Assembly (NCBI RefSeq): GCF_019203965.1
Contig: NZ_CP076448.1
Span: 2,991,001 to 3,055,000 of the forward strand
Length of the DNA stretch: 64,000 nt
Direction: 5' to 3'
From: Elioraea tepida
Lineage (GTDB): Bacteria > Pseudomonadota > Alphaproteobacteria > Acetobacterales > Acetobacteraceae
Part shown: positions 1 to 64,000 of the stretch, piece by piece
Position numbering within the stretch: position 1 is the stretch's first letter
How the letters are laid out: each line of letters starts with the position of its first letter
Made by a program: the position numbers and the translations under genes
The notes under the pieces: generated by a model
The model's database searches: none
Seen by the model: the letters and a program-made list of their open reading frames with translations, nothing else
Told to the model about the DNA's origin: nothing

Positions 1-112
1 CGGCGACCGCGCGCAGGGTTCGGCCGGGGCGGCCGCGCAGCCGCTCGAGGAGCGGGGCGGGAAGGTGGAAGCGGCGTTCGACGCCGCGTGCCTCGACGAG
101 CGGCGCGTTCAT
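1..112 (-). CDS. Oligopeptide-type ABC transporter ATP-binding protein (DppF/OppF-like), N-terminal fragment
   Basis: Only the first 37 codons lie in the window; the gene continues past position 1. The ATG at 112-110 overlaps the stop of the upstream ATPase gene by four bases (ATGA). The translated start (MNAPLVEARGVERRF) fits the N-terminus of the second ATPase of dipeptide/oligopeptide importers, which usually opens with a short beta-strand leader before Walker A. Identification rests mainly on operon position after the DppD-like ATPase; no Walker motif is reached. Confidence 0.75.
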   Translation of the reverse strand, partial: MNAPLVEARGVERRFHLPAPLLERLRGRPGRTLRAVA

Positions 113-1080
113 GCGAGCTCCGCGGCGCGGATACAGCGCGCGAGCCGCCCTGGGGCGGCCGGGGCGAGCGGAACCGGTCGCGCGCAGTCGGGGGTCGCGA
201 GCGCGCAGCGGTTGCGGAAGCGGCAGCCCGTGTCGACGCGCGCGAGGTCCGGCACCTGGCCAGTGATCGGGTGCAGCGGCCGGTCAGGGTCCTCAAGCCT
301 CGGCAGGCTCTCGAGCAGGCCGCGCGTATAAGGGTGCCGCGGTGCGGCGATCACCTCGCGCGTCGGCCCGGTCTCAACCACCTGGCCCGCGTACATCACC
401 ATCACGCGCGCGCAACGCTCCGCCACAAGCGCGAGATCATGGGTGATCAGCGCCATCGCAAGCCCGCCCTCGCGACGCAGATCGTCGAGCAGGTCGAGCA
501 CCTGCGCGCGCAGCGTCACGTCGAGCGCCGTGGTCGGCTCGTCCGCCACGAGCAGGCGCGGCCTGCCGGCGAGAGCGATCGCGATCATCGCCCGCTGCCG
601 CATCCCGCCGGAGAACTGGTGCGGATAGTCGTCGAGCCGCTCTGCCGCCGCCGGAATGCCGACCTTCTCGAGCAGCGCCACGGCTTGCGTTCGAGCGGCG
701 CGCTCGCTCCGCGCAAGCCCGTGCGCGACCAGGGTCTCGCAGAGCTGCTGGCCGATGGTAAAGGCGGGGTTGAGGGCAGAGAGCGCGTCCTGCATCGCAA
801 GCGCCATCTCCCGCCCGCGCAGGGCCCGCAGCTCGGCATGAGAGAGGCGACGGAGGTCGCGCCCGTCGAACCGGATCTCGCCCTCGACGACTCTCCCGGG
901 CGGCCGGATCAGGCCGAGGATGGAGAGGAAGGTCACGCTCTTGCCCGACCCGCTCTCGCCGACGACGCCGAGCGCCTCGCCTGCGTCGATCGAGAGATCG
1001 ACCCCGTCGGCGGCCGCGACCGGACCGCGTCGTGTCGGAAACACGGTGCGCAAGCCCCGCACCTCGAGCAGCACGCTCAT
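109..1080 (-). CDS. Peptide/nickel-type ABC transporter ATP-binding protein (DppD-like)
   Basis: Cytoplasmic ATPase (323 aa) of a dipeptide/oligopeptide importer. Walker A is GESGSGKS at residues 41-48, the signature FSGGM at about 156-160 and Walker B LLVADEP at about 177-183. The C-terminal extension with several cysteines (CRFRNRCA, then a further Cys-containing tail) is typical of the DppD/OppD subfamily. The reading frame is open further upstream, but MSVLLEVRG at 1080 is the natural start because it overlaps the permease stop by four bases. Second-last visible gene of a five-gene minus-strand operon. The substrate cannot be assigned. Confidence 0.93.
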   Translation of the reverse strand: MSVLLEVRGLRTVFPTRRGPVAAADGVDLSIDAGEALGVVGESGSGKSVTFLSILGLIRPPGRVVEGEIRFDGRDLRRLSHAELRALRGREMALAMQDALSALNPAFTIGQQLCETLVAHGLARSERAARTQAVALLEKVGIPAAAERLDDYPHQFSGGMRQRAMIAIALAGRPRLLVADEPTTALDVTLRAQVLDLLDDLRREGGLAMALITHDLALVAERCARVMVMYAGQVVETGPTREVIAAPRHPYTRGLLESLPRLEDPDRPLHPITGQVPDLARVDTGCRFRNRCALATPDCARPVPLAPAAPGRLARCIRAAELA

Positions 1081-1967
1081 GCCTGGTGCAGCCTCGGGTC
1101 GAAGGCGTCGCGCAGGCCCTGGCTTGCGAGGTTGATGGCAAGAACGAGGGTAAGGATCGCAAGCCCGGGCAGCGTCGAGACCCACCACGCATCGACCAGG
1201 AAATCGCGCCCATCCGCGACCATGTTGCCCCAGGACGGCGTGGGCGGCTGGACGCCAAGGCCAAGGAACGAGAGCGACGCCTCGAGGATGATCACGTAGG
1301 CCATCCGGAAGGTCGCGACGACGAGCACGGGCGAGAGCACGTTCGGAAGGATCTCGCGCAGCATGATGTGGGCGGAGCCGCAGCCGAGCGCCCGCGCCGC
1401 CTCCACATAGTCCTGCTCACGCGCGGCGAGCGTCTCGCCGCGCACAACGCGGCAGGCGAACACCCATTCCTTGTAGACGAGCACGAGGACGATGTTGTGG
1501 AAGCCGGGGCCCATCATCGCCATCAGCCCGATCGCGAAGATCAGGTAGGGAAAGCCGAGCAGCGTATCGACGAGCCGCGAGATCACGACATCGGCCCAGC
1601 CGCGCAGATAGCCGGCGGCGAGGCCGAGCAGTGTTCCCAGCACTGCGGCGATGCCGATCACCAGGGCCGCCACCGTGAGCGAGACGCGGGCGCCGTAGAG
1701 GAGCCGAGACAGGATGTCCCGGCCGAGACTGTCGCAGCCGAGCGGAAAGGCCCACTCCCCCCCCTCCTGCCAGACGGGTGGCTGCAGCCGGCGGAACAGG
1801 TCGGCGTCAGCGGGATCGTGCGGAGCGATCAGAGGCGCAAGCAGAGCCACAAGAACGAACAGCACGATCACGACCGCCGCAGCGAGCGCCGTGCCGTTGC
1901 GCGCGAAGCGCTCGAGCCCGAGCGCGAGCGGCGAGAGGGGCCGCTCCTCCGCCACCGCCACCGTCAC
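1077..1967 (-). CDS. Peptide-type ABC transporter permease (DppC-like)
   Basis: Inner-membrane permease of 296 aa. A cytoplasmic N-terminus is followed by a first membrane segment (about residues 27-50), the long periplasmic loop with the CDSLGRDILSR motif typical of DppC/OppC, and four further hydrophobic segments. The EAARALGCG segment is the EAA loop that contacts the ATPase. The GTG start at 1967 overlaps the preceding permease stop (GTGA), indicating translational coupling. Function follows from family and operon; the cargo is unknown. Confidence 0.93.
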   Translation of the reverse strand: MTVAVAEERPLSPLALGLERFARNGTALAAAVVIVLFVLVALLAPLIAPHDPADADLFRRLQPPVWQEGGEWAFPLGCDSLGRDILSRLLYGARVSLTVAALVIGIAAVLGTLLGLAAGYLRGWADVVISRLVDTLLGFPYLIFAIGLMAMMGPGFHNIVLVLVYKEWVFACRVVRGETLAAREQDYVEAARALGCGSAHIMLREILPNVLSPVLVVATFRMAYVIILEASLSFLGLGVQPPTPSWGNMVADGRDFLVDAWWVSTLPGLAILTLVLAINLASQGLRDAFDPRLHQA

Positions 1968-2971
1968 AGCCGAACCTTCGGGTTGAGCGCCGTATAGGCG
2001 AGATCGGCGAGGAAGTTCAGAAGCACATAGGTGACGGCGTAGAGCAGCACCGCCGCCTGAACGAGCGGGTAGTTGCGCGCGAAGATGCTCTCGACGACGA
2101 GCCGCCCGAGCCCCGGCCAGCCGAACACCGTCTCGACGATCATGTTGCCGCCCAAGAGCGATCCGGTCTCGATCGCCGCCACCGTCACCACCGGGATGAG
2201 CGCGTTCTTGAGCGCGTGCCGCCACAGCACGCGGCGGCGGGAGATGCCCTTCGCCTCGGCGAACATGATGTAGTCGCTCGTCAGGACCTCTGCCATCGAG
2301 CTGCGCACCACGCGGGCGAGCAGGGCCGCCGTCGGCAGGCCGAGCGTGACCGCTGGCAGGACGAGATGCCGCAGCGCCGCGGCGAAGGCATCGGGCCTGC
2401 CGGCGAGCAGCGTGTCGACGAGCAGGAAGCCGCTGACGCGCGGGACCTCGAGGTCGAACGGCGTCCGCCCGCCCACGGGGAACAGCCCCAGAGTGACGGA
2501 GAAGAGCAGGATCAGGAGGATGCCGAACCAGAAGCCGGGCAGCGACACGCCGAACAGCGAGGCCGCCGACAAGGCGCGGTCGAGCCAGGTGTCCCGCTTC
2601 ACCGCCGCCGCGACCCCGAGCGGGATCGCGATTGCGATCGCAAGCAGCATCGCCGCAAGCGTCAGTTCGATCGTCGCCGGCAGGCGTTCGAGGATCACCT
2701 CGATGACCGGCCGGCGGTGGAAGAACGAGATGCCGAAATCGCCGACGAGCGCATTGCCGAGAAAGACGAGGAACCGCTCCGGCAAAGGCCGATCGAGGCC
2801 GAGGTCGCGTCGGAGCTGGTCTGCCTGTTCCGGTGTCGCGCGCGAATCGGCGAGCATGATCTCGACCGGGTCGCCCGGCGTCAGCGTGATCATCAGGAAC
2901 ACGATCACGCTGATGCCGAACAGAACGGGAAGCGTCTGCAGCAGACGCTCGACGACGCGCGACGCCGTCAT
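1964..2971 (-). CDS. Peptide-type ABC transporter permease (DppB-like)
   Basis: Inner-membrane permease of 335 aa. It shows the DppB/OppB pattern: an N-terminal membrane anchor (about 10-30) with the MITLTPGDPVE segment, a periplasmic region, then five hydrophobic segments. The coupling loop FAEAKGISRRR corresponds to the EAA motif. It starts 10 bases after the binding-protein stop and overlaps the next permease by four bases. Together they form the membrane channel of the importer. Confidence 0.94.
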   Translation of the reverse strand: MTASRVVERLLQTLPVLFGISVIVFLMITLTPGDPVEIMLADSRATPEQADQLRRDLGLDRPLPERFLVFLGNALVGDFGISFFHRRPVIEVILERLPATIELTLAAMLLAIAIAIPLGVAAAVKRDTWLDRALSAASLFGVSLPGFWFGILLILLFSVTLGLFPVGGRTPFDLEVPRVSGFLLVDTLLAGRPDAFAAALRHLVLPAVTLGLPTAALLARVVRSSMAEVLTSDYIMFAEAKGISRRRVLWRHALKNALIPVVTVAAIETGSLLGGNMIVETVFGWPGLGRLVVESIFARNYPLVQAAVLLYAVTYVLLNFLADLAYTALNPKVRL

Positions 2972-2981
2972 CGCACGCTGT

Positions 2982-4547
2982 TCAGCCGACGATTCGCACC
3001 CGGTGCAGGTTGATGCGGGAGTCGGCCTGGGGCCGCCAGTTGGCGATCCGGCGGGAGACGCCGTAGATGTCCTGCGGCAGCCACAGGAAGATCCACGGCG
3101 CCTGCTCGCTCACGATCCGCTGCGCCTCGCGGTACATCCGCGCGCGCTCGGCGCTGTCGGTCTCGGTTTCGGCCGCATCGAGCAGCCGGTCAACCTCCGG
3201 ATTGGAGAAGCCCGCCGAATTGCCGCGCCCGCCGGTGCGCAGCGTCGGCACCATGATGTCGGAGGGGTCGAGCGCGCCGTTGCCCCAGGAGGTGAGGAAC
3301 ATGTCGCGCTCGCGTCGTCGCTCCGGGTTCTGCCACATCGGCGTCAACACCGCGCCTTCCCAGACCTGGGCGCGCACCCTGAGCCCGGTGCGGGAAAGGA
3401 GAGCGGCGATCGCTTCGGCGATCTCGCGCAGCGCCGCCACCGTGTCGATCACCATCTCCGTACCCTCCGCCACACCGGCTTCCGCGAGCAGGGCGCGGGC
3501 GCGCGCGAGGTCATGCTTGTATTCGGGCAGATCGGGGTTGAAGGCGAAGGCGTCGGGGCTCATCACGCCGCGAAGCGGTGTCGCGGTGTTGCTGAGGATG
3601 CGGCTGATGATCGCGTCCTTGTCGAGGGCGTGGTTGAGCGCCCGGCGCACCCGAACGTCGGTGAAGGGCGGCTTGGCGTTGTTCATCGCCACGAAGAAGG
3701 TGCGCGTGCCGTTCACCTTCATCACCTGGGCGTTGCGGGAGGCGTCGACCTGTCGCATGGCCGAGGCCGGGAGTTCGGCGATGATGTCCACCTCCCCCGC
3801 GAGCAGGGCGGCGACGCGCGCCGCGTTCTCCGGGATCACGCGGAAGATCGCCCGGTCGACCTGCGCCGGGCCGGCGGGCGGGATCTCGGGGCTGCCGCCA
3901 TAGTAGTCAGCGAAGCGTTCGAGGATCACCGCCTCGCCCCGCCGCCATTCCGCAAGCCGGAACGGGCCGCAGCCGTCGGGGCGGCTCTGCATCCCCTCCT
4001 GGCCCACCCGCTCGACATGGCGCCGGTTCACCACCTCCTGGAAGGGCAGCATGGCGGGCAGGATCGGCCAGGGCGCGCGCAGGATCATCCGCACGGTGTG
4101 TTCGTCCACCACAACCGTGTCCTCGAGCGGGCCGAGCAGCCCCTGGCGCGGGCTCGTCTGCCCGCCCATCGCGTTCGGCTTCGACAGCCGGTCGAAGGTG
4201 AACTTGACGTCCTCGGCCGTGAGCGGATCGCCCGAGTGGAAGCGGATCCCCTGTCGGATCCGGAACTCGTAGGTGCGCGCATCCACCTGCCGCCACGACT
4301 CGGCGATCTCGTTGCGGATCCGCATCTCCGCGTCGCGCGTCAGAAGCCCGTCGTGGATGTTGCGGATCACGTTCTGCGTTTCGCGGTTGCGGTGGTTGGC
4401 GGGGTCGAGCGTGAGCACATCCGTCGCCACCCCGACGCGCACTTCGCGCGGGCGAGGTTGGGCGAACGCGGCGGGCGAGGTTCCGGCTGCTGCTGCGGCG
4501 GCCCCGATCCCTGACAGAAGTGCGGTGCGTCGTGTGATCATCTTCAT
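2982..4547 (-). CDS. Peptide-type ABC transporter substrate-binding protein
   Basis: Periplasmic solute-binding protein (521 aa, SBP family 5). It begins MKMITRRTALLSG followed by an alanine-rich hydrophobic stretch ending in AFAQ, a Tat-like export signal with a twin arginine. The mature part has the family-5 landmarks: VGVATDVLTLDPA near the start, an early NIHDGLLTRD segment and the GIRFHSGDPLTAEDVKFTFDR motif. ATG at 4547 is preceded on the minus strand by AAGGGAGAGG; the second ATG at 4541 is an alternative. First gene of the operon. The specificity (peptide, glutathione, opine or metal chelate) cannot be read from sequence. Confidence 0.9.
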   Translation of the reverse strand: MKMITRRTALLSGIGAAAAAAGTSPAAFAQPRPREVRVGVATDVLTLDPANHRNRETQNVIRNIHDGLLTRDAEMRIRNEIAESWRQVDARTYEFRIRQGIRFHSGDPLTAEDVKFTFDRLSKPNAMGGQTSPRQGLLGPLEDTVVVDEHTVRMILRAPWPILPAMLPFQEVVNRRHVERVGQEGMQSRPDGCGPFRLAEWRRGEAVILERFADYYGGSPEIPPAGPAQVDRAIFRVIPENAARVAALLAGEVDIIAELPASAMRQVDASRNAQVMKVNGTRTFFVAMNNAKPPFTDVRVRRALNHALDKDAIISRILSNTATPLRGVMSPDAFAFNPDLPEYKHDLARARALLAEAGVAEGTEMVIDTVAALREIAEAIAALLSRTGLRVRAQVWEGAVLTPMWQNPERRRERDMFLTSWGNGALDPSDIMVPTLRTGGRGNSAGFSNPEVDRLLDAAETETDSAERARMYREAQRIVSEQAPWIFLWLPQDIYGVSRRIANWRPQADSRINLHRVRIVG

Positions 4548-5120
4548 CCTCTCCCTTCCGGCCCTAATCGGGCCGCCAGTGCTGCCCGGGCGCATGGCGC
4601 GGCGGCCGCGCAGCGGGATTGCCACCCTTCGACCACGCCAGCGCACGCAAGCATTGTGCCATGCCTTGAACCGTCTGCCGCAGGGGCGGTTTGCGCCCCT
4701 GCCGCGACGGCCGAGCGCCCGGCCGGTGCGATTCGGCGTGAGAATGGCGCGGGCAGCGTGGAACCCACGCAGGCGCGACGCAGCGGGCTTAAGCCGGGAC
4801 GGGCGGCCCCGCACGCGGTCGGGACGCGAAGCGGCCTGGAACCGGGAGAGCGCTGCCTCCGGCCGATGGACGGAGACGTGCTTGCGTCGGTGCGGGATGC
4901 GTGGCCTCGAGAGGGGAGCCCATGGCGGGCTCGCGCACGACGACGGCCGATGCGCCTGCCGCCTCAGGCCGGGCGCTGCCGCACCACCTCCGCCGCGACC
5001 CGGGCGCTGCCCCCGGCCCTGATGGGAGCGCTTGCACTGCCGTCCCGAGCTATGCTTCGCTTCCATTCGAAACATAGCACGCAGGCCGCCACTGACGTGC
5101 CGGGAGGAGGGTCACACATT
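4548..5120. other. Divergent intergenic region between ABC importer and sox operon
   Basis: A 573-base stretch without a convincing gene. Open frames run across it on both strands, but their translations are Arg/Pro/Ala-rich and resemble no family. It must hold the promoters for the minus-strand importer and the plus-strand sox genes. The only clear structure is an imperfect palindrome at 5049-5078, listed separately. Confidence 0.7.
5049..5078. promoter_or_regulatory. Imperfect palindrome upstream of soxX, candidate operator
   Basis: GCTATGcTTCG at 5049-5059 is mirrored by CGAAaCATAGC at 5068-5078: 10 of 11 arm positions pair around an 8-base centre. It sits 42 bases before the soxX start in an otherwise G+C-rich spacer. 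Sox operons are commonly repressed by the ArsR-family regulator SoxR, whose operators are palindromic, so this is a reasonable binding site. No soxR gene is in the window. Confidence 0.45.
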
Positions 5121-5573
5121 ATGATTCGCCTTCCCTTGGCGTGTGTTGCTCTGGCCGCGGCGGTCATCGTGGCGAGGGCGGATGCGGCACAGCCTGCGCA
5201 GCTCGTGCCCTATCGGGTGGTGGACGGCGCGATCCCCGAACCGCTGACGGAGACGCCAGGAGACCCGGAGCGTGGCCTCGCCCTCGTTCTGAACCGCTCC
5301 AAGGGCAACTGTGTCACCTGCCACAAAATGCCCGTCAAAGCCGATTTCCAGGGTGACCTGGGGCCGCCGCTCGAGGGTGTGGCGTCGCGGTGGAGCCCGG
5401 GCGAACTTCGGCTCAGGATTGTGGACAGCAAGCAGATCAACCCCGACAGCAACATGCCGTCCTATTCCGGTCTCGAAGGGCTCAACGCGGTGCGGCGTGA
5501 CTGGGTCGGCAAGACCATGCTCACCGCGCAGGAGGTGGAGGATGTCCTCGCCTTCCTGCTCACCCTGAAGTGA
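5121..5573 (+). CDS. soxX: Sulfur oxidation c-type cytochrome SoxX
   Basis: Small periplasmic monoheme cytochrome (150 aa) that pairs with SoxA to couple thiosulfate to the SoxY cysteine. A signal peptide covers about residues 1-23. There is one heme motif, CVTCH (about residues 68-72), and a distal NMPSYSG that supplies the methionine ligand, as in the SoxX family. The ATG at 5121 follows CGGGAGGAGGG with good spacing. The reading frame is open upstream but the extra residues are low-complexity, so it starts here. First gene of soxXYZAB. Confidence 0.95.
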   Translation: MIRLPLACVALAAAVIVARADAAQPAQLVPYRVVDGAIPEPLTETPGDPERGLALVLNRSKGNCVTCHKMPVKADFQGDLGPPLEGVASRWSPGELRLRIVDSKQINPDSNMPSYSGLEGLNAVRRDWVGKTMLTAQEVEDVLAFLLTLK

Positions 5574-5604
5574 CTGACGGGATGAACAACTGACGGAGAC
5601 TTCG

Positions 5605-6066
5605 ATGCTTCACACTGGACACCCAACACGGCGCGGCGTGCTCGGGCTCGCGGCGGCAGGGGCGGCGATCGTGCTCGCTCCGGTTCCTGCCTCCGCCACC
5701 CTCTCCGCCGCAGCCCAGGCGGCTGTTGATCGGGTGCGGAACAACCGCACGCCTCAGGAGGGGCGGATCGTCCTGCGCGCGCCGCCGATCGCCGAGAACG
5801 GCAACACCGTGCCGATCACGATCTCGGTCGAGAGCCCGATGACGGCGGCCGACCATGTGACGCGGATCCACGTCTTCGCGGACAAGAACCCGACCCCTGA
5901 TGTCGCGACCTTCCACCTCACCCCGGCCTGCGGCCGCGCGCAGGTGGACACGCGAATTCGGCTCAGCCAGACGCAGGACGTGATCGTTCTTGCCGAGATG
6001 AGCGACGGGTCGCTCTACATGACGCGCGCCGAGGTGAAGGTCACCATCGGCGGCTGCGGCGGCTGA
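5605..6066 (+). CDS. soxY: Thiosulfate oxidation carrier protein SoxY
   Basis: Periplasmic carrier (153 aa) that binds the sulfur substrate on a C-terminal cysteine during the Sox cycle. It opens with a Tat-type signal (RRGVLGLAAAG, cleavage near ASA) and ends in the diagnostic swinging-arm sequence TIGGCGG, so the catalytic Cys is the third-last residue. It lies 31 bases after soxX and 31 before soxZ, its heterodimer partner. Confidence 0.97.
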   Translation: MLHTGHPTRRGVLGLAAAGAAIVLAPVPASATLSAAAQAAVDRVRNNRTPQEGRIVLRAPPIAENGNTVPITISVESPMTAADHVTRIHVFADKNPTPDVATFHLTPACGRAQVDTRIRLSQTQDVIVLAEMSDGSLYMTRAEVKVTIGGCGG

Positions 6067-6097
6067 AGCGAGACTCGAGCGAGAAGGAGGATACATC

Positions 6098-6430
6098 ATG
6101 GCCGCACCGATCGGGCAGCCGCGGGTTCGTCTTCCGGCCCAGATCAGGGCCGGCGAGGTCATCGAGATCCGGACGCTGGTCTCGCACGTGATGGAGACAG
6201 GTCAGCGCCGCGACCAATCCGGCGCGGTGATCCCGCGCGACATCATCCGCCGCTTCGAGGCGAAGTTCGAGGGCCAGACCGTGTTCGCGATGGACCTTGC
6301 CCCGGCGATCTCCGCCAATCCCTACATCGCGTTCCAGTTCAAAGCAGAACGGCCGGGGCGGTTCGAGTTCACCTGGACCAACGACGCGGGCGAGTCGCGC
6401 AGCGTGACGCAGGAGCTGAAGCTCGCGTGA
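6098..6430 (+). CDS. soxZ: Thiosulfate oxidation carrier complex protein SoxZ
   Basis: Immunoglobulin-like partner of SoxY (110 aa, normal length). It lacks a signal peptide, as usual; SoxZ is thought to be exported as a complex with Tat-dependent SoxY. The conserved segments IRTLVSHVMETGQR and the terminal FTWTNDAGES are present. A GAGAAGGAGG ribosome site precedes the ATG. It is followed 13 bases later by soxA. Confidence 0.97.
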   Translation: MAAPIGQPRVRLPAQIRAGEVIEIRTLVSHVMETGQRRDQSGAVIPRDIIRRFEAKFEGQTVFAMDLAPAISANPYIAFQFKAERPGRFEFTWTNDAGESRSVTQELKLA

Positions 6431-6443
6431 GGAGGGCTGCGTG

Positions 6444-7240
6444 ATGCGTTCGGTGGCGCTGGTCGGTCTCGGGGTCGTGGCGGTCACTGCCGCAGTGGCT
6501 CTCGCCCAGGCGGAACCGCCGCCACCGCAACGCGCGATCCCCAATCCCGTGTCAGGCCGGGAATTCGCCACCCCCGAGACGCTTGCGATCCAGGACGACG
6601 ACTTCCTCAACCCGGCCTTCCTCTGGGTCGAGGAGGGAGAGCAGGCCTGGAACAGCGTCGAAGGTACAGCGGGCAAGTCCTGCGCCTCCTGCCACAATGA
6701 CGCCCGCGAGACGATGCGCGGCGTGCGCGCCCGCATGCCCGCCTATCACCCGCGCCTTGGGCGAGTCGTGACCCTCGAGCAGCAGGTGAACATCTGCCGC
6801 ACCGAGCGGATGGGCGCTCCGGCCCTGCCGATTGACAGCCGGCCCTTAAACGCGATCACCACCTTCATCGCGCTGCAGTCGCGCGGCATGCCAGTGAACG
6901 TGGACATCTCCGGCCCGGCCCGACCGTTCTTCGACAAGGGCGAGGCGTTCTACAACACGCGGCGCGGCCAGCTCGACATGCGCTGCGGCTCCTGCCACGA
7001 GGACAACTACGGCCGCTACCTTCGCGCCGATCTCCTCAGCCAGGGCATGTCCAACGGCTTCCCGACCTACCGCCTCAAGGAGCAGCGTGTGATCAGCCCG
7101 CAGTTTCGGCTGAAGGGCTGCGTCAATGACGTGCGCGGCGAGGCCCCGCCGATGGGAGGCGAGGAGTTCACAACCTCGAATTCTACCTGGCATGGCGCGC
7201 CCAAGGCCTGCCGGTGGAAAGCCCCTCGGTTCGCCGCTGA
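6444..7240 (+). pseudogene. soxA: Diheme cytochrome SoxA with a single-base frameshift near its 3' end
   Basis: SoxA joins thiosulfate to SoxY with SoxX. The protein has an export signal, two heme motifs (CASCH near codon 74, CGSCH near codon 179) and the cysteine in RLKGCVNDVR that serves as the active-site cysteine in this family. After codon 242 the frame shifts. Restoring one missing base around 7167-7172 continues the protein as NLEFYLAWRAQGLPVE and ends at TGA 7238-7240, just before soxB, giving the usual SoxA C-terminus. As written, the frame misses that stop and runs on in frame into soxB. ATG at 6444 is preferred over GTG at 6441 because of the GGAGGG at 6431-6436. It may be a sequencing error rather than a true mutation; everything catalytic lies upstream of it. 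Confidence 0.88.
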
Positions 7241-7259
7241 CGCGGCACAGGAGGGCAGC

Positions 7260-8921
7260 ATGATCACCCGACGCGACCTGCTGGCCGCGACAGCGGCGCT
7301 CGCTGCTCTTCCCGCTCGCGCGCAACAGGCGCCGACCCAGGCCGATCTGTTGCGCTTCGAGCCGCTCGGGCAGGTGACGCTCCTGCACGTCGCCGATCTG
7401 CATGCGCAGCTCGCGCCGATGTTTTTCCGCGAGCCGGAGACGAATCTCGGCGTCGGTGACGCCCGTGGCGTGCTGCCGCATCTCACGGGGGACGCCTTCC
7501 TCCGCGCGTTCGACGTGCCGGCCGGGTCGGCGCTCGCGCATGCGCTCGTGCACACGGACTTCGCGGCGCTTGCCCGTCGCTTCGGCCCGATGGGCGGGGT
7601 GGACCGGATCGCGACGGTTGTGAAGGCGATCCGCGCAGAACGTCCCGGGCGCACGCTTCTGCTCGACGGCGGCGACACCTGGCAGGGCTCCTGGACCAGC
7701 CTGCAGACTCGCGGCGCCGACATGGTGGAGGTGCAAAAAGCGCTCGGCGTCGACGCCATGGTCGGGCATTGGGAGTTCACCCATGGCGCCGAGCGGGTGA
7801 AGGAGCTGGTCGACACCCTCGGCGTTCCGTTCCTTGGCAGCAACATCCAGGACACGGAGTGGAACGAAGACGTCTTCCCCCACACCGCGACCTTCGAGCG
7901 CGGGGGGGTGAAGATCGCCGTGATCGGCCAAGCCTTCCCCTACACGCCGATCGCCAATCCGCGCTGGATGTTCCCTGAGTGGTCCTTCGGCATCAAGGAG
8001 GAGAAGGTCGCCGAGCGCGTCGAGGCGGCGCGCGCGGCGGGGGCCGAGCTCGTCGTGCTGCTCTCCCACAACGGCTTTGATGTCGACCGCAAGCTCGCCG
8101 GCCGGGTGCCAGGGATCGACGTGATCCTGACGGCGCACACGCACGACGCGATGCCACGGCCGCTCAAGGTCGGCGACACGCTTCTCGTCGCCACCGGCGC
8201 CTGCGGGAAGTTCGTCTCCCGCCTCGATCTCGAGATCAGCGGCGGCCGGGTCGCGGGCTTCCGCTACGCCCTTATTCCCGTCTTCAGCAACGCGATCTCG
8301 CCCGACCCGGAGGTGGCGGCCCTGGTTGGGCGCCTGCGCGCTCCTTTCGCGGCCGATCTTGCGCGCGTTGTCGGCCGCACCGAGAGCCTCCTGTTCCGAC
8401 GCGGCAACACCGCCGGTACCTGGGACGACGTGATCTGCGATGCCCTGCTCGCCGAACGGGATGCCGAGATCGCGCTCTCGCCCGGTTTCCGCTGGGGAAC
8501 CTCGATCCTTCCCGGCTCGGAGATCACCGCCGAGGACGTCTGGGCGCAGACCGCCATCACCTACCCAAACGCCTACCGCATCACGATGCGCGGCGAGATG
8601 ATCAAGACGATCCTCGAGGACGTCGCCGACAACCTGTTCAACCCGGACCCCTACTACCAGCAGGGCGGCGACATGGTTCGGACAGGCGGGCTCACCTTCG
8701 CGCTCGACGTCTCCGCACCCTCCGGCCGGCGCGTCTCCGACCTGCGGCTGAGACGCACCGGCCAGCCGATCGAGCCTGGGCGCGACTACGTCGTGGCCGG
8801 CTGGGCCTCGATCAACGAGGGCACGGAGGGGCCGCCGATCTGGGAGATCGTGTTCCGCCACCTTGCCCGCGGGCCGATCCGGGTGGAACCGCGGAACGAC
8901 ATTCGGCTCGCCGGCCTGTGA
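7260..8921 (+). CDS. soxB: Thiosulfohydrolase SoxB
   Basis: Periplasmic di-manganese hydrolase (553 aa) that releases sulfate from SoxY-bound sulfonate. It starts MITRRDLLAATAALAAL, a Tat signal, after its own ribosome site CAGGAGGGC, so it is an independent gene even though the soxA frameshift leaves no stop between them. Metal-binding motifs of the 5'-nucleotidase-like metallophosphoesterase fold are visible: HVADLHAQ, LLDGGDTWQGS, GHWEFTHG, LLSHNGFDVD and LTAHTHD. The C-terminal nucleotidase-type domain follows. Length is normal for SoxB. Confidence 0.96.
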   Translation: MITRRDLLAATAALAALPARAQQAPTQADLLRFEPLGQVTLLHVADLHAQLAPMFFREPETNLGVGDARGVLPHLTGDAFLRAFDVPAGSALAHALVHTDFAALARRFGPMGGVDRIATVVKAIRAERPGRTLLLDGGDTWQGSWTSLQTRGADMVEVQKALGVDAMVGHWEFTHGAERVKELVDTLGVPFLGSNIQDTEWNEDVFPHTATFERGGVKIAVIGQAFPYTPIANPRWMFPEWSFGIKEEKVAERVEAARAAGAELVVLLSHNGFDVDRKLAGRVPGIDVILTAHTHDAMPRPLKVGDTLLVATGACGKFVSRLDLEISGGRVAGFRYALIPVFSNAISPDPEVAALVGRLRAPFAADLARVVGRTESLLFRRGNTAGTWDDVICDALLAERDAEIALSPGFRWGTSILPGSEITAEDVWAQTAITYPNAYRITMRGEMIKTILEDVADNLFNPDPYYQQGGDMVRTGGLTFALDVSAPSGRRVSDLRLRRTGQPIEPGRDYVVAGWASINEGTEGPPIWEIVFRHLARGPIRVEPRNDIRLAGL

Positions 8922-8928
8922 GCGGGAG

Positions 8929-9663
8929 ATGGAGGTTGGCTACGCGGCGGCGTTAATCGGCGGCACGTTGTCCTTCCTCTCGCCCTGCGTCCTGCCGCTC
9001 ATCATTCCCTATCTCGGCTTTCTCGGTGGCGTGACACTTCGCGCCACGCCGGCAGGGGCGGTCGCCGAGGTATCGCACCGCGGCCGGGTGCTGGCGGCGT
9101 CGGCCTTCTTCGTCCTCGGCTTCGCGACCGTGTTCACCGCTCTCGGCGCCACGGCCTCGGCGGTGTCGCAGCTCCTGCAGGATCATCTCGAGACGGCGGC
9201 GATCATCGCGGGCGCGGTGCTGATCGCCTTCGGGCTGCATGTCGCGGGCGTGCTGCGCCTCTCCTTCCTGCACTACGAGAAGCGGTTCCACACCCGCGAG
9301 CGACCCGTCTCGCCCTTCGGCGCTTACCTCGTCGGCCTCGCCTTCGCCTTCGGCTGGACGCCCTGTGTCGGGCCGGTGCTCGCCGGCATTCTGACGATCG
9401 CCGCCTCGCGCGGCAGCGCGCTCGAGGGCGGTTCGCTTCTGTTCGTGTACGCGATGGGAATCGGCGTGCCCTTCCTGCTCGCCGCCGCCTTCGTCACACC
9501 GTTCCTGCGGTTCGTGCAACGGTTCCGGAGACATTTCCGGGCCGTCGAGATCGCCTCCGGAGCCCTGCTCGTCGCCACCGGTGTGCTCGTGATGACCGGC
9601 AGTTTCCAGGCGATCGGCATCTGGATGCTCGAGCGCTGGCCGGAGCTCGGCCGCTTCGGATGA
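8929..9663 (+). CDS. soxV: CcdA/DsbD-type thiol-disulfide transporter SoxV
   Basis: Inner-membrane electron transporter (244 aa) with six hydrophobic segments. It carries reducing equivalents from cytoplasmic thioredoxin to the periplasm. The paired cysteine motifs SPCVLPL (about residue 20) and TPCVGPV (about residue 145) are those of CcdA. It lies 7 bases after soxB and next to the thioredoxin-like SoxW gene, which identifies it as SoxV, needed to keep SoxY reduced; a role in cytochrome c maturation is the alternative. Confidence 0.88.
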   Translation: MEVGYAAALIGGTLSFLSPCVLPLIIPYLGFLGGVTLRATPAGAVAEVSHRGRVLAASAFFVLGFATVFTALGATASAVSQLLQDHLETAAIIAGAVLIAFGLHVAGVLRLSFLHYEKRFHTRERPVSPFGAYLVGLAFAFGWTPCVGPVLAGILTIAASRGSALEGGSLLFVYAMGIGVPFLLAAAFVTPFLRFVQRFRRHFRAVEIASGALLVATGVLVMTGSFQAIGIWMLERWPELGRFG

Positions 9664-9668
9664 GGCGC

Positions 9669-10226
9669 CTAGCCGCGAATCCGGCGTTGCCGCCAGGCGC
9701 GGAACTCTGTTCCGTCGGCGTAGCCGCGCTCGTGCACGAAGCGGAACAGGTCGAGGAACTCGGGCTTCGGCATCAGCCCGTGCATGCGCGCGACCTCGAT
9801 CTCGCGGCCGGGGCGGGGCGGCGCCTGTTCCGGGAAGAACACGATCGTCGGGGTGTAGGTGACGCGCCAGCGCCGTGCGAGCGCGCGTTCCTCCATCTTC
9901 TGCCCGTCGAAATCCGTCACCTCACGCGACCCGTGCAGGTCGAGCTGGACCATTCGGAAACGGGGGCGGATGAACCCCTCGATCTCCGGCTGGGCGAGGT
10001 GGTCGGTGTGCATCTCGCGGCAGTAGGGGCAGCCCCGCTTGTCGAACACGACGGCGAAACGCTGCCCGGCGGCGGTCGCTTCCGCCAGGTCCTCGCGCAG
10101 GTCGAGGAAGCCTTCGTGGAACCAGTCCTGCGTGAAGCCGGTCTCGGTCGGCACGGGTGCCGCGGTTGCGGCAGCGGGCGAGAGAGCGAGCGCGGCGAGG
10201 AGCGAACGACGCGGCAGGGTCGGCAT
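9669..10226 (-). CDS. soxW: Periplasmic thioredoxin-like protein SoxW
   Basis: Exported thioredoxin-fold protein (185 aa) convergent with soxV, 5 bases apart. A signal peptide covers about residues 1-23 (MPTLPRRSLLAAL to TAA). The redox motif is CPYC (about residues 65-68), within VVFDKRGCPYCREM, followed by the conserved cis-proline region YTPTIVFF. It probably receives electrons from SoxV. A longer start (MSEPEATH) at 10250 is possible but would bury the signal peptide. Confidence 0.85.
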   Translation of the reverse strand: MPTLPRRSLLAALALSPAAATAAPVPTETGFTQDWFHEGFLDLREDLAEATAAGQRFAVVFDKRGCPYCREMHTDHLAQPEIEGFIRPRFRMVQLDLHGSREVTDFDGQKMEERALARRWRVTYTPTIVFFPEQAPPRPGREIEVARMHGLMPKPEFLDLFRFVHERGYADGTEFRAWRQRRIRG

Positions 10227-10282
10227 GTGCGTGGCCTCTGGTTCACTCACGCATCATCTGCGTCTTCCGCAAGGTCGCGTCA

Positions 10283-11824
10283 ATGCGCCTGAGGCCTTTG
10301 CTCGATTCCGCCACGATTTTCCTCTCGAGCGCCCTTGGCCTCACGGTCGAGATCATCGCTGGGCGGCTGCTCGCCCCCTATGTGGGCATGTCCGTCTACT
10401 CCTGGACGGCAGTGATCGCCGTCGTGCTCGGAGGCTTCTCGATCGGCCATTGGTGGGGCGGGCGGCTCGCGGGGCCTGACTGCGACCGCCGCCGCGGCCA
10501 TCTCCGCCTCGCCGCCCTGCTCGGCGGGTGTGCAGTGACCGCCCTGCTCGCCGTACCGGTGTTGCGCCTCGTCGCACCTGTCCTGGACGCACCAGGGGTG
10601 AGCCCGCTTCTCGCCATGATGGGCTTCGCGGTTGCCGGGTTTCTCGCGCCCTCGCTCTTCGTCGGCGCGGTCTCGCCGATCGTGACCAAGCTCGCGGTGG
10701 AGGAGGCTGCGCCGGGGCAGATGGGGCGCGTTCTCGGCCGCCTCTTCGCGCTCTCGGCGCTCGGTGCCATCGGCGGCACGCTCGCCGCCGGGTTCCTGCT
10801 GCTTGCCTGGATCGGCTCTTCGAGCGCGATGCTCGCCTGTGCGGGGCTCTACGGGCTGCTTGCCGCCGCCAATCTCGCCCCGGCCTCGGGCGTGCGGCCT
10901 GCCGCGGCGGCAGCCGCGCTCGCCCTCGTCGCCTCGGCGGCTGCGTCGCTCCTGCCCGTCCATGCACGCGCCTGCGATGCCGAGAGCGCCTATGCCTGCC
11001 TGCGCGTGGTCGATGTGTCGACGCTCGTTGGGCAGCCGGCGCGGCTGCTCGTGCTCGATCACCTTGCCCATGGGGTGAATGTGCGCGACGACCCGCTCCT
11101 GCTCGTGCAGCCTTATCTGCATCTCGCCGATGAGCTGATGCGCCGGCGCGGCCTTGGCGCGGCGCCGCGTGCCTTCTTCGCCGGCGGCGGAGCCTTCACC
11201 CTGCCGCGCGCCTGGGCGGCCGAGTTTCCCGAGGCGCAGCTTGTGGTCGCCGAGATCGACCCGACCGTTGTCGAGTTGGCCCGCGAGGCGTTCTGGCTTG
11301 TCGAGAGCCGGGCGCTCACGGTGCTGGCGCGTGATGCGCGCCCGGCCCTGCAGGCTCTGCCGTCGGAACCCTCGTTCGACCTCATCTTCGCCGATGCCTT
11401 CCAGGACCTGGCGATGCCCGTCCATCTCGCGACGCGGGAATGGCACCAGGCGGTGCGCGCACGCCTCGCGCCCAGCGGGGCCTATCTCGTGAACGTGATG
11501 GAGGACCGGCGCGACCCACGCTTCCTGCTCGCGCTCGTGCGCACCCTCGCGCTCGACTTCCCGCATGTGGAGGTGTGGGTTGAGGCGGCGGAACAGCCAC
11601 CCGGGCGGCGCATCACCTATCTCGTTCTTGCCTCGGATCGGCCGACGGAGGTTGCGCGGATCACTGCCACACGCGGGCCGGAGCGCGTCTGGGCGAGGCT
11701 GCCCTCCGGCTTTGTGATGGCGCGCGCCGAAGCCGCGCGCGTGCCGGTTCTGACCGACGACTTTGCGCCGGTGGACCGATTGATGTCACACCTCATCCTC
11801 TCCCCAGAGGCAAGCGGACGATGA
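10283..11824 (+). CDS. Membrane-bound spermidine synthase-like protein
   Basis: A 513-aa fusion. The N-terminal half has about six or seven hydrophobic segments (residues 5-220, starting FLSSALGLTVEIIAGRLLAPY) and resembles the membrane part of fused MFS/spermidine-synthase proteins. The C-terminal half (about 260-470) is a Rossmann methyltransferase-like domain with AFFAGGGAFTLPR, VVAEIDPTVVELA and FDLIFADAF, matching the aminopropyltransferase fold. Whether it makes polyamines is unknown. Its position between soxW and an exported DsrE-family gene, with a four-base overlap to the latter, suggests a role linked to the sulfur island. Confidence 0.75.
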   Translation: MRLRPLLDSATIFLSSALGLTVEIIAGRLLAPYVGMSVYSWTAVIAVVLGGFSIGHWWGGRLAGPDCDRRRGHLRLAALLGGCAVTALLAVPVLRLVAPVLDAPGVSPLLAMMGFAVAGFLAPSLFVGAVSPIVTKLAVEEAAPGQMGRVLGRLFALSALGAIGGTLAAGFLLLAWIGSSSAMLACAGLYGLLAAANLAPASGVRPAAAAAALALVASAAASLLPVHARACDAESAYACLRVVDVSTLVGQPARLLVLDHLAHGVNVRDDPLLLVQPYLHLADELMRRRGLGAAPRAFFAGGGAFTLPRAWAAEFPEAQLVVAEIDPTVVELAREAFWLVESRALTVLARDARPALQALPSEPSFDLIFADAFQDLAMPVHLATREWHQAVRARLAPSGAYLVNVMEDRRDPRFLLALVRTLALDFPHVEVWVEAAEQPPGRRITYLVLASDRPTEVARITATRGPERVWARLPSGFVMARAEAARVPVLTDDFAPVDRLMSHLILSPEASGR

Positions 11825-12270
11825 CGAGACGCGATGCCCTGCTTATGGCGCTCCTGCTTCCCACCAAAGCCGTGGCGCAGCGGCGCGAGACGCCGCTCGC
11901 CGAACCGACGCCGATGCTGGACCGCCCGAGGCGGATCATCATCTCCCTGGCCGAGGGCGACCCTGCCCGGGCGAACGCGGTGTTCAGCAACATCATCAAC
12001 ATCCAGGCCTTCTACGGCCAGGATTTCGTCGAGATCATGCTGGTCGCCTACGGCCCCGGCGTGCGGCATCTCATCGCTGCCGAGAGCCAAGTGGCGGAGC
12101 GCGTGGAATCGTTGCAGGCCTACGACATTGCCTTCGTCGCCTGCGGTGCCACGCTTGACTCGCTCGGGCTCGGACCGGAGGCGCTCCTCCCCGGTGTCGC
12201 GGTGGTTCAGAACGGCCTGCCGGAGATCGTCGAGCGGACGCTGATGGGCTGGGTCCATCTGCGTCCCTGA
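11821..12270 (+). CDS. Exported DsrE-family protein
   Basis: 149 aa. An N-terminal hydrophobic stretch (MTRRDALLMALLLPTKAVAQ) looks like a signal peptide. The rest fits the DsrE/DsrF-like fold: RIIISLAEGDPARANAVFSN, a central VEIMLVAYGPG strand-loop, and a conserved single cysteine in AFVACGATL (residue 108). Cytoplasmic DsrE proteins pass sulfane sulfur on such a cysteine; here the protein would act outside the cytoplasm. It is translationally coupled (ATGA) to the membrane synthase-like gene. A second DsrE-like gene is at 17017-17449. Confidence 0.75.
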   Translation: MTRRDALLMALLLPTKAVAQRRETPLAEPTPMLDRPRRIIISLAEGDPARANAVFSNIINIQAFYGQDFVEIMLVAYGPGVRHLIAAESQVAERVESLQAYDIAFVACGATLDSLGLGPEALLPGVAVVQNGLPEIVERTLMGWVHLRP

Positions 12271-12275
12271 GGCCC

Positions 12276-12776
12276 TCACATCGAGAGCCGGTCCTCGACG
12301 GCGGCGATGCCTGCGCGGGCGCAGGCGTCGTCCTCGGTGCCCCCCGGCGCGCCCGAGACGCCGACCCCGCCAACGATCAGCCCGCCAGCCTCCACAGGCA
12401 CCCCGCCGCCCAGGAACACGAACCCCAAGAGGTGGCGTATGCCGCTGCTCGGCTGCCCCGGCTGCGTCAGCGCGGCGAGCTCTTCGGTCGCGGTGCGGAA
12501 GGACACGGCGGCACGCACCTTGCCGATCGCGCTCTCCGGCGTGTGCGGGCCGGCGAGCGAATCGCGAAGCAGCACCTGCGGCACGCCGAAGCGATCCACC
12601 ACCGCCACTGCCACCTGGAAGCCACGCGCGCGACAGGCCTCGAGCGCCGAACGCGCGAGATCGAGCGCGAGCGCGGGAGACATGATCCGCAGCGGGATGA
12701 AATCCTCAGCACGCGGCGCCCCGGGCGCGAGCGTGGTGGCGACGAGCGCGGCGATCGCGATCCGTGCAGTGTTCAT
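12276..12776 (-). CDS. GlcG/HbpS-family protein, exported
   Basis: 166 aa with a signal peptide (MNTARIAIAALVATTLAPG to RAE) followed by the GlcG/HbpS-type domain: LARSALEACRARGFQVAVAVVD, then VLLRDSLAGPHTP and the glycine-rich LGGGVPVEAGGLIVGGVGVSG. Such proteins bind heme or cobalamin-like ligands or are of unknown function. It overlaps the soxS stop region by four bases, so it is co-translated with soxS. Confidence 0.8.
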   Translation of the reverse strand: MNTARIAIAALVATTLAPGAPRAEDFIPLRIMSPALALDLARSALEACRARGFQVAVAVVDRFGVPQVLLRDSLAGPHTPESAIGKVRAAVSFRTATEELAALTQPGQPSSGIRHLLGFVFLGGGVPVEAGGLIVGGVGVSGAPGGTEDDACARAGIAAVEDRLSM

Positions 12777-13195
12777 GGCCCTCCCTTCGTGCGTTCCTCC
12801 GGCAGCCTAGCGAGTAGCGCCTCCGCCTGCTGCCAGAATGACCAGTCGCCCTGATACCCGATGATGCGGCCGATCTCGCGCCCCCCGTCCACCAGCACGA
12901 AGGTCGGCGTGAAGCGCCAGTTCTTGAGGAAGGCGAGATCGTCCGGAAGCCCCTGCGCGATGTCGACGCGTCGGAGCGGCGCCCGCCGGCCGAGATCGGA
13001 GCGGTTCCACGATGCCTCCCCGACCTCGCGCAGCCAGCGGCGGCACCAGGGGCAGTCATGCCGCTCGAGCAGCACGAGCCGCGCGTCGGCGGCGCTCGCC
13101 TTTCCAGGCAGAGCGAGGATCGCGGCGGCAAGAGCGAGAACCTTGCGCCGTGCGGGCGAGGTTCGGCTCCATCGCTGACGCTGCGGTCGACTCAC
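12773..13195 (-). CDS. soxS: Thioredoxin-like regulatory protein SoxS
   Basis: 140 aa, starting at GTG 13195. An N-terminal export segment (VLALAAAILALPGKASA) is followed by a thioredoxin-like domain with CPWC (about residues 48-51) in LLERHDCPWCRRW and the cis-proline segment RFTPTFVLV. In Paracoccus, SoxS is a periplasmic thioredoxin encoded in the sox region and needed for full Sox expression or reactivation. Here it leads a two-gene minus operon divergent from soxE. Confidence 0.8.
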   Translation of the reverse strand: MSRPQRQRWSRTSPARRKVLALAAAILALPGKASAADARLVLLERHDCPWCRRWLREVGEASWNRSDLGRRAPLRRVDIAQGLPDDLAFLKNWRFTPTFVLVDGGREIGRIIGYQGDWSFWQQAEALLARLPEERTKGGP

Positions 13196-13233
13196 CGCGT
13201 TTCGCCCGCCTGAGAGACCCCTTTACGCAGTCT

Positions 13234-13281
13234 TCCGCAGCCTACTACTCTTCGGTTCGTCGAAGGGAGGCACTGCGGAAA
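13234..13281. repeat. Nested inverted repeat in the soxS/soxE divergent promoter region
   Basis: Outer arms TTCCGCAG (13234-13241) and CTGCGGAA (13274-13281) are perfect complements. Inside them CTTCG (13251-13255) faces CGAAG (13262-13266). The structure lies between the divergent starts of soxS (13195, minus) and soxE (13305, plus). It could be an operator controlling both directions or a folded leader of soxE. Confidence 0.5.
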
Positions 13282-13304
13282 TCGCGGGCTAAAGGGGAGG
13301 AAAG

Positions 13305-13598
13305 ATGCGTTCTTGCACCATCGCGATGGTTTTGTTGCTGGCCGGGAGTCCAGCGATCGCAGAGACGGCCGATGGCGCGCTGCTTGCCGGCGCGTGCCAG
13401 GGCTGCCACGGCGTGAGCGGCGAGGGGGGACACGGGATCCCGAGCATCCGTCAGATGCATGACCGGCAGCAGTTTGTGGCGTTGATGCGCGCGTTCCGGG
13501 CGAACGAGCGGCCGAACACCGTGATGGGCCGGATCTCCCGCGGCTACACCGACGCCGAGATCGCAGCGCTCGCGGCGCATTTCGCAAAGCCCCAGTGA
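13305..13598 (+). CDS. soxE: Cytochrome c subunit of flavocytochrome c sulfide dehydrogenase (SoxE/FccA-like)
   Basis: Small periplasmic monoheme cytochrome (97 aa). The signal peptide ends near AIAE (residue 20). The heme motif is CQGCH (residues 31-35) and the distal methionine is likely in NTVMGRISRGYTDAE. It is shorter than diheme FccA and matches the monoheme type. The ribosome site GGGGAGGAAAG precedes ATG 13305. The flavin subunit follows 14 bases later. Confidence 0.85.
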   Translation: MRSCTIAMVLLLAGSPAIAETADGALLAGACQGCHGVSGEGGHGIPSIRQMHDRQQFVALMRAFRANERPNTVMGRISRGYTDAEIAALAAHFAKPQ

Positions 13599-13612
13599 GA
13601 GGAGGAAGGGAG

Positions 13613-14902
13613 ATGCCCATCTCGCGTCGCCGCCTCATCGCCGCCGCTCCGCTCGCCGCCGGGCTGGCCGTCGCGCCGTCCGTCGTGCGCGCCCAGGCTC
13701 CCGGCCGCGTCGTCATCATCGGCGGCGGCTTCGGCGGGGCTTCGGCCGCACGTTTCGCGCGCGACCGCTTCCCGCACCTCGACGTGACGCTGATCGAACA
13801 AAGCCGAAGCTTCACCACCTGCCCCTACGGCAACCTGGTGCTCGCCGGGCGGCGGGACATCGGCAGCATCACCTTCGGCTACGAGCGCCTCGCCGCGCGC
13901 GGCGTCCGCCTCGTTCACCAGCGCGCCGTGGCGATCGATCCGCAGCGCAAGCAGGTTCGCCTCGCCGATGGCGTGGACGTTCCCTATGACCGGCTGGTGG
14001 TCTCCCCCGGAATCGACCTGCGCTGGGGCGCGATCGAGGGCTACGACGAGGCGGCCTCGGCGCGCATGCCGCATTGCTGGGTGCCCGGGCTACAGCCGGT
14101 GACCGCTCTGGCGGAGCAGCTCCGTGCCATGCCCCAGGGCGGCACCTTCGTGATGGCGATCCCCGACAACCCGTTCCGGTGCCCGCCCGGGCCCTATGAG
14201 CGGATCAGTATGGTCGCCGAGTATCTCAAGCGGCACAACCCGCGCGCCAAGATCATCGCGCTCGACGCCAAGAACGGCTTCTCCAAGCAGCCTTTGTTCC
14301 AGGACGCCTGGGCGGAGCTCTACCCCGGCATGATCGAGTGGCGCGGCGCTTCCAATGACGGGCGCGTCATGGCGGTCAATCCGGCGACGATGGAATGCGT
14401 CACCGAGTTCGGCGACCGCGTGAAGGGCGACGTGGTGAACGTCATCCCGCCGCAGATGGCTGCGCGGATCGCCCGCGATGCCGGGCTTGCGGCCCAGTCC
14501 GGCTGGTGCCCAATCAAGCCCGCGACCTTCGAGAGCGCGCAAGTGCCGGACATTTGGGTGCTCGGGGATGCCTCGATCGCCGCGCCGATGCCGAAATCAG
14601 GCTTCGCCGCGAACACCCAAGCGAAGCACGCCATCGCCTGCATCGCTGCGTCGCTCGCCGGTCAGGCACCGCCGCCGGCGGTGTATTTCAACACCTGCTA
14701 CAGCCATGTCGGCGAGGACTACGGCATCTCCATCGTCGGCGTGTACCGCGGCGGCACGCAGCTGACCGAGGTCGAGGGCTCGGGCGGGATCAGCCCGCGC
14801 AACAGCGCGCTTGAGGGCGAGCGCCGCGCCGAGCACCGTCGGCTCGAGGCGCTCTACGCCGACGGCTGGTATGACGCCATCACCGGCGAAATGTTCGGCT
14901 GA
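13613..14902 (+). CDS. soxF: Flavocytochrome c sulfide dehydrogenase, flavin subunit (SoxF/FccB)
   Basis: Periplasmic flavoprotein (429 aa) oxidising sulfide to sulfane sulfur and passing electrons to SoxE. A Tat signal (SRRRLIAAAPLAAG) precedes the FAD site VVIIGGGFGGASAAR (about residues 33-47). Cys70 in SFTTCPYGN matches the cysteine that carries covalent FAD in FccB. Cys190 (NPFRCPPGPYER) and Cys362 (FNTCYS) correspond to the redox disulfide. All three key cysteines are present. Start chosen at ATG 13613 after GGAGGAAGGG rather than the upstream GTG at 13595, which would bury the signal. Confidence 0.93.
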   Translation: MPISRRRLIAAAPLAAGLAVAPSVVRAQAPGRVVIIGGGFGGASAARFARDRFPHLDVTLIEQSRSFTTCPYGNLVLAGRRDIGSITFGYERLAARGVRLVHQRAVAIDPQRKQVRLADGVDVPYDRLVVSPGIDLRWGAIEGYDEAASARMPHCWVPGLQPVTALAEQLRAMPQGGTFVMAIPDNPFRCPPGPYERISMVAEYLKRHNPRAKIIALDAKNGFSKQPLFQDAWAELYPGMIEWRGASNDGRVMAVNPATMECVTEFGDRVKGDVVNVIPPQMAARIARDAGLAAQSGWCPIKPATFESAQVPDIWVLGDASIAAPMPKSGFAANTQAKHAIACIAASLAGQAPPPAVYFNTCYSHVGEDYGISIVGVYRGGTQLTEVEGSGGISPRNSALEGERRAEHRRLEALYADGWYDAITGEMFG

Positions 14903-14915
14903 CCGAGGGGTGACC

Positions 14916-16196
14916 ATGACGAACACACCCACCATCGGGTCGACATCTCGGCGAGGGCTTTTGCGTGCCGTGGCCGGGGCAGGCGCGGCCGCAGGGCTTC
15001 CGGGCGCCGCCGCGCATGCATCGGGAAATGCCGAGAACCAGCCGCCGAACCTGCCGGAATGGAGCCGCACACTCGGCCCCGGCGTGATCGAGGAACCCTA
15101 TGGCAGCCGTTCCCGACACGAAACGGCGGTGCGCCGCTACGTTCCCTGGCTCACGCCCGATCGAATCTCGTCGGTGTCCTTCACACCACTTGCCGAGATG
15201 CACGGCATCATCACGCCTTCGGGGCTGCATTTTGAGCGGCATCATGGCGGCGTGCCGGACATCGACCCCGCGGACTACCGTTTGATGATCCACGGCATGG
15301 TCGAGCGCCCGCTGATCTTCACGCTTGAGGATCTGCGACGCCTGCCCTCCGTGTCGCGGATCCATTTCATCGAATGCCCGGCCAACGGCGGCATGGAGTG
15401 GCGCGGAGCGCAGATGTCGGGCGTTCAGTACACCCACGGCATGCTCTCCTGCTCGGAATGGACCGGCGTGCTGCTGCGCGTTCTGCTCGCACAAACGGGC
15501 CTTCGCCCTGGCGCCTCATGGCTTCTCTGCGAAGGGTCGGATGCGTCGCATCTCGCCCGCTCGGTTCCGCTCGCCAAGGCGCTCGACGACGCGATCGTCG
15601 CCTACGGACAGAACGGCGAGGCGGTGCGGCCGCAGCAGGGCTACCCGGTTCGGCTCGTCCTGCCCGGCTACGAAGGGAACATGTGGGTGAAGTGGCTTCG
15701 CCGCATTGAGGTGGGTGACCGGCCCTGGTTCACGCGCTGGGAGACCCGCACCTACACCGACCTGATGCCGAACGGCCTCTCGCGGCAGTTCACCTTCGTG
15801 AACGAGGTCAACAGCGTCATCACCTACCCTTGCCCGGAGAAGCCCCTGCGCGGCAAGCCCGGCTTCGTCGAGATCAGCGGGCTCGCCTGGTCTGGCGCTG
15901 GCCGGATCGTGCGTGTGGACGTCTCCGTCGACGGCGGCGACACCTGGCGGACCGCCGAGCTGCAGGAGCCGGTGCTAACGAAGGCGCTCACGCGCTTCCG
16001 AATCCCTTGGGAATGGCGCGAGGGGCAGGTGGCGTATTTGCAATCGCGCGCGATCGACGAGACGGGGCGCGTGCAGCCCACCATTGCCGCGCTTCGGAAG
16101 GTGCGCGGCGTCGAGAGCATCTATCACAAGAACAGCATCCACACCTGGCTGGTCGAACGCGACGGGACGGTGGTGAATGTCCAGATCGATGCGTAA
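14916..16196 (+). CDS. soxC: Sulfane dehydrogenase molybdenum subunit SoxC
   Basis: Periplasmic molybdopterin enzyme (426 aa) of the sulfite oxidase family. With SoxD it oxidises the outer sulfur of SoxY-bound sulfane, allowing complete oxidation of thiosulfate to sulfate. A Tat signal (SRRGLLRAVAGAG) is followed by the Mo domain; Cys154 in HFIECPANGG is the expected molybdenum ligand. The C-terminal dimerisation domain (GLAWSGAGRIVRVDVSVDGG) is complete. Its end overlaps the soxD start by 20 bases. Confidence 0.95.
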   Translation: MTNTPTIGSTSRRGLLRAVAGAGAAAGLPGAAAHASGNAENQPPNLPEWSRTLGPGVIEEPYGSRSRHETAVRRYVPWLTPDRISSVSFTPLAEMHGIITPSGLHFERHHGGVPDIDPADYRLMIHGMVERPLIFTLEDLRRLPSVSRIHFIECPANGGMEWRGAQMSGVQYTHGMLSCSEWTGVLLRVLLAQTGLRPGASWLLCEGSDASHLARSVPLAKALDDAIVAYGQNGEAVRPQQGYPVRLVLPGYEGNMWVKWLRRIEVGDRPWFTRWETRTYTDLMPNGLSRQFTFVNEVNSVITYPCPEKPLRGKPGFVEISGLAWSGAGRIVRVDVSVDGGDTWRTAELQEPVLTKALTRFRIPWEWREGQVAYLQSRAIDETGRVQPTIAALRKVRGVESIYHKNSIHTWLVERDGTVVNVQIDA

Positions 16197-16941
16197 GGGT
16201 GCGCTGGCGGGTCTGCCGCTGCTCGCGCTTGCTGGCTTTGCGGTCGCCCAGCAGGCGCCGGCGCCGCGTGACGTGAGCGCCCTCTATCGCCCGTTCGAGG
16301 CGCCGCCGGGCGAGCGCACGCGCGGCGACGTGCCCTGGCCTGCGCCGGGCAACGTCTCGCTTCCGGAACCGATTCCGGGCATCGGCCGCCCCGCCACCAG
16401 CGCGGAGATCGCCGGCTGGGACATCGCGATCCGCCCTGATGGGGCCAACCTGCCTTCCGGCCGCGGCACGGTGCAGGAAGGCGAGGAGCTCTACCTCCAG
16501 CACTGCGCCTCCTGCCACGGCGACTTCGGCGAAGGGATCGACCGCTGGCCCGCACTGATGGGCGGACGCGGCAGCCTCACGACCGATACCCCGCGTCGCA
16601 CCGTCGGATCGTTCTGGCAGCACGCGCCGATGGTGTTCGACTACATCCGACGCGCGATGCCCTATACGGCACCGCAGAGCCTCACGAACGACGAGTACTA
16701 CGCGCTTACGGCCTATGTTCTGTACCTGAACGAGCTGATCGCCGAGGATGCGGTGATGGACCGTGAAAGCCTGCCGCGCGTCGAGATGCCGAATCGTGAC
16801 GGGTTCGTGCTCGAGGAGCGGCCGGACACGGAGAATGTCGCCTGCATGCAGAACTGCCGGCAGGGTCGTCCAGTGACCGTGACCATGGACAGCCGCCAGT
16901 TCGTCCAGCCCGGCTCGGGGAGTGGCACGTCGGAACCGTAA
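16177..16941 (+). CDS. soxD: Sulfane dehydrogenase cytochrome subunit SoxD, single-heme form
   Basis: Periplasmic cytochrome c (254 aa) partner of SoxC. A signal peptide (about residues 7-24) leads to the SoxD N-terminal region (GIGRPATSAEIAGWDIAI) and one heme motif, CASCH (about residues 110-114). The NVACMQNC segment near 224-231 has the SoxD-specific CX3C-like cysteines. The classical Paracoccus SoxD is longer with two hemes; the second cytochrome domain is absent. ATG 16177 is used; ATG 16189 is an alternative. Confidence 0.9.
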   Translation: MSRSMRKGALAGLPLLALAGFAVAQQAPAPRDVSALYRPFEAPPGERTRGDVPWPAPGNVSLPEPIPGIGRPATSAEIAGWDIAIRPDGANLPSGRGTVQEGEELYLQHCASCHGDFGEGIDRWPALMGGRGSLTTDTPRRTVGSFWQHAPMVFDYIRRAMPYTAPQSLTNDEYYALTAYVLYLNELIAEDAVMDRESLPRVEMPNRDGFVLEERPDTENVACMQNCRQGRPVTVTMDSRQFVQPGSGSGTSEP

Positions 16942-17016
16942 TGGCATTTGGCGCAGCCAGTACCGGGCAGAAGGGGGGAGAAGGAAACGATAAGGAAACG
17001 GGTTGGACGGAGGGGC

Positions 17017-17449
17017 ATGACGGTCGCCGCGGCCGCAGCGGTCGCCGTTCCCGCAGGAGCGAGCGGTCAAGGGGCGCCGACGGCGAAGATCGTCTACCAA
17101 CCTGAACCGGCCGGGTGGAGAGGAGTTCTCCCACTATCGGCAGATGCTGACCAACGTCTCGAACCATCTCACCGTTCTCACGCCAGGACGGTTCGACCTG
17201 CGCATCGTGATGCATGGGCCTGGGGTGAACCTGCTTCGCTTCGGCGCGCGAAACGATCCGCAGATCGCCGCCACGATCGACGAGCTGAAGCTCGCTGGCG
17301 TGCGCTTCGAGATCTGCCGAATCACGCTGACGCGCGGCAACATTCCGCTCTCGCAGCTCTATGACGCAAGCGAGGAGGATATCGTCCCAAGCGGCGTTGG
17401 GCGGCTCGGCGAGCTGCAGATGCAGGGATACGCCTACATAAAGATCTAG
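17017..17449 (+). pseudogene. DsrE-family protein gene with a one-base insertion frameshift
   Basis: From ATG 17017 the frame reads a hydrophobic signal-like start and then AKIVYQ. The frame then fails. Removing one C at 17101-17102 restores QLNRPGGEEFSHYRQMLTNV and continues to the stop at 17449 as a full DsrE-like domain, including VMHGPGVNLLRF, a single cysteine in VRFEICRITL and the terminal VPSGVGRLGELQMQGY. The downstream part is well preserved, so the break is recent or a sequencing error. It lies 75 bases after soxD and is the second DsrE-family gene of the island. Confidence 0.8.
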
Positions 17450-18448
17450 GGCGAAGGAGGCCGACCGGAGGCGAGCGCCGCATGCTGGCAAATCGACGCG
17501 GCGGGCTCCAAGCATTTTCCTGCCGCGGACCCCGCCAGACTGGGTAGGCTACGATCCCGATCGGGCGTCTGAACCGCGAGATCAAGCGTCGTACCGAGGT
17601 CGTCGGTATCTCTCCCAACGAGGCCACCTTCGTGCGGCCCGTTGGTGGCAAGCTTCTCGAGCAGTGCGACGCGTGGGCCACCAAGCGCTCACGCGACATA
17701 ACCCCTGAGGCCATCAGCACCGTGAGTGAAGCTGCCGCCGCCAGGCTTCTCAGCCGTGCCGGGCTGGGCTGGCGGCCCAGCTCCCCGACGATCATCGCGC
17801 CCTGAACCACAAGATCGGGCACGACCAAGGCGTTCTACGCCCGGGCCGCTTGGACAGAGACCGCGCGCAGGACGGGGACGCACACGCCGCCGCCGCCGAA
17901 CGGCAAACCGTCTGGGGTTCCCAAGTCATGGGGCTGCAGGACGAGGCAGACTGCGGATCAGCCCGCGGTTCGCCGCCTAAGCGCCCGGCCCTTGCCTCCG
18001 ACCCGTTGGCCCGCGGTCAGGAGGGTGCAGCGGCGCGGGCACCGAAGCGACAGCGGCTGTCTGGAGGAGCGGGGGACGCCTCCTCTCGCGCCATCAGCAC
18101 CCGTCGCGCAGCGCGCGCCCCCTCCGTCGCGTTGCCTCGCCGCGGCGTCATGCTCCCTCTCGGGCTTCAGAGTGGCGAAGCGGGCCTCGACACGCGGCGG
18201 ATGACGGTGCAGAGAGGTCACTGTGTTCGCATGGGATCTCGACAGCCGCACAGAGAGGAATGCCGCGCGCGACGCGCTTGCCGTCGGCCTTCGCGGTGGC
18301 CTCGCCTGGATGGTGGAGCGCACGATCGCCGAAGGCAGGGCAGGCTTCGGCATGCGTGCATCAAGCCGCGCTTGCGAATTGACGGTCACCTTCGCCCGCG
18401 ATGAGCCGCGAAGGGCCACGGAGGACGACAGGAGAGGGAGAGAACAGG
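17450..18448. other. Degraded spacer between sox and suy genes
   Basis: About 1 kb without an intact gene. It holds an IS256-type transposase remnant (17554-17805). The rest shows only unconvincing short frames, one of which (18223-18474) overlaps suyA and has no recognisable domain. The low coding density compared with the surrounding sequence and the transposase scar suggest a decayed insertion junction. Confidence 0.65.
17554..17805 (+). pseudogene. IS256/Mutator-family transposase, C-terminal remnant
   Basis: The frame beginning at 17554 reads IPIGRLNREIKRRTEVVGIS, then SPNEATFVRPVGGKLLEQCD and AWATKRSRDITPEAIS. This matches the C-terminal end of IS256/Mutator transposases, where the usual pattern is NPIERLNREIKRRTxVVGIFPN, followed by LVGAxLLEQNDEWAVQR and RYM. 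Several substitutions at normally constant positions (F to S in GIF, LVGA to PVGG, NDEW to CDAW) and the absence of the catalytic core show a decayed fragment. Homology fades after about 17725. No flanking terminal repeats were found. Confidence 0.8.
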
Positions 18449-18733
18449 ATGACCATCCACTTCGTCGTGCATGACGAGCACGACTCGGTCGGGGTCGTGG
18501 TGGTGGAAGGGGTGAAGGCCGGCCAGGAACTGACCGGCTGGATCATGGATCAGGACCGGATGATCACCTTCTCCGCCAAGAACGACATCCCGATCGGCCA
18601 CAAGCTCGCCATCCGCGACATCGCCGCCGGAGACACCATCATCAAGTACGGCGTCGACATCGGCCGCGCCATCGCGCCCATCGCCGCCGGCGAGCATCTG
18701 CACGTCCACAACGTCAAGACCAAGCGCTGGTGA
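18449..18733 (+). CDS. suyA: (R)-sulfolactate sulfo-lyase small subunit SuyA
   Basis: 94 aa SAF-domain protein (UxaA/altronate dehydratase N-terminal family). Segments such as [33 protein letters not shown] and the C-terminal [10 protein letters not shown] are close to SuyA of sulfolactate-degrading bacteria. With SuyB it eliminates sulfite from 3-sulfolactate, giving pyruvate. ATG 18449 follows GGAGAGGGAG. SuyB starts 13 bases downstream. Confidence 0.85.
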
Positions 18734-18746
18734 GGAGGGCGCGACG

Positions 18747-19922
18747 ATGGGCATGGACCTCGGCAATCTGACCTTCGAGGGGTATCGGCGCGAGAACGGG
18801 CGGATGGGGGTGCGAAACCACGTCATCATCCTCCCGGTCGACGACCTCTCCAACGCCGCCTGCGAGGCGGTGGCGCGCAACATCCAGGGGGCGATGGCGA
18901 TCCCCCATGCCTATGGCCGGCTCCAGTTCGGGGCCGATCTCGATCTTCACTTCCGCACGCTTATCGGGGTCGGCTCGAACCCGAATGTCGCGGGCGTGGT
19001 TGTGATCGGCATCGAGCCCGGCTGGACAGGGCGGGTCGTCGACGGCATCGCGAAGTCCGGCAAGCCGGTCGAGGGCTTCTGGATCGAACAGCACGGCGAC
19101 ATCGCGACCATCGCCAACGCCTCCCGTGCCGCCTATCGCCTGGTCAAGCACGCCTCGACGCTTCGGCGCACGACGGCGCCCTTGCGCGAGCTCTGGGTCT
19201 CGACCAAGTGCGGCGAGAGCGACACGACCTCGGGCCTCGCCTCCTGCCCGACCGTCGGCAACGCCTTCGACAAGCTCTGGGAAAACGGCAATACGCTCGT
19301 GTTCGGCGAGACCTCGGAGCTGACGGGGGGCGAACATCTCGTCAAGGCGCGCTGCCGCACGCCCGAGATCGCCGCCCGGTTCCAGGCGATGTTCGACCGC
19401 TACCAGGCCGTGATCGAAGCGCACAAGACCTCGGACCTGTCCGAGAGCCAGCCGACCAAGGGCAACATCGAGGGCGGGCTCACCACCATCGAGGAGAAGG
19501 CGCTCGGCAACATCCAGAAGATCGGCAGGAAGTGCCTCGTCGACGGCGTGCTCGACAAGGCCGAGACGCCTTCCCACCCGGGCCTGTGGTTCATGGACAG
19601 CTCCTCGGCTGCCGCCGAGATGGTCACGCTCTGCGCCGCCGCGGGCTATGCCGTGCACACCTTCCCCACCGGCCAGGGGAACGTGATCGGCAACCCGATC
19701 CTGCCCGTGATCAAGATCACGGCCAATCCGCGCACGATGCGCACGATGCCGGAACATATCGATCTCGATGTCACCGGCATCCTGCAGAAGCAGATGACGA
19801 TCGACGAGGCAGGCGAGAAGCTGCTCGACTGCATCCTCCGCACCGCCAATGGCGAGCTGACGGCGGCCGAGATCCTCGGCCACCGCGAGTTCTCGCTCAC
19901 AAGGCTCTACGAGAGCGCGTGA
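18747..19922 (+). CDS. suyB: (R)-sulfolactate sulfo-lyase large subunit SuyB
   Basis: Catalytic subunit (391 aa, UxaA-like C-terminal family) of the cytoplasmic, iron-dependent sulfo-lyase. It begins [20 protein letters not shown], a segment shared by this family, and has [22 protein letters not shown] with cysteines likely involved in metal or cluster binding. The product sulfite could be oxidised further; a sulfate exporter gene follows. Altronate dehydratase is the family alternative, but the SuyA match and sulfur context favour SuyB. Confidence 0.85.
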
Positions 19923-19990
19923 AGGCCCCGGGGGCGTGGCTCCGGGGTCGCGCCGCGCCCCCTCGCTCGCGGACAGCGCGCCTCTCGCTG

Positions 19991-21016
19991 ATGCCTTCGA
20001 CGTTCGGCAAGGATCTTGTTGCACGGTTTGCGGCTGCGCGGCCGCTCTTCCCCGGCCTCGCCTTCAGCGCCGTCATCGCCATGGCGGCTGCCTTCGTCGC
20101 CGCGGCGCATGGCGGCCCCGTCATGCTGTTCGCGCTTCTGTTAGGCATGGCGTTCAACCACCTCGCCGCGGAGCGCGGGCTCGCGCTAGGCCTCGCCTTC
20201 GCCTCCCGCTCCGTGCTCAGGCTCGGTGTCGCCCTTCTCGGCGCCAGGATCACGGCGTCGCAGATCGTCGCGCTCGGTCCGGGCACGCTCGCGGGCGTCG
20301 CTGCCGCTGTTCTGCTCACCATCGGGTTCGGCATCCTCGTCGCCCGCGTCTTCGGCCTCGGGGCGCGATTCGGCACGCTGACTGCAGGAGCGGTCGCGAT
20401 CTGCGGCGCCTCGGCGGCGGCGGCAATCGCCGCGGTTCTTCCCCGACGCCCAGGGCATGAGCGCGACACGGCCTTCACCATCCTCGGCGTCACCACGCTC
20501 TCGACCGTGGCGATGGTCGCCTATCCGCTGCTCGCGCGGGGCCTCGGGCTCGACGACACGGAAGCGGGCGTGTTCCTCGGCGCGACGATCCATGACGTCG
20601 CCCAGGTCGTCGGCGCCGGCTTCAGCATCTCCGCGGAAGCCGGCAAGGCAGCGACCATCGTCAAGCTCCTGCGCGTCGCGATGCTCGTGCCGGTCGTTCT
20701 CGCGATTGCGCTCGTGGTGCGGCGGAGTGCACCCGGAGATGCGAGCGAGGGCCAGGCACGCCCGCCCCTTCTGCCAGGGTTCCTGGTCGGCTTCCTCGCC
20801 ATTGTCGGGCTCAACAGCCTCGGCCTCGTTCCCCCCCCGGTCCAGGACGCACTCGGCGACGCGTCGCGATGGTGCATCGTCACCTCGATCGCGGCGCTCG
20901 GGGTGAAGACGTCGCTGAAGTCGCTCGCCGAGGTTGGCCGACGCGCCGTGCTCCTGATGGTCGCCGAGACAGGCTTCATCGGCGCGGCCGGCCTCCTGCT
21001 CGTGCACGTGTCCTGA
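19991..21016 (+). CDS. YeiH/UPF0324-family putative sulfate exporter
   Basis: Integral membrane protein of 341 aa with about ten hydrophobic segments. Family landmarks are LLLGMAFNHLA, LRLGVALLGARITASQI, the glycine/alanine-rich AICGASAAAAIAA and GATIHDVAQVVGAG. YeiH-type proteins are found beside sulfonate-degradation genes and are proposed to export sulfate or sulfite. Position 68 bases after suyB supports that use here. The open frame extends far upstream over suyB, but MPSTFGKDL at 19991 is the sensible start. Confidence 0.85.
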   Translation: MPSTFGKDLVARFAAARPLFPGLAFSAVIAMAAAFVAAAHGGPVMLFALLLGMAFNHLAAERGLALGLAFASRSVLRLGVALLGARITASQIVALGPGTLAGVAAAVLLTIGFGILVARVFGLGARFGTLTAGAVAICGASAAAAIAAVLPRRPGHERDTAFTILGVTTLSTVAMVAYPLLARGLGLDDTEAGVFLGATIHDVAQVVGAGFSISAEAGKAATIVKLLRVAMLVPVVLAIALVVRRSAPGDASEGQARPPLLPGFLVGFLAIVGLNSLGLVPPPVQDALGDASRWCIVTSIAALGVKTSLKSLAEVGRRAVLLMVAETGFIGAAGLLLVHVS

Positions 21017-21068
21017 AACGGCACGCCCGGTTCGCGCACGGCAGGCAGGCCGCGCCGCGCCGCCGCCG

Positions 21069-22235
21069 TCAGCGCAGCGGTTCGAGCACCGAGACGTAGT
21101 TCGCGACCGCCACCCCGCCCATGTTGAACACGGCCCCGAGCGACGCCCCCGGCACCTGCATCGCCCCCGCCATCCCGGTGAGCTGCATGGCGGCAAGCGC
21201 GTGCATCGACACGCCCGTCGCCCCGATCGGGTGTCCCTTGGCCTTGAGCCCTCCGGAGGGGTTCACCGGCAGCCGGCCGTCCATGCGCGTCCAGCCCTCA
21301 AGCGCCGCGACCGCCCCTTTGCCCTCGGGCGTCAGCCCCATCGCCTCGTATTCGAGCAGCTCGGCGATCGTGAAGCAGTCATGCGTCTCGACGAAGTCTA
21401 GGTCCTCGAGCGTGATGCCGGCCGAGGCATAGGCTTCCGACCAAGCCCGCGCGGCGCCCTCGAACACGATCGGGTTGCGACGGGAAAGTGGCAGGAACTC
21501 GTTGACATGCACCGCAGCGCGGAAGCGCACGGCCTTCGCGAGCGTCCGCGCCACGTCCTCGGCGGCGAGAACCACCGCCGCCGCACCGTCGGAGACGAGC
21601 GAGCAGTCTGTGCGTCGCAAGGGCGGCGCGACATAGGGGTTCTTCTCGTGCACGCTGCGGCAGAACTCGAAGCCGAGGTCCTTGCGGATCTGGGCGTAGG
21701 GGTTGTTGACGCCGTGCGCGTGGTTCTTCGCCGCGATCATCGCGAGCGCGTCCGACTGGTCACCGTGGCGCTGGAAATAGGCCTGCGCGATCTTCGCGAA
21801 CACGCCGGCGAAGCCGCCCGCGACGCAGCCCTCTTCGGCGCGGTAGCTCGCCGCGAGCAGCGCCTCGCCGATCTTCTCGGGCGGTGTGGCGGTCATCTTC
21901 TCGACGCCGACCACGAGCACGATGCGCGCACGCCCCGCGGCGATCATGTCGCGGCCGGCATGGATTGCGGCAGAGCCGGTCGCGCACGCGTTCTCGACTC
22001 GCACTGCCGGGCGGAACCGCCACTCGGGAACGGCGTTGAAGGCGAGCGAGGCCGGGAAGTCCTGCGCCGAGAACCCGTTGTTAAAGAGGCCGATCGCGAG
22101 CGCATCGACCTCCTCGACCGCAAGCCCTGCGTCCTCGACGGCCGCGCGCGCCACCCGGGCGATCAGGCTCTCGATGTCGGGGTCCTCGAGCTTGCCGAAG
22201 GGGGTATGCGCCCAGCCGACGATGCAGGCGGCCAT
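21069..22235 (-). CDS. Thiolase-family protein (SCP2-type acetyl-CoA acetyltransferase-like)
   Basis: 388 aa. The nucleophile cysteine lies in RVENACATGSAAIHAG (about residue 87), and the C-terminal GGLKAKGHPIGATG motif supplies the catalytic histidine, as in SCP2-like thiolases. ATG 22235 is chosen because GAGGAGG lies five bases upstream; a GTG at 22241 is too close to it. Last gene of a three-gene minus operon, 10 bases after the TPP enzyme. The acyl substrate is unknown. Confidence 0.88.
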   Translation of the reverse strand: MAACIVGWAHTPFGKLEDPDIESLIARVARAAVEDAGLAVEEVDALAIGLFNNGFSAQDFPASLAFNAVPEWRFRPAVRVENACATGSAAIHAGRDMIAAGRARIVLVVGVEKMTATPPEKIGEALLAASYRAEEGCVAGGFAGVFAKIAQAYFQRHGDQSDALAMIAAKNHAHGVNNPYAQIRKDLGFEFCRSVHEKNPYVAPPLRRTDCSLVSDGAAAVVLAAEDVARTLAKAVRFRAAVHVNEFLPLSRRNPIVFEGAARAWSEAYASAGITLEDLDFVETHDCFTIAELLEYEAMGLTPEGKGAVAALEGWTRMDGRLPVNPSGGLKAKGHPIGATGVSMHALAAMQLTGMAGAMQVPGASLGAVFNMGGVAVANYVSVLEPLR

Positions 22236-22245
22236 CGTCACCTCC

Positions 22246-23988
22246 TCAGACGGGTCTGTCGCCTTTCTCCACCTTCAGGGTGCGATTGTCCACGCCGGGA
22301 AGCATCCGCGCCGGGTCGCGCGTGACGATCACGTCGAGAACCGTCGGCGTGTCGGTGTTGGCGAGGCCCTCGCGCAGCGCCGCCTCGATCGTGTCTGGGT
22401 CCTCGACGCGAATGCCATGGCAGCCCATCGCCCGCGCGACCGCGGCATAGTCCAGTTCGACCAGCTCGCTTGATTGGTAGTTGCCCGGGCCGTAGACGGC
22501 GTGCTGCAGCGCCTTCACGTATCCGGAGGCGGCGTTGTTGAAGACGCAGAGGACGATCGGCGTGCCGAGGCGTCGCGCGGTCTCGAGGTCGCCGATCGTC
22601 ATGTTGAACCCGCCATCGCCCGTGAGCCCGACGACGCGCCGCCCCGGTGCGCCGAGCTGGGCGCCGATGCTGCCCGATGCGCCATAGCCGATCGAGGCGA
22701 AGCCGCGGTCGGCGACGAAGTGGCGGCCCGGGCGCATCGTGTCGAACAGAAGCGCGCCCCAATGTGCGGCGAAGCCGCCATCGGCGACCAGGATCGCGTC
22801 CTCCGGCATCACTGCGTTGAGCGCGTCCATCAGCCGCCCGACATTGATCGGCCGCTCGCGGCTCTTGAGCCGATCCGCAGCACCGTCGCGCCAGGAGGCC
22901 ATCCTCGGCGCGACTGACGACCACCATGAATGCCGCCGCGACCGGCGATCAGTCCCTGGGCCGAGAGCGGCAGAGAGATCCTCAAGCGCAAGCCTCGCAT
23001 CGGCGGCGAGAGCGACCGTCGTGCGCGTCGTCCGGCCGATCTCGTCCGGCACGATGTCGATGTGGATCACCGTCTTGTCGGGCGGGATCAGCGTGAAGCG
23101 TCGTGTCGCGATCTCGCCGAGCTTACAGCCGACGACGAGCAGGAGATCGGCCTCCGCGACGAGCTCGTTCGCGATCCGGCTGTAGCGTCCGAACACGCCG
23201 GCCGAAAGCGGGTGCGTGCAGGCGATCGCGCCCTTGCCGGACATGGTGTGCGCGACCGGGATGCCCTCGCTTTCGGCAAGCGCCTGCAGCGCCTCGTGCG
23301 CGCCGCTGATATGGATGCCTCCCCCCGCGAGGACGAGCGGCCGCTCGGCGCGGGCGAGCAGGGTGGCGGCGCGCGCGAGCTCCGCGCCGTCCGGGCGGAA
23401 ACGTCGTGCCTGCACCGAAAGTGTTCCGGGGTCGATCCAGAATGCTCCAGCCTCGAACTCGTGCTCCCCGTGGGCCACGTCCTCCGGGACGTCGAGCACA
23501 ACCGGCCCCGGGCGCCCCGTGGTCGCGACCGTAAAGGCGCGCCGGACATGTTCAGGGATTCGGGCGATGCTCTCGATCCGGATCACCTCCTTCGCCACGG
23601 GGCGCAGCACCTCGAGCTGGCGCGCCTCCTGCGTCATGTTCTTCCACGAATGTTCCCGGTTCGTGTCGCCGGTGATGGCAATCAGCGGGATGCCGGCATT
23701 GAGGCTCTCGGCAAGCCCGGTCGCGAGATTGGTCGCGCCTGGGCCGAGCGTTCCGTCGCAGAGCCCGGGGCGGTTCGTCACGCGCGCATAGGCGTCGGCG
23801 GCGAAGGCGCCGCTGCGCTCGTCGTTGATCAGGCAGTGGCGGAGATTGAGGACGCGGCAGGCCTCGTAGAACGGCAGGAGCTGGAACCCGCCCATGCCGA
23901 AGATCGGGCCCGCACCCGCAAGCCTCAGCATTTCCGCAAGCGCCCGGCCGCCCGACATTCGGGTGGCGTTCGTGACTGGTGCCGTCAT
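22246..23988 (-). CDS. Acetolactate synthase-like thiamine pyrophosphate enzyme
   Basis: 580 aa with the three-domain TPP fold: N-terminal PYR domain with the conserved glutamate in LINDERSGAFAADAYAR (about residue 57), central domain (about 190-330), and C-terminal PP domain with the GDGGFNMTIGDLE diphosphate/Mg motif and NNAASGY. It resembles the IlvB family but lacks a neighbouring small subunit. It is not sulfoacetaldehyde acetyltransferase by N-terminal pattern. It may decarboxylate or condense a 2-oxoacid linked to the neighbouring sulfonate genes. It overlaps the preceding gene by four bases. Confidence 0.82.
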   Translation of the reverse strand: MTAPVTNATRMSGGRALAEMLRLAGAGPIFGMGGFQLLPFYEACRVLNLRHCLINDERSGAFAADAYARVTNRPGLCDGTLGPGATNLATGLAESLNAGIPLIAITGDTNREHSWKNMTQEARQLEVLRPVAKEVIRIESIARIPEHVRRAFTVATTGRPGPVVLDVPEDVAHGEHEFEAGAFWIDPGTLSVQARRFRPDGAELARAATLLARAERPLVLAGGGIHISGAHEALQALAESEGIPVAHTMSGKGAIACTHPLSAGVFGRYSRIANELVAEADLLLVVGCKLGEIATRRFTLIPPDKTVIHIDIVPDEIGRTTRTTVALAADARLALEDLSAALGPGTDRRSRRHSWWSSVAPRMASWRDGAADRLKSRERPINVGRLMDALNAVMPEDAILVADGGFAAHWGALLFDTMRPGRHFVADRGFASIGYGASGSIGAQLGAPGRRVVGLTGDGGFNMTIGDLETARRLGTPIVLCVFNNAASGYVKALQHAVYGPGNYQSSELVELDYAAVARAMGCHGIRVEDPDTIEAALREGLANTDTPTVLDVIVTRDPARMLPGVDNRTLKVEKGDRPV

Positions 23989-24821
23989 CCAGAGATCTCC
24001 CTTGCACGTGCAGCGACGAGGCGGGCGACGAGCTCCCGCGCCGTTTGGCCGACGGCACCGCCAAGCCGCGCCGCGACAGCGTTCACGGCCGAGACGATCC
24101 CGTCGTGATACGTGCTCGCGGCATCGCCGATCTCGGCGCTTGCGGCCGAGACGGTGGCCGCGGCGATGCCGCGCGCGGCGAGCGGCGCAAGCCTGCCCAA
24201 GCCTGCCTCGTCAATGCCGATGCCGGCGTCGTTGTAGAGGGCGGCGAACACCGCCACCTTAACCGCCGTCTCCGGCCGCCCGCCGAGCAGCGCGCCATGC
24301 GAGCCGGTGACGATCACCTGGCCCAAATCCTCAGGCCGGACGAGGGCGTTGCTGTCGAGCGCGAGCACGCGCACGCCCTTTGTGCCTGCCTCCGCGATCT
24401 CGCGCCGTGAGTCCGCAAGCGCGGGCGGGGGAGGCGAGGGCGGAAGCGCGGCAGCGGCAAACCGCGCGAGCGCCTCCGCCACCGCCATGCCGGCATCGAT
24501 GCCGAGCGCGCGGCCGCGCGCGTTCACGGTGGAGAGCACGCCGCGGCGGAGACAGTCCTTCCCGTCGGCGATCCGTGCGGACCAGACATCGACCGCTGCA
24601 GCGGGAACGCCCAAGTCGTCAAGAAGCGCGAGCCCCGCTACGCCCGCTCCGTTGCGGCCTATTCCCGCGTCGGAGAGGATCACGGCAGAGACGCCGCATC
24701 GCGCCGCGAGCGCCGCAGCGTAGCGGCCGCCATGCGACGGTGCGAGCACGACGCGCCCGCGTGCCGAGTCGTCGAGTTCCGTCACGCTGTCGCGCACGAT
24801 CACGCGCTCGGCGTCGCTCAC
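23985..24821 (-). CDS. Unrecognised protein made of two repeated halves
   Basis: 278 aa from GTG 24821, not recognised as any named family. Residues about 7-121 and 152-268 are repeats of one another. Each half begins RV-x-DS, then a V-rich strand and SHG, followed by an alanine-rich helix, the shared DAGIG (residues 51-55 and 198-202), a G-I/V-P/A-A-A-V segment, SA.I.D and G(V/I)(L/V)S(T/A)VNA. A proline-rich linker (about 127-135) separates them. No signal peptide or membrane segment. It heads the operon with the TPP enzyme and thiolase, so it probably acts with them; an enzyme active site cannot be named. Confidence 0.75.
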   Translation of the reverse strand: MSDAERVIVRDSVTELDDSARGRVVLAPSHGGRYAAALAARCGVSAVILSDAGIGRNGAGVAGLALLDDLGVPAAAVDVWSARIADGKDCLRRGVLSTVNARGRALGIDAGMAVAEALARFAAAALPPSPPPPALADSRREIAEAGTKGVRVLALDSNALVRPEDLGQVIVTGSHGALLGGRPETAVKVAVFAALYNDAGIGIDEAGLGRLAPLAARGIAAATVSAASAEIGDAASTYHDGIVSAVNAVAARLGGAVGQTARELVARLVAARAREISG

Positions 24822-24918
24822 ACCCCTCTCTGTTCCCTGCCGTGGCCGACTTGATTCAGGAACCACGCGCGGCCATGGTGCGCAAGTGCGGCCGCCGCCG
24901 CGTGAAGGGGGGAAATGC

Positions 24919-25908
24919 ATGACCGCGTCTCGCGGCAATCTTGACCACGCTCTCAGCCTGCTGCGCACCATGCGGCGAATCCGCGCCTTCGAGGAGGCGG
25001 CGCTTGCCGGCCACAAGGCGGGGGAGATCCCGGGCCCTTTGCACGTCTCGATCGGCCAGGAGGCCGTCGCGGCCGGCGTCTGCGCGGCACTTCGGCGAGA
25101 TGACCGGATCACCTCGAACCACCGCGGCCACGGGCATGCGATCGCCAAAGGCGCTGCCCCAGGGCCAATGATGCGCGAGCTCTATGGGCGCGCGGGCGGC
25201 TTCTGCGGCGGCAAAGGCGGCTCGATGCACATCGCCGATTTCTCGGTCGGGATGCTGGGGGCGAATGGCGTGGTCGCTGGCGGCATCCCGATCGCCGTCG
25301 GTGCTGCGCAGGGCTTGAGGCTGCTGGGGTCGGACGCGATCGTCGCCTGCTTCTTCGGCGATGGCGCGGTCAATCGCGGCCCCTTCCTCGAGGGGCTGAA
25401 CTGGGCAGCGCTCTGGCGCCTGCCGGTGCTGTTCGTCTGCGAGGACAACGCCGTCGCCGCCTTCACGCGCGCTGACGCCGTGACAGCAGGCGCGGGTGCG
25501 GTGGCGCGCGCGGAGGCGATCGGCGTGCCGGCCGCGTCGGTTGACGGCAACGACGCGCTTGCGGTGCTTGACCTTGCCGAGGCGATGGTCGCTTCAATCC
25601 GGCGCGGCGAGGGGCCGCGTCTGTTGCATGCGCGAACCTTTCGCCTGCTCGGCCACACCTCGACCGACCCTGCCGCGTGGCGGGATGCGGCGGAGGTGGA
25701 AGCGGCGCGCGCGCGTGAGCCGATCGCCCGCCTCGAGGCCTGGCTTGCGGCCAATGGTGTCGACCGCGGCGTGCTCGAGGCGATCGCTGCGGACGCCGAG
25801 GCCGAGATGGCGAGGGCGCGCGCCGAGGCGCTCGCCGCGCCCTGGCCGGCGCCCGCTTCGGCATTCGCGGATGTGCAGGACGTCGGCGCGGTTCCGGTCC
25901 CCGCATGA
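24919..25908 (+). CDS. TPP-dependent dehydrogenase E1 component, alpha subunit
   Basis: 329 aa, E1-alpha of the pyruvate/acetoin/2-oxoacid dehydrogenase type. The TPP diphosphate motif is FFGDGAVNRGPFLEGLNWAA (about residues 157-176). The N-terminal RTMRRIRAFEEAALAGHKAGEIPG and HRGHGHAIAKG segments are typical. ATG 24919 follows GAAGGGGGGA. It is divergent from the TPP/thiolase operon (97 bases apart) and overlaps the beta subunit by four bases. No E2 or E3 gene follows, so the acceptor is unknown. Confidence 0.87.
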   Translation: MTASRGNLDHALSLLRTMRRIRAFEEAALAGHKAGEIPGPLHVSIGQEAVAAGVCAALRRDDRITSNHRGHGHAIAKGAAPGPMMRELYGRAGGFCGGKGGSMHIADFSVGMLGANGVVAGGIPIAVGAAQGLRLLGSDAIVACFFGDGAVNRGPFLEGLNWAALWRLPVLFVCEDNAVAAFTRADAVTAGAGAVARAEAIGVPAASVDGNDALAVLDLAEAMVASIRRGEGPRLLHARTFRLLGHTSTDPAAWRDAAEVEAARAREPIARLEAWLAANGVDRGVLEAIAADAEAEMARARAEALAAPWPAPASAFADVQDVGAVPVPA

Positions 25909-26879
25909 GCACGGCGACGATGATCGAAGCGCTCCGCCGCGCGGCGGAGCAGGAGATGCGGCGTGACCCGCGCGTGTGGGTGCTCGGCGAGGACGTCGCC
26001 CGCGGCGGGCTATTCGGACAGTATCGCGGCTTCCTCGAGGCGTTCGGGCCCGACCGCGTGGTCTCGACCCCGATTTCGGAAAGCACGATCATGGGTGCGG
26101 GGCTCGGCGCCGCACTCGTCGGCACGCGGCCGATCATCGAGATGCGCATCTTCGACTTCGTGATGTGCGCGATGGACGAGCTCGTGAACCAGATCGCCAA
26201 GGTGCGCTACATGTTCGGCGGCCAGGGGCGCGCCTCCGTGGTCGTGCGCATGCCGCACGGCATATGGCGCAACTCGGCCGCCCAGCACAGCCAGATGCTC
26301 GAGGCATGGTTTGCGCACCTGCCGGGCGTTGTCGTCGTCGCGCCCTCGACGCCCGCGGATGCCGCCGGGCTGCTTGTCGCCTCGATCCGAAGCGACGATC
26401 CGGTCCTGTTCTTCGACCCGAAGGACCTGTTCGGCGAGACCGGCGAGGTACCTGACGAGATCGAGCCGCTTCCCTTCGCCATGGCGCGGCGCGTGCGTTC
26501 GGGCGATGCGGCGACGGTGGTGACGTGGTCGGCCGCCGCGCGCGACGTGGCGCGCGCGACAGAGTCGCTCGCACGAGAGGGGATCGAGACGGATGTGCTC
26601 GATCTCCGCAGCATCTGGCCCTGGGACGAGGAGGCGGTCGTCGCTTCCGTTGCGAGAACAAGACGTCTTGTCGTCGTGCACGAGGCGGTCGAGCCGGCCG
26701 GGTTCGGGGCCGAAGTGGTCGCCCGCGTGGTCGAGCGGCTCGGCCCCGGCGGGCTGCGTGCCGTGCGCCGGCTTGGGGCGCCGCGCGTTCCCGTGCCCTT
26801 CTCCCCGCCGCTCGAGACGGCGATCCGGGTGACGGAGCAGAAGATCGTCGCCGCGATCCGCGACGTCGTGGCAGCCTGA
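25905..26879 (+). CDS. TPP-dependent dehydrogenase E1 component, beta subunit
   Basis: 324 aa. It has the transketolase pyrimidine-binding domain (VLGEDVARGGLFGQYRGFLE, then the PISESTIMGAGLGAAL glutamate region) and the C-terminal transketolase domain (VLDLRSIWPWDEEAVVASV). Forms the alpha2beta2 E1 with the preceding gene, coupled by an ATGA overlap. Acetoin or branched-chain/pyruvate-type substrates are possible; context suggests carbon from sulfolactate-related metabolism but this is inference. Confidence 0.87.
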   Translation: MSTATMIEALRRAAEQEMRRDPRVWVLGEDVARGGLFGQYRGFLEAFGPDRVVSTPISESTIMGAGLGAALVGTRPIIEMRIFDFVMCAMDELVNQIAKVRYMFGGQGRASVVVRMPHGIWRNSAAQHSQMLEAWFAHLPGVVVVAPSTPADAAGLLVASIRSDDPVLFFDPKDLFGETGEVPDEIEPLPFAMARRVRSGDAATVVTWSAAARDVARATESLAREGIETDVLDLRSIWPWDEEAVVASVARTRRLVVVHEAVEPAGFGAEVVARVVERLGPGGLRAVRRLGAPRVPVPFSPPLETAIRVTEQKIVAAIRDVVAA

Positions 26880-27027
26880 CGCGGGCGGCCCATACGGGCG
26901 CGTGGGCCCCGCCCATCGCGGCCGTCAAGCAGATCCGGTGACGATCCCCCCCCGGCGTCCTTTGCTGTCGCGAGGCCGGAGAAGGAGGGAAGGGCGCCTT
27001 GCATCGCCGCTTCGGTGCTTATATGAG

Positions 27028-27045
27028 TTTCAGGAAGTTCTGAAA
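27028..27045. promoter_or_regulatory. Palindromic operator candidate upstream of the GbsR/MarR gene
   Basis: TTTCAG (27028-27033) and CTGAAA (27040-27045) are perfect inverted arms around a 6-base centre (GAAGTT). The site lies 22 bases before the GTG start of the regulator that leads the cydAB operon, in a locally A+T-rich patch (TTATATGAG just upstream could be part of a -10 element). Autoregulation by the dimeric winged-helix protein is the simplest reading. Confidence 0.55.
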
Positions 27046-27066
27046 TGCCAGAAGGGTCGGAACACC

Positions 27067-27644
27067 GTGAACCTCCCGCCGCTGATCCAGGCCTTCGTGC
27101 TGCATTTCGGCGAGATGGGCAGCCGCTGGGGCATCAACCGCACGGTGGGGCAGATCTATGCCCTGCTCTTCGTCTCTCCCGAACCGTTGAACGCCGACCA
27201 GATCGTCGAGGCGCTCGGGATCTCGCGCTCTAACGTCTCGATGGGCCTGCGCGAGCTCCAGGCCTGGAACCTCGTTCTGCTCAGGCATGTCCCGGGCGAC
27301 CGGCGGGATCACTTCACGACGCCGGACGACGTCTGGCAGATCCTCCGCGTTCTCGCCGAGGAGCGGAAGAAACGGGAGGTCGACCCGACCCTCTCGGTGC
27401 TGCGCGAGCTTCTGATGCAGAAGCCGTCGACGGCGGCGGAGCGTCACGCCCAGGCGCGCATGGCCGAGATGCACCAGCTGATCGAGCAGCTCACCACCTG
27501 GTACGAGGATGTGCGCCGGCTCGAGACCGAGCGCCTCGCCCAGCTTCTCGCCCTCGGCTCTCGGGTGGTGAAGTTCCTCGAGGCGAAGGACAAGGTTGTG
27601 GCGCTCGCGCGGCCGCGCCGCGCGGCGCAGAAGGAGGATGCCTG

Positions 27645-27645
<1 letters not shown>
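27067..27645 (+). CDS. GbsR/MarR-family transcriptional regulator
   Basis: 192 aa from GTG 27067. The winged-helix domain (about residues 15-90) includes VGQIYALLFVSPEPLNADQI and the recognition helix ALGISRSNVSMGLRELQAW; a long helical C-terminal part (110-175) would mediate dimerisation. Its stop overlaps the cydA start (TGATG), so it is co-translated with the bd oxidase genes and probably controls them. The upstream frame is open but lacks a good start. Confidence 0.85.
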
Positions 27646-29006
<1,361 letters not shown>

Positions 29007-29013
29007 GGCTGCG

Positions 29014-30027
29014 ATGACCCCGTTCCTTCCGCCCGATCTCCTGCCGGTCGTGTTCGCCGCGCTGATGGCGGCGTCCGTCCTCGCCTATGTGGTGCTTGAC
29101 GGGTTCGACCTCGGCGTCGGCGTGCTCCTTCCCCAGGCGGCGAACGAAGCCGAGCGTGACCGGATGGTGGCCTCGATCGGACCGTTCTGGGATGCGAACG
29201 AGACCTGGCTCGTGCTCGGCGTTGGCCTCCTCCTCGTCGCCTTCCCGATCGCGCATGGCCAGATCCTCACCGCCCTTTACCTACCTGTGGCGCTGATGCT
29301 GCTCGGGCTCACGCTGCGCGGCGTGGCGTTCGAGTTCCGCGCCAAGGCGGCCACTGCCGAGCACAAGCGGCGGTGGGACCATGCCTTCTTCGGCGGCTCT
29401 CTGCTTGCGGCCCTCACCCAGGGCTGGATGCTCGGCCGCTACGTGCTCGGCTTCGACGAGGGCGCCGTCGCTCTCGCCTTCGCCGCCCTCTCTGCCATTG
29501 GCGTGGCGGTTGCTTACAGCTTCATCGGCGCCGCGTGGCTGATCTGGCGCTGCGAGGGGGCGCTGCAGCGTCGCGCCGTGGCCTGGGCGCGGCGGTCGCT
29601 CTGGGGTGTGGCGCTCGGGATCGTCGCGGTCTCGGTCGCAACGCCGGTTGCGAGCGAGCGGATCTTCCACCGCTGGTTCGATTTCCCGAACATCCTCCTG
29701 CTCGCGCCGTTGCCGGCTGCGACGCTCGCTCTTGTGGCCGGCCTCGCGGCGCTCCTGCGTCACATGCCGCTGCCAGGGGATGCGCTTCGGCGCCTGCCAT
29801 TCTGGGGCGCGGTGGGGCTGTTCTGCCTTGCCTTCGCGGGCCTCGCCTGGAGCTTTTTCCCGTATGTGGTGCCCGAACGGCTCACGCTCTGGCAAGCCGC
29901 AGCCGCGCCGGAGAGCCTCTCGATCATTCTCGCCGGCGCGCTCGTGGTGATGCCGATCATCGCCGCCTATACCGTGCTCGCGTGGCGCGTCTTCGGCGGC
30001 AAGGCGATGGACCTGCGCTACGACTGA
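29014..30027 (+). CDS. cydB: Cytochrome bd-type quinol oxidase subunit II (CydB/CioB)
   Basis: 337 aa, about eight hydrophobic segments. Starts with the family-typical VLDGFDLGVGVLLP (about residues 27-40) and includes GPFWDANETWLVLG. It lies 7 bases after cydA. Its 3' end overlaps the convergent amidohydrolase gene by 10 bases. No small CydX-like gene or cydDC was seen here. Confidence 0.93.
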   Translation: MTPFLPPDLLPVVFAALMAASVLAYVVLDGFDLGVGVLLPQAANEAERDRMVASIGPFWDANETWLVLGVGLLLVAFPIAHGQILTALYLPVALMLLGLTLRGVAFEFRAKAATAEHKRRWDHAFFGGSLLAALTQGWMLGRYVLGFDEGAVALAFAALSAIGVAVAYSFIGAAWLIWRCEGALQRRAVAWARRSLWGVALGIVAVSVATPVASERIFHRWFDFPNILLLAPLPAATLALVAGLAALLRHMPLPGDALRRLPFWGAVGLFCLAFAGLAWSFFPYVVPERLTLWQAAAAPESLSIILAGALVVMPIIAAYTVLAWRVFGGKAMDLRYD

Positions 30028-31229
30028 GTGAGCAGTGCCTCGGCTGCGTCGGCGAGCACGGCGCAGCCGCGGACGATGTCCTCCTCCTTCGTGTCCTCGG
30101 TCCAGTGGTGGCTGATGCCCCCGATCGAGGGAACGAACAGCATCCCCGCCGGCATGCGCAGGGCGAGCACCTGGGCGTCATGCCCGGCCCCAGACGGCAT
30201 GCGCTGCCACCGCCCCGGCGCATGCGCCTCCGCTGCCCGCGCAAGAGCGTCCTGGAAGCGCGCGTCCATCACCTTCGGGATGGTCTTCGAGGCGACTTCG
30301 ATGGTCACGCGGCAGGGTCCCGCGGCATCCGCCTCGGCGACGAGGCGGCGGAGATGCGCCTCGAGCCGGTCGAGCACAGCCGGGTCGGCGTCGCGGAACT
30401 GAACGTTCATCTCCGCCGCACCGGGGATTATCGAGGGGGCGTTCGGGTCGAGCGACATGCGCCCGATGGTCCAGACGGAGCGCTCGGCGATGACGTCGGG
30501 GAACGTGTCGTCGATCCGGTTCGCGAGACGGGTCATCGCCACCCGCGCGTCCTTGCGGATGGCCATTCGTGTGGTGCCCGCGTGGTTCTGCTCGCCGATG
30601 AAACGGATCCGGAAGTTCCAGATCGCGACGATGGAGGTGACGACGCCGAGAACGAGCCCCTTCGCCTCGAGCTCGTCACCCTGCTCGATGTGCGCCTCAA
30701 GATAGCCGAGGTAGCGAGAGGGATCGTCGAGTGTCACGCGCGGAACGCCCGAGAGGCCGGCGCGTTCGAGGCCTGAGCGCATGCTCTCTCCGGTGGTGCG
30801 GTTTATGGCGCGGTCGATCTCCTCCTCCGTCACCTCTCCGATGAAGGAGCGTGAGCCCAGGAAGCTGCCGTAGTGACCCTCCTCGTCCACCCAGGCGGCG
30901 ACGTCGATCGGGAGTTGCGGCAGGGCGCGGGCCACCTCGAGGCCGAAGATCACGCCCATGGCGCCGTCAAGCCAGCCCGCCTCGTTCTGGCTCTCGAGGT
31001 GGCTGCCGATGAGGAGCCGTCGCCCCGGGTTGCGGGTGAAGCCGAACACCGAGGCGATGCCGTCGATCCGCGGCTCGAGCCCGGCCTCGGCAAGCCGGCC
31101 GGCGAGCCAGCGGCGGCTTGCGATGTCCTCGGGCGAAAGTGTCGGGCGATGCACGCCGGTGCGGAAGCGGCCGAAGCCGCGCAGCGTGTGAAGGTCCTCG
31201 AGAAGCCGACCTGCGTCGATCCGTGCCAT
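30018..31229 (-). CDS. M20-family amidohydrolase (allantoate/N-carbamoyl-amino-acid hydrolase type)
   Basis: 403 aa zinc-dependent hydrolase. Metal ligands are recognisable in IGSHLESQNEAGWLDGAMG, AAWVDEEGHYGSFLGS, LEAHIEQG and GAGHDAQ, the pattern of the allantoate amidohydrolase / N-carbamoyl-L-amino acid hydrolase / ureidoglycolate group. Cytoplasmic (no signal). It stands alone, convergent with cydB. The exact substrate cannot be told among these. Confidence 0.87.
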   Translation of the reverse strand: MARIDAGRLLEDLHTLRGFGRFRTGVHRPTLSPEDIASRRWLAGRLAEAGLEPRIDGIASVFGFTRNPGRRLLIGSHLESQNEAGWLDGAMGVIFGLEVARALPQLPIDVAAWVDEEGHYGSFLGSRSFIGEVTEEEIDRAINRTTGESMRSGLERAGLSGVPRVTLDDPSRYLGYLEAHIEQGDELEAKGLVLGVVTSIVAIWNFRIRFIGEQNHAGTTRMAIRKDARVAMTRLANRIDDTFPDVIAERSVWTIGRMSLDPNAPSIIPGAAEMNVQFRDADPAVLDRLEAHLRRLVAEADAAGPCRVTIEVASKTIPKVMDARFQDALARAAEAHAPGRWQRMPSGAGHDAQVLALRMPAGMLFVPSIGGISHHWTEDTKEEDIVRGCAVLADAAEALLTQS

Positions 31230-31291
31230 TCATCTCTCCCTGCCGATCCGGCGGCGATGCTGCACCGAGAGAGGCGAAGAGGCGAGGGGGC

Positions 31292-32125
31292 TCAGGCGGC
31301 GGCGGTTCGCGGGCCGGCGACGGGCTCGTAGACGCCGCGCTCTCCGGCAACGGCTGCGAACCGGTCGGTGATGCCGAGCACGGTCTCCGCACCGCCAAGA
31401 TAGAGCACGCCGTCGGGGGGCATCTGCGCGGCGATCGCCGCAAGCACCCTGGCCTTGGTCGGCTGGTCGAAATAGATCAGAACGTTGCGGCAGAACACGA
31501 TGTCGAACCGCCCGAGCGGTCGGAGATCGCCGAGCAGGTTGAACTCGCGCCAGGTGACCATCGCGCGGATTGCCTCGCACAGGCGCCAGGACGCGCCCTC
31601 CTGCCGGAAGTACTTGACGAGCATCTGGATCGGCAGGCCGCGCTGCACCTCGAACTGCGAGTAGAGACCCTCGCGCGCACGGGCCAGCACGTCGCGCGAG
31701 AGGTCGGTGCCGATGATTTCGACGCGCCGGTCGCCGAGCCAGGGCCTCGCCTCGTCGACGATCATCGCGAGCGAATAGGCCTCCTGGCCGGTCGAGCAGG
31801 CGGCCGACCAGATCCGGATCGGCTGGCCCGGGGGCCGTGCCGCGTGTAGCCGCTTCAGCGCCGTCGTCTTGACGTGGTCGAAGGGCTTTCCGTCCCGGAA
31901 GAAGAAGGTTTCGTTGGTGGTCATCAGCTCGACCACCTCGCGCGCCAGCGCCTCTCCGGTTGGGGAGGAGATCCTGGCGACGAGGGCGCCGAGATCGGCG
32001 ATCTTCTCCCGCTTCATCAGGGCGCCAAGCCGCGTCTCGACGAGGTAGAGCTTGTCGGGGCCGAGCACGAGCCCGGAGCGCGCGTGCAGAAAGGCGGCGA
32101 GGGCGGAGAAGGCGGCCTGGCTCAT
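31292..32125 (-). CDS. cheR: Chemoreceptor methyltransferase CheR
   Basis: 277 aa. N-terminal all-helical CheR domain (about 5-60) and SAM-binding domain with IWSAACSTGQEAYSLAM (motif I) and FDIVFCRNVLIYFD. It methylates glutamates of chemoreceptors with S-adenosylmethionine. The frame is open upstream across cheB, but the ATG at 32125 overlaps the cheB stop by four bases and begins the family's N-terminal helix (FSALAAFLHARSGLVLG). Third gene of cheY-cheB-cheR. Confidence 0.93.
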   Translation of the reverse strand: MSQAAFSALAAFLHARSGLVLGPDKLYLVETRLGALMKREKIADLGALVARISSPTGEALAREVVELMTTNETFFFRDGKPFDHVKTTALKRLHAARPPGQPIRIWSAACSTGQEAYSLAMIVDEARPWLGDRRVEIIGTDLSRDVLARAREGLYSQFEVQRGLPIQMLVKYFRQEGASWRLCEAIRAMVTWREFNLLGDLRPLGRFDIVFCRNVLIYFDQPTKARVLAAIAAQMPPDGVLYLGGAETVLGITDRFAAVAGERGVYEPVAGPRTAAA

Positions 32126-33237
32126 GCGTGCGCTCCGGACCCGAAGGACGAGGTGACGGCAGAAGCGATCGAGGCGAGCGGCAGAACGGCGGAGGCGAGG
32201 CCCGCGCGGGTGACCGCCCCGGGCATGCCCCAGACGACCGAGGTGGCCTCGTCCTGGGCGATCACCCGTCCGCCTGCTGCGACGACGGCTTCCGCCCCCT
32301 TCATCCCGTCCTGGCCCATGCCGGTCAGCATCACGACGAGAACGCGCCCGGCGTAGGCCGCCGCCGCACTCCGCAGCATCGGGTCGACCGCGGGGCGGCA
32401 GAAATTCTCGGGCGGCGCCTTGGAGAGGCGGATCCGCACGACGCCCCCGTCCTGCACCACGGTCAGGTGCGTGTCGCCGGGGGCGAGATAGGCCCGGCCG
32501 GGCAGGGGTGTTTCGCCGTCTTTGGCTTCGGCGCAGGGCGGGCCGCCGAGGCGGTCGAGATGGTCGGCGAGCACGGCGGTGAAGGTGGCGGGCATGTGCT
32601 GGGTCACGAGCAGCGGCACGGGAACGGACCGGCCGAGCCCGGAGAACAGGGTGAACAGGGCCTGCGGGCCGCCGGTCGAGGCGCCGATCGCCACCACCGC
32701 CGGGCGGAACACGCCACTCTGGGGGCGGAGCGTCGGGGGCGGCGGCGCCGGCCGCGGGGCGATCCGACGCAGGCGTCGCCGCTGCTGCCCCAACCCCTTG
32801 ACCTTGGCGACGATCTCGTCGCGGAACGAGGCCTCGGAGGCGATCACCGCGGTCGTGGTCGGCTTCGGCACATAGTCGGCCGCGCCGAGGCGCAAGGCGC
32901 GCAGGGCGATGTCGGCGCCGCGCGTCGTGAGCGTGCTCGCCATCACGACCTTGAGCTCCGGGTCGACCCGGAGCAGCTCGGGAAGGGCGGCGAGCCCGTC
33001 CATCACCGGCATCTCGATGTCGAGCACGCAGACATCGGGCCGAGTCGCGCGCACGGCCGCGATCGCGTCGCGACCATTGGCGGCGCGCGCGACCACGGCG
33101 ATTTCCGAGTCGCTCTCGAGCATGCGCGTGATGAGGCCGCGGATCACGGCGCTGTCGTCGCACACGAGCACGCGGACGCGCGGGTCGTCGGCGGCAGCCT
33201 CGGCCGCCGCCGGGGCCGGGGCCTGGACGGGCGTCAC
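32122..33237 (-). CDS. cheB: Chemotaxis response regulator methylesterase CheB
   Basis: 371 aa. Receiver domain (about 20-140) with the phosphorylated aspartate in VCVLDIEMPVMDG, a linker rich in Arg/Pro, then the methylesterase domain with the catalytic triad in AIGASTGG (Ser), VTQHMPA (His) and MLTGMGQDGMKG (Asp). It removes methyl groups from receptors or acts in a CheB-like sensory pathway. Coupled by ATGA overlaps to cheY upstream and cheR downstream. Confidence 0.95.
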   Translation of the reverse strand: MTPVQAPAPAAAEAAADDPRVRVLVCDDSAVIRGLITRMLESDSEIAVVARAANGRDAIAAVRATRPDVCVLDIEMPVMDGLAALPELLRVDPELKVVMASTLTTRGADIALRALRLGAADYVPKPTTTAVIASEASFRDEIVAKVKGLGQQRRRLRRIAPRPAPPPPTLRPQSGVFRPAVVAIGASTGGPQALFTLFSGLGRSVPVPLLVTQHMPATFTAVLADHLDRLGGPPCAEAKDGETPLPGRAYLAPGDTHLTVVQDGGVVRIRLSKAPPENFCRPAVDPMLRSAAAAYAGRVLVVMLTGMGQDGMKGAEAVVAAGGRVIAQDEATSVVWGMPGAVTRAGLASAVLPLASIASAVTSSFGSGAHA

Positions 33238-33665
33238 AATAGGCCCGCCTGGGCGAACTTCGAGGCGATGATCTCGGCGTCGAAGGGCTTCATGATGTAT
33301 TCCCTCGCGCCGGCCTCGATCGCCTCGAGAATGAAGCTCATCTCGGTTTCGGTGGTGCAGAACACCACCGTCGCGGCCGTGTCGCCGAACTCGGCCTTTA
33401 GCGCGCGCAGAAACTCGATGCCGTTCATCACCGGCATGTTCCAGTCAAGCAGGATGGCCTTCGGCATGCGGCGCCGGCATGCGGCGAGCGCCTCGGCCCC
33501 GTCCTGCGCCTCCTCCACGGCGAAGCCCTGCGCCTCGAGGATGCCGCGGGCGATCCGACGAACGAGACGGCTGTCGTCAACCACGAGGCAGACGCCGCGC
33601 CCGCCTTCGGCGACCGCGCCGGACCCTACGCCGGCGCCAAGGCTTGCCCCAGCTTGCTCAGACAT
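33234..33665 (-). CDS. CheY-type single-domain response regulator
   Basis: 143 aa with one receiver domain: acidic pair in VCLVVDDSRLVRRIARG, phosphorylation Asp in ILLDWNMPVMNG and the conserved Lys in MKPFDAE. A short glycine-rich leader precedes it. ATG 33665 (MSEQAGASL) is preferred to the 33701 start. No CheA, CheW or receptor gene is next to it. Confidence 0.9.
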   Translation of the reverse strand: MSEQAGASLGAGVGSGAVAEGGRGVCLVVDDSRLVRRIARGILEAQGFAVEEAQDGAEALAACRRRMPKAILLDWNMPVMNGIEFLRALKAEFGDTAATVVFCTTETEMSFILEAIEAGAREYIMKPFDAEIIASKFAQAGLL

Positions 33666-33746
33666 CGCGGCTGCTCCATCCAGGTCGTGCCGAGCGAGCA
33701 TGCACGGGCGATTGCGTATCCTTGGTTAAGGCTGCAGAACTCGGTC

Positions 33747-34277
33747 ATGCAGCAGGGGCAACTCACGCCGGAGGCGTTCCTCGCCTGGCTCGAGGGCGTT
33801 GGCATACGCCACGAGACCATCCGCCACCCCCCTGTTTTCACCGTTGCCGAGAGCAAGCGTGAGCGGATCCACGAGCGCCTCCCCGGGGCACATGTGAAGA
33901 ACCTGTTTCTCAAGGATCGCGACGGGCGGTTCTGGCTCGCCACCCTGCTCGAGCACCGCCGCGTGCCGATCGGGGCGCTCGCACGGTCGCTCGGCCTGCC
34001 GCGGATGAGCTTTGGCTCGCCCGAGGAGCTCGGGGCCCTCCTCGGCGTCACGCCCGGGGCGGTGACGCCGTTCGCCCTGGTGAACGACCGCGGCCATCGT
34101 GTGGGGTTCATCCTCGACCGGGAGCTCTGGGAGGCGCAGGGGCGGATCACCGCTCACCCGCTCACGAACACCGCGACGACGTCGGTGTCGGCCGAGGATT
34201 TCCGCCGGTTCCTCGCGCTCACGGGGCACCAGCCACGCATCGCCGACGTTGCCGCACTGAAGGCCGACGCGGGCTGA
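33747..34277 (+). CDS. Prolyl-tRNA editing protein ProX (YbaK-type aminoacyl-tRNA deacylase)
   Basis: 176 aa free-standing editing domain that hydrolyses misacylated tRNA(Pro), in the cytoplasm. Family segments: RHPPVFTVAESKRE, the conserved GAHVKNLFLKDRDG with the catalytic lysine region, and VTPFALVNDRGHRV. It is typical of PrdX/ProX-type proteins by length. ATG 33747 is preferred; the more upstream frame overlaps the cheY promoter region. Confidence 0.87.
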   Translation: MQQGQLTPEAFLAWLEGVGIRHETIRHPPVFTVAESKRERIHERLPGAHVKNLFLKDRDGRFWLATLLEHRRVPIGALARSLGLPRMSFGSPEELGALLGVTPGAVTPFALVNDRGHRVGFILDRELWEAQGRITAHPLTNTATTSVSAEDFRRFLALTGHQPRIADVAALKADAG

Positions 34278-34398
34278 GAGCGGTGCCGTTCGGGGCGGGG
34301 CGGCCGCCGCGGGCTTGTTCGCGCCCCGCGCATGCGCATGTTATGGGCAGGTCTGGCACGCCCAGTGCGCTGGGCGGCTGGCACATGAGAGAAGGCAG

Positions 34399-35370
34399 AT
34401 GGACATCATCTTCGACCCGCCGAAACCGACAGGCGGCACCAGCAAGGCCGAGGCAAACGGCACGCCAGCGGCAGGGCAGGCCGACCCGGTCAAGGACGTC
34501 ACGGAGGCGAGCTTCCTCGCCGACGTGATCCAGGCGAGCCAGCAGGTTCCGGTGATCGTCGACTTCTGGGCGACATGGTGCGGGCCCTGCAAGCAGCTCA
34601 CCCCCATTCTCGAGAGGGTGGTTCGGTCCGCGGGGGGGCGGGTGCGTCTCGCCAAGATCGACATCGACAAGAACCCGCGCCTGATCGCGATGCTCGCCCA
34701 GCAGGGGCTTCGCGTGCAGTCGGTGCCGACGGTTGTGGCCGTGATCCAGGGGCAGCTCGTGCCGCTGTTCCAGGGCGCTCTGCCGGAGAGCCAGGTGCGC
34801 CAGGTGATCGAGCAGGTGGTGCAGATGGCGGGGGGGACCATGCCGTCGGAGGACCTGCTCGCAGCGGCGAAGGCGGCCGCCGGGGAGGGGCAGCACGAGG
34901 AGGCGATCGAACTGTTGCGCGCCCTGCTCGCCGAGGAACCAGACAATGCCGAAGCGATCGGGCTGATGGGCCGCTCGCTCATCGCTCTGGGGCGGGAGAG
35001 CGAGGCGGGGGCGCTGGTCGCGAACCTTCCCGCCAATGTCGAGAGCCACGCCGAGATCCAGGGGGTGAAGGCCGCCCTCGAGGTGGCCGCGAGAGGGCGC
35101 GAGGCCCAGGCGAAGCTTGCCGAACTCCAGGCGCGGCTTGCCGCCAACGCCGACGATCATGCCGCGCGGTTCGACTATGCGGTGGCCCTGAACGCGCTCG
35201 GGCGGCGCGAGGAGGCGGCAGAGCAACTCTTGCAGATCATCCGCAAGCAGCGCGGCTGGAACGACGATGCCGCGCGGCTTCAGCTTCTCAAGTTCTTCGA
35301 GGCCTGGGGCCTGAACGACGAGGTGACGGTGGCGGCACGCCGCCGGCTGTCGGCGCTCCTGTTCAGCTGA
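34399..35370 (+). CDS. Thioredoxin-TPR co-chaperone (YbbN/CnoX-like)
   Basis: 323 aa. Thioredoxin domain (about 35-140) with an intact CGPC in DFWATWCGPCKQL, followed by a tetratricopeptide-type helical region (about 150-320). The E. coli homologue YbbN/CnoX is a holdase working with GroEL; unlike E. coli it keeps both active-site cysteines, so it may also be redox-active. It starts a run of housekeeping genes and is 25 bases from the Lon-domain gene. Confidence 0.9.
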   Translation: MDIIFDPPKPTGGTSKAEANGTPAAGQADPVKDVTEASFLADVIQASQQVPVIVDFWATWCGPCKQLTPILERVVRSAGGRVRLAKIDIDKNPRLIAMLAQQGLRVQSVPTVVAVIQGQLVPLFQGALPESQVRQVIEQVVQMAGGTMPSEDLLAAAKAAAGEGQHEEAIELLRALLAEEPDNAEAIGLMGRSLIALGRESEAGALVANLPANVESHAEIQGVKAALEVAARGREAQAKLAELQARLAANADDHAARFDYAVALNALGRREEAAEQLLQIIRKQRGWNDDAARLQLLKFFEAWGLNDEVTVAARRRLSALLFS

Positions 35371-35395
35371 CGGCACGCGCGATGAAAGCCCGGCC

Positions 35396-36067
35396 ATGAG
35401 CGGCAACGCCTGGGCCCCGAAACCGGCGGACCTTCCGGCCGAGATCGCCGTCTTTCCGCTCACCGGCGCCCTGCTTCTGCCGCTCGGCCGCCTGCCACTC
35501 AACATCTTCGAGCCGCGCTACCTCGCGATGACGGAGGACAGTCTCTGCCAGGGGCGGATGTTCGGTATGATTCAGCCGAACGCCGGCGAGCCGGGCGGGG
35601 CGCATGGCCCGAGCCTCTACCGCGTCGGTTGCCTCGGGCGGATCTCCTCCTTCAGCGAGACCGATGACGGGCGCCTCCTGATCACGCTTACCGGCGTGGC
35701 GCGCTTTTCGGTCGCCGAGGAGCTGCCGATGCGGCGCGGCTATCGCCGCGTGCGCGCAGACTACGCCGCCTATCTCGGAGATCTCGAGGCAACCCCGAGG
35801 CTCGTTCTCGACCGGGCCCGCCTCGAGGAGTCGTTGCGCGCCTACTTCCGCGCCAACCGGATCGAGGCCAATTGGGACGCAGTTCGGGAGACGCCGGATG
35901 CGATGCTCGTGACGACGCTTGCCATGGTCTGCCCGTTCGAGCCGCGCGAGAAGCAGGCCCTGCTCGAGGCGCCGACGCTTCAGGACCGTGCCGACATGCT
36001 GCTCGCGCTCGTCGAGATCGGCGCCCATGGCGCGCCGGAGCCGGAGGGAGGGACGCGATTGTCATGA
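35396..36067 (+). CDS. Lon N-terminal (substrate-binding) domain protein
   Basis: 223 aa consisting of the LON substrate-binding domain only, without ATPase or protease parts. Typical opening [26 protein letters not shown] is present. Many alphaproteobacteria have this stand-alone protein next to thioredoxin-TPR and Trm112-like genes, as here; its role is unknown. The stop overlaps the next start (ATGA). Confidence 0.9.
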
Positions 36068-36276
36068 CCGCCGAGATACCCGAGCCGCCGCCGGTCGACC
36101 CGAGGCTGCTCGAGATCCTTGTCTGCCCGGTCACCAAGGGGCCGCTCCGGTACGATCGTGCCCGCGGCGAACTGATCAGCGACCAGGCCGGTCTCGCCTA
36201 CCCGATCCGCGACGGGATCCCGATCATGCTCGCCGATGAGGCGCGGCGGCTGGACGATCCCGCGCCGACGCGCTGA
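36064..36276 (+). CDS. Trm112-family zinc-ribbon-like protein
   Basis: 70 aa. The sequence [27 protein letters not shown] matches the Trm112/YcaR family. Only one cysteine remains (in LVCPV), so the zinc site of the eukaryotic protein is not complete, as is usual for bacterial members. Trm112 proteins activate methyltransferases in eukaryotes; the bacterial function is less clear. Start overlaps the Lon-domain gene stop. Confidence 0.9.
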
Positions 36277-36287
36277 AGGAAAAGCCG

Positions 36288-36668
36288 ATGCCCGTGCCGA
36301 CCGAGCTGCGCCTCAAGCGCGCCGAGAAGGTGCTCGTGGTCACCTTCGACGACGGGGTGAGCTACACGCTTCCGGCCGAGTATCTGCGGGTTGAGAGCCC
36401 CTCGGCAGAGGTCCAGGGTCATGCACCCGACCAGAAGGTTCTCGTCTGGGGAAGGCGCCATGTCGGCATCCTCAGCGTCGAGCCGGTCGGGAACTACGCG
36501 GTGCGGATCGTCTTCGACGACCTGCATGACACGGGCATCTATTCGTGGGACTACCTCCGCACGCTCGGCGCGGAGTACGAGACGCGCTGGGCGCGCTATC
36601 TCGACGAGCTCGCCGCGCGCAGCCTCTCCCGCGAGCCGCGTGCGCCGCCCTCGGGCCGAAGCGGCTGA
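36288..36668 (+). CDS. DUF971 (gamma-butyrobetaine hydroxylase N-terminal-like) protein
   Basis: 126 aa, a single DUF971 domain with LPAEYLRVESPSAEVQGH and the C-terminal HDTGIYSWDYLRTLG. Bacterial stand-alone members are linked to iron-sulfur or Mrp-type functions in some genomes, but no function is established. It lies 11 bases after the Trm112-like gene and 25 before plsC. Confidence 0.87.
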   Translation: MPVPTELRLKRAEKVLVVTFDDGVSYTLPAEYLRVESPSAEVQGHAPDQKVLVWGRRHVGILSVEPVGNYAVRIVFDDLHDTGIYSWDYLRTLGAEYETRWARYLDELAARSLSREPRAPPSGRSG

Positions 36669-36693
36669 AACGCCGACGGGCAGGGGAGGCACC

Positions 36694-37479
36694 ATGGTCC
36701 TTCTCCGCTCGCTTCTGTTCAACCTCTGCTTCTTCGCTTTCACGGCAGCGGGTGGGGTGCTGCTCTCGCCCGCTCTTGTCCTCCGCCGTGAGGTCTCGCT
36801 CGCTCTCGTCCGCTGGTGGGCGCGACAGGTGCTGCGTCTGCTCCGCGTCCTCGCCGGGATCGAGGTCCGGGTGACTGGGGCCGAGCACCTTCCGGCCGAG
36901 GGGCCGGCCCTGATCGCGGCGAAGCACCAGTCCGCCTTCGACACGATCATCTGGCTCGCGCTTCTGCCGCGGCCGGCCTATGTGTTGAAGAGGGAGCTGC
37001 TCGCCATTCCCTTCTACGGCTGGTTCACCGCCCGGTCCGGGCAGATCGGGGTCGATCGCGGCGCCGGGGCGGCGGCGATCCGCACGCTCCTGCGCGGTGC
37101 CGAGGCGGCTTGGGCTGACCGTCGGCAGGTGGTGATCTTCCCGCAAGGAACGCGCGTGGCGGCACGTCCCGGCACGGCGGAGACCCACCCGTATCAGCCG
37201 GGCGTCGTGGCCCTCTACATGCGCGGGAAGCTGCCCGTGATCCCGGTCGCGACAGACTCGGGGCGCTTCTGGCCGCGGCGCTCGTTCCTGAAATATCCAG
37301 GCACGATCACCATCGCCGTGCTCGAGCCCATTCCGCCGGGCCTCCCGCGCCCTCTGTTCGAGGCCACGCTCACGGGGGTGATCGAGGCGGCGAGTGATGC
37401 GCTGCTCTCCACCCCTGTGGATAAACCTGTGGGAAGCGGCGCTGCCCGAGCTCCACCATCACACGAACATGCTCGCTGA
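36694..37479 (+). CDS. plsC: 1-acyl-sn-glycerol-3-phosphate acyltransferase
   Basis: 261 aa membrane-bound enzyme converting lysophosphatidate to phosphatidate. An N-terminal hydrophobic segment (about 5-30) is followed by block I KHQSAFDT (HX4D variant), block II around GWFTARSGQIGVDRG, block III VVIFPQGTR and a proline-containing block IV (LPVIPVATDSG). ATG 36694 follows CAGGGGAGG. Start and length are normal for PlsC. Confidence 0.9.
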   Translation: MVLLRSLLFNLCFFAFTAAGGVLLSPALVLRREVSLALVRWWARQVLRLLRVLAGIEVRVTGAEHLPAEGPALIAAKHQSAFDTIIWLALLPRPAYVLKRELLAIPFYGWFTARSGQIGVDRGAGAAAIRTLLRGAEAAWADRRQVVIFPQGTRVAARPGTAETHPYQPGVVALYMRGKLPVIPVATDSGRFWPRRSFLKYPGTITIAVLEPIPPGLPRPLFEATLTGVIEAASDALLSTPVDKPVGSGAARAPPSHEHAR

Positions 37480-37589
37480 AGTGGTTCTGGAGCCGCGTTT
37501 CTTGCGGGGAAATCCGCCAGTGTCCGTGCCCTTTCAACGCTGCCCGTGGACGATGGGGGCCGCGCGGGCAGGCTGTGGATGATCTCTCG

Positions 37590-38603
37590 ATGCTGCGTCG
37601 CCTTGCCCTGATCGTCGGCGGAGTTGCCCTCGGTGCGGCCGCGGTCCATGCCGCGATCTGGTGGGCTGCGACCGGGCGGCTCATCGACGAGGCGGAGGCG
37701 GTGATCGCGGCGGAGCGATCCGCCGGACATTCGGTGAGCCACGCGCCGCTGCGGCGCAGCGGCTACCCGCTCGCCGCACGCGTGACCATGCCGGATTTGC
37801 GCTACGCAGGCCGCCTCCTGCTGCCCGGGGGGGCGGCTCTGCCCGTCGTGTGGCGGGCACGGGAGGCGACACTCGTTCTCATGCCTCAAGCGCCCCGAAG
37901 CCTCGGCATAGACATTGCCTGCCCCTGCGAGGGGGGTGCGGGCGGCGCGCCGCCGCTGCCGATCGATGCCGTGGCGTTGCGCGCCGAGGTCCCGCTCACT
38001 CGCGACGACGCTGGCCCCACGCTGCTTGGCCGCGGCATCGTGCTCTACACTCCGGAGGGGACCTTCACGGTCGAAGAGTTCCGGGCCCGTGTGCCCGGCC
38101 GCGGTGTGGCATCGGTGTCCGCCGAGGCGCTCGGGATCGAGCTGCCGCCGCCTGATCGGCAGTGGCCGCTCGGCCAGCGCGTCGCTCAGGCCGCTGTCCA
38201 GGTCACGCTCAGGGGAGTCCTGCCTGCCGGACCGACGCCCGCGCGTGCTCTCGCCACCTGGCGCGACCAGGGCGGCGCGCTGGCGTTCGAACATGTCTCG
38301 CTCGCCTGGGGGCCGCTCTCCGTGCGCGGTGCGGCGACGCTCCGGCTCGACGAGGCGCTTCAGCCGGGCGGAACCGCCACGGCGACCATTTCCGGGTTCG
38401 GGCCGGCGCTCGACCAGCTGGTCGCGTCGGGCGCGATCGCGCGTGGGCCGGCGGCCTTGGCACGGCTTGCGCTCACCGCTGCGTCCCGGCCGGGCGCTGG
38501 GGGGGATCGTGTGGTTGACCTCGCGCTTGCGATCGAGGACCGGACGCTCTCGGTGGCGCGGATTCCGCTCGCTCGTCTGCCGCCGATCGCTTGGCCTGAC
38601 TGA
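37590..38603 (+). CDS. DUF2125 domain-containing protein
   Basis: 337 aa. An N-terminal membrane anchor (LALIVGGVALGAAAVHAAIWW) is followed by a large extracytoplasmic region with the DUF2125 features: a SHAPLRRSGYPLAARVTMPDL segment and repeated beta-strand stretches. Common in alphaproteobacteria, function unknown, probably envelope-related. ATG 37590 is used; a GTG at 37575 would add five residues. Confidence 0.8.
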   Translation: MLRRLALIVGGVALGAAAVHAAIWWAATGRLIDEAEAVIAAERSAGHSVSHAPLRRSGYPLAARVTMPDLRYAGRLLLPGGAALPVVWRAREATLVLMPQAPRSLGIDIACPCEGGAGGAPPLPIDAVALRAEVPLTRDDAGPTLLGRGIVLYTPEGTFTVEEFRARVPGRGVASVSAEALGIELPPPDRQWPLGQRVAQAAVQVTLRGVLPAGPTPARALATWRDQGGALAFEHVSLAWGPLSVRGAATLRLDEALQPGGTATATISGFGPALDQLVASGAIARGPAALARLALTAASRPGAGGDRVVDLALAIEDRTLSVARIPLARLPPIAWPD

Positions 38604-38674
38604 AGGCGCCGGCACAGCGGGGCCGCTCGCGCAGCCTCTCGTTCCCTCTCGACCGGCCGCGCCGCGCTCGCGGA

Positions 38675-39178
38675 TCAGCGGCTCGGCTGAGCCCGGAGGG
38701 TGCGCTCAAGCAGCGTTCCCCATGCCTGGTCGAACGGGTGCAGGGCAGGAAGGGCTGGCCGCCTCGCCTCGGCGTACCAGCGGAACAATCCGCCCAAGAG
38801 GTTGGCTACGCTGACCGGGCCCAAGGCCGAGAGGGCCGGGCCCACGCGCTCGGCAAGGCGTGCGCTGCGCAAGCCCACGGAACAGGCGAAGACGATGACC
38901 CGTCCGGCACAGCCCGCGCCATGGAGGGCGACGAACCGCTCAGTCTTGATCGCGGGATCAAGCCGTATGGCACCCGGAAGATGACCGACACGGAACTCCG
39001 CTTCGGTGCGGACGTCGAACAGAACTGTGCCGGCCGAGGCAAGCAGCGCCTCGAGCTCCTGAGGCGTCACGTGCGGCACCGGGTGGAGGCGGCGGATCGC
39101 CTGCTCGACATGGGCGAGCGTCACCGCGGGATCGCGCGGGTCGGGCAGCCCGGCACAGTGCTCAGGCAGGAAGCGCAT
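38675..39178 (-). CDS. Rhodanese-domain protein at the end of a YnjBCD operon
   Basis: 167 aa with one rhodanese domain (about 45-150). The active-site loop appears as FACSVGLRSARLAE, with the cysteine in the expected place (about residue 96); conserved TVLFDVRTEAEFRVGHLPGAIRL is present. The start overlaps the ATPase gene by 17 bases. E. coli ynjE, next to ynjBCD, also encodes a rhodanese (three domains), so the pairing of this transporter with a sulfurtransferase is conserved although the protein here is much shorter. Confidence 0.8.
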   Translation of the reverse strand: MRFLPEHCAGLPDPRDPAVTLAHVEQAIRRLHPVPHVTPQELEALLASAGTVLFDVRTEAEFRVGHLPGAIRLDPAIKTERFVALHGAGCAGRVIVFACSVGLRSARLAERVGPALSALGPVSVANLLGGLFRWYAEARRPALPALHPFDQAWGTLLERTLRAQPSR

Positions 39179-39854
39179 CGGCGACTTCCCCGTCACGCTC
39201 CGCGCGGCGAACGGCGCCGCCGGCGAGAAGGTGCAGCACCACTCCGCCCGCCGAGGCAGCATCGTCCGGGTCGTGCGTGACCATCAGCACCGGCAGGCCG
39301 AGGCGTCCGGCGCGTTCGAACACGAAGCGGCGCATGCGCTCGCGAAGTGCGACGTCGAGCCGGCCGAACGGCTCATCGAGAAGCAGAGCGCGGGGCTCGG
39401 CGAGCAGGGTGCGCATGAGCGCGACGCGCGCCCTCTGACCGCCCGAGAGTGTGGCCGGGTCGCGCTCGGCATAGCCCTCGAGCTCGGCGTCCGCGAGTGC
39501 GGCGGAAATCCGCGCCCGTCTCTCTTCGCCACGCACCGAGGGTGGCAGGCCGAAGGCGAGGTTGCCGGCAACGGAGAGGTGCGGGAAGAGGAGATCGTCC
39601 TGGAACAAGATCCCGATACGCCGCCTGTGTGCCGGGAGGGGCGTGACGTCGATGCCATCGACACGCACGGTGCCTTCGGCGTGAAAGGCAGCGTCGAGCG
39701 TTCCCGAGACCCAGGCAAGCAGGCTCGACTTTCCCGAGCCGGAAGGACCCATCAGCGTCACGATCTCGCCTCTGGGCACGGCGAGGTCGAGCGGGCCGAC
39801 GAGCACCCGCTCGCCGAGCACGATCCGCGCCCCGGTGATCTCGAGCCCGCTCAT
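39162..39854 (-). CDS. ynjD: ABC transporter ATP-binding protein (YnjD-like)
   Basis: 230 aa ATPase. Walker A GPSGSGKSS (about 36-44), Q-loop FQDDLLFPHLSV, signature LSGGQRAR (about 136-143), Walker B ALLLDEPF and the H-loop THDPDD. Coupled by an ATGA overlap to the fused permease. Forms the YnjBCD importer with the next two genes; E. coli YnjBCD has no experimentally settled substrate (thiamine-like or other solutes have been suggested). Confidence 0.87.
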   Translation of the reverse strand: MSGLEITGARIVLGERVLVGPLDLAVPRGEIVTLMGPSGSGKSSLLAWVSGTLDAAFHAEGTVRVDGIDVTPLPAHRRRIGILFQDDLLFPHLSVAGNLAFGLPPSVRGEERRARISAALADAELEGYAERDPATLSGGQRARVALMRTLLAEPRALLLDEPFGRLDVALRERMRRFVFERAGRLGLPVLMVTHDPDDAASAGGVVLHLLAGGAVRRAERDGEVADALPA

Positions 39855-41560
39855 GCCACCGCGAGCCCGCGCCGGTTGCGCCAGACGAGCGGCGGAGCGG
39901 CGGTCGCCGCCGCATAGGCGACGAGCGGCAGGAGCGCCTGCATCAGGGCATAGGCGCCGACGATCCGCCTGTCCGACCCGCCGGCGAGGGTCACCGCTTC
40001 GGTGGTGAGGGTCGTGATCCGGCCGGCTCCGGCGAAGAGGGTGGGCAGATACTGGCCGATGCTAACGGCGAAGCCGATCGCCGCGGCGGTGAGGATGGGG
40101 CGGAGCATCAGCGGCAGTTTCACGCCGAGGAAGACCCGCCACGGCCCGGCGCCGAGGGCCGCGGCGGTGCGCGCAAGCCGCGGGTCCATCGCCCGCCAGG
40201 GATCGGCAAGCGCGAGGAACACGTAAGGAAGGACGAACAGGAGGTGCGCCCACACCACGGCGCCGAGCGTGCCGTCGATCCCGGCACGCACGAACAGAAC
40301 CTGCAGGCCGAACAGGAAGGCGAGCTGCGGCAACAGAAGCGGCGTGTAGAGGAGCCACAGGGCGCGCGCCCCGGGCGAAAGCCCGAACCGCGCCTCTGCC
40401 TCGAGGCAGAGAAGCGCGAGCGCCACCGCGGCGAGGGTCGCAAGCGCCGCGATCGCGACGGTCGCCCGAAGCGGGGCGGCGAGCGCGTCTGCCTGGGCCC
40501 GCCAGGTCTCGAGCGTGAGGCCGCCCGGCAGTGCATCGGGGAAACGCCAAGGGCCGGCGAGGGACCAGAGCGCGAGCACGCCGAGCGAGGCAAGCGACAG
40601 CGCGATGACGACGCCGAGCGCGCCGGTTGCGAGGAATGAGGCTGATCGTCCGGCACCCCCGCGCCTGCCTGACTCGACCCAGCGCCTGCCGATCCGCCCC
40701 ACGAAGAGCTCCGCCGCGTGCCAGACGGCGATCGAGGCGACGACCACACAGCCGAGGAGAAGAGCCGCGGCTGAGGCCGGAAACCAGAGCGAGAGGTCTC
40801 GGTCGGAGAACCAGCGGATGGCGAGCACGGCAAGTGTCGGCGGCGTGCCGGGCCCGAGCACCATCGCGACGTCGACGACCGACAGGCTGAAGGCGAGCAC
40901 CGCATAGACCGGCAGCCTGATCTGCGCATAGACGAGCGGGAACACGACCTTCAGCCAGCCGGTGACCGGCCCGTAGCCGAGCGTGCGTGCAGCCCGCATC
41001 AGGGCCTGAGCGCGCACCTGGTTCAGCGCCGCAAGGGCAGCGAGCAGGAGATAGGGCACCTCCTTGAGAACGAGCCCGGCGATGAGCGCGATGCCGGAGC
41101 GGTCATTCACCGTCGCGATGTCCGGTGGCCTCGTCCAGCCGGTCGCCCAGGGAGAGAGAAGGCGCGCGAGCAGCCCCGATGGTGCTACGAGGAAGGCGAA
41201 GCCGATCGCGACCGCCGCATGCGGTGTCGCGAGCATCGGTGCAATCACGCTCTGGGCGCGTCGGAACAGCGGCCGATCGTGGCAGGCGGCGCAGAACGCC
41301 ACGACGAGCCCGAGCGAGAGCAGTGTGGCCGCGAAGCCGGTCGTGACCGTGAGCCGAAGCGATGTGGCGAAGCCCGGCGCGTCGAGGAGCGTACGCCAGG
41401 GCGCGAGCGAGAGCTGCTCTCCGCCGAGGGCGGGAAGAAGGCCGAAGGCGGGAAGCGCCGTGCCCGCAAGTCCTGCGAGGATCGGGCCGAGGAACAGGGC
41501 GAGCGTGACGAGCGGCGCGGCGCGAAGCGGGCCGCCCCGCTGCCGTGCTCCCCGCGTCAC
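39851..41560 (-). CDS. ynjC: ABC transporter permease, two-domain (YnjC-like)
   Basis: 569 aa inner-membrane protein with two fused permease halves (about 20-290 and 310-565), roughly twelve hydrophobic segments and two EAA-like loops (ARTLGYGPVTGWLKVVFPL and AAALGAGPWRVFLGVKLPL). This double arrangement is that of YnjC and ThiP/FbpB-type permeases. GTG 41560 overlaps the binding-protein stop. Confidence 0.85.
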   Translation of the reverse strand: MTRGARQRGGPLRAAPLVTLALFLGPILAGLAGTALPAFGLLPALGGEQLSLAPWRTLLDAPGFATSLRLTVTTGFAATLLSLGLVVAFCAACHDRPLFRRAQSVIAPMLATPHAAVAIGFAFLVAPSGLLARLLSPWATGWTRPPDIATVNDRSGIALIAGLVLKEVPYLLLAALAALNQVRAQALMRAARTLGYGPVTGWLKVVFPLVYAQIRLPVYAVLAFSLSVVDVAMVLGPGTPPTLAVLAIRWFSDRDLSLWFPASAAALLLGCVVVASIAVWHAAELFVGRIGRRWVESGRRGGAGRSASFLATGALGVVIALSLASLGVLALWSLAGPWRFPDALPGGLTLETWRAQADALAAPLRATVAIAALATLAAVALALLCLEAEARFGLSPGARALWLLYTPLLLPQLAFLFGLQVLFVRAGIDGTLGAVVWAHLLFVLPYVFLALADPWRAMDPRLARTAAALGAGPWRVFLGVKLPLMLRPILTAAAIGFAVSIGQYLPTLFAGAGRITTLTTEAVTLAGGSDRRIVGAYALMQALLPLVAYAAATAAPPLVWRNRRGLAVA

Positions 41561-42780
41561 CGCGCGACGCGCCGTTCCCACTCCGCGACGATCCGGGTCA
41601 TCCACGAGGGGTGCGGCTCCGGCAGCGGGCGGCCGAGTTCGGAATCAGCGAGGGTCGCGATCCCGCGCGGGAGGAGCTCAAACCGTGCCCGCTCCTCCGG
41701 GGGCAGACGGTGGATCGCAAGCACCGAGACGCTACCGAGCACGCGCGGGTCCTGCGCATGCGCCTGCGCCTCCGCGCTCAGGAGGAAGTTGGCGACCACC
41801 ATCGCGCCCTCCTTGTGGGCGGCGTTGAAGGGGATCGCGACGAAGCTCGCATTGCCGATGGTGCCGCGCTCGAGCACGAAGGTGCGCACGGAAGGGGGGA
41901 GTTGCCCGTTGGCGATCGCGGTCGAGGCCTCGGACGGGTTGAAGGAGATCATGATGTCGATCTCGCCGTCGTTCATCAGCGCGCGCTGCGCCGGCCCGTT
42001 GTCGGGGAACTGCCGTCCGCTGCGCCACAGATGCGGGCGGAGCGCGTCGTACCACGCCCAGAGCGGCGCAGTTGCCGCGGCGAAGGCCGTGTCGGTGGCA
42101 GGTGCGAGCAGCACGGAGGGATCGGGCGCGAGCTCATAGAGAGCCTGTTTGAGGAAGGTGGCGCCGAGGAAGTTTCGCGCGGTCGGGTGCGTGAGCCGGC
42201 CCGGATTGGCGCGTGCCCAGGCGAGCATCGCCGGGATCGAGCGCGGCGGGTCGCGCACCGTCGCGCTGTTGTAGACGAAGACGATCTGCGCCATGCGCCA
42301 CGGCGCGGCGAGGCCTTCGACCGGCACGGTGAAGTCGGTCACCGTTGCGGGCTTGCCCTCGGTGTCGATGAAGCGCGCGTTGGGCAGACGGTGGACGAAG
42401 GGGCCGAACAGCAGCCCCGCTTCCTTCATCGCGAGGAAGTTCGGCCCGTTGATCCAGACGAGATCGACCGAGCCGCCCTGCTCGCGGCCGGCCGACTTCT
42501 CCGCGACCACGCGCGCCACCGCCTCGGCCGTGTCGCGCAGGCGCACATGCTGGATCCGCACCCCGTATCGTTCTGAGACACGATCGTTCGCCCAGGCGAT
42601 GAACCCGTTCGTCCGGTCATCCCCGCCCCAGGCGTTCCAGAACACGGTCTGCCCACGCGCGGCGGCGACGACGTCGGGCCACGGGGTGGCAAGCAGCGGG
42701 TGCCCGGGTGTCTGCGCGACCGCCGCGGCGGGTGCGGCGAGCGTGGCCGAGAGAAACGCGCGCCTGCCGAGCCGCTTCAT
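41557..42780 (-). CDS. ynjB: ABC transporter substrate-binding protein (YnjB-like)
   Basis: 407 aa periplasmic binding protein. Signal peptide MKRLGRRAFLSATLAAPAA to AVAQ. The mature part is of the extracellular solute-binding type found in YnjB: VFWNAWGGDDRTNGFIAW, VDLVWINGPNFLAMKEAGLL and NPSEASTAIANGQLP. ATG 42780 overlaps the radical SAM stop by four bases, so the two are translationally coupled, which E. coli does not show. Confidence 0.86.
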   Translation of the reverse strand: MKRLGRRAFLSATLAAPAAAVAQTPGHPLLATPWPDVVAAARGQTVFWNAWGGDDRTNGFIAWANDRVSERYGVRIQHVRLRDTAEAVARVVAEKSAGREQGGSVDLVWINGPNFLAMKEAGLLFGPFVHRLPNARFIDTEGKPATVTDFTVPVEGLAAPWRMAQIVFVYNSATVRDPPRSIPAMLAWARANPGRLTHPTARNFLGATFLKQALYELAPDPSVLLAPATDTAFAAATAPLWAWYDALRPHLWRSGRQFPDNGPAQRALMNDGEIDIMISFNPSEASTAIANGQLPPSVRTFVLERGTIGNASFVAIPFNAAHKEGAMVVANFLLSAEAQAHAQDPRVLGSVSVLAIHRLPPEERARFELLPRGIATLADSELGRPLPEPHPSWMTRIVAEWERRVAR

Positions 42781-43862
42781 GCCACCGCTACCCTCCGCTC
42801 GCGCCGACGCACAGCGGCGGCGGCCTCGATCCGAGGCTTCAGAACCTCCTCGTGGAAACGGTCGCAGCCGATGCAGAGATTGGCATAAGGGCGTCCCTTC
42901 GGATCGGTGGTGCGCGATTTCTCGAGGAAGGTCTCGACCGACCAGCCGTAGCTGAGCCCCATGCGCTGCGGCTGCCCGGCATTCAGCGCCTCGTAGACCG
43001 GGTCGCCCGCAAGGCTGTCGAGGATCTCGATCAGCCCTTCCTCGGTAAGGTTGCCGATGGGAAGCTTCGTCTTGAGGCAGCAGGGATAGACCGACCCGTC
43101 GGGCTCGATGCTCACCTCCGAGCCGGAATAGCCGTGGTTGAGGAAATTCATCGCGCCTGACCAGCGGGCGCAGAAATTGTCGGCGAGCGTGGCGGTGGAG
43201 AGGCCGTTCTGCCAGCCGCGGCCGCGCGGCCAGATCTTGCCGATCCACGCGTCGGGCGAGGCGCCGAAGAACGAATAGAGGGGCCCGGGTTCATCGAGCC
43301 AGTTCCGGTGCGTGGTCGCGACCCCGCTGCGGCGCAGGCCCGCCGCCTCGAACAGCGCGCTGAGCGAGGCGATGAACGCCTGCTGCTTCGCCTCGCCTTC
43401 GAGGCCGACGTGGTAGTCGTCGATCGAGGCGACCGAGATCATCCACACGCCGCGGCGGAGGAGGTCATCGATCATGGCGGGGGTGAGGAGATCGCCGGTG
43501 GTCTGGACGATGATCTTCACCCCGCCCCGGTCACGATACTTCGCCGCGAGCTCCTCGATCACGGGATAGGTGACGCGCTCGCGCACCGGGTCCATCAGGC
43601 ACTCGCCGCCCGAGAGGATGATCCGACCCGTCTTCCGCGGCAGCGTGCCGTCAGGCCTTGGGTCGTTGAGGTCGAGATAGGTCATCTCCGGGGGGAGATT
43701 GGCGATGACCTTCGGCGCGTTTCGCTCGGCTTCCGCGACCACCGCCTCGAGAGCGCCGCGCACATAGGGCCGGAAACGATCCTCGTAGCAATGACGGCAT
43801 TTCCGATGGCAGGCCCAGGCCAAGACCCAGTAGATCGACTCCACGTTACCTCCATACGGCAT
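42777..43862 (-). CDS. Radical SAM/SPASM-like protein coupled to YnjBCD
   Basis: 361 aa. Radical SAM cluster motif CHRKCRHC with Cys18, Cys22 and Cys25. A barrel region follows, with RIILSGGECLMDP (GGE motif that binds SAM). The C-terminal part has extra cysteines in GSVYPCCLKTKLPIGNL and NLCIGCDRFHEE, consistent with an auxiliary cluster of the SPASM/twitch type. A GTG at 43844 with GGAGGT three bases upstream is an alternative start. Substrate unknown: no precursor peptide gene was found in the 400 bases upstream, and the fixed overlap with ynjB suggests a small-molecule job tied to uptake. Confidence 0.83.
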   Translation of the reverse strand: MPYGGNVESIYWVLAWACHRKCRHCYEDRFRPYVRGALEAVVAEAERNAPKVIANLPPEMTYLDLNDPRPDGTLPRKTGRIILSGGECLMDPVRERVTYPVIEELAAKYRDRGGVKIIVQTTGDLLTPAMIDDLLRRGVWMISVASIDDYHVGLEGEAKQQAFIASLSALFEAAGLRRSGVATTHRNWLDEPGPLYSFFGASPDAWIGKIWPRGRGWQNGLSTATLADNFCARWSGAMNFLNHGYSGSEVSIEPDGSVYPCCLKTKLPIGNLTEEGLIEILDSLAGDPVYEALNAGQPQRMGLSYGWSVETFLEKSRTTDPKGRPYANLCIGCDRFHEEVLKPRIEAAAAVRRRERRVAVA

Positions 43863-44259
43863 CGCGGGGCGTTGAGTCGCACGAGTTGGCCCGGCGGTTC
43901 CAGCACTTTTGCCCCATGTCCGGCCGGCCTGCCTCGGCGCAATGGACACACCCGCGACCGCAGCGGCCGAACGCGCCTCCCTCGCCGCCGTGCCGGCGCG
44001 GCGCGTGCCGTGTGACCGCGAGGCGGTGAGTCGCCCGAGTGACGGGCGGAGCGAACAGCGCGTGCTGGCTTCCTCAGGAGGATGTTGTGTGCCTCGGGCG
44101 CCGAGACGCGCGAATCGCGGCGCGGTCCAGGCGGCCCGGAGTGCACGCCGAGGCCGCGCCTCGCGCCGCTCGCCCCGCCCGTAGGACCGGCGAGGGGGGC
44201 CAGACCTCTGCCGCTGATGGTGGCGTGCGCCGCGGCTGCCGCGAGCCCTTCCGCAGAGC
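43863..44259. other. Intergenic region upstream of the radical SAM operon
   Basis: About 400 bases between the radical SAM start (minus) and the 3' end of the MFS gene (also minus). Open frames on the plus strand are Arg/Ala/Pro-rich and have no recognisable homology. It should hold the promoter of the radical SAM-ynj operon; no clear -35/-10 pair or RiPP-like precursor was identified. Confidence 0.6.
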
Positions 44260-45480
44260 CTATCGCACCCCCGCATAAGCGCGATCGAGCCGCGGCAGAA
44301 ACGCGGTCGCAAGCCCGAGCAGCGGCAGAAAGGAGACGAGGCGATAGACGGTGCCGATGCTCGTCGCGTCCGCGAGCACGCCGAGAGCGGCGGCGGCGAT
44401 GCCGCCAAGACCGAAGGAGAAGCCGAAGAACATGCCTGAGACGAAGCCGACGCGGCCGGGCAGCAGGTCCTGTGCATAGACGAGGATGGCGGAGAAGGCC
44501 GACGAAGTGATGATGCCGATCACCACCGCGAGCACGCCGGTCCAGAACAGGGTGGCGTAGGGAAGCGCGAGCGTGAAGGGAAGCGCGCCGAGGATGGAGA
44601 ACCAGATCACCGGGGCCCGGCCGACCCGGTCCCCGACCCAGCCGCCGAGCACCAGCCCGGCCGCGAGCCCTGCCATGTGCGCGAACAGGAAAAGCTGCGC
44701 CGTCTGCACCGACACGCCGAAGGTCTCGATCAGGTAGAAGGTGAAGTAGCTCGTCAGCGCCGCCGAATAGAAATTCTTCGAGAAGATCAGCACCACGAGC
44801 ACGGCGAGGCCGACCAGCACCGTGCGACGGCCGGCGCGCGCGGGCAGCGCGGCCCCTGCTCGGCCAGGCGCGCGCCACGCCTGCGCATACCAGCTGCCGA
44901 CACCGGCGAGGATGAGTGCGGCGAAGAGCGCGAGCAGCGAGAACCAGATCACCCCACGCTGCCCGACCGGCACGACGACGAAGGCGGCGAGCAGCGGCCC
45001 GAGCGCCTGCCCCGTATTGCCCCCCATCTGAAACACCGACTGTGCGAGCCCGTAGCGTCCACCGGCCGCCGCGCGCGCCACGCGCGATGCTTCCGGGTGG
45101 AACACCGCCGACCCGCAGCCGACCAGCATCGCCGCGAACACGAGAAGCGGGTAGGCATCTGCCGTCGAGAGAAGGACGAGGCCCGCAAGCGTGGCGACCA
45201 TGCCCCCTGTCATCGAGTAGGGGAGCGGCGTGCGGTCCGTGTAGAGGCCAACGGCGGGTTGCAGGAGCGAGGCCGTGCACTGGAAGGCGAGGGTGAGCAG
45301 CCCGATCTCGGCGAAGTCGAGCGCATAGGCGTCCTTGAGGATCGGGTAGAGCGCCGGCAGCAGCGACTGCATCGTGTCGTTCAGGAGGTGGCAGAAGCTG
45401 AGCGACAGGATGATCGGCAGGCTCGCGGCAGGCTTCGGGGGCGGTGCCGCGGCGGCAGGCGTAGAGGAGGACACGTCCAT
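44260..45480 (-). CDS. MFS transporter, fosmidomycin resistance (Fsr) type
   Basis: 406 aa with about twelve hydrophobic segments after a Pro/Ala-rich N-terminus. The opening SLSFCHLLNDTMQSLLPALYPILKD is characteristic of the Fsr subfamily of drug exporters. Further MFS signatures: GGWVGDRVGRAPVIW between TM segments. Likely a proton-driven efflux pump; substrate unknown. Single gene. Confidence 0.87.
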   Translation of the reverse strand: MDVSSSTPAAAAPPPKPAASLPIILSLSFCHLLNDTMQSLLPALYPILKDAYALDFAEIGLLTLAFQCTASLLQPAVGLYTDRTPLPYSMTGGMVATLAGLVLLSTADAYPLLVFAAMLVGCGSAVFHPEASRVARAAAGGRYGLAQSVFQMGGNTGQALGPLLAAFVVVPVGQRGVIWFSLLALFAALILAGVGSWYAQAWRAPGRAGAALPARAGRRTVLVGLAVLVVLIFSKNFYSAALTSYFTFYLIETFGVSVQTAQLFLFAHMAGLAAGLVLGGWVGDRVGRAPVIWFSILGALPFTLALPYATLFWTGVLAVVIGIITSSAFSAILVYAQDLLPGRVGFVSGMFFGFSFGLGGIAAAALGVLADATSIGTVYRLVSFLPLLGLATAFLPRLDRAYAGVR

Positions 45481-45756
45481 CAGGCTAGAGCAGACCGCGC
45501 ACGCCGGGAACCGGCCGTGCGGGCAGAGCTGCCCCCATGGCGAAGGCGGACACGGGGGGAGCGTGGCGCGATGCGCGCGCGATCTCTGGTCGGGCGTGCT
45601 GAAGGCGAACCGCCTTCCGTTGCTCGCGACGCGTCGAGCGGTCGGACCGGCCGCGCCGCGCGCTCGTATGGCGTGCCTGCGCCCTGCCGACGCCTCGCGA
45701 AACGCGAAGGGCCGCCCCTTGCCGGGGCGGCCCTCGTCAGCAGACCAGGGAACGGC
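45481..45756. other. Spacer between MFS gene and cold-shock gene
   Basis: 276 bases. The only structure seen is the strong hairpin at 45708-45734 just after the cold-shock gene. The MFS promoter should be here; no clear -35/-10 pair was picked out. Confidence 0.5.
45708..45734 (-). terminator. Hairpin terminator after the first cold-shock gene
   Basis: AGGGCCGCCCC (45708-45718) pairs perfectly with GGGGCGGCCCT (45724-45734), an 11-bp stem with a 5-base loop, 22 bases beyond the cold-shock gene stop. On the minus strand it is followed by TTCGCGTTTCG, a weak U-tract. Confidence 0.8.
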
Positions 45757-45960
45757 TCAAGCCGAGCGGAGGTTTGTCGCAGCCGGCTTGCCGCGCTCCA
45801 TCGAGACCTCGAAGCTGACCCTCTGGCCCTCGTTCAGGCCCGAGAGACCGGCGGCCTGAACGGCGGTGATGTGCACGAACACATCCTTGCCGCCCTGGTC
45901 GGGCACGATGAAACCGTAGCCCTTGGTCGGGTTGAACCACTTGACGATTCCGGTGGCCAT
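45757..45960 (-). CDS. Cold-shock protein (CspA family)
   Basis: 67 aa single cold-shock domain RNA chaperone. RNP1 KGYGFIVPD and RNP2 DVFVHITAV are intact. Very similar to the protein of the next gene (46283-46486), from which it differs at about 20 positions. ATG 45960 starts the canonical [10 protein letters not shown]; the longer upstream frame is leader sequence. Confidence 0.95.
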
Positions 45961-46132
45961 CTCTGGCGCTCCTTCGCTTGACGTGACGCCGCGCGACCGC
46001 CGCACGGCGGGAGACAACCGGGTGTTCGGGGAGTGAGCCTCAGGCGCCCGGTAGCCTCGTGGTCCGGAGAGCCGATCGGTCAGTCGAGCCAAACGCGATT
46101 GCGCCACCAACACGCGCAGGGTTTCGCCCGCC

Positions 46133-46138
46133 GGTCAA
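46133..46138 (-). promoter_or_regulatory. -35-like TTGACC of the first cold-shock gene
   Basis: The minus strand reads CGATTGTGGTTGACC here. The same CGATTGTGxTTGACC is found at 46658-46663 before the second cold-shock gene, each about 172 bases from its ATG. The conserved spacing and sequence mark a shared promoter and a long 5' UTR. The -10 element is not obvious. Confidence 0.5.
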
Positions 46139-46218
46139 CCACAATCGCACGGCATCGCGGCCGCCAAGCGGCGGGCGGGGGCGTGACGATGAGCACGGCG
46201 GGGCGGCAGAAACGAAAA

Positions 46219-46242
46219 GGGGGCCATCCGCGGATGGCCCCC
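46219..46242 (-). terminator. Rho-independent terminator after the second cold-shock gene
   Basis: A 24-base perfect palindrome (GGGGGCCATCCG then its complement) 40 bases after the stop, followed on the minus strand by TTTTCGTTTC. Strong classical terminator. Confidence 0.9.
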
Positions 46243-46282
46243 GATCGGTTCCGCCACGGCCGCGTGGCCGGGGCGCTGCCGG

Positions 46283-46486
46283 TCAGATGGCGCGCAGCAT
46301 CGCGGCCGCTGCCTTGCCGCGCTCCATCGAGACCTCGAAGCCCACCTTCTGGCCCTCGCTGAGGCCCGGGAGGCCTGCCGCCTGGACGGCGGTGATGTGC
46401 ACGAACACATCCCTCCCGCCCTGGTCGGGGACGATGAAGCCGAAGCCCTTCTGGGCGTTGAACCATTTCACGGTGCCTGTGGCCAT
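46283..46486 (-). CDS. Cold-shock protein (CspA family), second copy
   Basis: 67 aa with RNP1 KGFGFIVPD and RNP2 DVFVHITAV. Tandem paralogue of 45757-45960, same length and strand, each with its own leader and terminator, so expression is probably separate. Starts [10 protein letters not shown] at ATG 46486, preceded by AAAGGAGGG. Confidence 0.95.
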
Positions 46487-46657
46487 GTGGCCCTCCTTTG
46501 GAACAGCACGTCACGTCGGGCGAACATCGCCTGACGTCGGAACAACCGGGATTTTCGGAAGCGAAGGTCGAGGAGCCCGGTGTGAGCCGGAGTTCCGCCA
46601 AGGCCGAACGCGCGAAACGCACGATTGCATTGCCATGTGCGCAGGTCGCAGCGGACG

Positions 46658-46663
46658 GGTCAA
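46658..46663 (-). promoter_or_regulatory. -35-like TTGACC of the second cold-shock gene
   Basis: Minus strand CGATTGTGCTTGACC, 172 bases before the ATG at 46486, matching the copy at 46133-46138. Downstream of it both leaders also share a GCAATCG segment and, nearer the gene, ACAACCGGG. Only the -35-like part is confidently seen. Confidence 0.5.
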
Positions 46664-46699
46664 GCACAATCGGCCGCTTGCCGACCAGCCATGCGAAAA

Positions 46700-46724
46700 G
46701 GGGGCGCCCCATCGGAGCGCCCCC
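46700..46724 (-). terminator. Rho-independent terminator after groEL (distal hairpin)
   Basis: GGGGGCGC (46700-46707) pairs with GCGCCCCC (46717-46724). On the minus strand it is followed by CTTTTCGCAT. It is the second of two hairpins downstream of groEL. Confidence 0.85.
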
Positions 46725-46743
46725 TCGACCTGATCCGGCAGGC

Positions 46744-46767
46744 GATGGCCCGGTCGCCCGGGCCATC
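46744..46767 (-). terminator. Hairpin just after groEL (proximal)
   Basis: GATGGCCCGG (46744-46753) pairs perfectly with CCGGGCCATC (46758-46767), a 10-bp stem with a 4-base loop, 10 bases after the groEL stop. No T-run follows; it may aid termination or protect the 3' end. Confidence 0.7.
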
Positions 46768-46776
46768 CTGGGGCGA

Positions 46777-48450
<1,674 letters not shown>

Positions 48451-48473
48451 TCAGAGGAGCATCCGGCGAGAGA

Positions 48474-48788
48474 TCAGGCGGCCTTCTTCTTCGCGGCCGA
48501 GACCTCGATGACCCCCATGATGTCGCTCTCCTTCATGATCAACAGCTCTTCGCCGTCGATCTTCACCTCGGTGCCGGACCACTTACCGAACAGAACGCGG
48601 TCACCCACCTTCACGTCGAGGGCCACGATCTCGCCCTTCTCGTTGCGGGCGCCGGGGCCCACCGCCACCACCTCGCCCTCCATGGGCTTCTCCTTGGCGG
48701 TGTCGGGGATGATGATGCCGCCTGCCGTCTTCTCCTCGGCGGTCACGCGGCGCACCACCACACGGTCGTGCAGGGGACGAAACTTCAT
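48474..48788 (-). CDS. groES: Co-chaperonin GroES
   Basis: 104 aa. Starts [15 protein letters not shown] with the mobile loop [15 protein letters not shown] intact; a lysine/alanine tail (SAAKKKAA) extends it slightly beyond the usual 96-97 residues. ATG 48788 is preceded on the minus strand by CAGGAGAGCTCCCG. First gene of the CIRCE-controlled operon. Confidence 0.97.
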
Positions 48789-48852
48789 CGGGAGCTCTCC
48801 TGGCGTTTGATCAAGGACATCCCCGTGCGCGCGCACCGGCAACTGACCGTTG

Positions 48853-48879
48853 CTAGCACTCGCGCCCGAGGAGTGCTAA
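48853..48879 (-). promoter_or_regulatory. CIRCE operator of groESL
   Basis: CTAGCACTC (48853-48861), 9-base spacer, GAGTGCTAA (48871-48879). Consensus is TTAGCACTC-N9-GAGTGCTAA, so only the first base differs. It lies directly downstream of the promoter -10, positioned for HrcA repression of groES-groEL. hrcA itself is not in the window. Confidence 0.95.
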
Positions 48880-48880
48880 C

Positions 48881-48909
48881 GATCTAGGCCTAGCCCCGCG
48901 CCAAGTCAA
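48881..48909 (-). promoter_or_regulatory. Sigma-70-type promoter of groESL
   Basis: Minus strand TTGACT (48909-48904), 17-base spacer, TAGATC (48886-48881). Good -35, acceptable -10, ideal spacing, and the CIRCE element starts 2 bases after the -10. The vegetative promoter plus CIRCE suggests HrcA-type rather than sigma-32-only control. Confidence 0.8.
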
Positions 48910-49051
48910 GGGTGGCAGCACTCCGGGCGATCTGCTGCCAAGACCCTGATAACGCGACGTTTTTTCTTTCCGTGCCACGCTTCTTGCTGGCATCCTTCCC
49001 GATCCAGGGAATGGGGCGCCAGCACACAAAGGTATGGAGGAACAACCTGAT

Positions 49052-49318
49052 ATGACCGTCTCGCTCTCTCGCCAGCTCCAGGGATACAGGCTGACGACCG
49101 CGAAGATCCTCTACCACCTTCCCGACCATCCGAGCCTTCTGCAGACCTTCGTCTGGCAGAACTTCGACCTCGCCCCCCGGTTCCCGGAACTGAACCGCTT
49201 TCTGGCCTTCTGGCAGCGCGAGATCGAGGGAAAGCTGCACTCGGTGAGCGTCGCCTCCGCCGAGCTGATCAGCCCGGTGGAGCTCCGCTTCGCCCAAGGC
49301 GTGTTCTCGCTGCACTGA
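49052..49318 (+). CDS. usg: Usg family protein
   Basis: 88 aa. Strongly conserved alphaproteobacterial protein: RQLQGYRLTTAKILYHLPDH, SLLQTFVWQNFDLAPRFPEL and LHSVSVASAELISP. Function unknown (named for a gene upstream of trp-related loci in some species). ATG 49052 is preferred; ATG 49034 would add six residues. Divergent from groESL. Confidence 0.9.
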   Translation: MTVSLSRQLQGYRLTTAKILYHLPDHPSLLQTFVWQNFDLAPRFPELNRFLAFWQREIEGKLHSVSVASAELISPVELRFAQGVFSLH

Positions 49319-49325
49319 CCGCGCG

Positions 49326-50021
49326 CTAGGGCGCGTCGTTGAGACCGGCCGCCGCCGCCGCCTCGCGCGCCTGCCGTCCGCGTCGGAGGAGCCAGAGCCC
49401 GAGCGCGGCGGAGCCTGCGAACAGGGCGAGCCCGAGCGCGAGCTGGACCGCGCCATCCACACGCACGCCCTTGCCGAGCAGCGCGAACACCACTGTCTGC
49501 GGGACGTAGCCGATCGCCGACCCAAAGAGAAACGGGCCGAGCGGCACCCCCGACAGCCCGGCGAGGAGGTTGAGGGCAAGGTTGTTGCCCACCGGCAGGA
49601 GCCTCAGCGTGAGCGTGGCGGTGAACGGGTTCGCGGCGATGAAGCGGTCGAGCCTCGCGAGACGCCCCGAAAAGGCCCGCTCGATTCGCCGCCTGGCCCA
49701 CTCCCGCCCGACGGCGCGCGCCCACAGGAAGGAGCCAGCACACCCGATCACCATGGCCGCAAGCCCGAGCAGCGACCCCATCAGAGCGCCGAAGGCCGTC
49801 CCGCCCGCGAAGGCGACCGCCTGACGCGGCACCCCGACCATGCAGGCCGCCGCGCCGAGGACCACGAAGACGAGCTCGCCGGGGATGCCGAGTCGGGCCG
49901 TCGCTCGGCCGAGGAAGCCCGGGTCGAGCACGCCCCACTCGCGCAACGCGCGCAACAGCACGCCGGCTGCGATCAAGCCGCCGAGCAGCAGGATCGGCTT
50001 GCCAAGCCGGGCGAGGCGCAC
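49326..50021 (-). CDS. VTT-domain (TVP38/TMEM64/DedA-like) membrane protein
   Basis: 231 aa, about five or six hydrophobic segments. The VTT core is seen in GVPRQAVAFAGGTAFGALMGSLLG, followed by the amphipathic FIAANPFTATLTLRLLPVGNNLALNLLAG re-entrant region. Probably a lipid scramblase/transport-like protein. GTG 50021 lies three bases after the glycosyltransferase stop, so they form an operon. Substrate unknown. Confidence 0.85.
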   Translation of the reverse strand: MRLARLGKPILLLGGLIAAGVLLRALREWGVLDPGFLGRATARLGIPGELVFVVLGAAACMVGVPRQAVAFAGGTAFGALMGSLLGLAAMVIGCAGSFLWARAVGREWARRRIERAFSGRLARLDRFIAANPFTATLTLRLLPVGNNLALNLLAGLSGVPLGPFLFGSAIGYVPQTVVFALLGKGVRVDGAVQLALGLALFAGSAALGLWLLRRGRQAREAAAAAGLNDAP

Positions 50022-50024
50022 CCG

Positions 50025-50825
50025 TCAGGCCCCTTCGTCGCGGCCGGGAAGGCGGATCGCAACCGGCCGCTTCCAGCGCCGCTGCAGCCACATGACGCCG
50101 AAGAGGTCGGCCACGCCGACGGCGAGCCGGTCGAGCGTGCCGTAGTTAGAGCGACCTCGAAGCCTCGGGCGGTGGTTCACCGGCACGCTCACCACCCTCC
50201 CGCCGGCGCGCAGGAACAGCGCCGGCAGATAGCGGTGCATGTGGTCGAAACGCGGCAGCTCGAGGAAGTCCTCACGTCGGAACAGTTTCAGCCCGCAGCC
50301 GGTGTCGGGGGTCGCGTCGCCGAGCAGCGCCGCTCGGACCCGGTTCGCGATCCGGCTTGTCAGCCGCTTCACCGCTCCGTCCATGCGGTGGACGCGATGG
50401 CCGGCCACGAGCACGGGGCCTTCTGCGGCCTCCGCCTCGGCGAGCGCGCGGCGGAACAGGGCGGGGATGTCCGCCGGGTCGTTCTGCCCGTCACCGTCGA
50501 GTGTGGCGATCCACGTTCCCCGCGCGGCCTTCACGCCGGAGATGATCGCCGCGCTCTGGCCGAAGGAGCGCGGGTGGCGAATCCGCACGAGCCCGCCCAT
50601 GCGCGCGGCCTCGGCGAGCCGGTCGGCCGTGTCATCGGTCGAGCCGTCGTCGACATAGACGATCTCGACCCCGCCGAGCGGAGCCGTGGCGGCGCGGATC
50701 TCCGCGATCAGGGGGAGGATGTTGGGCCCCTCGTTCCGCACCGGCACCACCACGGAGAGAAGCGGCCGCGCGGTGTCTTCCGGCGCGGGTGCCGGCGCCT
50801 CGGTCTCGGGCGCGTGGCTCTTCAT
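50025..50825 (-). CDS. Glycosyltransferase family 2 (dolichyl-phosphate mannose synthase-like)
   Basis: 266 aa. GT-A fold with LLSVVVPVRNEGPNILPLI, VYVDDGSTDDTADRL and the DGDGQNDPADIP metal site. No C-terminal membrane segments, so it is the soluble DPM1-like type. Start at ATG 50825 (MKSHAP). It likely transfers a sugar to a polyprenyl phosphate, with the VTT membrane protein encoded beside it. Confidence 0.85.
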   Translation of the reverse strand: MKSHAPETEAPAPAPEDTARPLLSVVVPVRNEGPNILPLIAEIRAATAPLGGVEIVYVDDGSTDDTADRLAEAARMGGLVRIRHPRSFGQSAAIISGVKAARGTWIATLDGDGQNDPADIPALFRRALAEAEAAEGPVLVAGHRVHRMDGAVKRLTSRIANRVRAALLGDATPDTGCGLKLFRREDFLELPRFDHMHRYLPALFLRAGGRVVSVPVNHRPRLRGRSNYGTLDRLAVGVADLFGVMWLQRRWKRPVAIRLPGRDEGA

Positions 50826-50985
50826 GCTGGCGTGCTGTGCGGCTCCGGAGCGTGTCGCTCGGTCGGGGCTGACCGGATGCGGGGACTGCTTGATTTCGCC
50901 CCCTCGCGCGCCATACCAGAGGGGCAGGGGGGCGGCAAGCGAGGCGCCGCCCCGAAGCTCGCAAGCGCGAGGACCGATCCCGACA

Positions 50986-52059
50986 ATGCCCTTCGACACC
51001 ACCTGGCCGCCGCTTGACGCCGACACTGCCGAGCGGGAGCGGGCCGGTGATGCCGCCGTCGCCGCATGGCTCCTCGTCGTCGCCGGCATGATCGTGGTGA
51101 TGGTCGCGCTTGGAGGCGCGACGCGGCTGACCGGCTCTGGCCTCTCGATTATGGAATGGCGGCCGCTCACGGGGTGGCTGCCGCCGCTGTCGGAGGCGGA
51201 GTGGAACCGCCTGTTCGCTCTCTACCGCACGATTCCGCAATATCTCGAGGTCAATCGCGGGATGGACCTCGCCGGCTTCAAGGAGATCTTCTGGCTCGAG
51301 TATCTGCATCGGCTGTGGGGCAAGCTGATCGGCGTCGTCTTCGCCGGCGGCGCACTCGCGCTCGCGCTTGCGGGGCGGCTTCGCCGGAGCCTCTGGCCTC
51401 GGCTCGCGCTCCTGTTCGGCCTCGGCGCGCTGCAGGGCCTGCTCGGCTGGTTCATGGTCGCCTCCGGCTTCTTTCCCCATCGCACTGCGGTCAGCCCCTA
51501 CCGGCTGACGATGCATCTCGGCCTCGCCTTCCTCATCTTCGCCGCCGTGCTTTGGACGGCGCTCGACCTGTTGCCGAGCCAGCGATCCGGCCGCGTGGCG
51601 CCACGGCCCCTGCGGGCGAGTGTTCATGTCGCCGGGGCGCTCGCGGTGGTGACGATGATTGCCGGCGGGTTCGTGGCCGGCACGCGGGCAGGGTTCACCT
51701 ACAACACCTTCCCCCTGATGGACGGGGCCCTGGTGCCGGCGGGCTATGGCGATCTGAGCCCCTGGATCCTCAACTGGTTCGAGAACCTCGCCGCCGTCCA
51801 GTTCAACCATCGCCTGCTCGCGACGGCGACGCTTGCCGCCGCCCTTGCGGCCGCAGCGTTCGCTTGGCGCGCCGGGCCGCCGTGGTGCGCGCCCGTGCTT
51901 GTCTTCTCGGGTTTGGTCGTCGCGCAGTACCTGCTCGGTATCGCCACCCTCCTGCTCGTCGTGCCGGTCACGCTCGGCACGCTGCATCAGACGGTCGCGG
52001 TGCTGCTCGTCGGGGCGTTCGTCGTCTGCGCCCACCGCTTGCGCCCGGCTGTAGCATGA
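50986..52059 (+). CDS. ctaA: Heme A synthase CtaA (COX15 type)
   Basis: 357 aa with eight hydrophobic segments. Typical family pieces: GGATRLTGSGLSIMEWRPLTG, EYLHRLWGKLIG and, in the second half, the histidine pairs FNHRLLAT and TLHQTVAVLL. It oxidises heme O to heme A for aa3-type oxidases. ATG 50986 is used, though the frame is open further upstream; MPFDTTWPP is a natural N-terminus. It implies an aa3 oxidase elsewhere in the genome. Confidence 0.93.
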   Translation: MPFDTTWPPLDADTAERERAGDAAVAAWLLVVAGMIVVMVALGGATRLTGSGLSIMEWRPLTGWLPPLSEAEWNRLFALYRTIPQYLEVNRGMDLAGFKEIFWLEYLHRLWGKLIGVVFAGGALALALAGRLRRSLWPRLALLFGLGALQGLLGWFMVASGFFPHRTAVSPYRLTMHLGLAFLIFAAVLWTALDLLPSQRSGRVAPRPLRASVHVAGALAVVTMIAGGFVAGTRAGFTYNTFPLMDGALVPAGYGDLSPWILNWFENLAAVQFNHRLLATATLAAALAAAAFAWRAGPPWCAPVLVFSGLVVAQYLLGIATLLLVVPVTLGTLHQTVAVLLVGAFVVCAHRLRPAVA

Positions 52060-52069
52060 TCACCGCGTG

Positions 52070-54844
52070 ATGGAAGGCGGCGAGGGAGATACAACCGCCT
52101 CCTTGCAGGCCGAGGTCGAGGTCCTCAGGATCGCCTGCGCGATGCTTGAAGATCGCGAGCGGCGACTGCGCGACTTCGCCTATGCATCGGGCGACTGGTT
52201 CTGGGAACAGGACGCGTCGCTGCGCTTCACCTGGCTCTCGCAGCGTGACGTTCCTCCTGGGGGAGATGTGCTCGCGCCGAGGCTCGATGACCCGATGCTC
52301 GGCCGAACGCGCGAGGAGAACGCCATCCGCGAGCCCGGTGACGAGGCGATGTGGGCACGCCATGCGGAAGACCTCGCCGCGCGCCGGCCGTTCCGTGACC
52401 TCACCTACCGCTCCAGGCGCGGCGCCAACAAACCCCTCTGGGTGCGGATCAGCGGCGTGCCGGTGTTCGGACCGGATGGCACGTTCCAGGGCTATCGCGG
52501 TATCGGCCGCGACGTCACTGCCGAAATGGAGGCGACGCTTGCGGCGCGGCGACAGACCGCTCTGCTTCGCGATACGCTCGACCGTCTTCCCGTCGGCATC
52601 GTCCTCTATGACGCCGAGCGCAGGTTGATCTGGGCGAACGCCACCTATGGACGCATGGCTGGCGTCAACCCTCAGATCCTCCGGCCCGGGCGGACGCTCG
52701 AGGAGATCGTGCGCGACTTCGCCAAAGCCGGCGCCTACGGCCCAGGTGACCCGGAGGCCGAGGTCGCGGCCGTGCTCGCGATCGACCGGACGCGCCCGTT
52801 CCGGCGCACGCGCCGGATGCCCGACGGGCGGAGCATCGACGTGCGCTACGAGCCGATGCCGGATGGCGGCCACGTGATCTGTGCCCTCGATGTCACGCCG
52901 CTGATCCAGGCGGAGGCGGAGGCACGCGCCCGCGCGCTTGAGCTCGACATGGTGCTCTCCCGGCTGCGCAGCGGCGTGTGCGTCTTTGGGGGAGATCGCA
53001 GCGTCCGGCTCTGCAACAGCCGCTACACGGAGCTCCTCGGCCTTCCCGTGGACTCAGTCCGCCCAGGCACGACTTTGGCGGCGGTCCTGCAGCTGCTGCG
53101 CGACCGCGGCGAGTTCGCCTCGCTCGACGCCGACCGCTACGTCACCGAAGTGCTCGCGCGCGACCGTTCGCGGCCGAACCACCTACGCCGGGTGAGGCCG
53201 AACGGTGCAGTGCTCGACATCGTCTCCGACCCGCTTCCCGACGGCGGGTTTATGATCACCGTGACCGACATCACCGCGCTGGCCCGCGCCGAGGACGAGG
53301 CGCGCGCGCGGGCCGCGATGCTCGATGCCATCCTCGACAACCTGCCCCACGGCGTTGCCGTCTATGATCGGTCCCGGTCGGTGACGATGTTCAACCGCGC
53401 CTATGCCGAGATCATGCGCGGCGCGCCGATCGCGATCGGCGATACGCTCGAGGCGGTGATCCGACGCCGCGCCGCCGCCGGGGAGTACGGGCCGGGCGAC
53501 GTCGACGCCGTGATCGCGCGCGAGCTCGGGCGCGACCTCTCGGTGCCGCAGCGCCGCCGGCGGGTTCGCCCGAACGGCACTGCGGTCGATGTCCGCACGG
53601 CACCGCTGCCGGACGGCGGCCATGTCTCGGTGGTGACCGACATCACGCCGGTGGTCGAGGCAGAGGCGGAGGCGATGCGCCGGGCGGCGATGCTCGATAC
53701 CATGCTTGAGCACATCCGCCACGGCATCTGCATGTTCGACCGCGACCGCCGTGTCGTGATCGCGAACCGGATGGCCGCTCAGCTTCTGCAGCACCCGCCT
53801 GGCTTCCTCGTTCCGGGCCGGACGCACGAGGAGATGATCGGCGCGCTTTTGGCCCGCGGCGAGCTCGGCGAGGGCGAGGCGGCGGAGCAGCGGGCGCGCG
53901 CGTTGCTGACCCAGGATCGCTCCATCGCCTCGATCTATCGGCGCACGCGCAACGACGGCCGGGTCCTCGAGGTCAGGTCCGACCCCACCCCGGACGGCGG
54001 CTTTGTCATCACCTACACCGACGTGACCGACCAGACCGCCGCCGAAGAGAGCCTGCGCGCCGCGAAGGAGCAGGCGGAGGCCGCGAGCCGCGCCAAAAGC
54101 CAGTTCCTCGCCACGATGAGCCACGAGTTGCGCACGCCGCTCAACGCGATCATCGGCTTCTCCGAAGCGTTGATGCGAGACCCGGGAAGGCATGGGTCTG
54201 CGAAGATCGCCGAGTATGCCTCATCCATCAACGAGGCCGGCCGCCACCTGCTCGCGCTCATCAACGACATCCTCGATGTCGCCCGCATTGAGGCGGGCAG
54301 GATCGACCTCGCCGAGGACCGCGTCGACATCGGGCGGCTCGCCGAGAGCTGCCGGCGCCTGATGGAGCCGACGGCACGCACCATGGGCGTGACACTCACC
54401 CTTGCCGTTCCGCCCGACCTCCCGCCGGTGCGGGGGGATGAGCGTCGGCTTCGCCAGGTGCTGCTGAACCTCGTCTCCAACGCCGTGAAGTTCTCGGGCT
54501 CGGCCGGCAGCGTCAGGGTCTCCGCCCGAGTCGAGGAGGATGGCCGGCTCGTCGTGGCGGTCTCCGACAACGGCGTGGGCATCGAACGCTCGGAGCTCGA
54601 GCGGGTGTTCCAGCCCTTCACGCAGCTCGACAGCTCGCTGTCGCGCCGTTTCCAGGGAAGCGGGCTCGGCCTCTATCTCTCGCGTGCTCTGGTCACTGCC
54701 CATGGCGGCACCCTTCATCTCGAAAGCCCTGGGCGGGGGCAGGGCACGACGGCGGTGATGACGCTTCCCGCAGGCCGCGTCCTCAGGCCCGTTGCCGCAC
54801 CCTCCCTGACCGCGACCCGTTCACCGAGGAGCAGCCTTCCATGA
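52070..54844 (+). CDS. Multi-PAS sensor histidine kinase
   Basis: 924 aa without membrane segments, so probably cytoplasmic. A coiled N-terminus and one PAS domain (about 35-155) precede four consecutive PAS-7-type repeats starting near residues 164, 291, 416 and 541, each about 125 aa and opening with LD..L..L..G+.+YD and closing with PDGG-x5-TD+T. HisKA phosphoacceptor is His685 in ATMSHELRTPLNAI, followed by HATPase boxes NLVSNAVKF, DNGVGIE and GSGLGLYLS. No receiver domain and no adjacent response regulator gene, so its partner is elsewhere. It overlaps tldD by four bases. Confidence 0.9.
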   Translation: MEGGEGDTTASLQAEVEVLRIACAMLEDRERRLRDFAYASGDWFWEQDASLRFTWLSQRDVPPGGDVLAPRLDDPMLGRTREENAIREPGDEAMWARHAEDLAARRPFRDLTYRSRRGANKPLWVRISGVPVFGPDGTFQGYRGIGRDVTAEMEATLAARRQTALLRDTLDRLPVGIVLYDAERRLIWANATYGRMAGVNPQILRPGRTLEEIVRDFAKAGAYGPGDPEAEVAAVLAIDRTRPFRRTRRMPDGRSIDVRYEPMPDGGHVICALDVTPLIQAEAEARARALELDMVLSRLRSGVCVFGGDRSVRLCNSRYTELLGLPVDSVRPGTTLAAVLQLLRDRGEFASLDADRYVTEVLARDRSRPNHLRRVRPNGAVLDIVSDPLPDGGFMITVTDITALARAEDEARARAAMLDAILDNLPHGVAVYDRSRSVTMFNRAYAEIMRGAPIAIGDTLEAVIRRRAAAGEYGPGDVDAVIARELGRDLSVPQRRRRVRPNGTAVDVRTAPLPDGGHVSVVTDITPVVEAEAEAMRRAAMLDTMLEHIRHGICMFDRDRRVVIANRMAAQLLQHPPGFLVPGRTHEEMIGALLARGELGEGEAAEQRARALLTQDRSIASIYRRTRNDGRVLEVRSDPTPDGGFVITYTDVTDQTAAEESLRAAKEQAEAASRAKSQFLATMSHELRTPLNAIIGFSEALMRDPGRHGSAKIAEYASSINEAGRHLLALINDILDVARIEAGRIDLAEDRVDIGRLAESCRRLMEPTARTMGVTLTLAVPPDLPPVRGDERRLRQVLLNLVSNAVKFSGSAGSVRVSARVEEDGRLVVAVSDNGVGIERSELERVFQPFTQLDSSLSRRFQGSGLGLYLSRALVTAHGGTLHLESPGRGQGTTAVMTLPAGRVLRPVAAPSLTATRSPRSSLP

Positions 54845-56283
54845 GCCATCTCGAAACGACCGATAGGCTGTTCTTCGGCCGTGAGGAGAGCCGGATCGAC
54901 CGCGAGAGTGCGGCGCAAATCACCGCGGATGCTCTCGCCGGCATGGACGACGGCGAGCTCTTCCTCGAATACCGCGAGACCGAGGCGCTCGCGCTTGAGG
55001 ACGGTCGGATACGCTCGGCGAGCTTCGATTCGGCACTCGGCTTCGGGCTGCGCGCCGTCTCGGGCGAGGCGGTCGGATACGCCCATGCGGGCGAGATCAG
55101 CGAGGCGGCGCTCCGCCGGGCGGCGGAGACGGTGCGGGGCGTGCGCACAGGACGCGGCGGGACAATGGACATCGCGCCGCGTAGCACCAATGCCCGACTC
55201 TACGTCCCGGACAACCCGGTTGCCGGCGTGGATTTCGCGGCCAAGACGGCTCTGCTCGGCGAGATCGACGCCTATGCCCGGGCCCACGACCCGCGCGTGG
55301 CGCAGGTGATCGCGACGCTCGCGGGCGAATGGCAGGCGGTGCAGATCCTGCGCGCCGACGGCGTGCGGGTGGCTGACCTGCGCCCGCTCGTGCGGCTCAA
55401 CGTGACCGTGGTGGTTGCCTCGGGAGGTCGGCGCGAGAGCGGTACCTACGGCACGGGCGGACGGTATGGCTATGCCCCTCTTCTCGACCCGGCGATTTGG
55501 AAGCGTGCGGTGGACGAGGCGCTGCGCCAGGCGCTGGTCAATCTCGAGGCCGTCGCTGCCCCGGCGGGAGAGATGGAGGTGGTGCTCGGCCCGGGCTGGC
55601 CGGGGATCCTCCTGCACGAGGCGGTCGGGCATGGGCTCGAGGGGGACTTCAACCGCAAAGGGATCTCCGCCTTCGCGGGCCTCGTCGGCCAAAGGGTGGC
55701 AGCGCCCGGTGTGACGGTGGTCGATGACGGCACGCTGCCCGATCGCCGCGGCAGCCTCACCGTCGATGACGAAGGCACGCCTTCCGGCCGAACAGTGATG
55801 ATCGAGGACGGGATCCTGCGCGCCTTCATCCAGGACCGGCAGAACGCCCGGCTGATGGGTGTTTCGCCGACCGGCAACGGCCGCAGGCAGTCCTTCGCGC
55901 ATGCGCCGATGCCCCGCATGACCAACACGATTATGCTTGGCGGGGATCATGCTCCGGAGGAGATCATCGCCTCCGTCGGCCGCGGCCTCTACGCCGTCAA
56001 TTTCGGCGGCGGCCAGGTGGACATCACCTCCGGCAAGTTCGTGTTCTCCGCCGCGGAGGCCTATCTCATCGAGAATGGGCGGATCGGCCCCCCCGTGAAG
56101 GGAGCGACACTGATCGGCAACGGGCCTGACGCGCTGACCAAGGTGACGATGATCGGCAATGATCCGGCGCTCGACCCGGGGATCGGCACCTGCGGCAAGA
56201 ACGGCCAGGGCGTGCCGGTCGGCGTCGGCCAGCCGACGCTGAAGCTGCGCGGCCTGACGGTCGGCGGCACGGCGGTGCGCTGA
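54841..56283 (+). CDS. tldD: Metalloprotease TldD
   Basis: 480 aa zinc protease of the TldD/PmbA family. The metal site is in ILLHEAVGHGLEGDFNRKG (HEXXXH). TldD with TldE matures or degrades peptides such as microcins and CcdA antitoxin. Its start overlaps the histidine kinase stop (ATGA). tldE/pmbA is not in the window. Confidence 0.93.
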   Translation: MSHLETTDRLFFGREESRIDRESAAQITADALAGMDDGELFLEYRETEALALEDGRIRSASFDSALGFGLRAVSGEAVGYAHAGEISEAALRRAAETVRGVRTGRGGTMDIAPRSTNARLYVPDNPVAGVDFAAKTALLGEIDAYARAHDPRVAQVIATLAGEWQAVQILRADGVRVADLRPLVRLNVTVVVASGGRRESGTYGTGGRYGYAPLLDPAIWKRAVDEALRQALVNLEAVAAPAGEMEVVLGPGWPGILLHEAVGHGLEGDFNRKGISAFAGLVGQRVAAPGVTVVDDGTLPDRRGSLTVDDEGTPSGRTVMIEDGILRAFIQDRQNARLMGVSPTGNGRRQSFAHAPMPRMTNTIMLGGDHAPEEIIASVGRGLYAVNFGGGQVDITSGKFVFSAAEAYLIENGRIGPPVKGATLIGNGPDALTKVTMIGNDPALDPGIGTCGKNGQGVPVGVGQPTLKLRGLTVGGTAVR

Positions 56284-56516
56284 AGCGGGTCTCGAACGTC
56301 GCTCCTGCGGCAGCGATTCGCACTGTCGCGAGGCGCATCAGCGCGCACGTCCAAGGTGGCCATAACTCGCGACGATGGTGCCGCCGTCGTGCCCCGCCCG
56401 ATGGGCGGCGCGACATGCGATCCGTCACCGGATCGAACCGGAACCGGCCTGGGTCTTGGGCCCGCCGGCCAAACCTTGCGTCGCCGTCGTCGTGCCGAGG
56501 CGACCTGCCCGCTCCG

Positions 56517-57863
56517 CTACAGCGCGCCCTCGACGAAGAGGCGGGAGACGTCACCACTCCAGACGGTCTCGTAGCACTCGAGCCAGCGGTCGGCGAGCGT
56601 CCGACCTGTTGAGGCGATCTCCTCGAGCGGCGCGAGATACACCTCCTCGCCCTTGTCGCGCGCGACGAGGCCGCGTCGGGCGATCGCCACCACCTCCTGC
56701 GCAAGCCTCTGCACGGTGCCGTCACACCACGGCGCCGCGAGCCCGAGCCGGGGAACCTCGCGGTGCAGCGCCTGGAAGTCGCCGCAAGGATGGTCGGTGA
56801 TCAGGGCGAGCGCCTCTGCCTGTGCCGCGCGGTCGTAGAGCAGGCCGGTCCAGAGCGCAGGCAAAGCCATGAGCATCTCAGGCGGGCCCGAATCCGCCCC
56901 GCGCATCTCGAGATAGCGCTTGAGGCGAACCTCGGTGAAGACGGTGGTGATGTGGTCGGCGAAATCGCCCATCGTCGGCCGCTCGCCCGGAAGGCCCGGC
57001 AGCCGCCCGGCGAGGAAGTCGCGGAAGGATTGTCCCGCGACGTCGATGTAGCGGCCGTCGCGCACCACGAAGTACATCGGCACGTCGAGCAGATACTCGA
57101 CCCATCGCTCGAAGCCGAACCCTGGCTCGAACACGAAGCTCGGGATGCCGCAACGATCCGGATCGGTATCGGTCCAGACATTCGCGCGGAAGCTTCGGAA
57201 CCCGTTCGGCCGGCCCTCAGCGAAGGGCGAGTTGGCGAAGAGCGCGATTGCGACCGGCTGCAGCGCGAGCGAAATACGGAATTTCTCGACCATGTCCGCC
57301 TCGCTCTCGAAGTCGAGGTTCACCTGAACGGTCGATGTGCGCAGCATCATGTCGAGGCCGAGCGCGCCCCGCTTCGGCATGTAGCGCCGCATGATCGCGT
57401 AGCGGCTTTTCGGCATCCACGGCATGTCCTCGCGCCGCGCAAGCGGGTGGAAGCCGTGCGGCAGGAAGCCGAGCCCGAGCCGCTCGCCAACCGCGCGCGC
57501 CACAGCGAGATGCTCGTCGAGCTCTGCCTTCGTCTCGTGCAAATCAGCCATCGGCGCGCCGGAGAGTTCGAGCTGGCCGCCCGGCTCGAGCGACACGTTG
57601 GCGCGCCCGCGCCTGAGCCCGATGACGTTGCCGTTGTCCAGCACCGGCTCCCAGCCCGTCTCGGCGATGCCCTCGAGCAGCGCGCGGATGCCGTCCTCGC
57701 CCTCATAGGCAGGGGGCGAAAGGTCGGAGCGCCGGAACGGGATCTTCTCGTGCTCGGTCCCGATCCGCCACGCCGAGCGCGGCTTCGCTCCGCCCGCGAT
57801 GTGCTCGACCATCTGCCGCAACGAGGTGATGGGTGTGGCGTCGGCTTCGGAAGGTCCCGACAT
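56517..57863 (-). CDS. gshA: Glutamate-cysteine ligase, plant/alphaproteobacterial type
   Basis: 448 aa, first step of glutathione synthesis (ATP-dependent formation of gamma-glutamylcysteine). Landmarks include RIGTEHEKIPFRR, SLEPGGQLELSGAP, MMLRTSTVQVNLDFESEADM and a late GDFADHITTVFTEVRLKRY. The frame stays open upstream, but MSGPSEADATP at 57863 is the natural N-terminus. 64 bases after rsmE, same strand. Confidence 0.93.
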   Translation of the reverse strand: MSGPSEADATPITSLRQMVEHIAGGAKPRSAWRIGTEHEKIPFRRSDLSPPAYEGEDGIRALLEGIAETGWEPVLDNGNVIGLRRGRANVSLEPGGQLELSGAPMADLHETKAELDEHLAVARAVGERLGLGFLPHGFHPLARREDMPWMPKSRYAIMRRYMPKRGALGLDMMLRTSTVQVNLDFESEADMVEKFRISLALQPVAIALFANSPFAEGRPNGFRSFRANVWTDTDPDRCGIPSFVFEPGFGFERWVEYLLDVPMYFVVRDGRYIDVAGQSFRDFLAGRLPGLPGERPTMGDFADHITTVFTEVRLKRYLEMRGADSGPPEMLMALPALWTGLLYDRAAQAEALALITDHPCGDFQALHREVPRLGLAAPWCDGTVQRLAQEVVAIARRGLVARDKGEEVYLAPLEEIASTGRTLADRWLECYETVWSGDVSRLFVEGAL

Positions 57864-57927
57864 GCTGGTGCTCGTCTTGTCTCGTGTGCGGGCGCAGGAA
57901 GGTGGCCTGAACCGGGCCGGGGTTGGC

Positions 57928-58680
57928 TCAGCGGAGGTGGTGATCGCGCGGCCCGCCCGCCACCCAGTCCCCTGCAAGCGCCTGGAGGATGGCGAGTGTT
58001 GCCACGGCGGCCGTCTCTGCCCGGAGGATGCGGGGCCCGAGCGAGGCGACGCGACAGAAGGGGAGATCGCGCACGCCGTCAAGTTCGCGCGGAGCGAACC
58101 CGCCCTCGGGGCCGACCAGCACGGCCCACGGCCCGGCCGCGGCGGTGCGCAGAACCGTCCCGACCGGCGGAGCGAGGCCGGATTCGTCCGCGACGAGCAG
58201 GAGGCGGTGCGGGTCCCACCCGGCGAGAACGGTGGCGAGACGAGCCGGCTCGGCGATCGCGGGAACGTCGAGGCGCCGGCACTGCTCCGCCGCCTCGGTC
58301 GCGATCGCGCGAAGCCGCGGCGCATTGGTGCGTGTGACGGCACTGCGTTCGGCCGTCACCGGGAGGATCCGCGTGACGCCGAGCTCCGTCGCCTTCTCGA
58401 CCATCCATTCGAGGGTTTCGCGCCGAAGCACAGGCGCAAGCAGCCACAGATCGGGCGCCGGCTCCTGTGGTCGGGTTCTCTCCTCGAGCGCGAGCGTCGC
58501 TCCCCTGCCGAGTGTCGTGATGCGCGCGCGCCACTCGCCGTCGCGGCCGTTGAAGACGAACACCAAGTCGCCTGCTGCGCGTCGCATCACGGCGGCGAGA
58601 TAGTGCGTCTGCTCCGGGGCAAGGCGGATCGTCGCGCCCTCGGCGAGCGGGTCGGGAACGAAGAGGCGGATCGGGCTCAC
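57928..58680 (-). CDS. rsmE: 16S rRNA m3U1498 methyltransferase RsmE
   Basis: 250 aa SPOUT-fold enzyme that methylates N3 of U1498. Start is GTG 58680. Typical pieces: HYLAAVMRRAAGDLVFVFNG, WMVEKATELGVTRILPV, VGPEGGFAPRELD and LGPRILRAETAAVATLAIL, the trefoil-knot SAM site. Divergent from ubiA. Confidence 0.93.
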   Translation of the reverse strand: MSPIRLFVPDPLAEGATIRLAPEQTHYLAAVMRRAAGDLVFVFNGRDGEWRARITTLGRGATLALEERTRPQEPAPDLWLLAPVLRRETLEWMVEKATELGVTRILPVTAERSAVTRTNAPRLRAIATEAAEQCRRLDVPAIAEPARLATVLAGWDPHRLLLVADESGLAPPVGTVLRTAAAGPWAVLVGPEGGFAPRELDGVRDLPFCRVASLGPRILRAETAAVATLAILQALAGDWVAGGPRDHHLR

Positions 58681-58721
58681 GCGGTTGCGTCCACGAGCGA
58701 AGCCGCCAGACTATAGCGGCG

Positions 58722-59660
58722 ATGCCGACCGCACATCCCGCCCCCGAGGCGACCGACCAAGGCGCCGCCGCCTCGGACATCCGTCCGCACGGCCTCGTCG
58801 CACTGCTTCCCTCCGCGTGGCGGCCCTACGCTCTGCTCGTTCGGCTTGATCGGCCGATCGGCACGTGGCTCCTGTTCCTGCCCGGGCTTTGGGGGCTCGC
58901 TCTCGGCGGCGCGCCGTGGCCCGACCCCTGGCTCGTCGTCCTGTTCGGCGTCGGCGCGGTGGTGATGCGCGGCGCTGGCTGCATCGTCAACGATCTGTGG
59001 GACCGTGACATCGACCGGCGCGTGGCGCGCACCGCCGGCCGCCCGCTCGCCGCAGGCGTGCTGTCGGTGCGCGAGGCGCTCGCCTTCCTGTTCGCTCTCC
59101 TGTGCCTCGGGCTCGCCATTCTTCTTCAGCTCACGCCGGCGGCGATCCTTCTCGGCGTCGCCTCGCTCGTGCCGATCGCGATCTACCCGGCGATGAAGCG
59201 CATCACCTGGTGGCCCCAGGCCGTCCTCGGCCTCACCTTCAACTGGGGGGTGCCGATGGGACATGCGGCGGCGACGGGTGAGGTCTCCGCTGCGGCCCTG
59301 GTTCTCTACGCCGCCGCCGTGTTCTGGACGCTCGGCTACGACACGATCTACGCGCATCAGGACCGCGAGGACGACGCTCTGGTCGGCGTGCGTTCGACCG
59401 CGCGCCTGTTCGGGGAGGCCACCCGACCTTTCCTCGCCGCCTGCTATGCCGCGACGGTCGCGCTCGCGGCAGTGGCTGGCATGATGGCGGGACTGTCGGC
59501 GCCCTACTTCGTGGGGCTTGCTGTCGCAGCCGCGATGCTCGCGTGGCAGGTCGCCCGACTTGCAATCGATGATGCCCCACTCTGCGGCCGGCTGTTCCGG
59601 GCCAATCGCAATGTCGGCCTCGTCATCGCCGCTGCCATCATCGCCGGCCGGGTCGCGTGA
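58722..59660 (+). CDS. ubiA: 4-hydroxybenzoate polyprenyltransferase UbiA
   Basis: 312 aa, membrane enzyme of ubiquinone synthesis, attaching the isoprenoid tail to 4-hydroxybenzoate. About eight or nine hydrophobic segments; Asp-rich motifs CIVNDLWDRDIDRRVAR (first) and DTIYAHQDREDD (second) bind Mg-diphosphate. ATG 58722. It overlaps the methyltransferase gene by four bases. Confidence 0.95.
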   Translation: MPTAHPAPEATDQGAAASDIRPHGLVALLPSAWRPYALLVRLDRPIGTWLLFLPGLWGLALGGAPWPDPWLVVLFGVGAVVMRGAGCIVNDLWDRDIDRRVARTAGRPLAAGVLSVREALAFLFALLCLGLAILLQLTPAAILLGVASLVPIAIYPAMKRITWWPQAVLGLTFNWGVPMGHAAATGEVSAAALVLYAAAVFWTLGYDTIYAHQDREDDALVGVRSTARLFGEATRPFLAACYAATVALAAVAGMMAGLSAPYFVGLAVAAAMLAWQVARLAIDDAPLCGRLFRANRNVGLVIAAAIIAGRVA

Positions 59661-60316
59661 CGGAGGACGAGGCCCGGGCGTTCATCCGCGCGCAGACACG
59701 TCCCGCATGCCCACCGCTCGCGCCTGAGCTGACGCTGCACCTTGCGACGGCCGTCACGCCGCTTTGGGAGGCGACAGAGGAGATGCTCGCTCAAGCTCGG
59801 CTCGAGCCTCCGTATTGGGCCTTCGCCTGGCCGGGCGGGCAGGCGCTTGCCCGGTACGTCCTCGATCATCCGGAGCTGGTGCGCAAGCGGGCGGTGCTCG
59901 ACTTCGCCGCTGGGTCAGGCCTTGCCGCGATCGCCGCCGCGCGCGCCGGAGCTCGGCATGTCGTGGCGGCCGAGCTCGACCCGCTGGCCGCGGTGGCGGC
60001 TCGGCTCAACGCGGCCCTGAATCACGTCTTCGTCGAAACGGTCACCGGCGATCTTTGCGCAGAGCCGCCGGCGGGCTGGGACGTGATCCTCGCCGGAGAT
60101 GTCTGTTACGATGCACGGATGACCGCGCGCGTGGTGCCCTGGCTCCGCAGCGCCGCTGCCCGCCCGGGCACGCTCGTGCTGCTGGCCGACCCGGGCCGCG
60201 CCTACCTGCCGCGCGAGGGGCTCGAACCGCTTGCCGCCTTCGACGTTCCGGTGACGCGCGAGCTCGAGGACCGCGAGGTGCGCAGGGCGGTCGTCTACCG
60301 GCTCATGCCGCCCTGA
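59657..60316 (+). CDS. Class I SAM-dependent methyltransferase (ETFB-lysine/ribosomal L11 type family)
   Basis: 219 aa. SAM-binding motif VLDFAAGSGLAAIAAARAGA (about residues 80-99), acidic VAAELDP, and the post-II segment DVILAGDVCYD typical of the seven-strand ETFBKMT/nicotinamide N-methyltransferase-like group. Might methylate a lysine of the electron-transfer flavoprotein, but the target is not visible. Coupled to ubiA by ATGA. Confidence 0.8.
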   Translation: MTEDEARAFIRAQTRPACPPLAPELTLHLATAVTPLWEATEEMLAQARLEPPYWAFAWPGGQALARYVLDHPELVRKRAVLDFAAGSGLAAIAAARAGARHVVAAELDPLAAVAARLNAALNHVFVETVTGDLCAEPPAGWDVILAGDVCYDARMTARVVPWLRSAAARPGTLVLLADPGRAYLPREGLEPLAAFDVPVTRELEDREVRRAVVYRLMPP

Positions 60317-60404
60317 AGGACGGCATGGCGCCGAGGGTTGGCGTGGCGGCTGTGCGCGAACGAGACCATGGGCTGGTCCTGGCCAGCCTGAGTGCTGGCC
60401 GGGA

Positions 60405-61280
60405 TCAGCGGCACATGAGAAGCGTCAGCATCGCATGCTCGAGCACATGCCGCGTCACGCCGCCGAGGATGAGCTGGCGCAGGCGCGAATGGCTGTAGGC
60501 GCCCATCACCTGGAGGTCGGCGCCGAACTCGGCAGAGGATGCGAGCAGCCCTGCGCCGACCGAGCCGTTCAGCGGCTTGAATTGGGCGCTTTCCGCCTTG
60601 ATGCCGTGCCAGGCGAGATACTCGATCAGGCCGGCCGCATCGGGCCCGCGCCGCTGGTATTCGTCGGCGTGGAGCACCCGCACGGCTTCGGCGCGCTCGA
60701 GCCACGGCAGGGCGGCGGCGACGGCGGCGGCGCTCTCCGCGGTGCCGTTCCACGCGACCGTGATGCGCGTTCCGAGCGTGGCAGGAGCCGTCTTCGGCGT
60801 CACCATCACCGGCCTGCCGCTGTCGAACAGCACGGCATGCAGCGCATCGGACGTCGAGACATCGTCTCCGGCCTCTGGATGGGCGATCACCACTAGGTCG
60901 GCGAGGCGGGCCTGCTGGGCGATGACGTCCTCCTCGCGGCCGACCACGGTTCCGAAGCTCGCGGTCATTCGCCCCGCCGAGAAGGCGGCGGCCGGGTCGG
61001 AGACCGCGGGAATGCCATGCTCGGCGATGTAGCGCGCGAACATCTCCTGGACGCTTTTGGCGCGTTCGGCGCTCTCGCGCTCGGTCGCGGCCATCATCTC
61101 CTCGATCATCGCGCCCGAAAGCCCCTCGCCGGCAAGCGGTGCGACATCACGCGGGTCGATCCGAACATGCAGGCCGTGCACATGCGCCTGCCAGATCCGC
61201 GCCGCCATGAAAGCGGTGGCGAGGGCCGCCTCGCCAGCGGCGGTTCCGATCACCGGAACCAGGAGCTTTCGGTATGCCAT
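60405..61280 (-). CDS. Universal stress protein with two UspA domains
   Basis: 291 aa with two tandem UspA domains (about 1-145 and 155-290). The first begins YRKLLVPVIGT; the second ends VMGAYSHSRLRQLILGGVTRHVL with the glycine-rich ATP-binding loop. ATG 61280 is chosen although the frame is open upstream. Cytoplasmic, usually stress-induced; function unspecific. Confidence 0.87.
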   Translation of the reverse strand: MAYRKLLVPVIGTAAGEAALATAFMAARIWQAHVHGLHVRIDPRDVAPLAGEGLSGAMIEEMMAATERESAERAKSVQEMFARYIAEHGIPAVSDPAAAFSAGRMTASFGTVVGREEDVIAQQARLADLVVIAHPEAGDDVSTSDALHAVLFDSGRPVMVTPKTAPATLGTRITVAWNGTAESAAAVAAALPWLERAEAVRVLHADEYQRRGPDAAGLIEYLAWHGIKAESAQFKPLNGSVGAGLLASSAEFGADLQVMGAYSHSRLRQLILGGVTRHVLEHAMLTLLMCR

Positions 61281-61324
61281 CAGAGCCCCCTGTTCGTTGC
61301 GCTTCGTGTCGGCCGACGAACCTA

Positions 61325-62836
61325 TCACGCCCGAATCGCCGCATTCACCACGGCCTCCGCACGCTCTGCAAGCTCTTGCGAGGCGGCATCGAGCCGCGCC
61401 CAGGAGATTGGCCCTGGGTCGCGTGCGGCGAAGGCGCGGACGACGGCCGGGTCGGCGTCGGAGGCGTCGCCCCTGCGTGCGGCAAGCCGCGCCTCGAGCA
61501 CCTCGAGCGGCGCCTCGAGCCACAGCCCCGCGAAGGGAACGCCGGCATGTCGGGCAACCTGTTCGATCTCGTGTCGTTCCGACTCCTTCAGGAACACGGC
61601 ATCCAGCACCGCCGCGTGGCCGGCTGCGAGAGCCTCCGACGCGAGCGAGGCAAGCGCGTCATAGACTGCCGCCGCGGCGTCAGTGGTGTAGGCCGAGGCG
61701 GGAAGCCGCTCCTCCGGTGCAATGCCGGCAAGCCGCTTGCGATGCTCGTCGCTGCGCAGAACGAGCGCGCCCGGGGCGGGGCCGAGGCCGGGCGCGAGGC
61801 TGCGGGCGAGCGTGGTCTTGCCCGTTCCCTGCAGGCCGCCGATAGCGACGAGCACCGCGGGCGATGGCCGCAGATAGGCCAGGGCGGCGCGGAGAAACGC
61901 CTCGGCCTCGGCGCGTTCGCCCATCCGTGCGGTGACATGGGCGCGCACCATCGCCCGTGCTGAAAGGTAGAGCGGCAGGCCACCGACCAGGGCTGCGTCG
62001 CCGGTGCGCGCGACATAGCGGCCGAGCACGCGGTTCGATGCCGGCCGGCCTGCGCGTCGGTCGAGGTCCATCAGCAGGAAGGCGAGATCGTAGCCCGTGT
62101 CGATGGTTGCGAGGGCCTCGTCGAACTCGAGCGCATCGAACGGAACCGGGCGGCCCTGCCAGAGGCAGAGATTGCCGAGGTGCAGGTCGCCATGGCAGCG
62201 CCGAACGAAGCCGGACGCTGCGCGCTTCGCAAGATGGCTGCCGAGCCGGGCGAGGGTCGCTCCCGCTTGCCGCTCCCACGACGTGACCGACGCGGGGTCG
62301 AGGCCTGCGTCCCGGGCGGCAAGCGCGTTGCCCGCGACCACCCGCGCCATCGCACAGCCGAGATCCCAGTCGGAAACGGGAGGAAGCGAGGCGTGGAAGG
62401 CGGCGATCGAGTCGGCCAGGGAGTCGAGCAGGGCAGGGCCGAGCCCGCCGCGAGCCGCCACCCGGTCGAGGAAGTCGTCCTCCGGGATACGCGCCATGCG
62501 CACCACCCAGTCGAGCACCTCGCCCTCGCCGCCGAGCGCGAGCGTGCCGTCGGCGCGGCGGACCACCGCCACGACATCGCGGTAGAGGCCGGGTGCCGCA
62601 GGAGCGTTGAGCGCGACCTCCCGACGACAGAAGACTTCGCGCGCGGCGAGGGTCGAGAAGTCGAGGAAGGAGAGGCGGACCGGCTTCTTCAGCTTCCAGA
62701 CCGTGTCTCGCCCGAGGAACACGCGGCTGATGTGCGTCTCGATGGGCGGGCCGCCTGCGAGTGCGGCGAGGAAGGCGACGACCTCCTTCTGGCCATCGCC
62801 GTGGCCGCTCACGGATAGAGCATCTCCGTCCGCCAT
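61325..62836 (-). CDS. Aminoglycoside phosphotransferase-like / P-loop ATPase fusion
   Basis: 503 aa. N-terminal half resembles an APH-type kinase (catalytic loop [12 protein letters not shown], later DALEFDEAL and [14 protein letters not shown]); C-terminal half is a P-loop kinase with [16 protein letters not shown] (about residues 335-350). This two-domain architecture is widespread in proteobacteria, with no settled substrate; antibiotic resistance should not be assumed. It overlaps pdxH by 28 bases. Confidence 0.85.
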
Positions 62837-63408
62837 GGCGCGTCCGGTCCTTCGCGCGAGAACAGGAGCCGTTCGTGCAGGCGGAAGGGCATGTCGCGCC
62901 AGAACTCGATCCGCACCGGCACGAGCCGGAAGCCGGACCAGAAGGGCGGGCGTGGGATCTCGCCAACCGCGAACTTGAGCCCGAACTCGGCCACGCGCTT
63001 CTCGAGCGCGAGCCTGCTCTCGAGAGGGCGTGACTGCTTCGACGCCCAGGCGCCGATCCGAGATCCACGCGGGCGGGACGCGAAATAGGCGTCCGCCTCC
63101 TCTGCGGAGACGGGCTGCACCCTGCCCTCGATGCGCACCGAGCGCGTCAGCGTCTTCCAGTGGAAGCAGAGGGCGGCGTAGGGGTTCGCGGAGAGCTCGG
63201 CTCCCTTGCGGCTCTCAAGGTTCGTGTAGAAGACGAAGCCGCGCGCATCGACGCCCTTGAGAAGGACCATGCGCGCCGATGGCCGCCCGTCCGGCGTCGC
63301 GGTGGCGAGGCACATCGCGTTCGGATCGTTCGGCTCCGAGGCGGCGGCTTCCGCCATCCAGGCCTCGAAGCGGGCGATCGGGTCGTCAGTCGTCACGGTG
63401 TCGGGCAT
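62809..63408 (-). CDS. pdxH: Pyridoxamine 5'-phosphate oxidase
   Basis: 199 aa FMN enzyme forming pyridoxal 5'-phosphate from pyridoxine or pyridoxamine phosphate. Typical segments: [58 protein letters not shown] and the C-terminal [15 protein letters not shown] 63408 ([10 protein letters not shown]) is preferred; an upstream start at 63471 would add 21 residues. Confidence 0.93.
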
Positions 63409-63557
63409 CGCCTGTCCTTGGTCCTGTTGCGCCGCACTTTGGCCCGGCGCGCGCCCCTGTCCAGAGCTCATCGGCTCGACCGCTTCGGCGGAAGCCTCTT
63501 GCCCGCCGCGCCCGAGGGTGCCACCAAGGCGGCCGCCATGAGACAGGACGTTGAGGC

Positions 63558-64000
63558 ATGAACGAGGTCCGGGCAGCGGAAAGGGCGGCGGTGCCGACCG
63601 GCACTCTCATGCGTGGGCGCCGCGGCCTGGTAATGGGGGTTGCGAACGACCGCTCGATCGCCTGGGGGATCGCGTCGGCCTGCGCGGCCCAGGGAGCGAC
63701 TCTTGCCTTCACCTACCAGGGCGAAGCGCTGCAGAAGCGGGTCGCGCCACTTGCGGCCTCCGTCGGGTCGGATCTCGTCCTGCCGTGCGACGTGACCGAC
63801 GAGGCCTCGATGGACGCGACCTTCGCCGCGGTCGCCGAGAAATGGGGCAGGCTGGACTTCCTGGTCCATGCCATCGCCTGGTCGGACAAGGACCAGCTGA
63901 AGGGACGCTACATCGACACGACGCGGGACAACTTCCTGCGCTCGCTCGACATCTCCTGTTACAGTTTTACGGCATTGGCGCAGCGGGCGGTTCCTCTGAT
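63558..64000 (+). CDS. fabI: Enoyl-[acyl-carrier-protein] reductase FabI, N-terminal part
   Basis: 147 codons present before the window edge. NADH-binding short-chain dehydrogenase fold: [20 protein letters not shown], then [30 protein letters not shown] and [17 protein letters not shown], all characteristic of FabI. It catalyses the last reduction of fatty-acid elongation. The first ~16 residues are a nonconserved leader, so Met18 or the ATG at 63558 may be the true start. Confidence 0.9.

Follow-up and report, generated by a model that had tools for sequence, protein, structure and literature searches.

The protein encoded at positions 23985 to 24821 on the minus strand of the window (the whole 64,000-nucleotide stretch of DNA analysed here) consists of two tandem copies of a fold of about 120 residues. 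It is probably an enzyme, a soluble alpha/beta protein of an unnamed family. A part in the pathway of two TPP enzymes with which it is co-inherited, by catalysing or controlling a single step, is strongly implied. We put the probability that the protein isomerises or decarboxylates an acid of the acetolactate type at a little under 0.4.

The tandem duplication and its predicted fold

The target open reading frame runs from a GTG at 24821 to a stop codon at 23985–23987 on the minus strand. The first-pass annotation had claimed an internal tandem duplication of residues ∼7–121 and ∼152–268, and local self-alignment bore this out with slightly wider limits: residues 6–124 align with residues 151–271 with 43 of 121 columns identical and a score of 152, a value reached by none of 2,000 shuffled sequences (mean 43, s.d. 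7.6, maximum 81). The motifs it had named (RV..DS, SHG, DAGIG, SA.I.D and G..S.VNA) are all present in both segments. A promoter and terminator scan gave no signal above chance. The gene is laid out as follows:

23985..24821, minus strand: target gene, 278 aa, an open reading frame with a GTG start
24450..24806, minus strand: repeat 1, residues 6–124, from self-alignment; modelled alone with a pLDDT of 96.8
24372..24449, minus strand: proline-rich inter-repeat linker, residues 125–150, from self-alignment
24009..24371, minus strand: repeat 2, residues 151–271, from self-alignment; helix and strand order as in repeat 1

We modelled the whole chain with AlphaFold2 from 51 aligned sequences, which gave a mean pLDDT of 96.7 and a pTM of 0.92. 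In the model, strands fall (repeat 1/repeat 2) at residues 24–30/169–175, 46–50/193–197, 74–77/220–224 and 95–99/242–246, and helices at 56–69/203–216 (two pieces), 87–93/234–240 and, as the final element, 114–123/261–277. Different folds in the two segments would speak against a duplication; the predicted elements and their order along the chain (strand, strand, helix, strand, helix, strand, helix) are the same in both halves. A single half modelled alone, on a joint alignment of first and second halves, showed the same elements at its pLDDT of 96.8.

The absence of a named family also held: no Pfam, NCBIfam or PHROGs model scored above its cut-off with the window protein, a sequence search of the PDB gave no match beyond a short motif common to Y-family polymerases, and a wider Pfam scan returned short-motif families only. 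Foldseek searches of the PDB found nothing at E≤0.001, the lowest E value being 0.65 with the whole chain and 0.30 with the half; among the matches listed by this non-exhaustive 3Di search, query-normalised TM-scores reached ∼0.2 and 0.37, respectively. Comparison of the fold with viral models gave no match. These searches suggest an arrangement undescribed among solved structures. A confidently predicted fold of this kind, encoded in hundreds of genomes and still called a 'hypothetical protein', makes a good target for structure determination.

Besides the polymerase palm, the family's only weak Pfam match is to DUF1805, and the target could be read as a diverged DUF1805 member. The domain matches 10 of 13 family members (best E 3.7e-7), but the window protein scores 20.0 bits against a Pfam cut-off of 29.5, the profile–profile alignment spans 26–27 columns covering the last helix motif only (probability 30–42%), and the solved DUF1805-like structure 1qw2 is absent among the fold matches listed. 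We therefore rejected membership on the grounds of a short C-terminal motif under the Pfam cut-off, and consider this reading highly improbable. The DUF1805 sequences for these comparisons were gathered with an approximate YunC-like query, only the database sequences so found being used further; PF08827 itself was matched in none of 150 genomes sampled across the phylum.

Relatives, conserved residues and the origin of the duplication

Relatives are encoded at no fewer than 518 contig loci, the best 80 of these at least 518 lying mostly in Alphaproteobacteria, with some in Betaproteobacteria and one in an actinomycete. Of 289 alphaproteobacterial genomes, 32 (the window's own included) gave a match, most at 43–57% identity over nearly full length. 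The phylum-wide search, at E≤0.001, found members in just 6 of 299 genomes, and two of these six are marginal. Two weak matches were not counted as members: that in genome G063 falls in an open reading frame judged by eye to be an alpha/beta hydrolase, and the region of that in G160 has no match. Relatives on haloarchaeal, rhizobial and other plasmids are annotated as 'hypothetical protein' in public records.

A search for half-length homologues, proposed as a check on the duplication, found them as separate open reading frames of ∼130 aa (L128:8339-8740, L130:8486-8878, L188:8148-8540 and L198:5668-6060, the last form being present also in L195). L190 and L191 carry additional single-repeat homologues, and L189 has one in frame with a longer open reading frame. 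In that locus (L189:1-2406) the single-repeat domain ends an 802-aa open frame, the rest of which is membrane-protein-like, as a fusion or with an internal start; the single-repeat gene L128:8339-8740 sits between P450 and CoA-transferase genes in a genome from outside the class.

To place these forms we built a tree of 63 rows, including 23 first halves, 23 second halves and 7 single-repeat proteins. First halves form one clade (98/94) and second halves another (97/93), bacterial and haloarchaeal proteins together in each. From these sequence data, a single duplication most likely gave rise to the core two-repeat family. In the same tree, where the alignment is short and many inner branches are weak, all seven single-repeat rows lie outside both half clades, and the single-repeat proteins are therefore probably not fragments; we rejected broken halves as an unlikely origin for their genes. 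The divergent two-repeat paralogues of L129 and L131–L133 likewise lie outside the half clades, and may stem from separate duplications. The single-repeat relatives offer a chance to trace how a presumed homodimer became, by duplication, a pseudo-dimer.

Across an alignment of 51 homologues, seven pairs of equivalent residues are 100% conserved in both repeats: S29/S174, H30/H175, D51/D198, G55/G202, G60/G207, G94/G241 and N100/N247. The conserved segments were located as follows, from conservation and, for the first two, DSSP assignment of the model:

24732..24737, minus strand: S29-H30 of repeat 1, invariant, at the end of the first long strand
24657..24671, minus strand: D51-A-G-I-G55 of repeat 1, at the end of the second strand
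24564..24575, minus strand: R83-I-A-D86 of repeat 1 (family consensus RIGD), after the third strand
24522..24524, minus strand: N100 of repeat 1, invariant, after the fourth strand
24294..24302, minus strand: S174-H175-G176 of repeat 2, invariant
24216..24230, minus strand: D198-A-G-I-G202 of repeat 2
24081..24083, minus strand: N247 of repeat 2, invariant

In the model the S-H, D-A-G-x-G, R-I-G-D and N residues lie at or just past strand ends, where they probably line either one pocket per repeat or a single pseudo-twofold pocket. At one equivalent position the repeats carry different residues, D89 in repeat 1 versus S236 in repeat 2, each 100% conserved across the 51 homologues. This fixed difference means that the putative sites of the two repeats are at least not identical, and suggests that they have diverged. 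The family pattern of DS, SHG, DAGxG, RIGD and G.IS.VN in each repeat was found in the window protein except at A85 (24567–24569), where 96% of the family have glycine, and E230 (24132–24134), where 96% have arginine. These two substitutions may mean that the sites of the window protein are altered, that of the second repeat above all.

Association with TPP enzymes and candidate functions

The first-pass annotation had placed the gene at the head of a TPP/thiolase operon, and the gene spacing agrees: the target stop overlaps the start of the TPP enzyme gene (ATGA), and the thiolase gene follows after a gap of 4 bp. The neighbouring genes are:

22246..23988, minus strand: acetolactate-synthase-like TPP enzyme, 580 aa, with Pfam TPP_enzyme_N/M/C domains; scores under cut-off with each listed NCBIfam model
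21069..22241, minus strand: thiolase-superfamily enzyme of the PRK07516 subfamily (over cut-off; Pfam/NCBIfam)
24919..25908, plus strand: E1-alpha-like TPP dehydrogenase subunit (Pfam E1_dh), divergent from the target, with 97 bp between the two starts
25905..26879, plus strand: E1-beta-like TPP dehydrogenase subunit (Pfam Transket_pyr/Transketolase_C)

The same module, with the thiolase gene adjoining, occurs in the Elioraea loci L044 and L062, the latter from the laboratory strain Elioraea tepidiphila DSM 17972, and a thiolase gene also lies near a relative on a Rhizobium plasmid (L111). By eye, the thiolase-like protein (21069–22241) keeps the N-terminal catalytic cysteine (NACATG) and has NMGG in place of the classical C-terminal CGG. 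Elsewhere in the window (18401–19922), a galactarate-dehydratase-type enzyme is split over two genes, one with an SAF domain and the other with GD_AH domains. No E2 gene lies near the E1 pair. The genome has just two, one at 0.17 Mb and the other at 1.20 Mb, both far from the window at 2.99–3.06 Mb; the pair may be independent of lipoate or may rely on a housekeeping E2.

In the loci compared, the recurrent partners of the target are the TPP enzyme, beside or near it in most, and the E1 pair. We therefore counted orthologues in the 289 alphaproteobacterial genomes, at thresholds of E≤1e-150 for the TPP enzyme and E≤1e-100 for E1-alpha. Full-length target occurs in 30 genomes, the TPP enzyme in 26 and E1-alpha in 24, and all three genes are found together in 24 genomes from 16 families, that is, in every genome with E1-alpha. 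The target is present in 24 of the 26 genomes with the TPP enzyme, and six genomes have it without an orthologue of either TPP enzyme or E1-alpha. Fisher tests gave P values of 3e-27 to 5e-33, uncorrected for phylogeny, so that the count of 16 families is the safer measure. Among the 24 genomes, the TPP enzyme is more than 10 kb from the target or on another contig in five, as is E1-alpha in five, and these non-neighbouring partners show that the link is not merely one of shared location. A search of plasmids for the TPP enzyme gave no match at E≤1e-100. The simplest reading, for which the case is strong, is that the target belongs to one pathway with the acetolactate-synthase-like TPP enzyme and the E1 pair. 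This strict co-inheritance outlines an uncharacterised three-component pathway that is directly testable.

The same association could be explained if the target served the TPP enzyme as a non-enzymatic subunit, with a regulatory or metabolite-binding role like that of the acetolactate synthase regulatory subunit. The start–stop overlap suggests translational coupling to the TPP gene, and co-inheritance with the enzyme and a small domain present twice in one chain fit such a role. However, there are relatives without an acetolactate-synthase-like TPP enzyme (in haloarchaea, in L129 and in the six target-only genomes), the polar residues conserved without exception at the strand ends have a catalytic look, and no ACT or other regulatory domain was matched in Pfam or NCBIfam. 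We regard a regulatory subunit as quite unlikely.

As to what an enzymatic target would act on, three genomic contexts point to a common class of metabolite, which we infer to be alpha-hydroxy-beta-keto acids of the acetolactate type. Acetolactate-synthase-type TPP enzymes make or use such acids. In the second context, haloarchaeal members adjoin genes for a RuBisCO-like protein and a DUF1537 kinase, with a PGDH_C protein also present in four of five, and in L129 all three flank the target relative. By family membership, the PGDH_C genes would encode the apionate oxidoisomerase and the DUF1537 genes the 3-oxoisoapionate kinase. The third context is that of L198, where the single-repeat gene lies between genes for a TPP enzyme and a KASIII. 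This common-metabolite argument joins the three contexts by chemistry, with no gene shared among them and the KASIII context represented by a single case. For the second context, RuBisCO-like proteins of D-apiose pathways act on 3-oxo-isoapionate 4-phosphate (PMC6302742), and an oxidoisomerase and a 3-oxoisoapionate kinase are among the enzymes of the pathway (PMC11747546). The window's own genome gives no indication of an apionate route; a search of that genome for PGDH_C gave no match, and the search's control matched nowhere either.

We propose that small organic acids are probably imported through TRAP or TctC-type transporters, and that the target would then carry out a cofactor-free isomerisation (a ketol shift or epimerisation) of an alpha-hydroxy-beta-keto acid. 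Alternatively, it would decarboxylate such an acid to an acyloin, a possible substrate for cleavage by the E1-alpha/beta pair. As a decarboxylase, the target might duplicate the RuBisCO-like protein in haloarchaeal clusters; no acetolactate decarboxylase model of Pfam or NCBIfam matched the target at E≤1. We hold as doubtful the broader proposal that an undescribed fold, in its single-repeat and tandem forms in bacteria and haloarchaea, would be a dedicated handler of alpha-hydroxy-beta-keto acids that, with the acetolactate-synthase-like TPP enzyme and the E1 pair, makes up an undescribed catabolic pathway of many alphaproteobacterial families.

Genes for TRAP or TctC transporters and for IclR regulators, which are present in many target loci, are also compatible with a hydrolase or lactonase that acts ahead of the TPP enzymes by opening either the substrate after its import or a cyclic intermediate, the common factor then being small hydroxy or sugar acids. 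A gluconolactonase-like SMP-30 gene adjoins the L129 relative, and in Phreatobacter the target gene adjoins that of an AtzD/TrzD ring-opening amidohydrolase. The SMP-30 gene could however itself supply the lactonase, making a second redundant, and the neighbouring AtzD genes run on the opposite strand, come from one genus group and encode proteins with no profile similarity to the target, in which no classic hydrolase motif was seen. We consider this explanation unlikely. Another reading, in our estimation very unlikely, makes the target a downstream partner of HpcH/HpaI aldolases that handles a 4-hydroxy-2-oxo or 2-keto-3-deoxy acid, whether as aldolase, hydratase or epimerase: genes for such aldolases lie near the target gene in four haloarchaeal plasmids and in L090, L110 and L152, and near the single-repeat genes of L130 and L191, but most TPP-associated members, that of the window included, have no HpcH gene nearby. 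Our preferred reading remains that the target isomerises or decarboxylates an acid of the acetolactate type.

Comparison with known systems

The C-termini of the repeats carry a helix motif of 25–30 residues that is common, by sequence and structure, with the Y-family polymerase palm and, by sequence, with DUF1805. Like DUF1805 proteins (PF08827; the B. subtilis YunC type, 1qw2), each target repeat ends in the helix-turn motif ...A..LGI..GM...EAL, but the rest of the repeat is unaligned and DUF1805 is shorter than one repeat. With the Y-family palm (IMS, PF00817) the target has in common 25–30 residues of the form G.V..AN..A...G...GM, with an r.m.s.d. of ∼0.4–1.1 Å in the best short matches; unlike those enzymes, it has the motif only, without the polymerase fold. 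The PF00817 palm scored 16.9 bits in the window protein, over 34 residues, against a cut-off of 23.2, and a polymerase identity was rejected as a common helix motif in a different fold.

The AtzD/TrzD fold is also built from repeats, and its gene is a neighbour of the target in Phreatobacter. A cyanuric-acid-hydrolase gene of this type is convergent near the target homologue in five loci (L035, L038, L040, L043 and L068) from Phreatobacter and a related MAG. We rejected a relationship between the two proteins, with an hhalign probability of 0.1% and no match to PF09663.

D-apionate catabolism, with its PGDH_C oxidoisomerase, DUF1537 kinase and RuBisCO-like protein (Carter et al. 2018, cited in PMC6302742), resembles the present system in that these families flank target relatives in haloarchaea and L129, and differs in that all three genes are missing from the cluster in the window. 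The pathway accounts cited here describe no protein of the target's family.

In the carbazole and scytonemin systems (NzsH/I/J, equivalent to CqsB3/2/1, and ScyA/C), the likeness is to L198, where a TPP enzyme, the single-repeat protein and a KASIII stand in a row. The TPP enzyme of this locus is closest to BbmA/CsmA and scores also with ScyA-related models. CqsB2/NzsI is a Bet v1-like SRPBCC protein (PMC7466098, PMC10100901), and its correspondence to the target is an analogy of position, not homology, of which no sign was found between the target and the third enzymes of these systems; an SRPBCC cyclase identity was rejected on fold class, with no Pfam match and none among the Foldseek matches listed. 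By analogy with these systems, the probable role of the target, control of a labile product or substrate of a TPP enzyme, would have precedents among non-homologous proteins.
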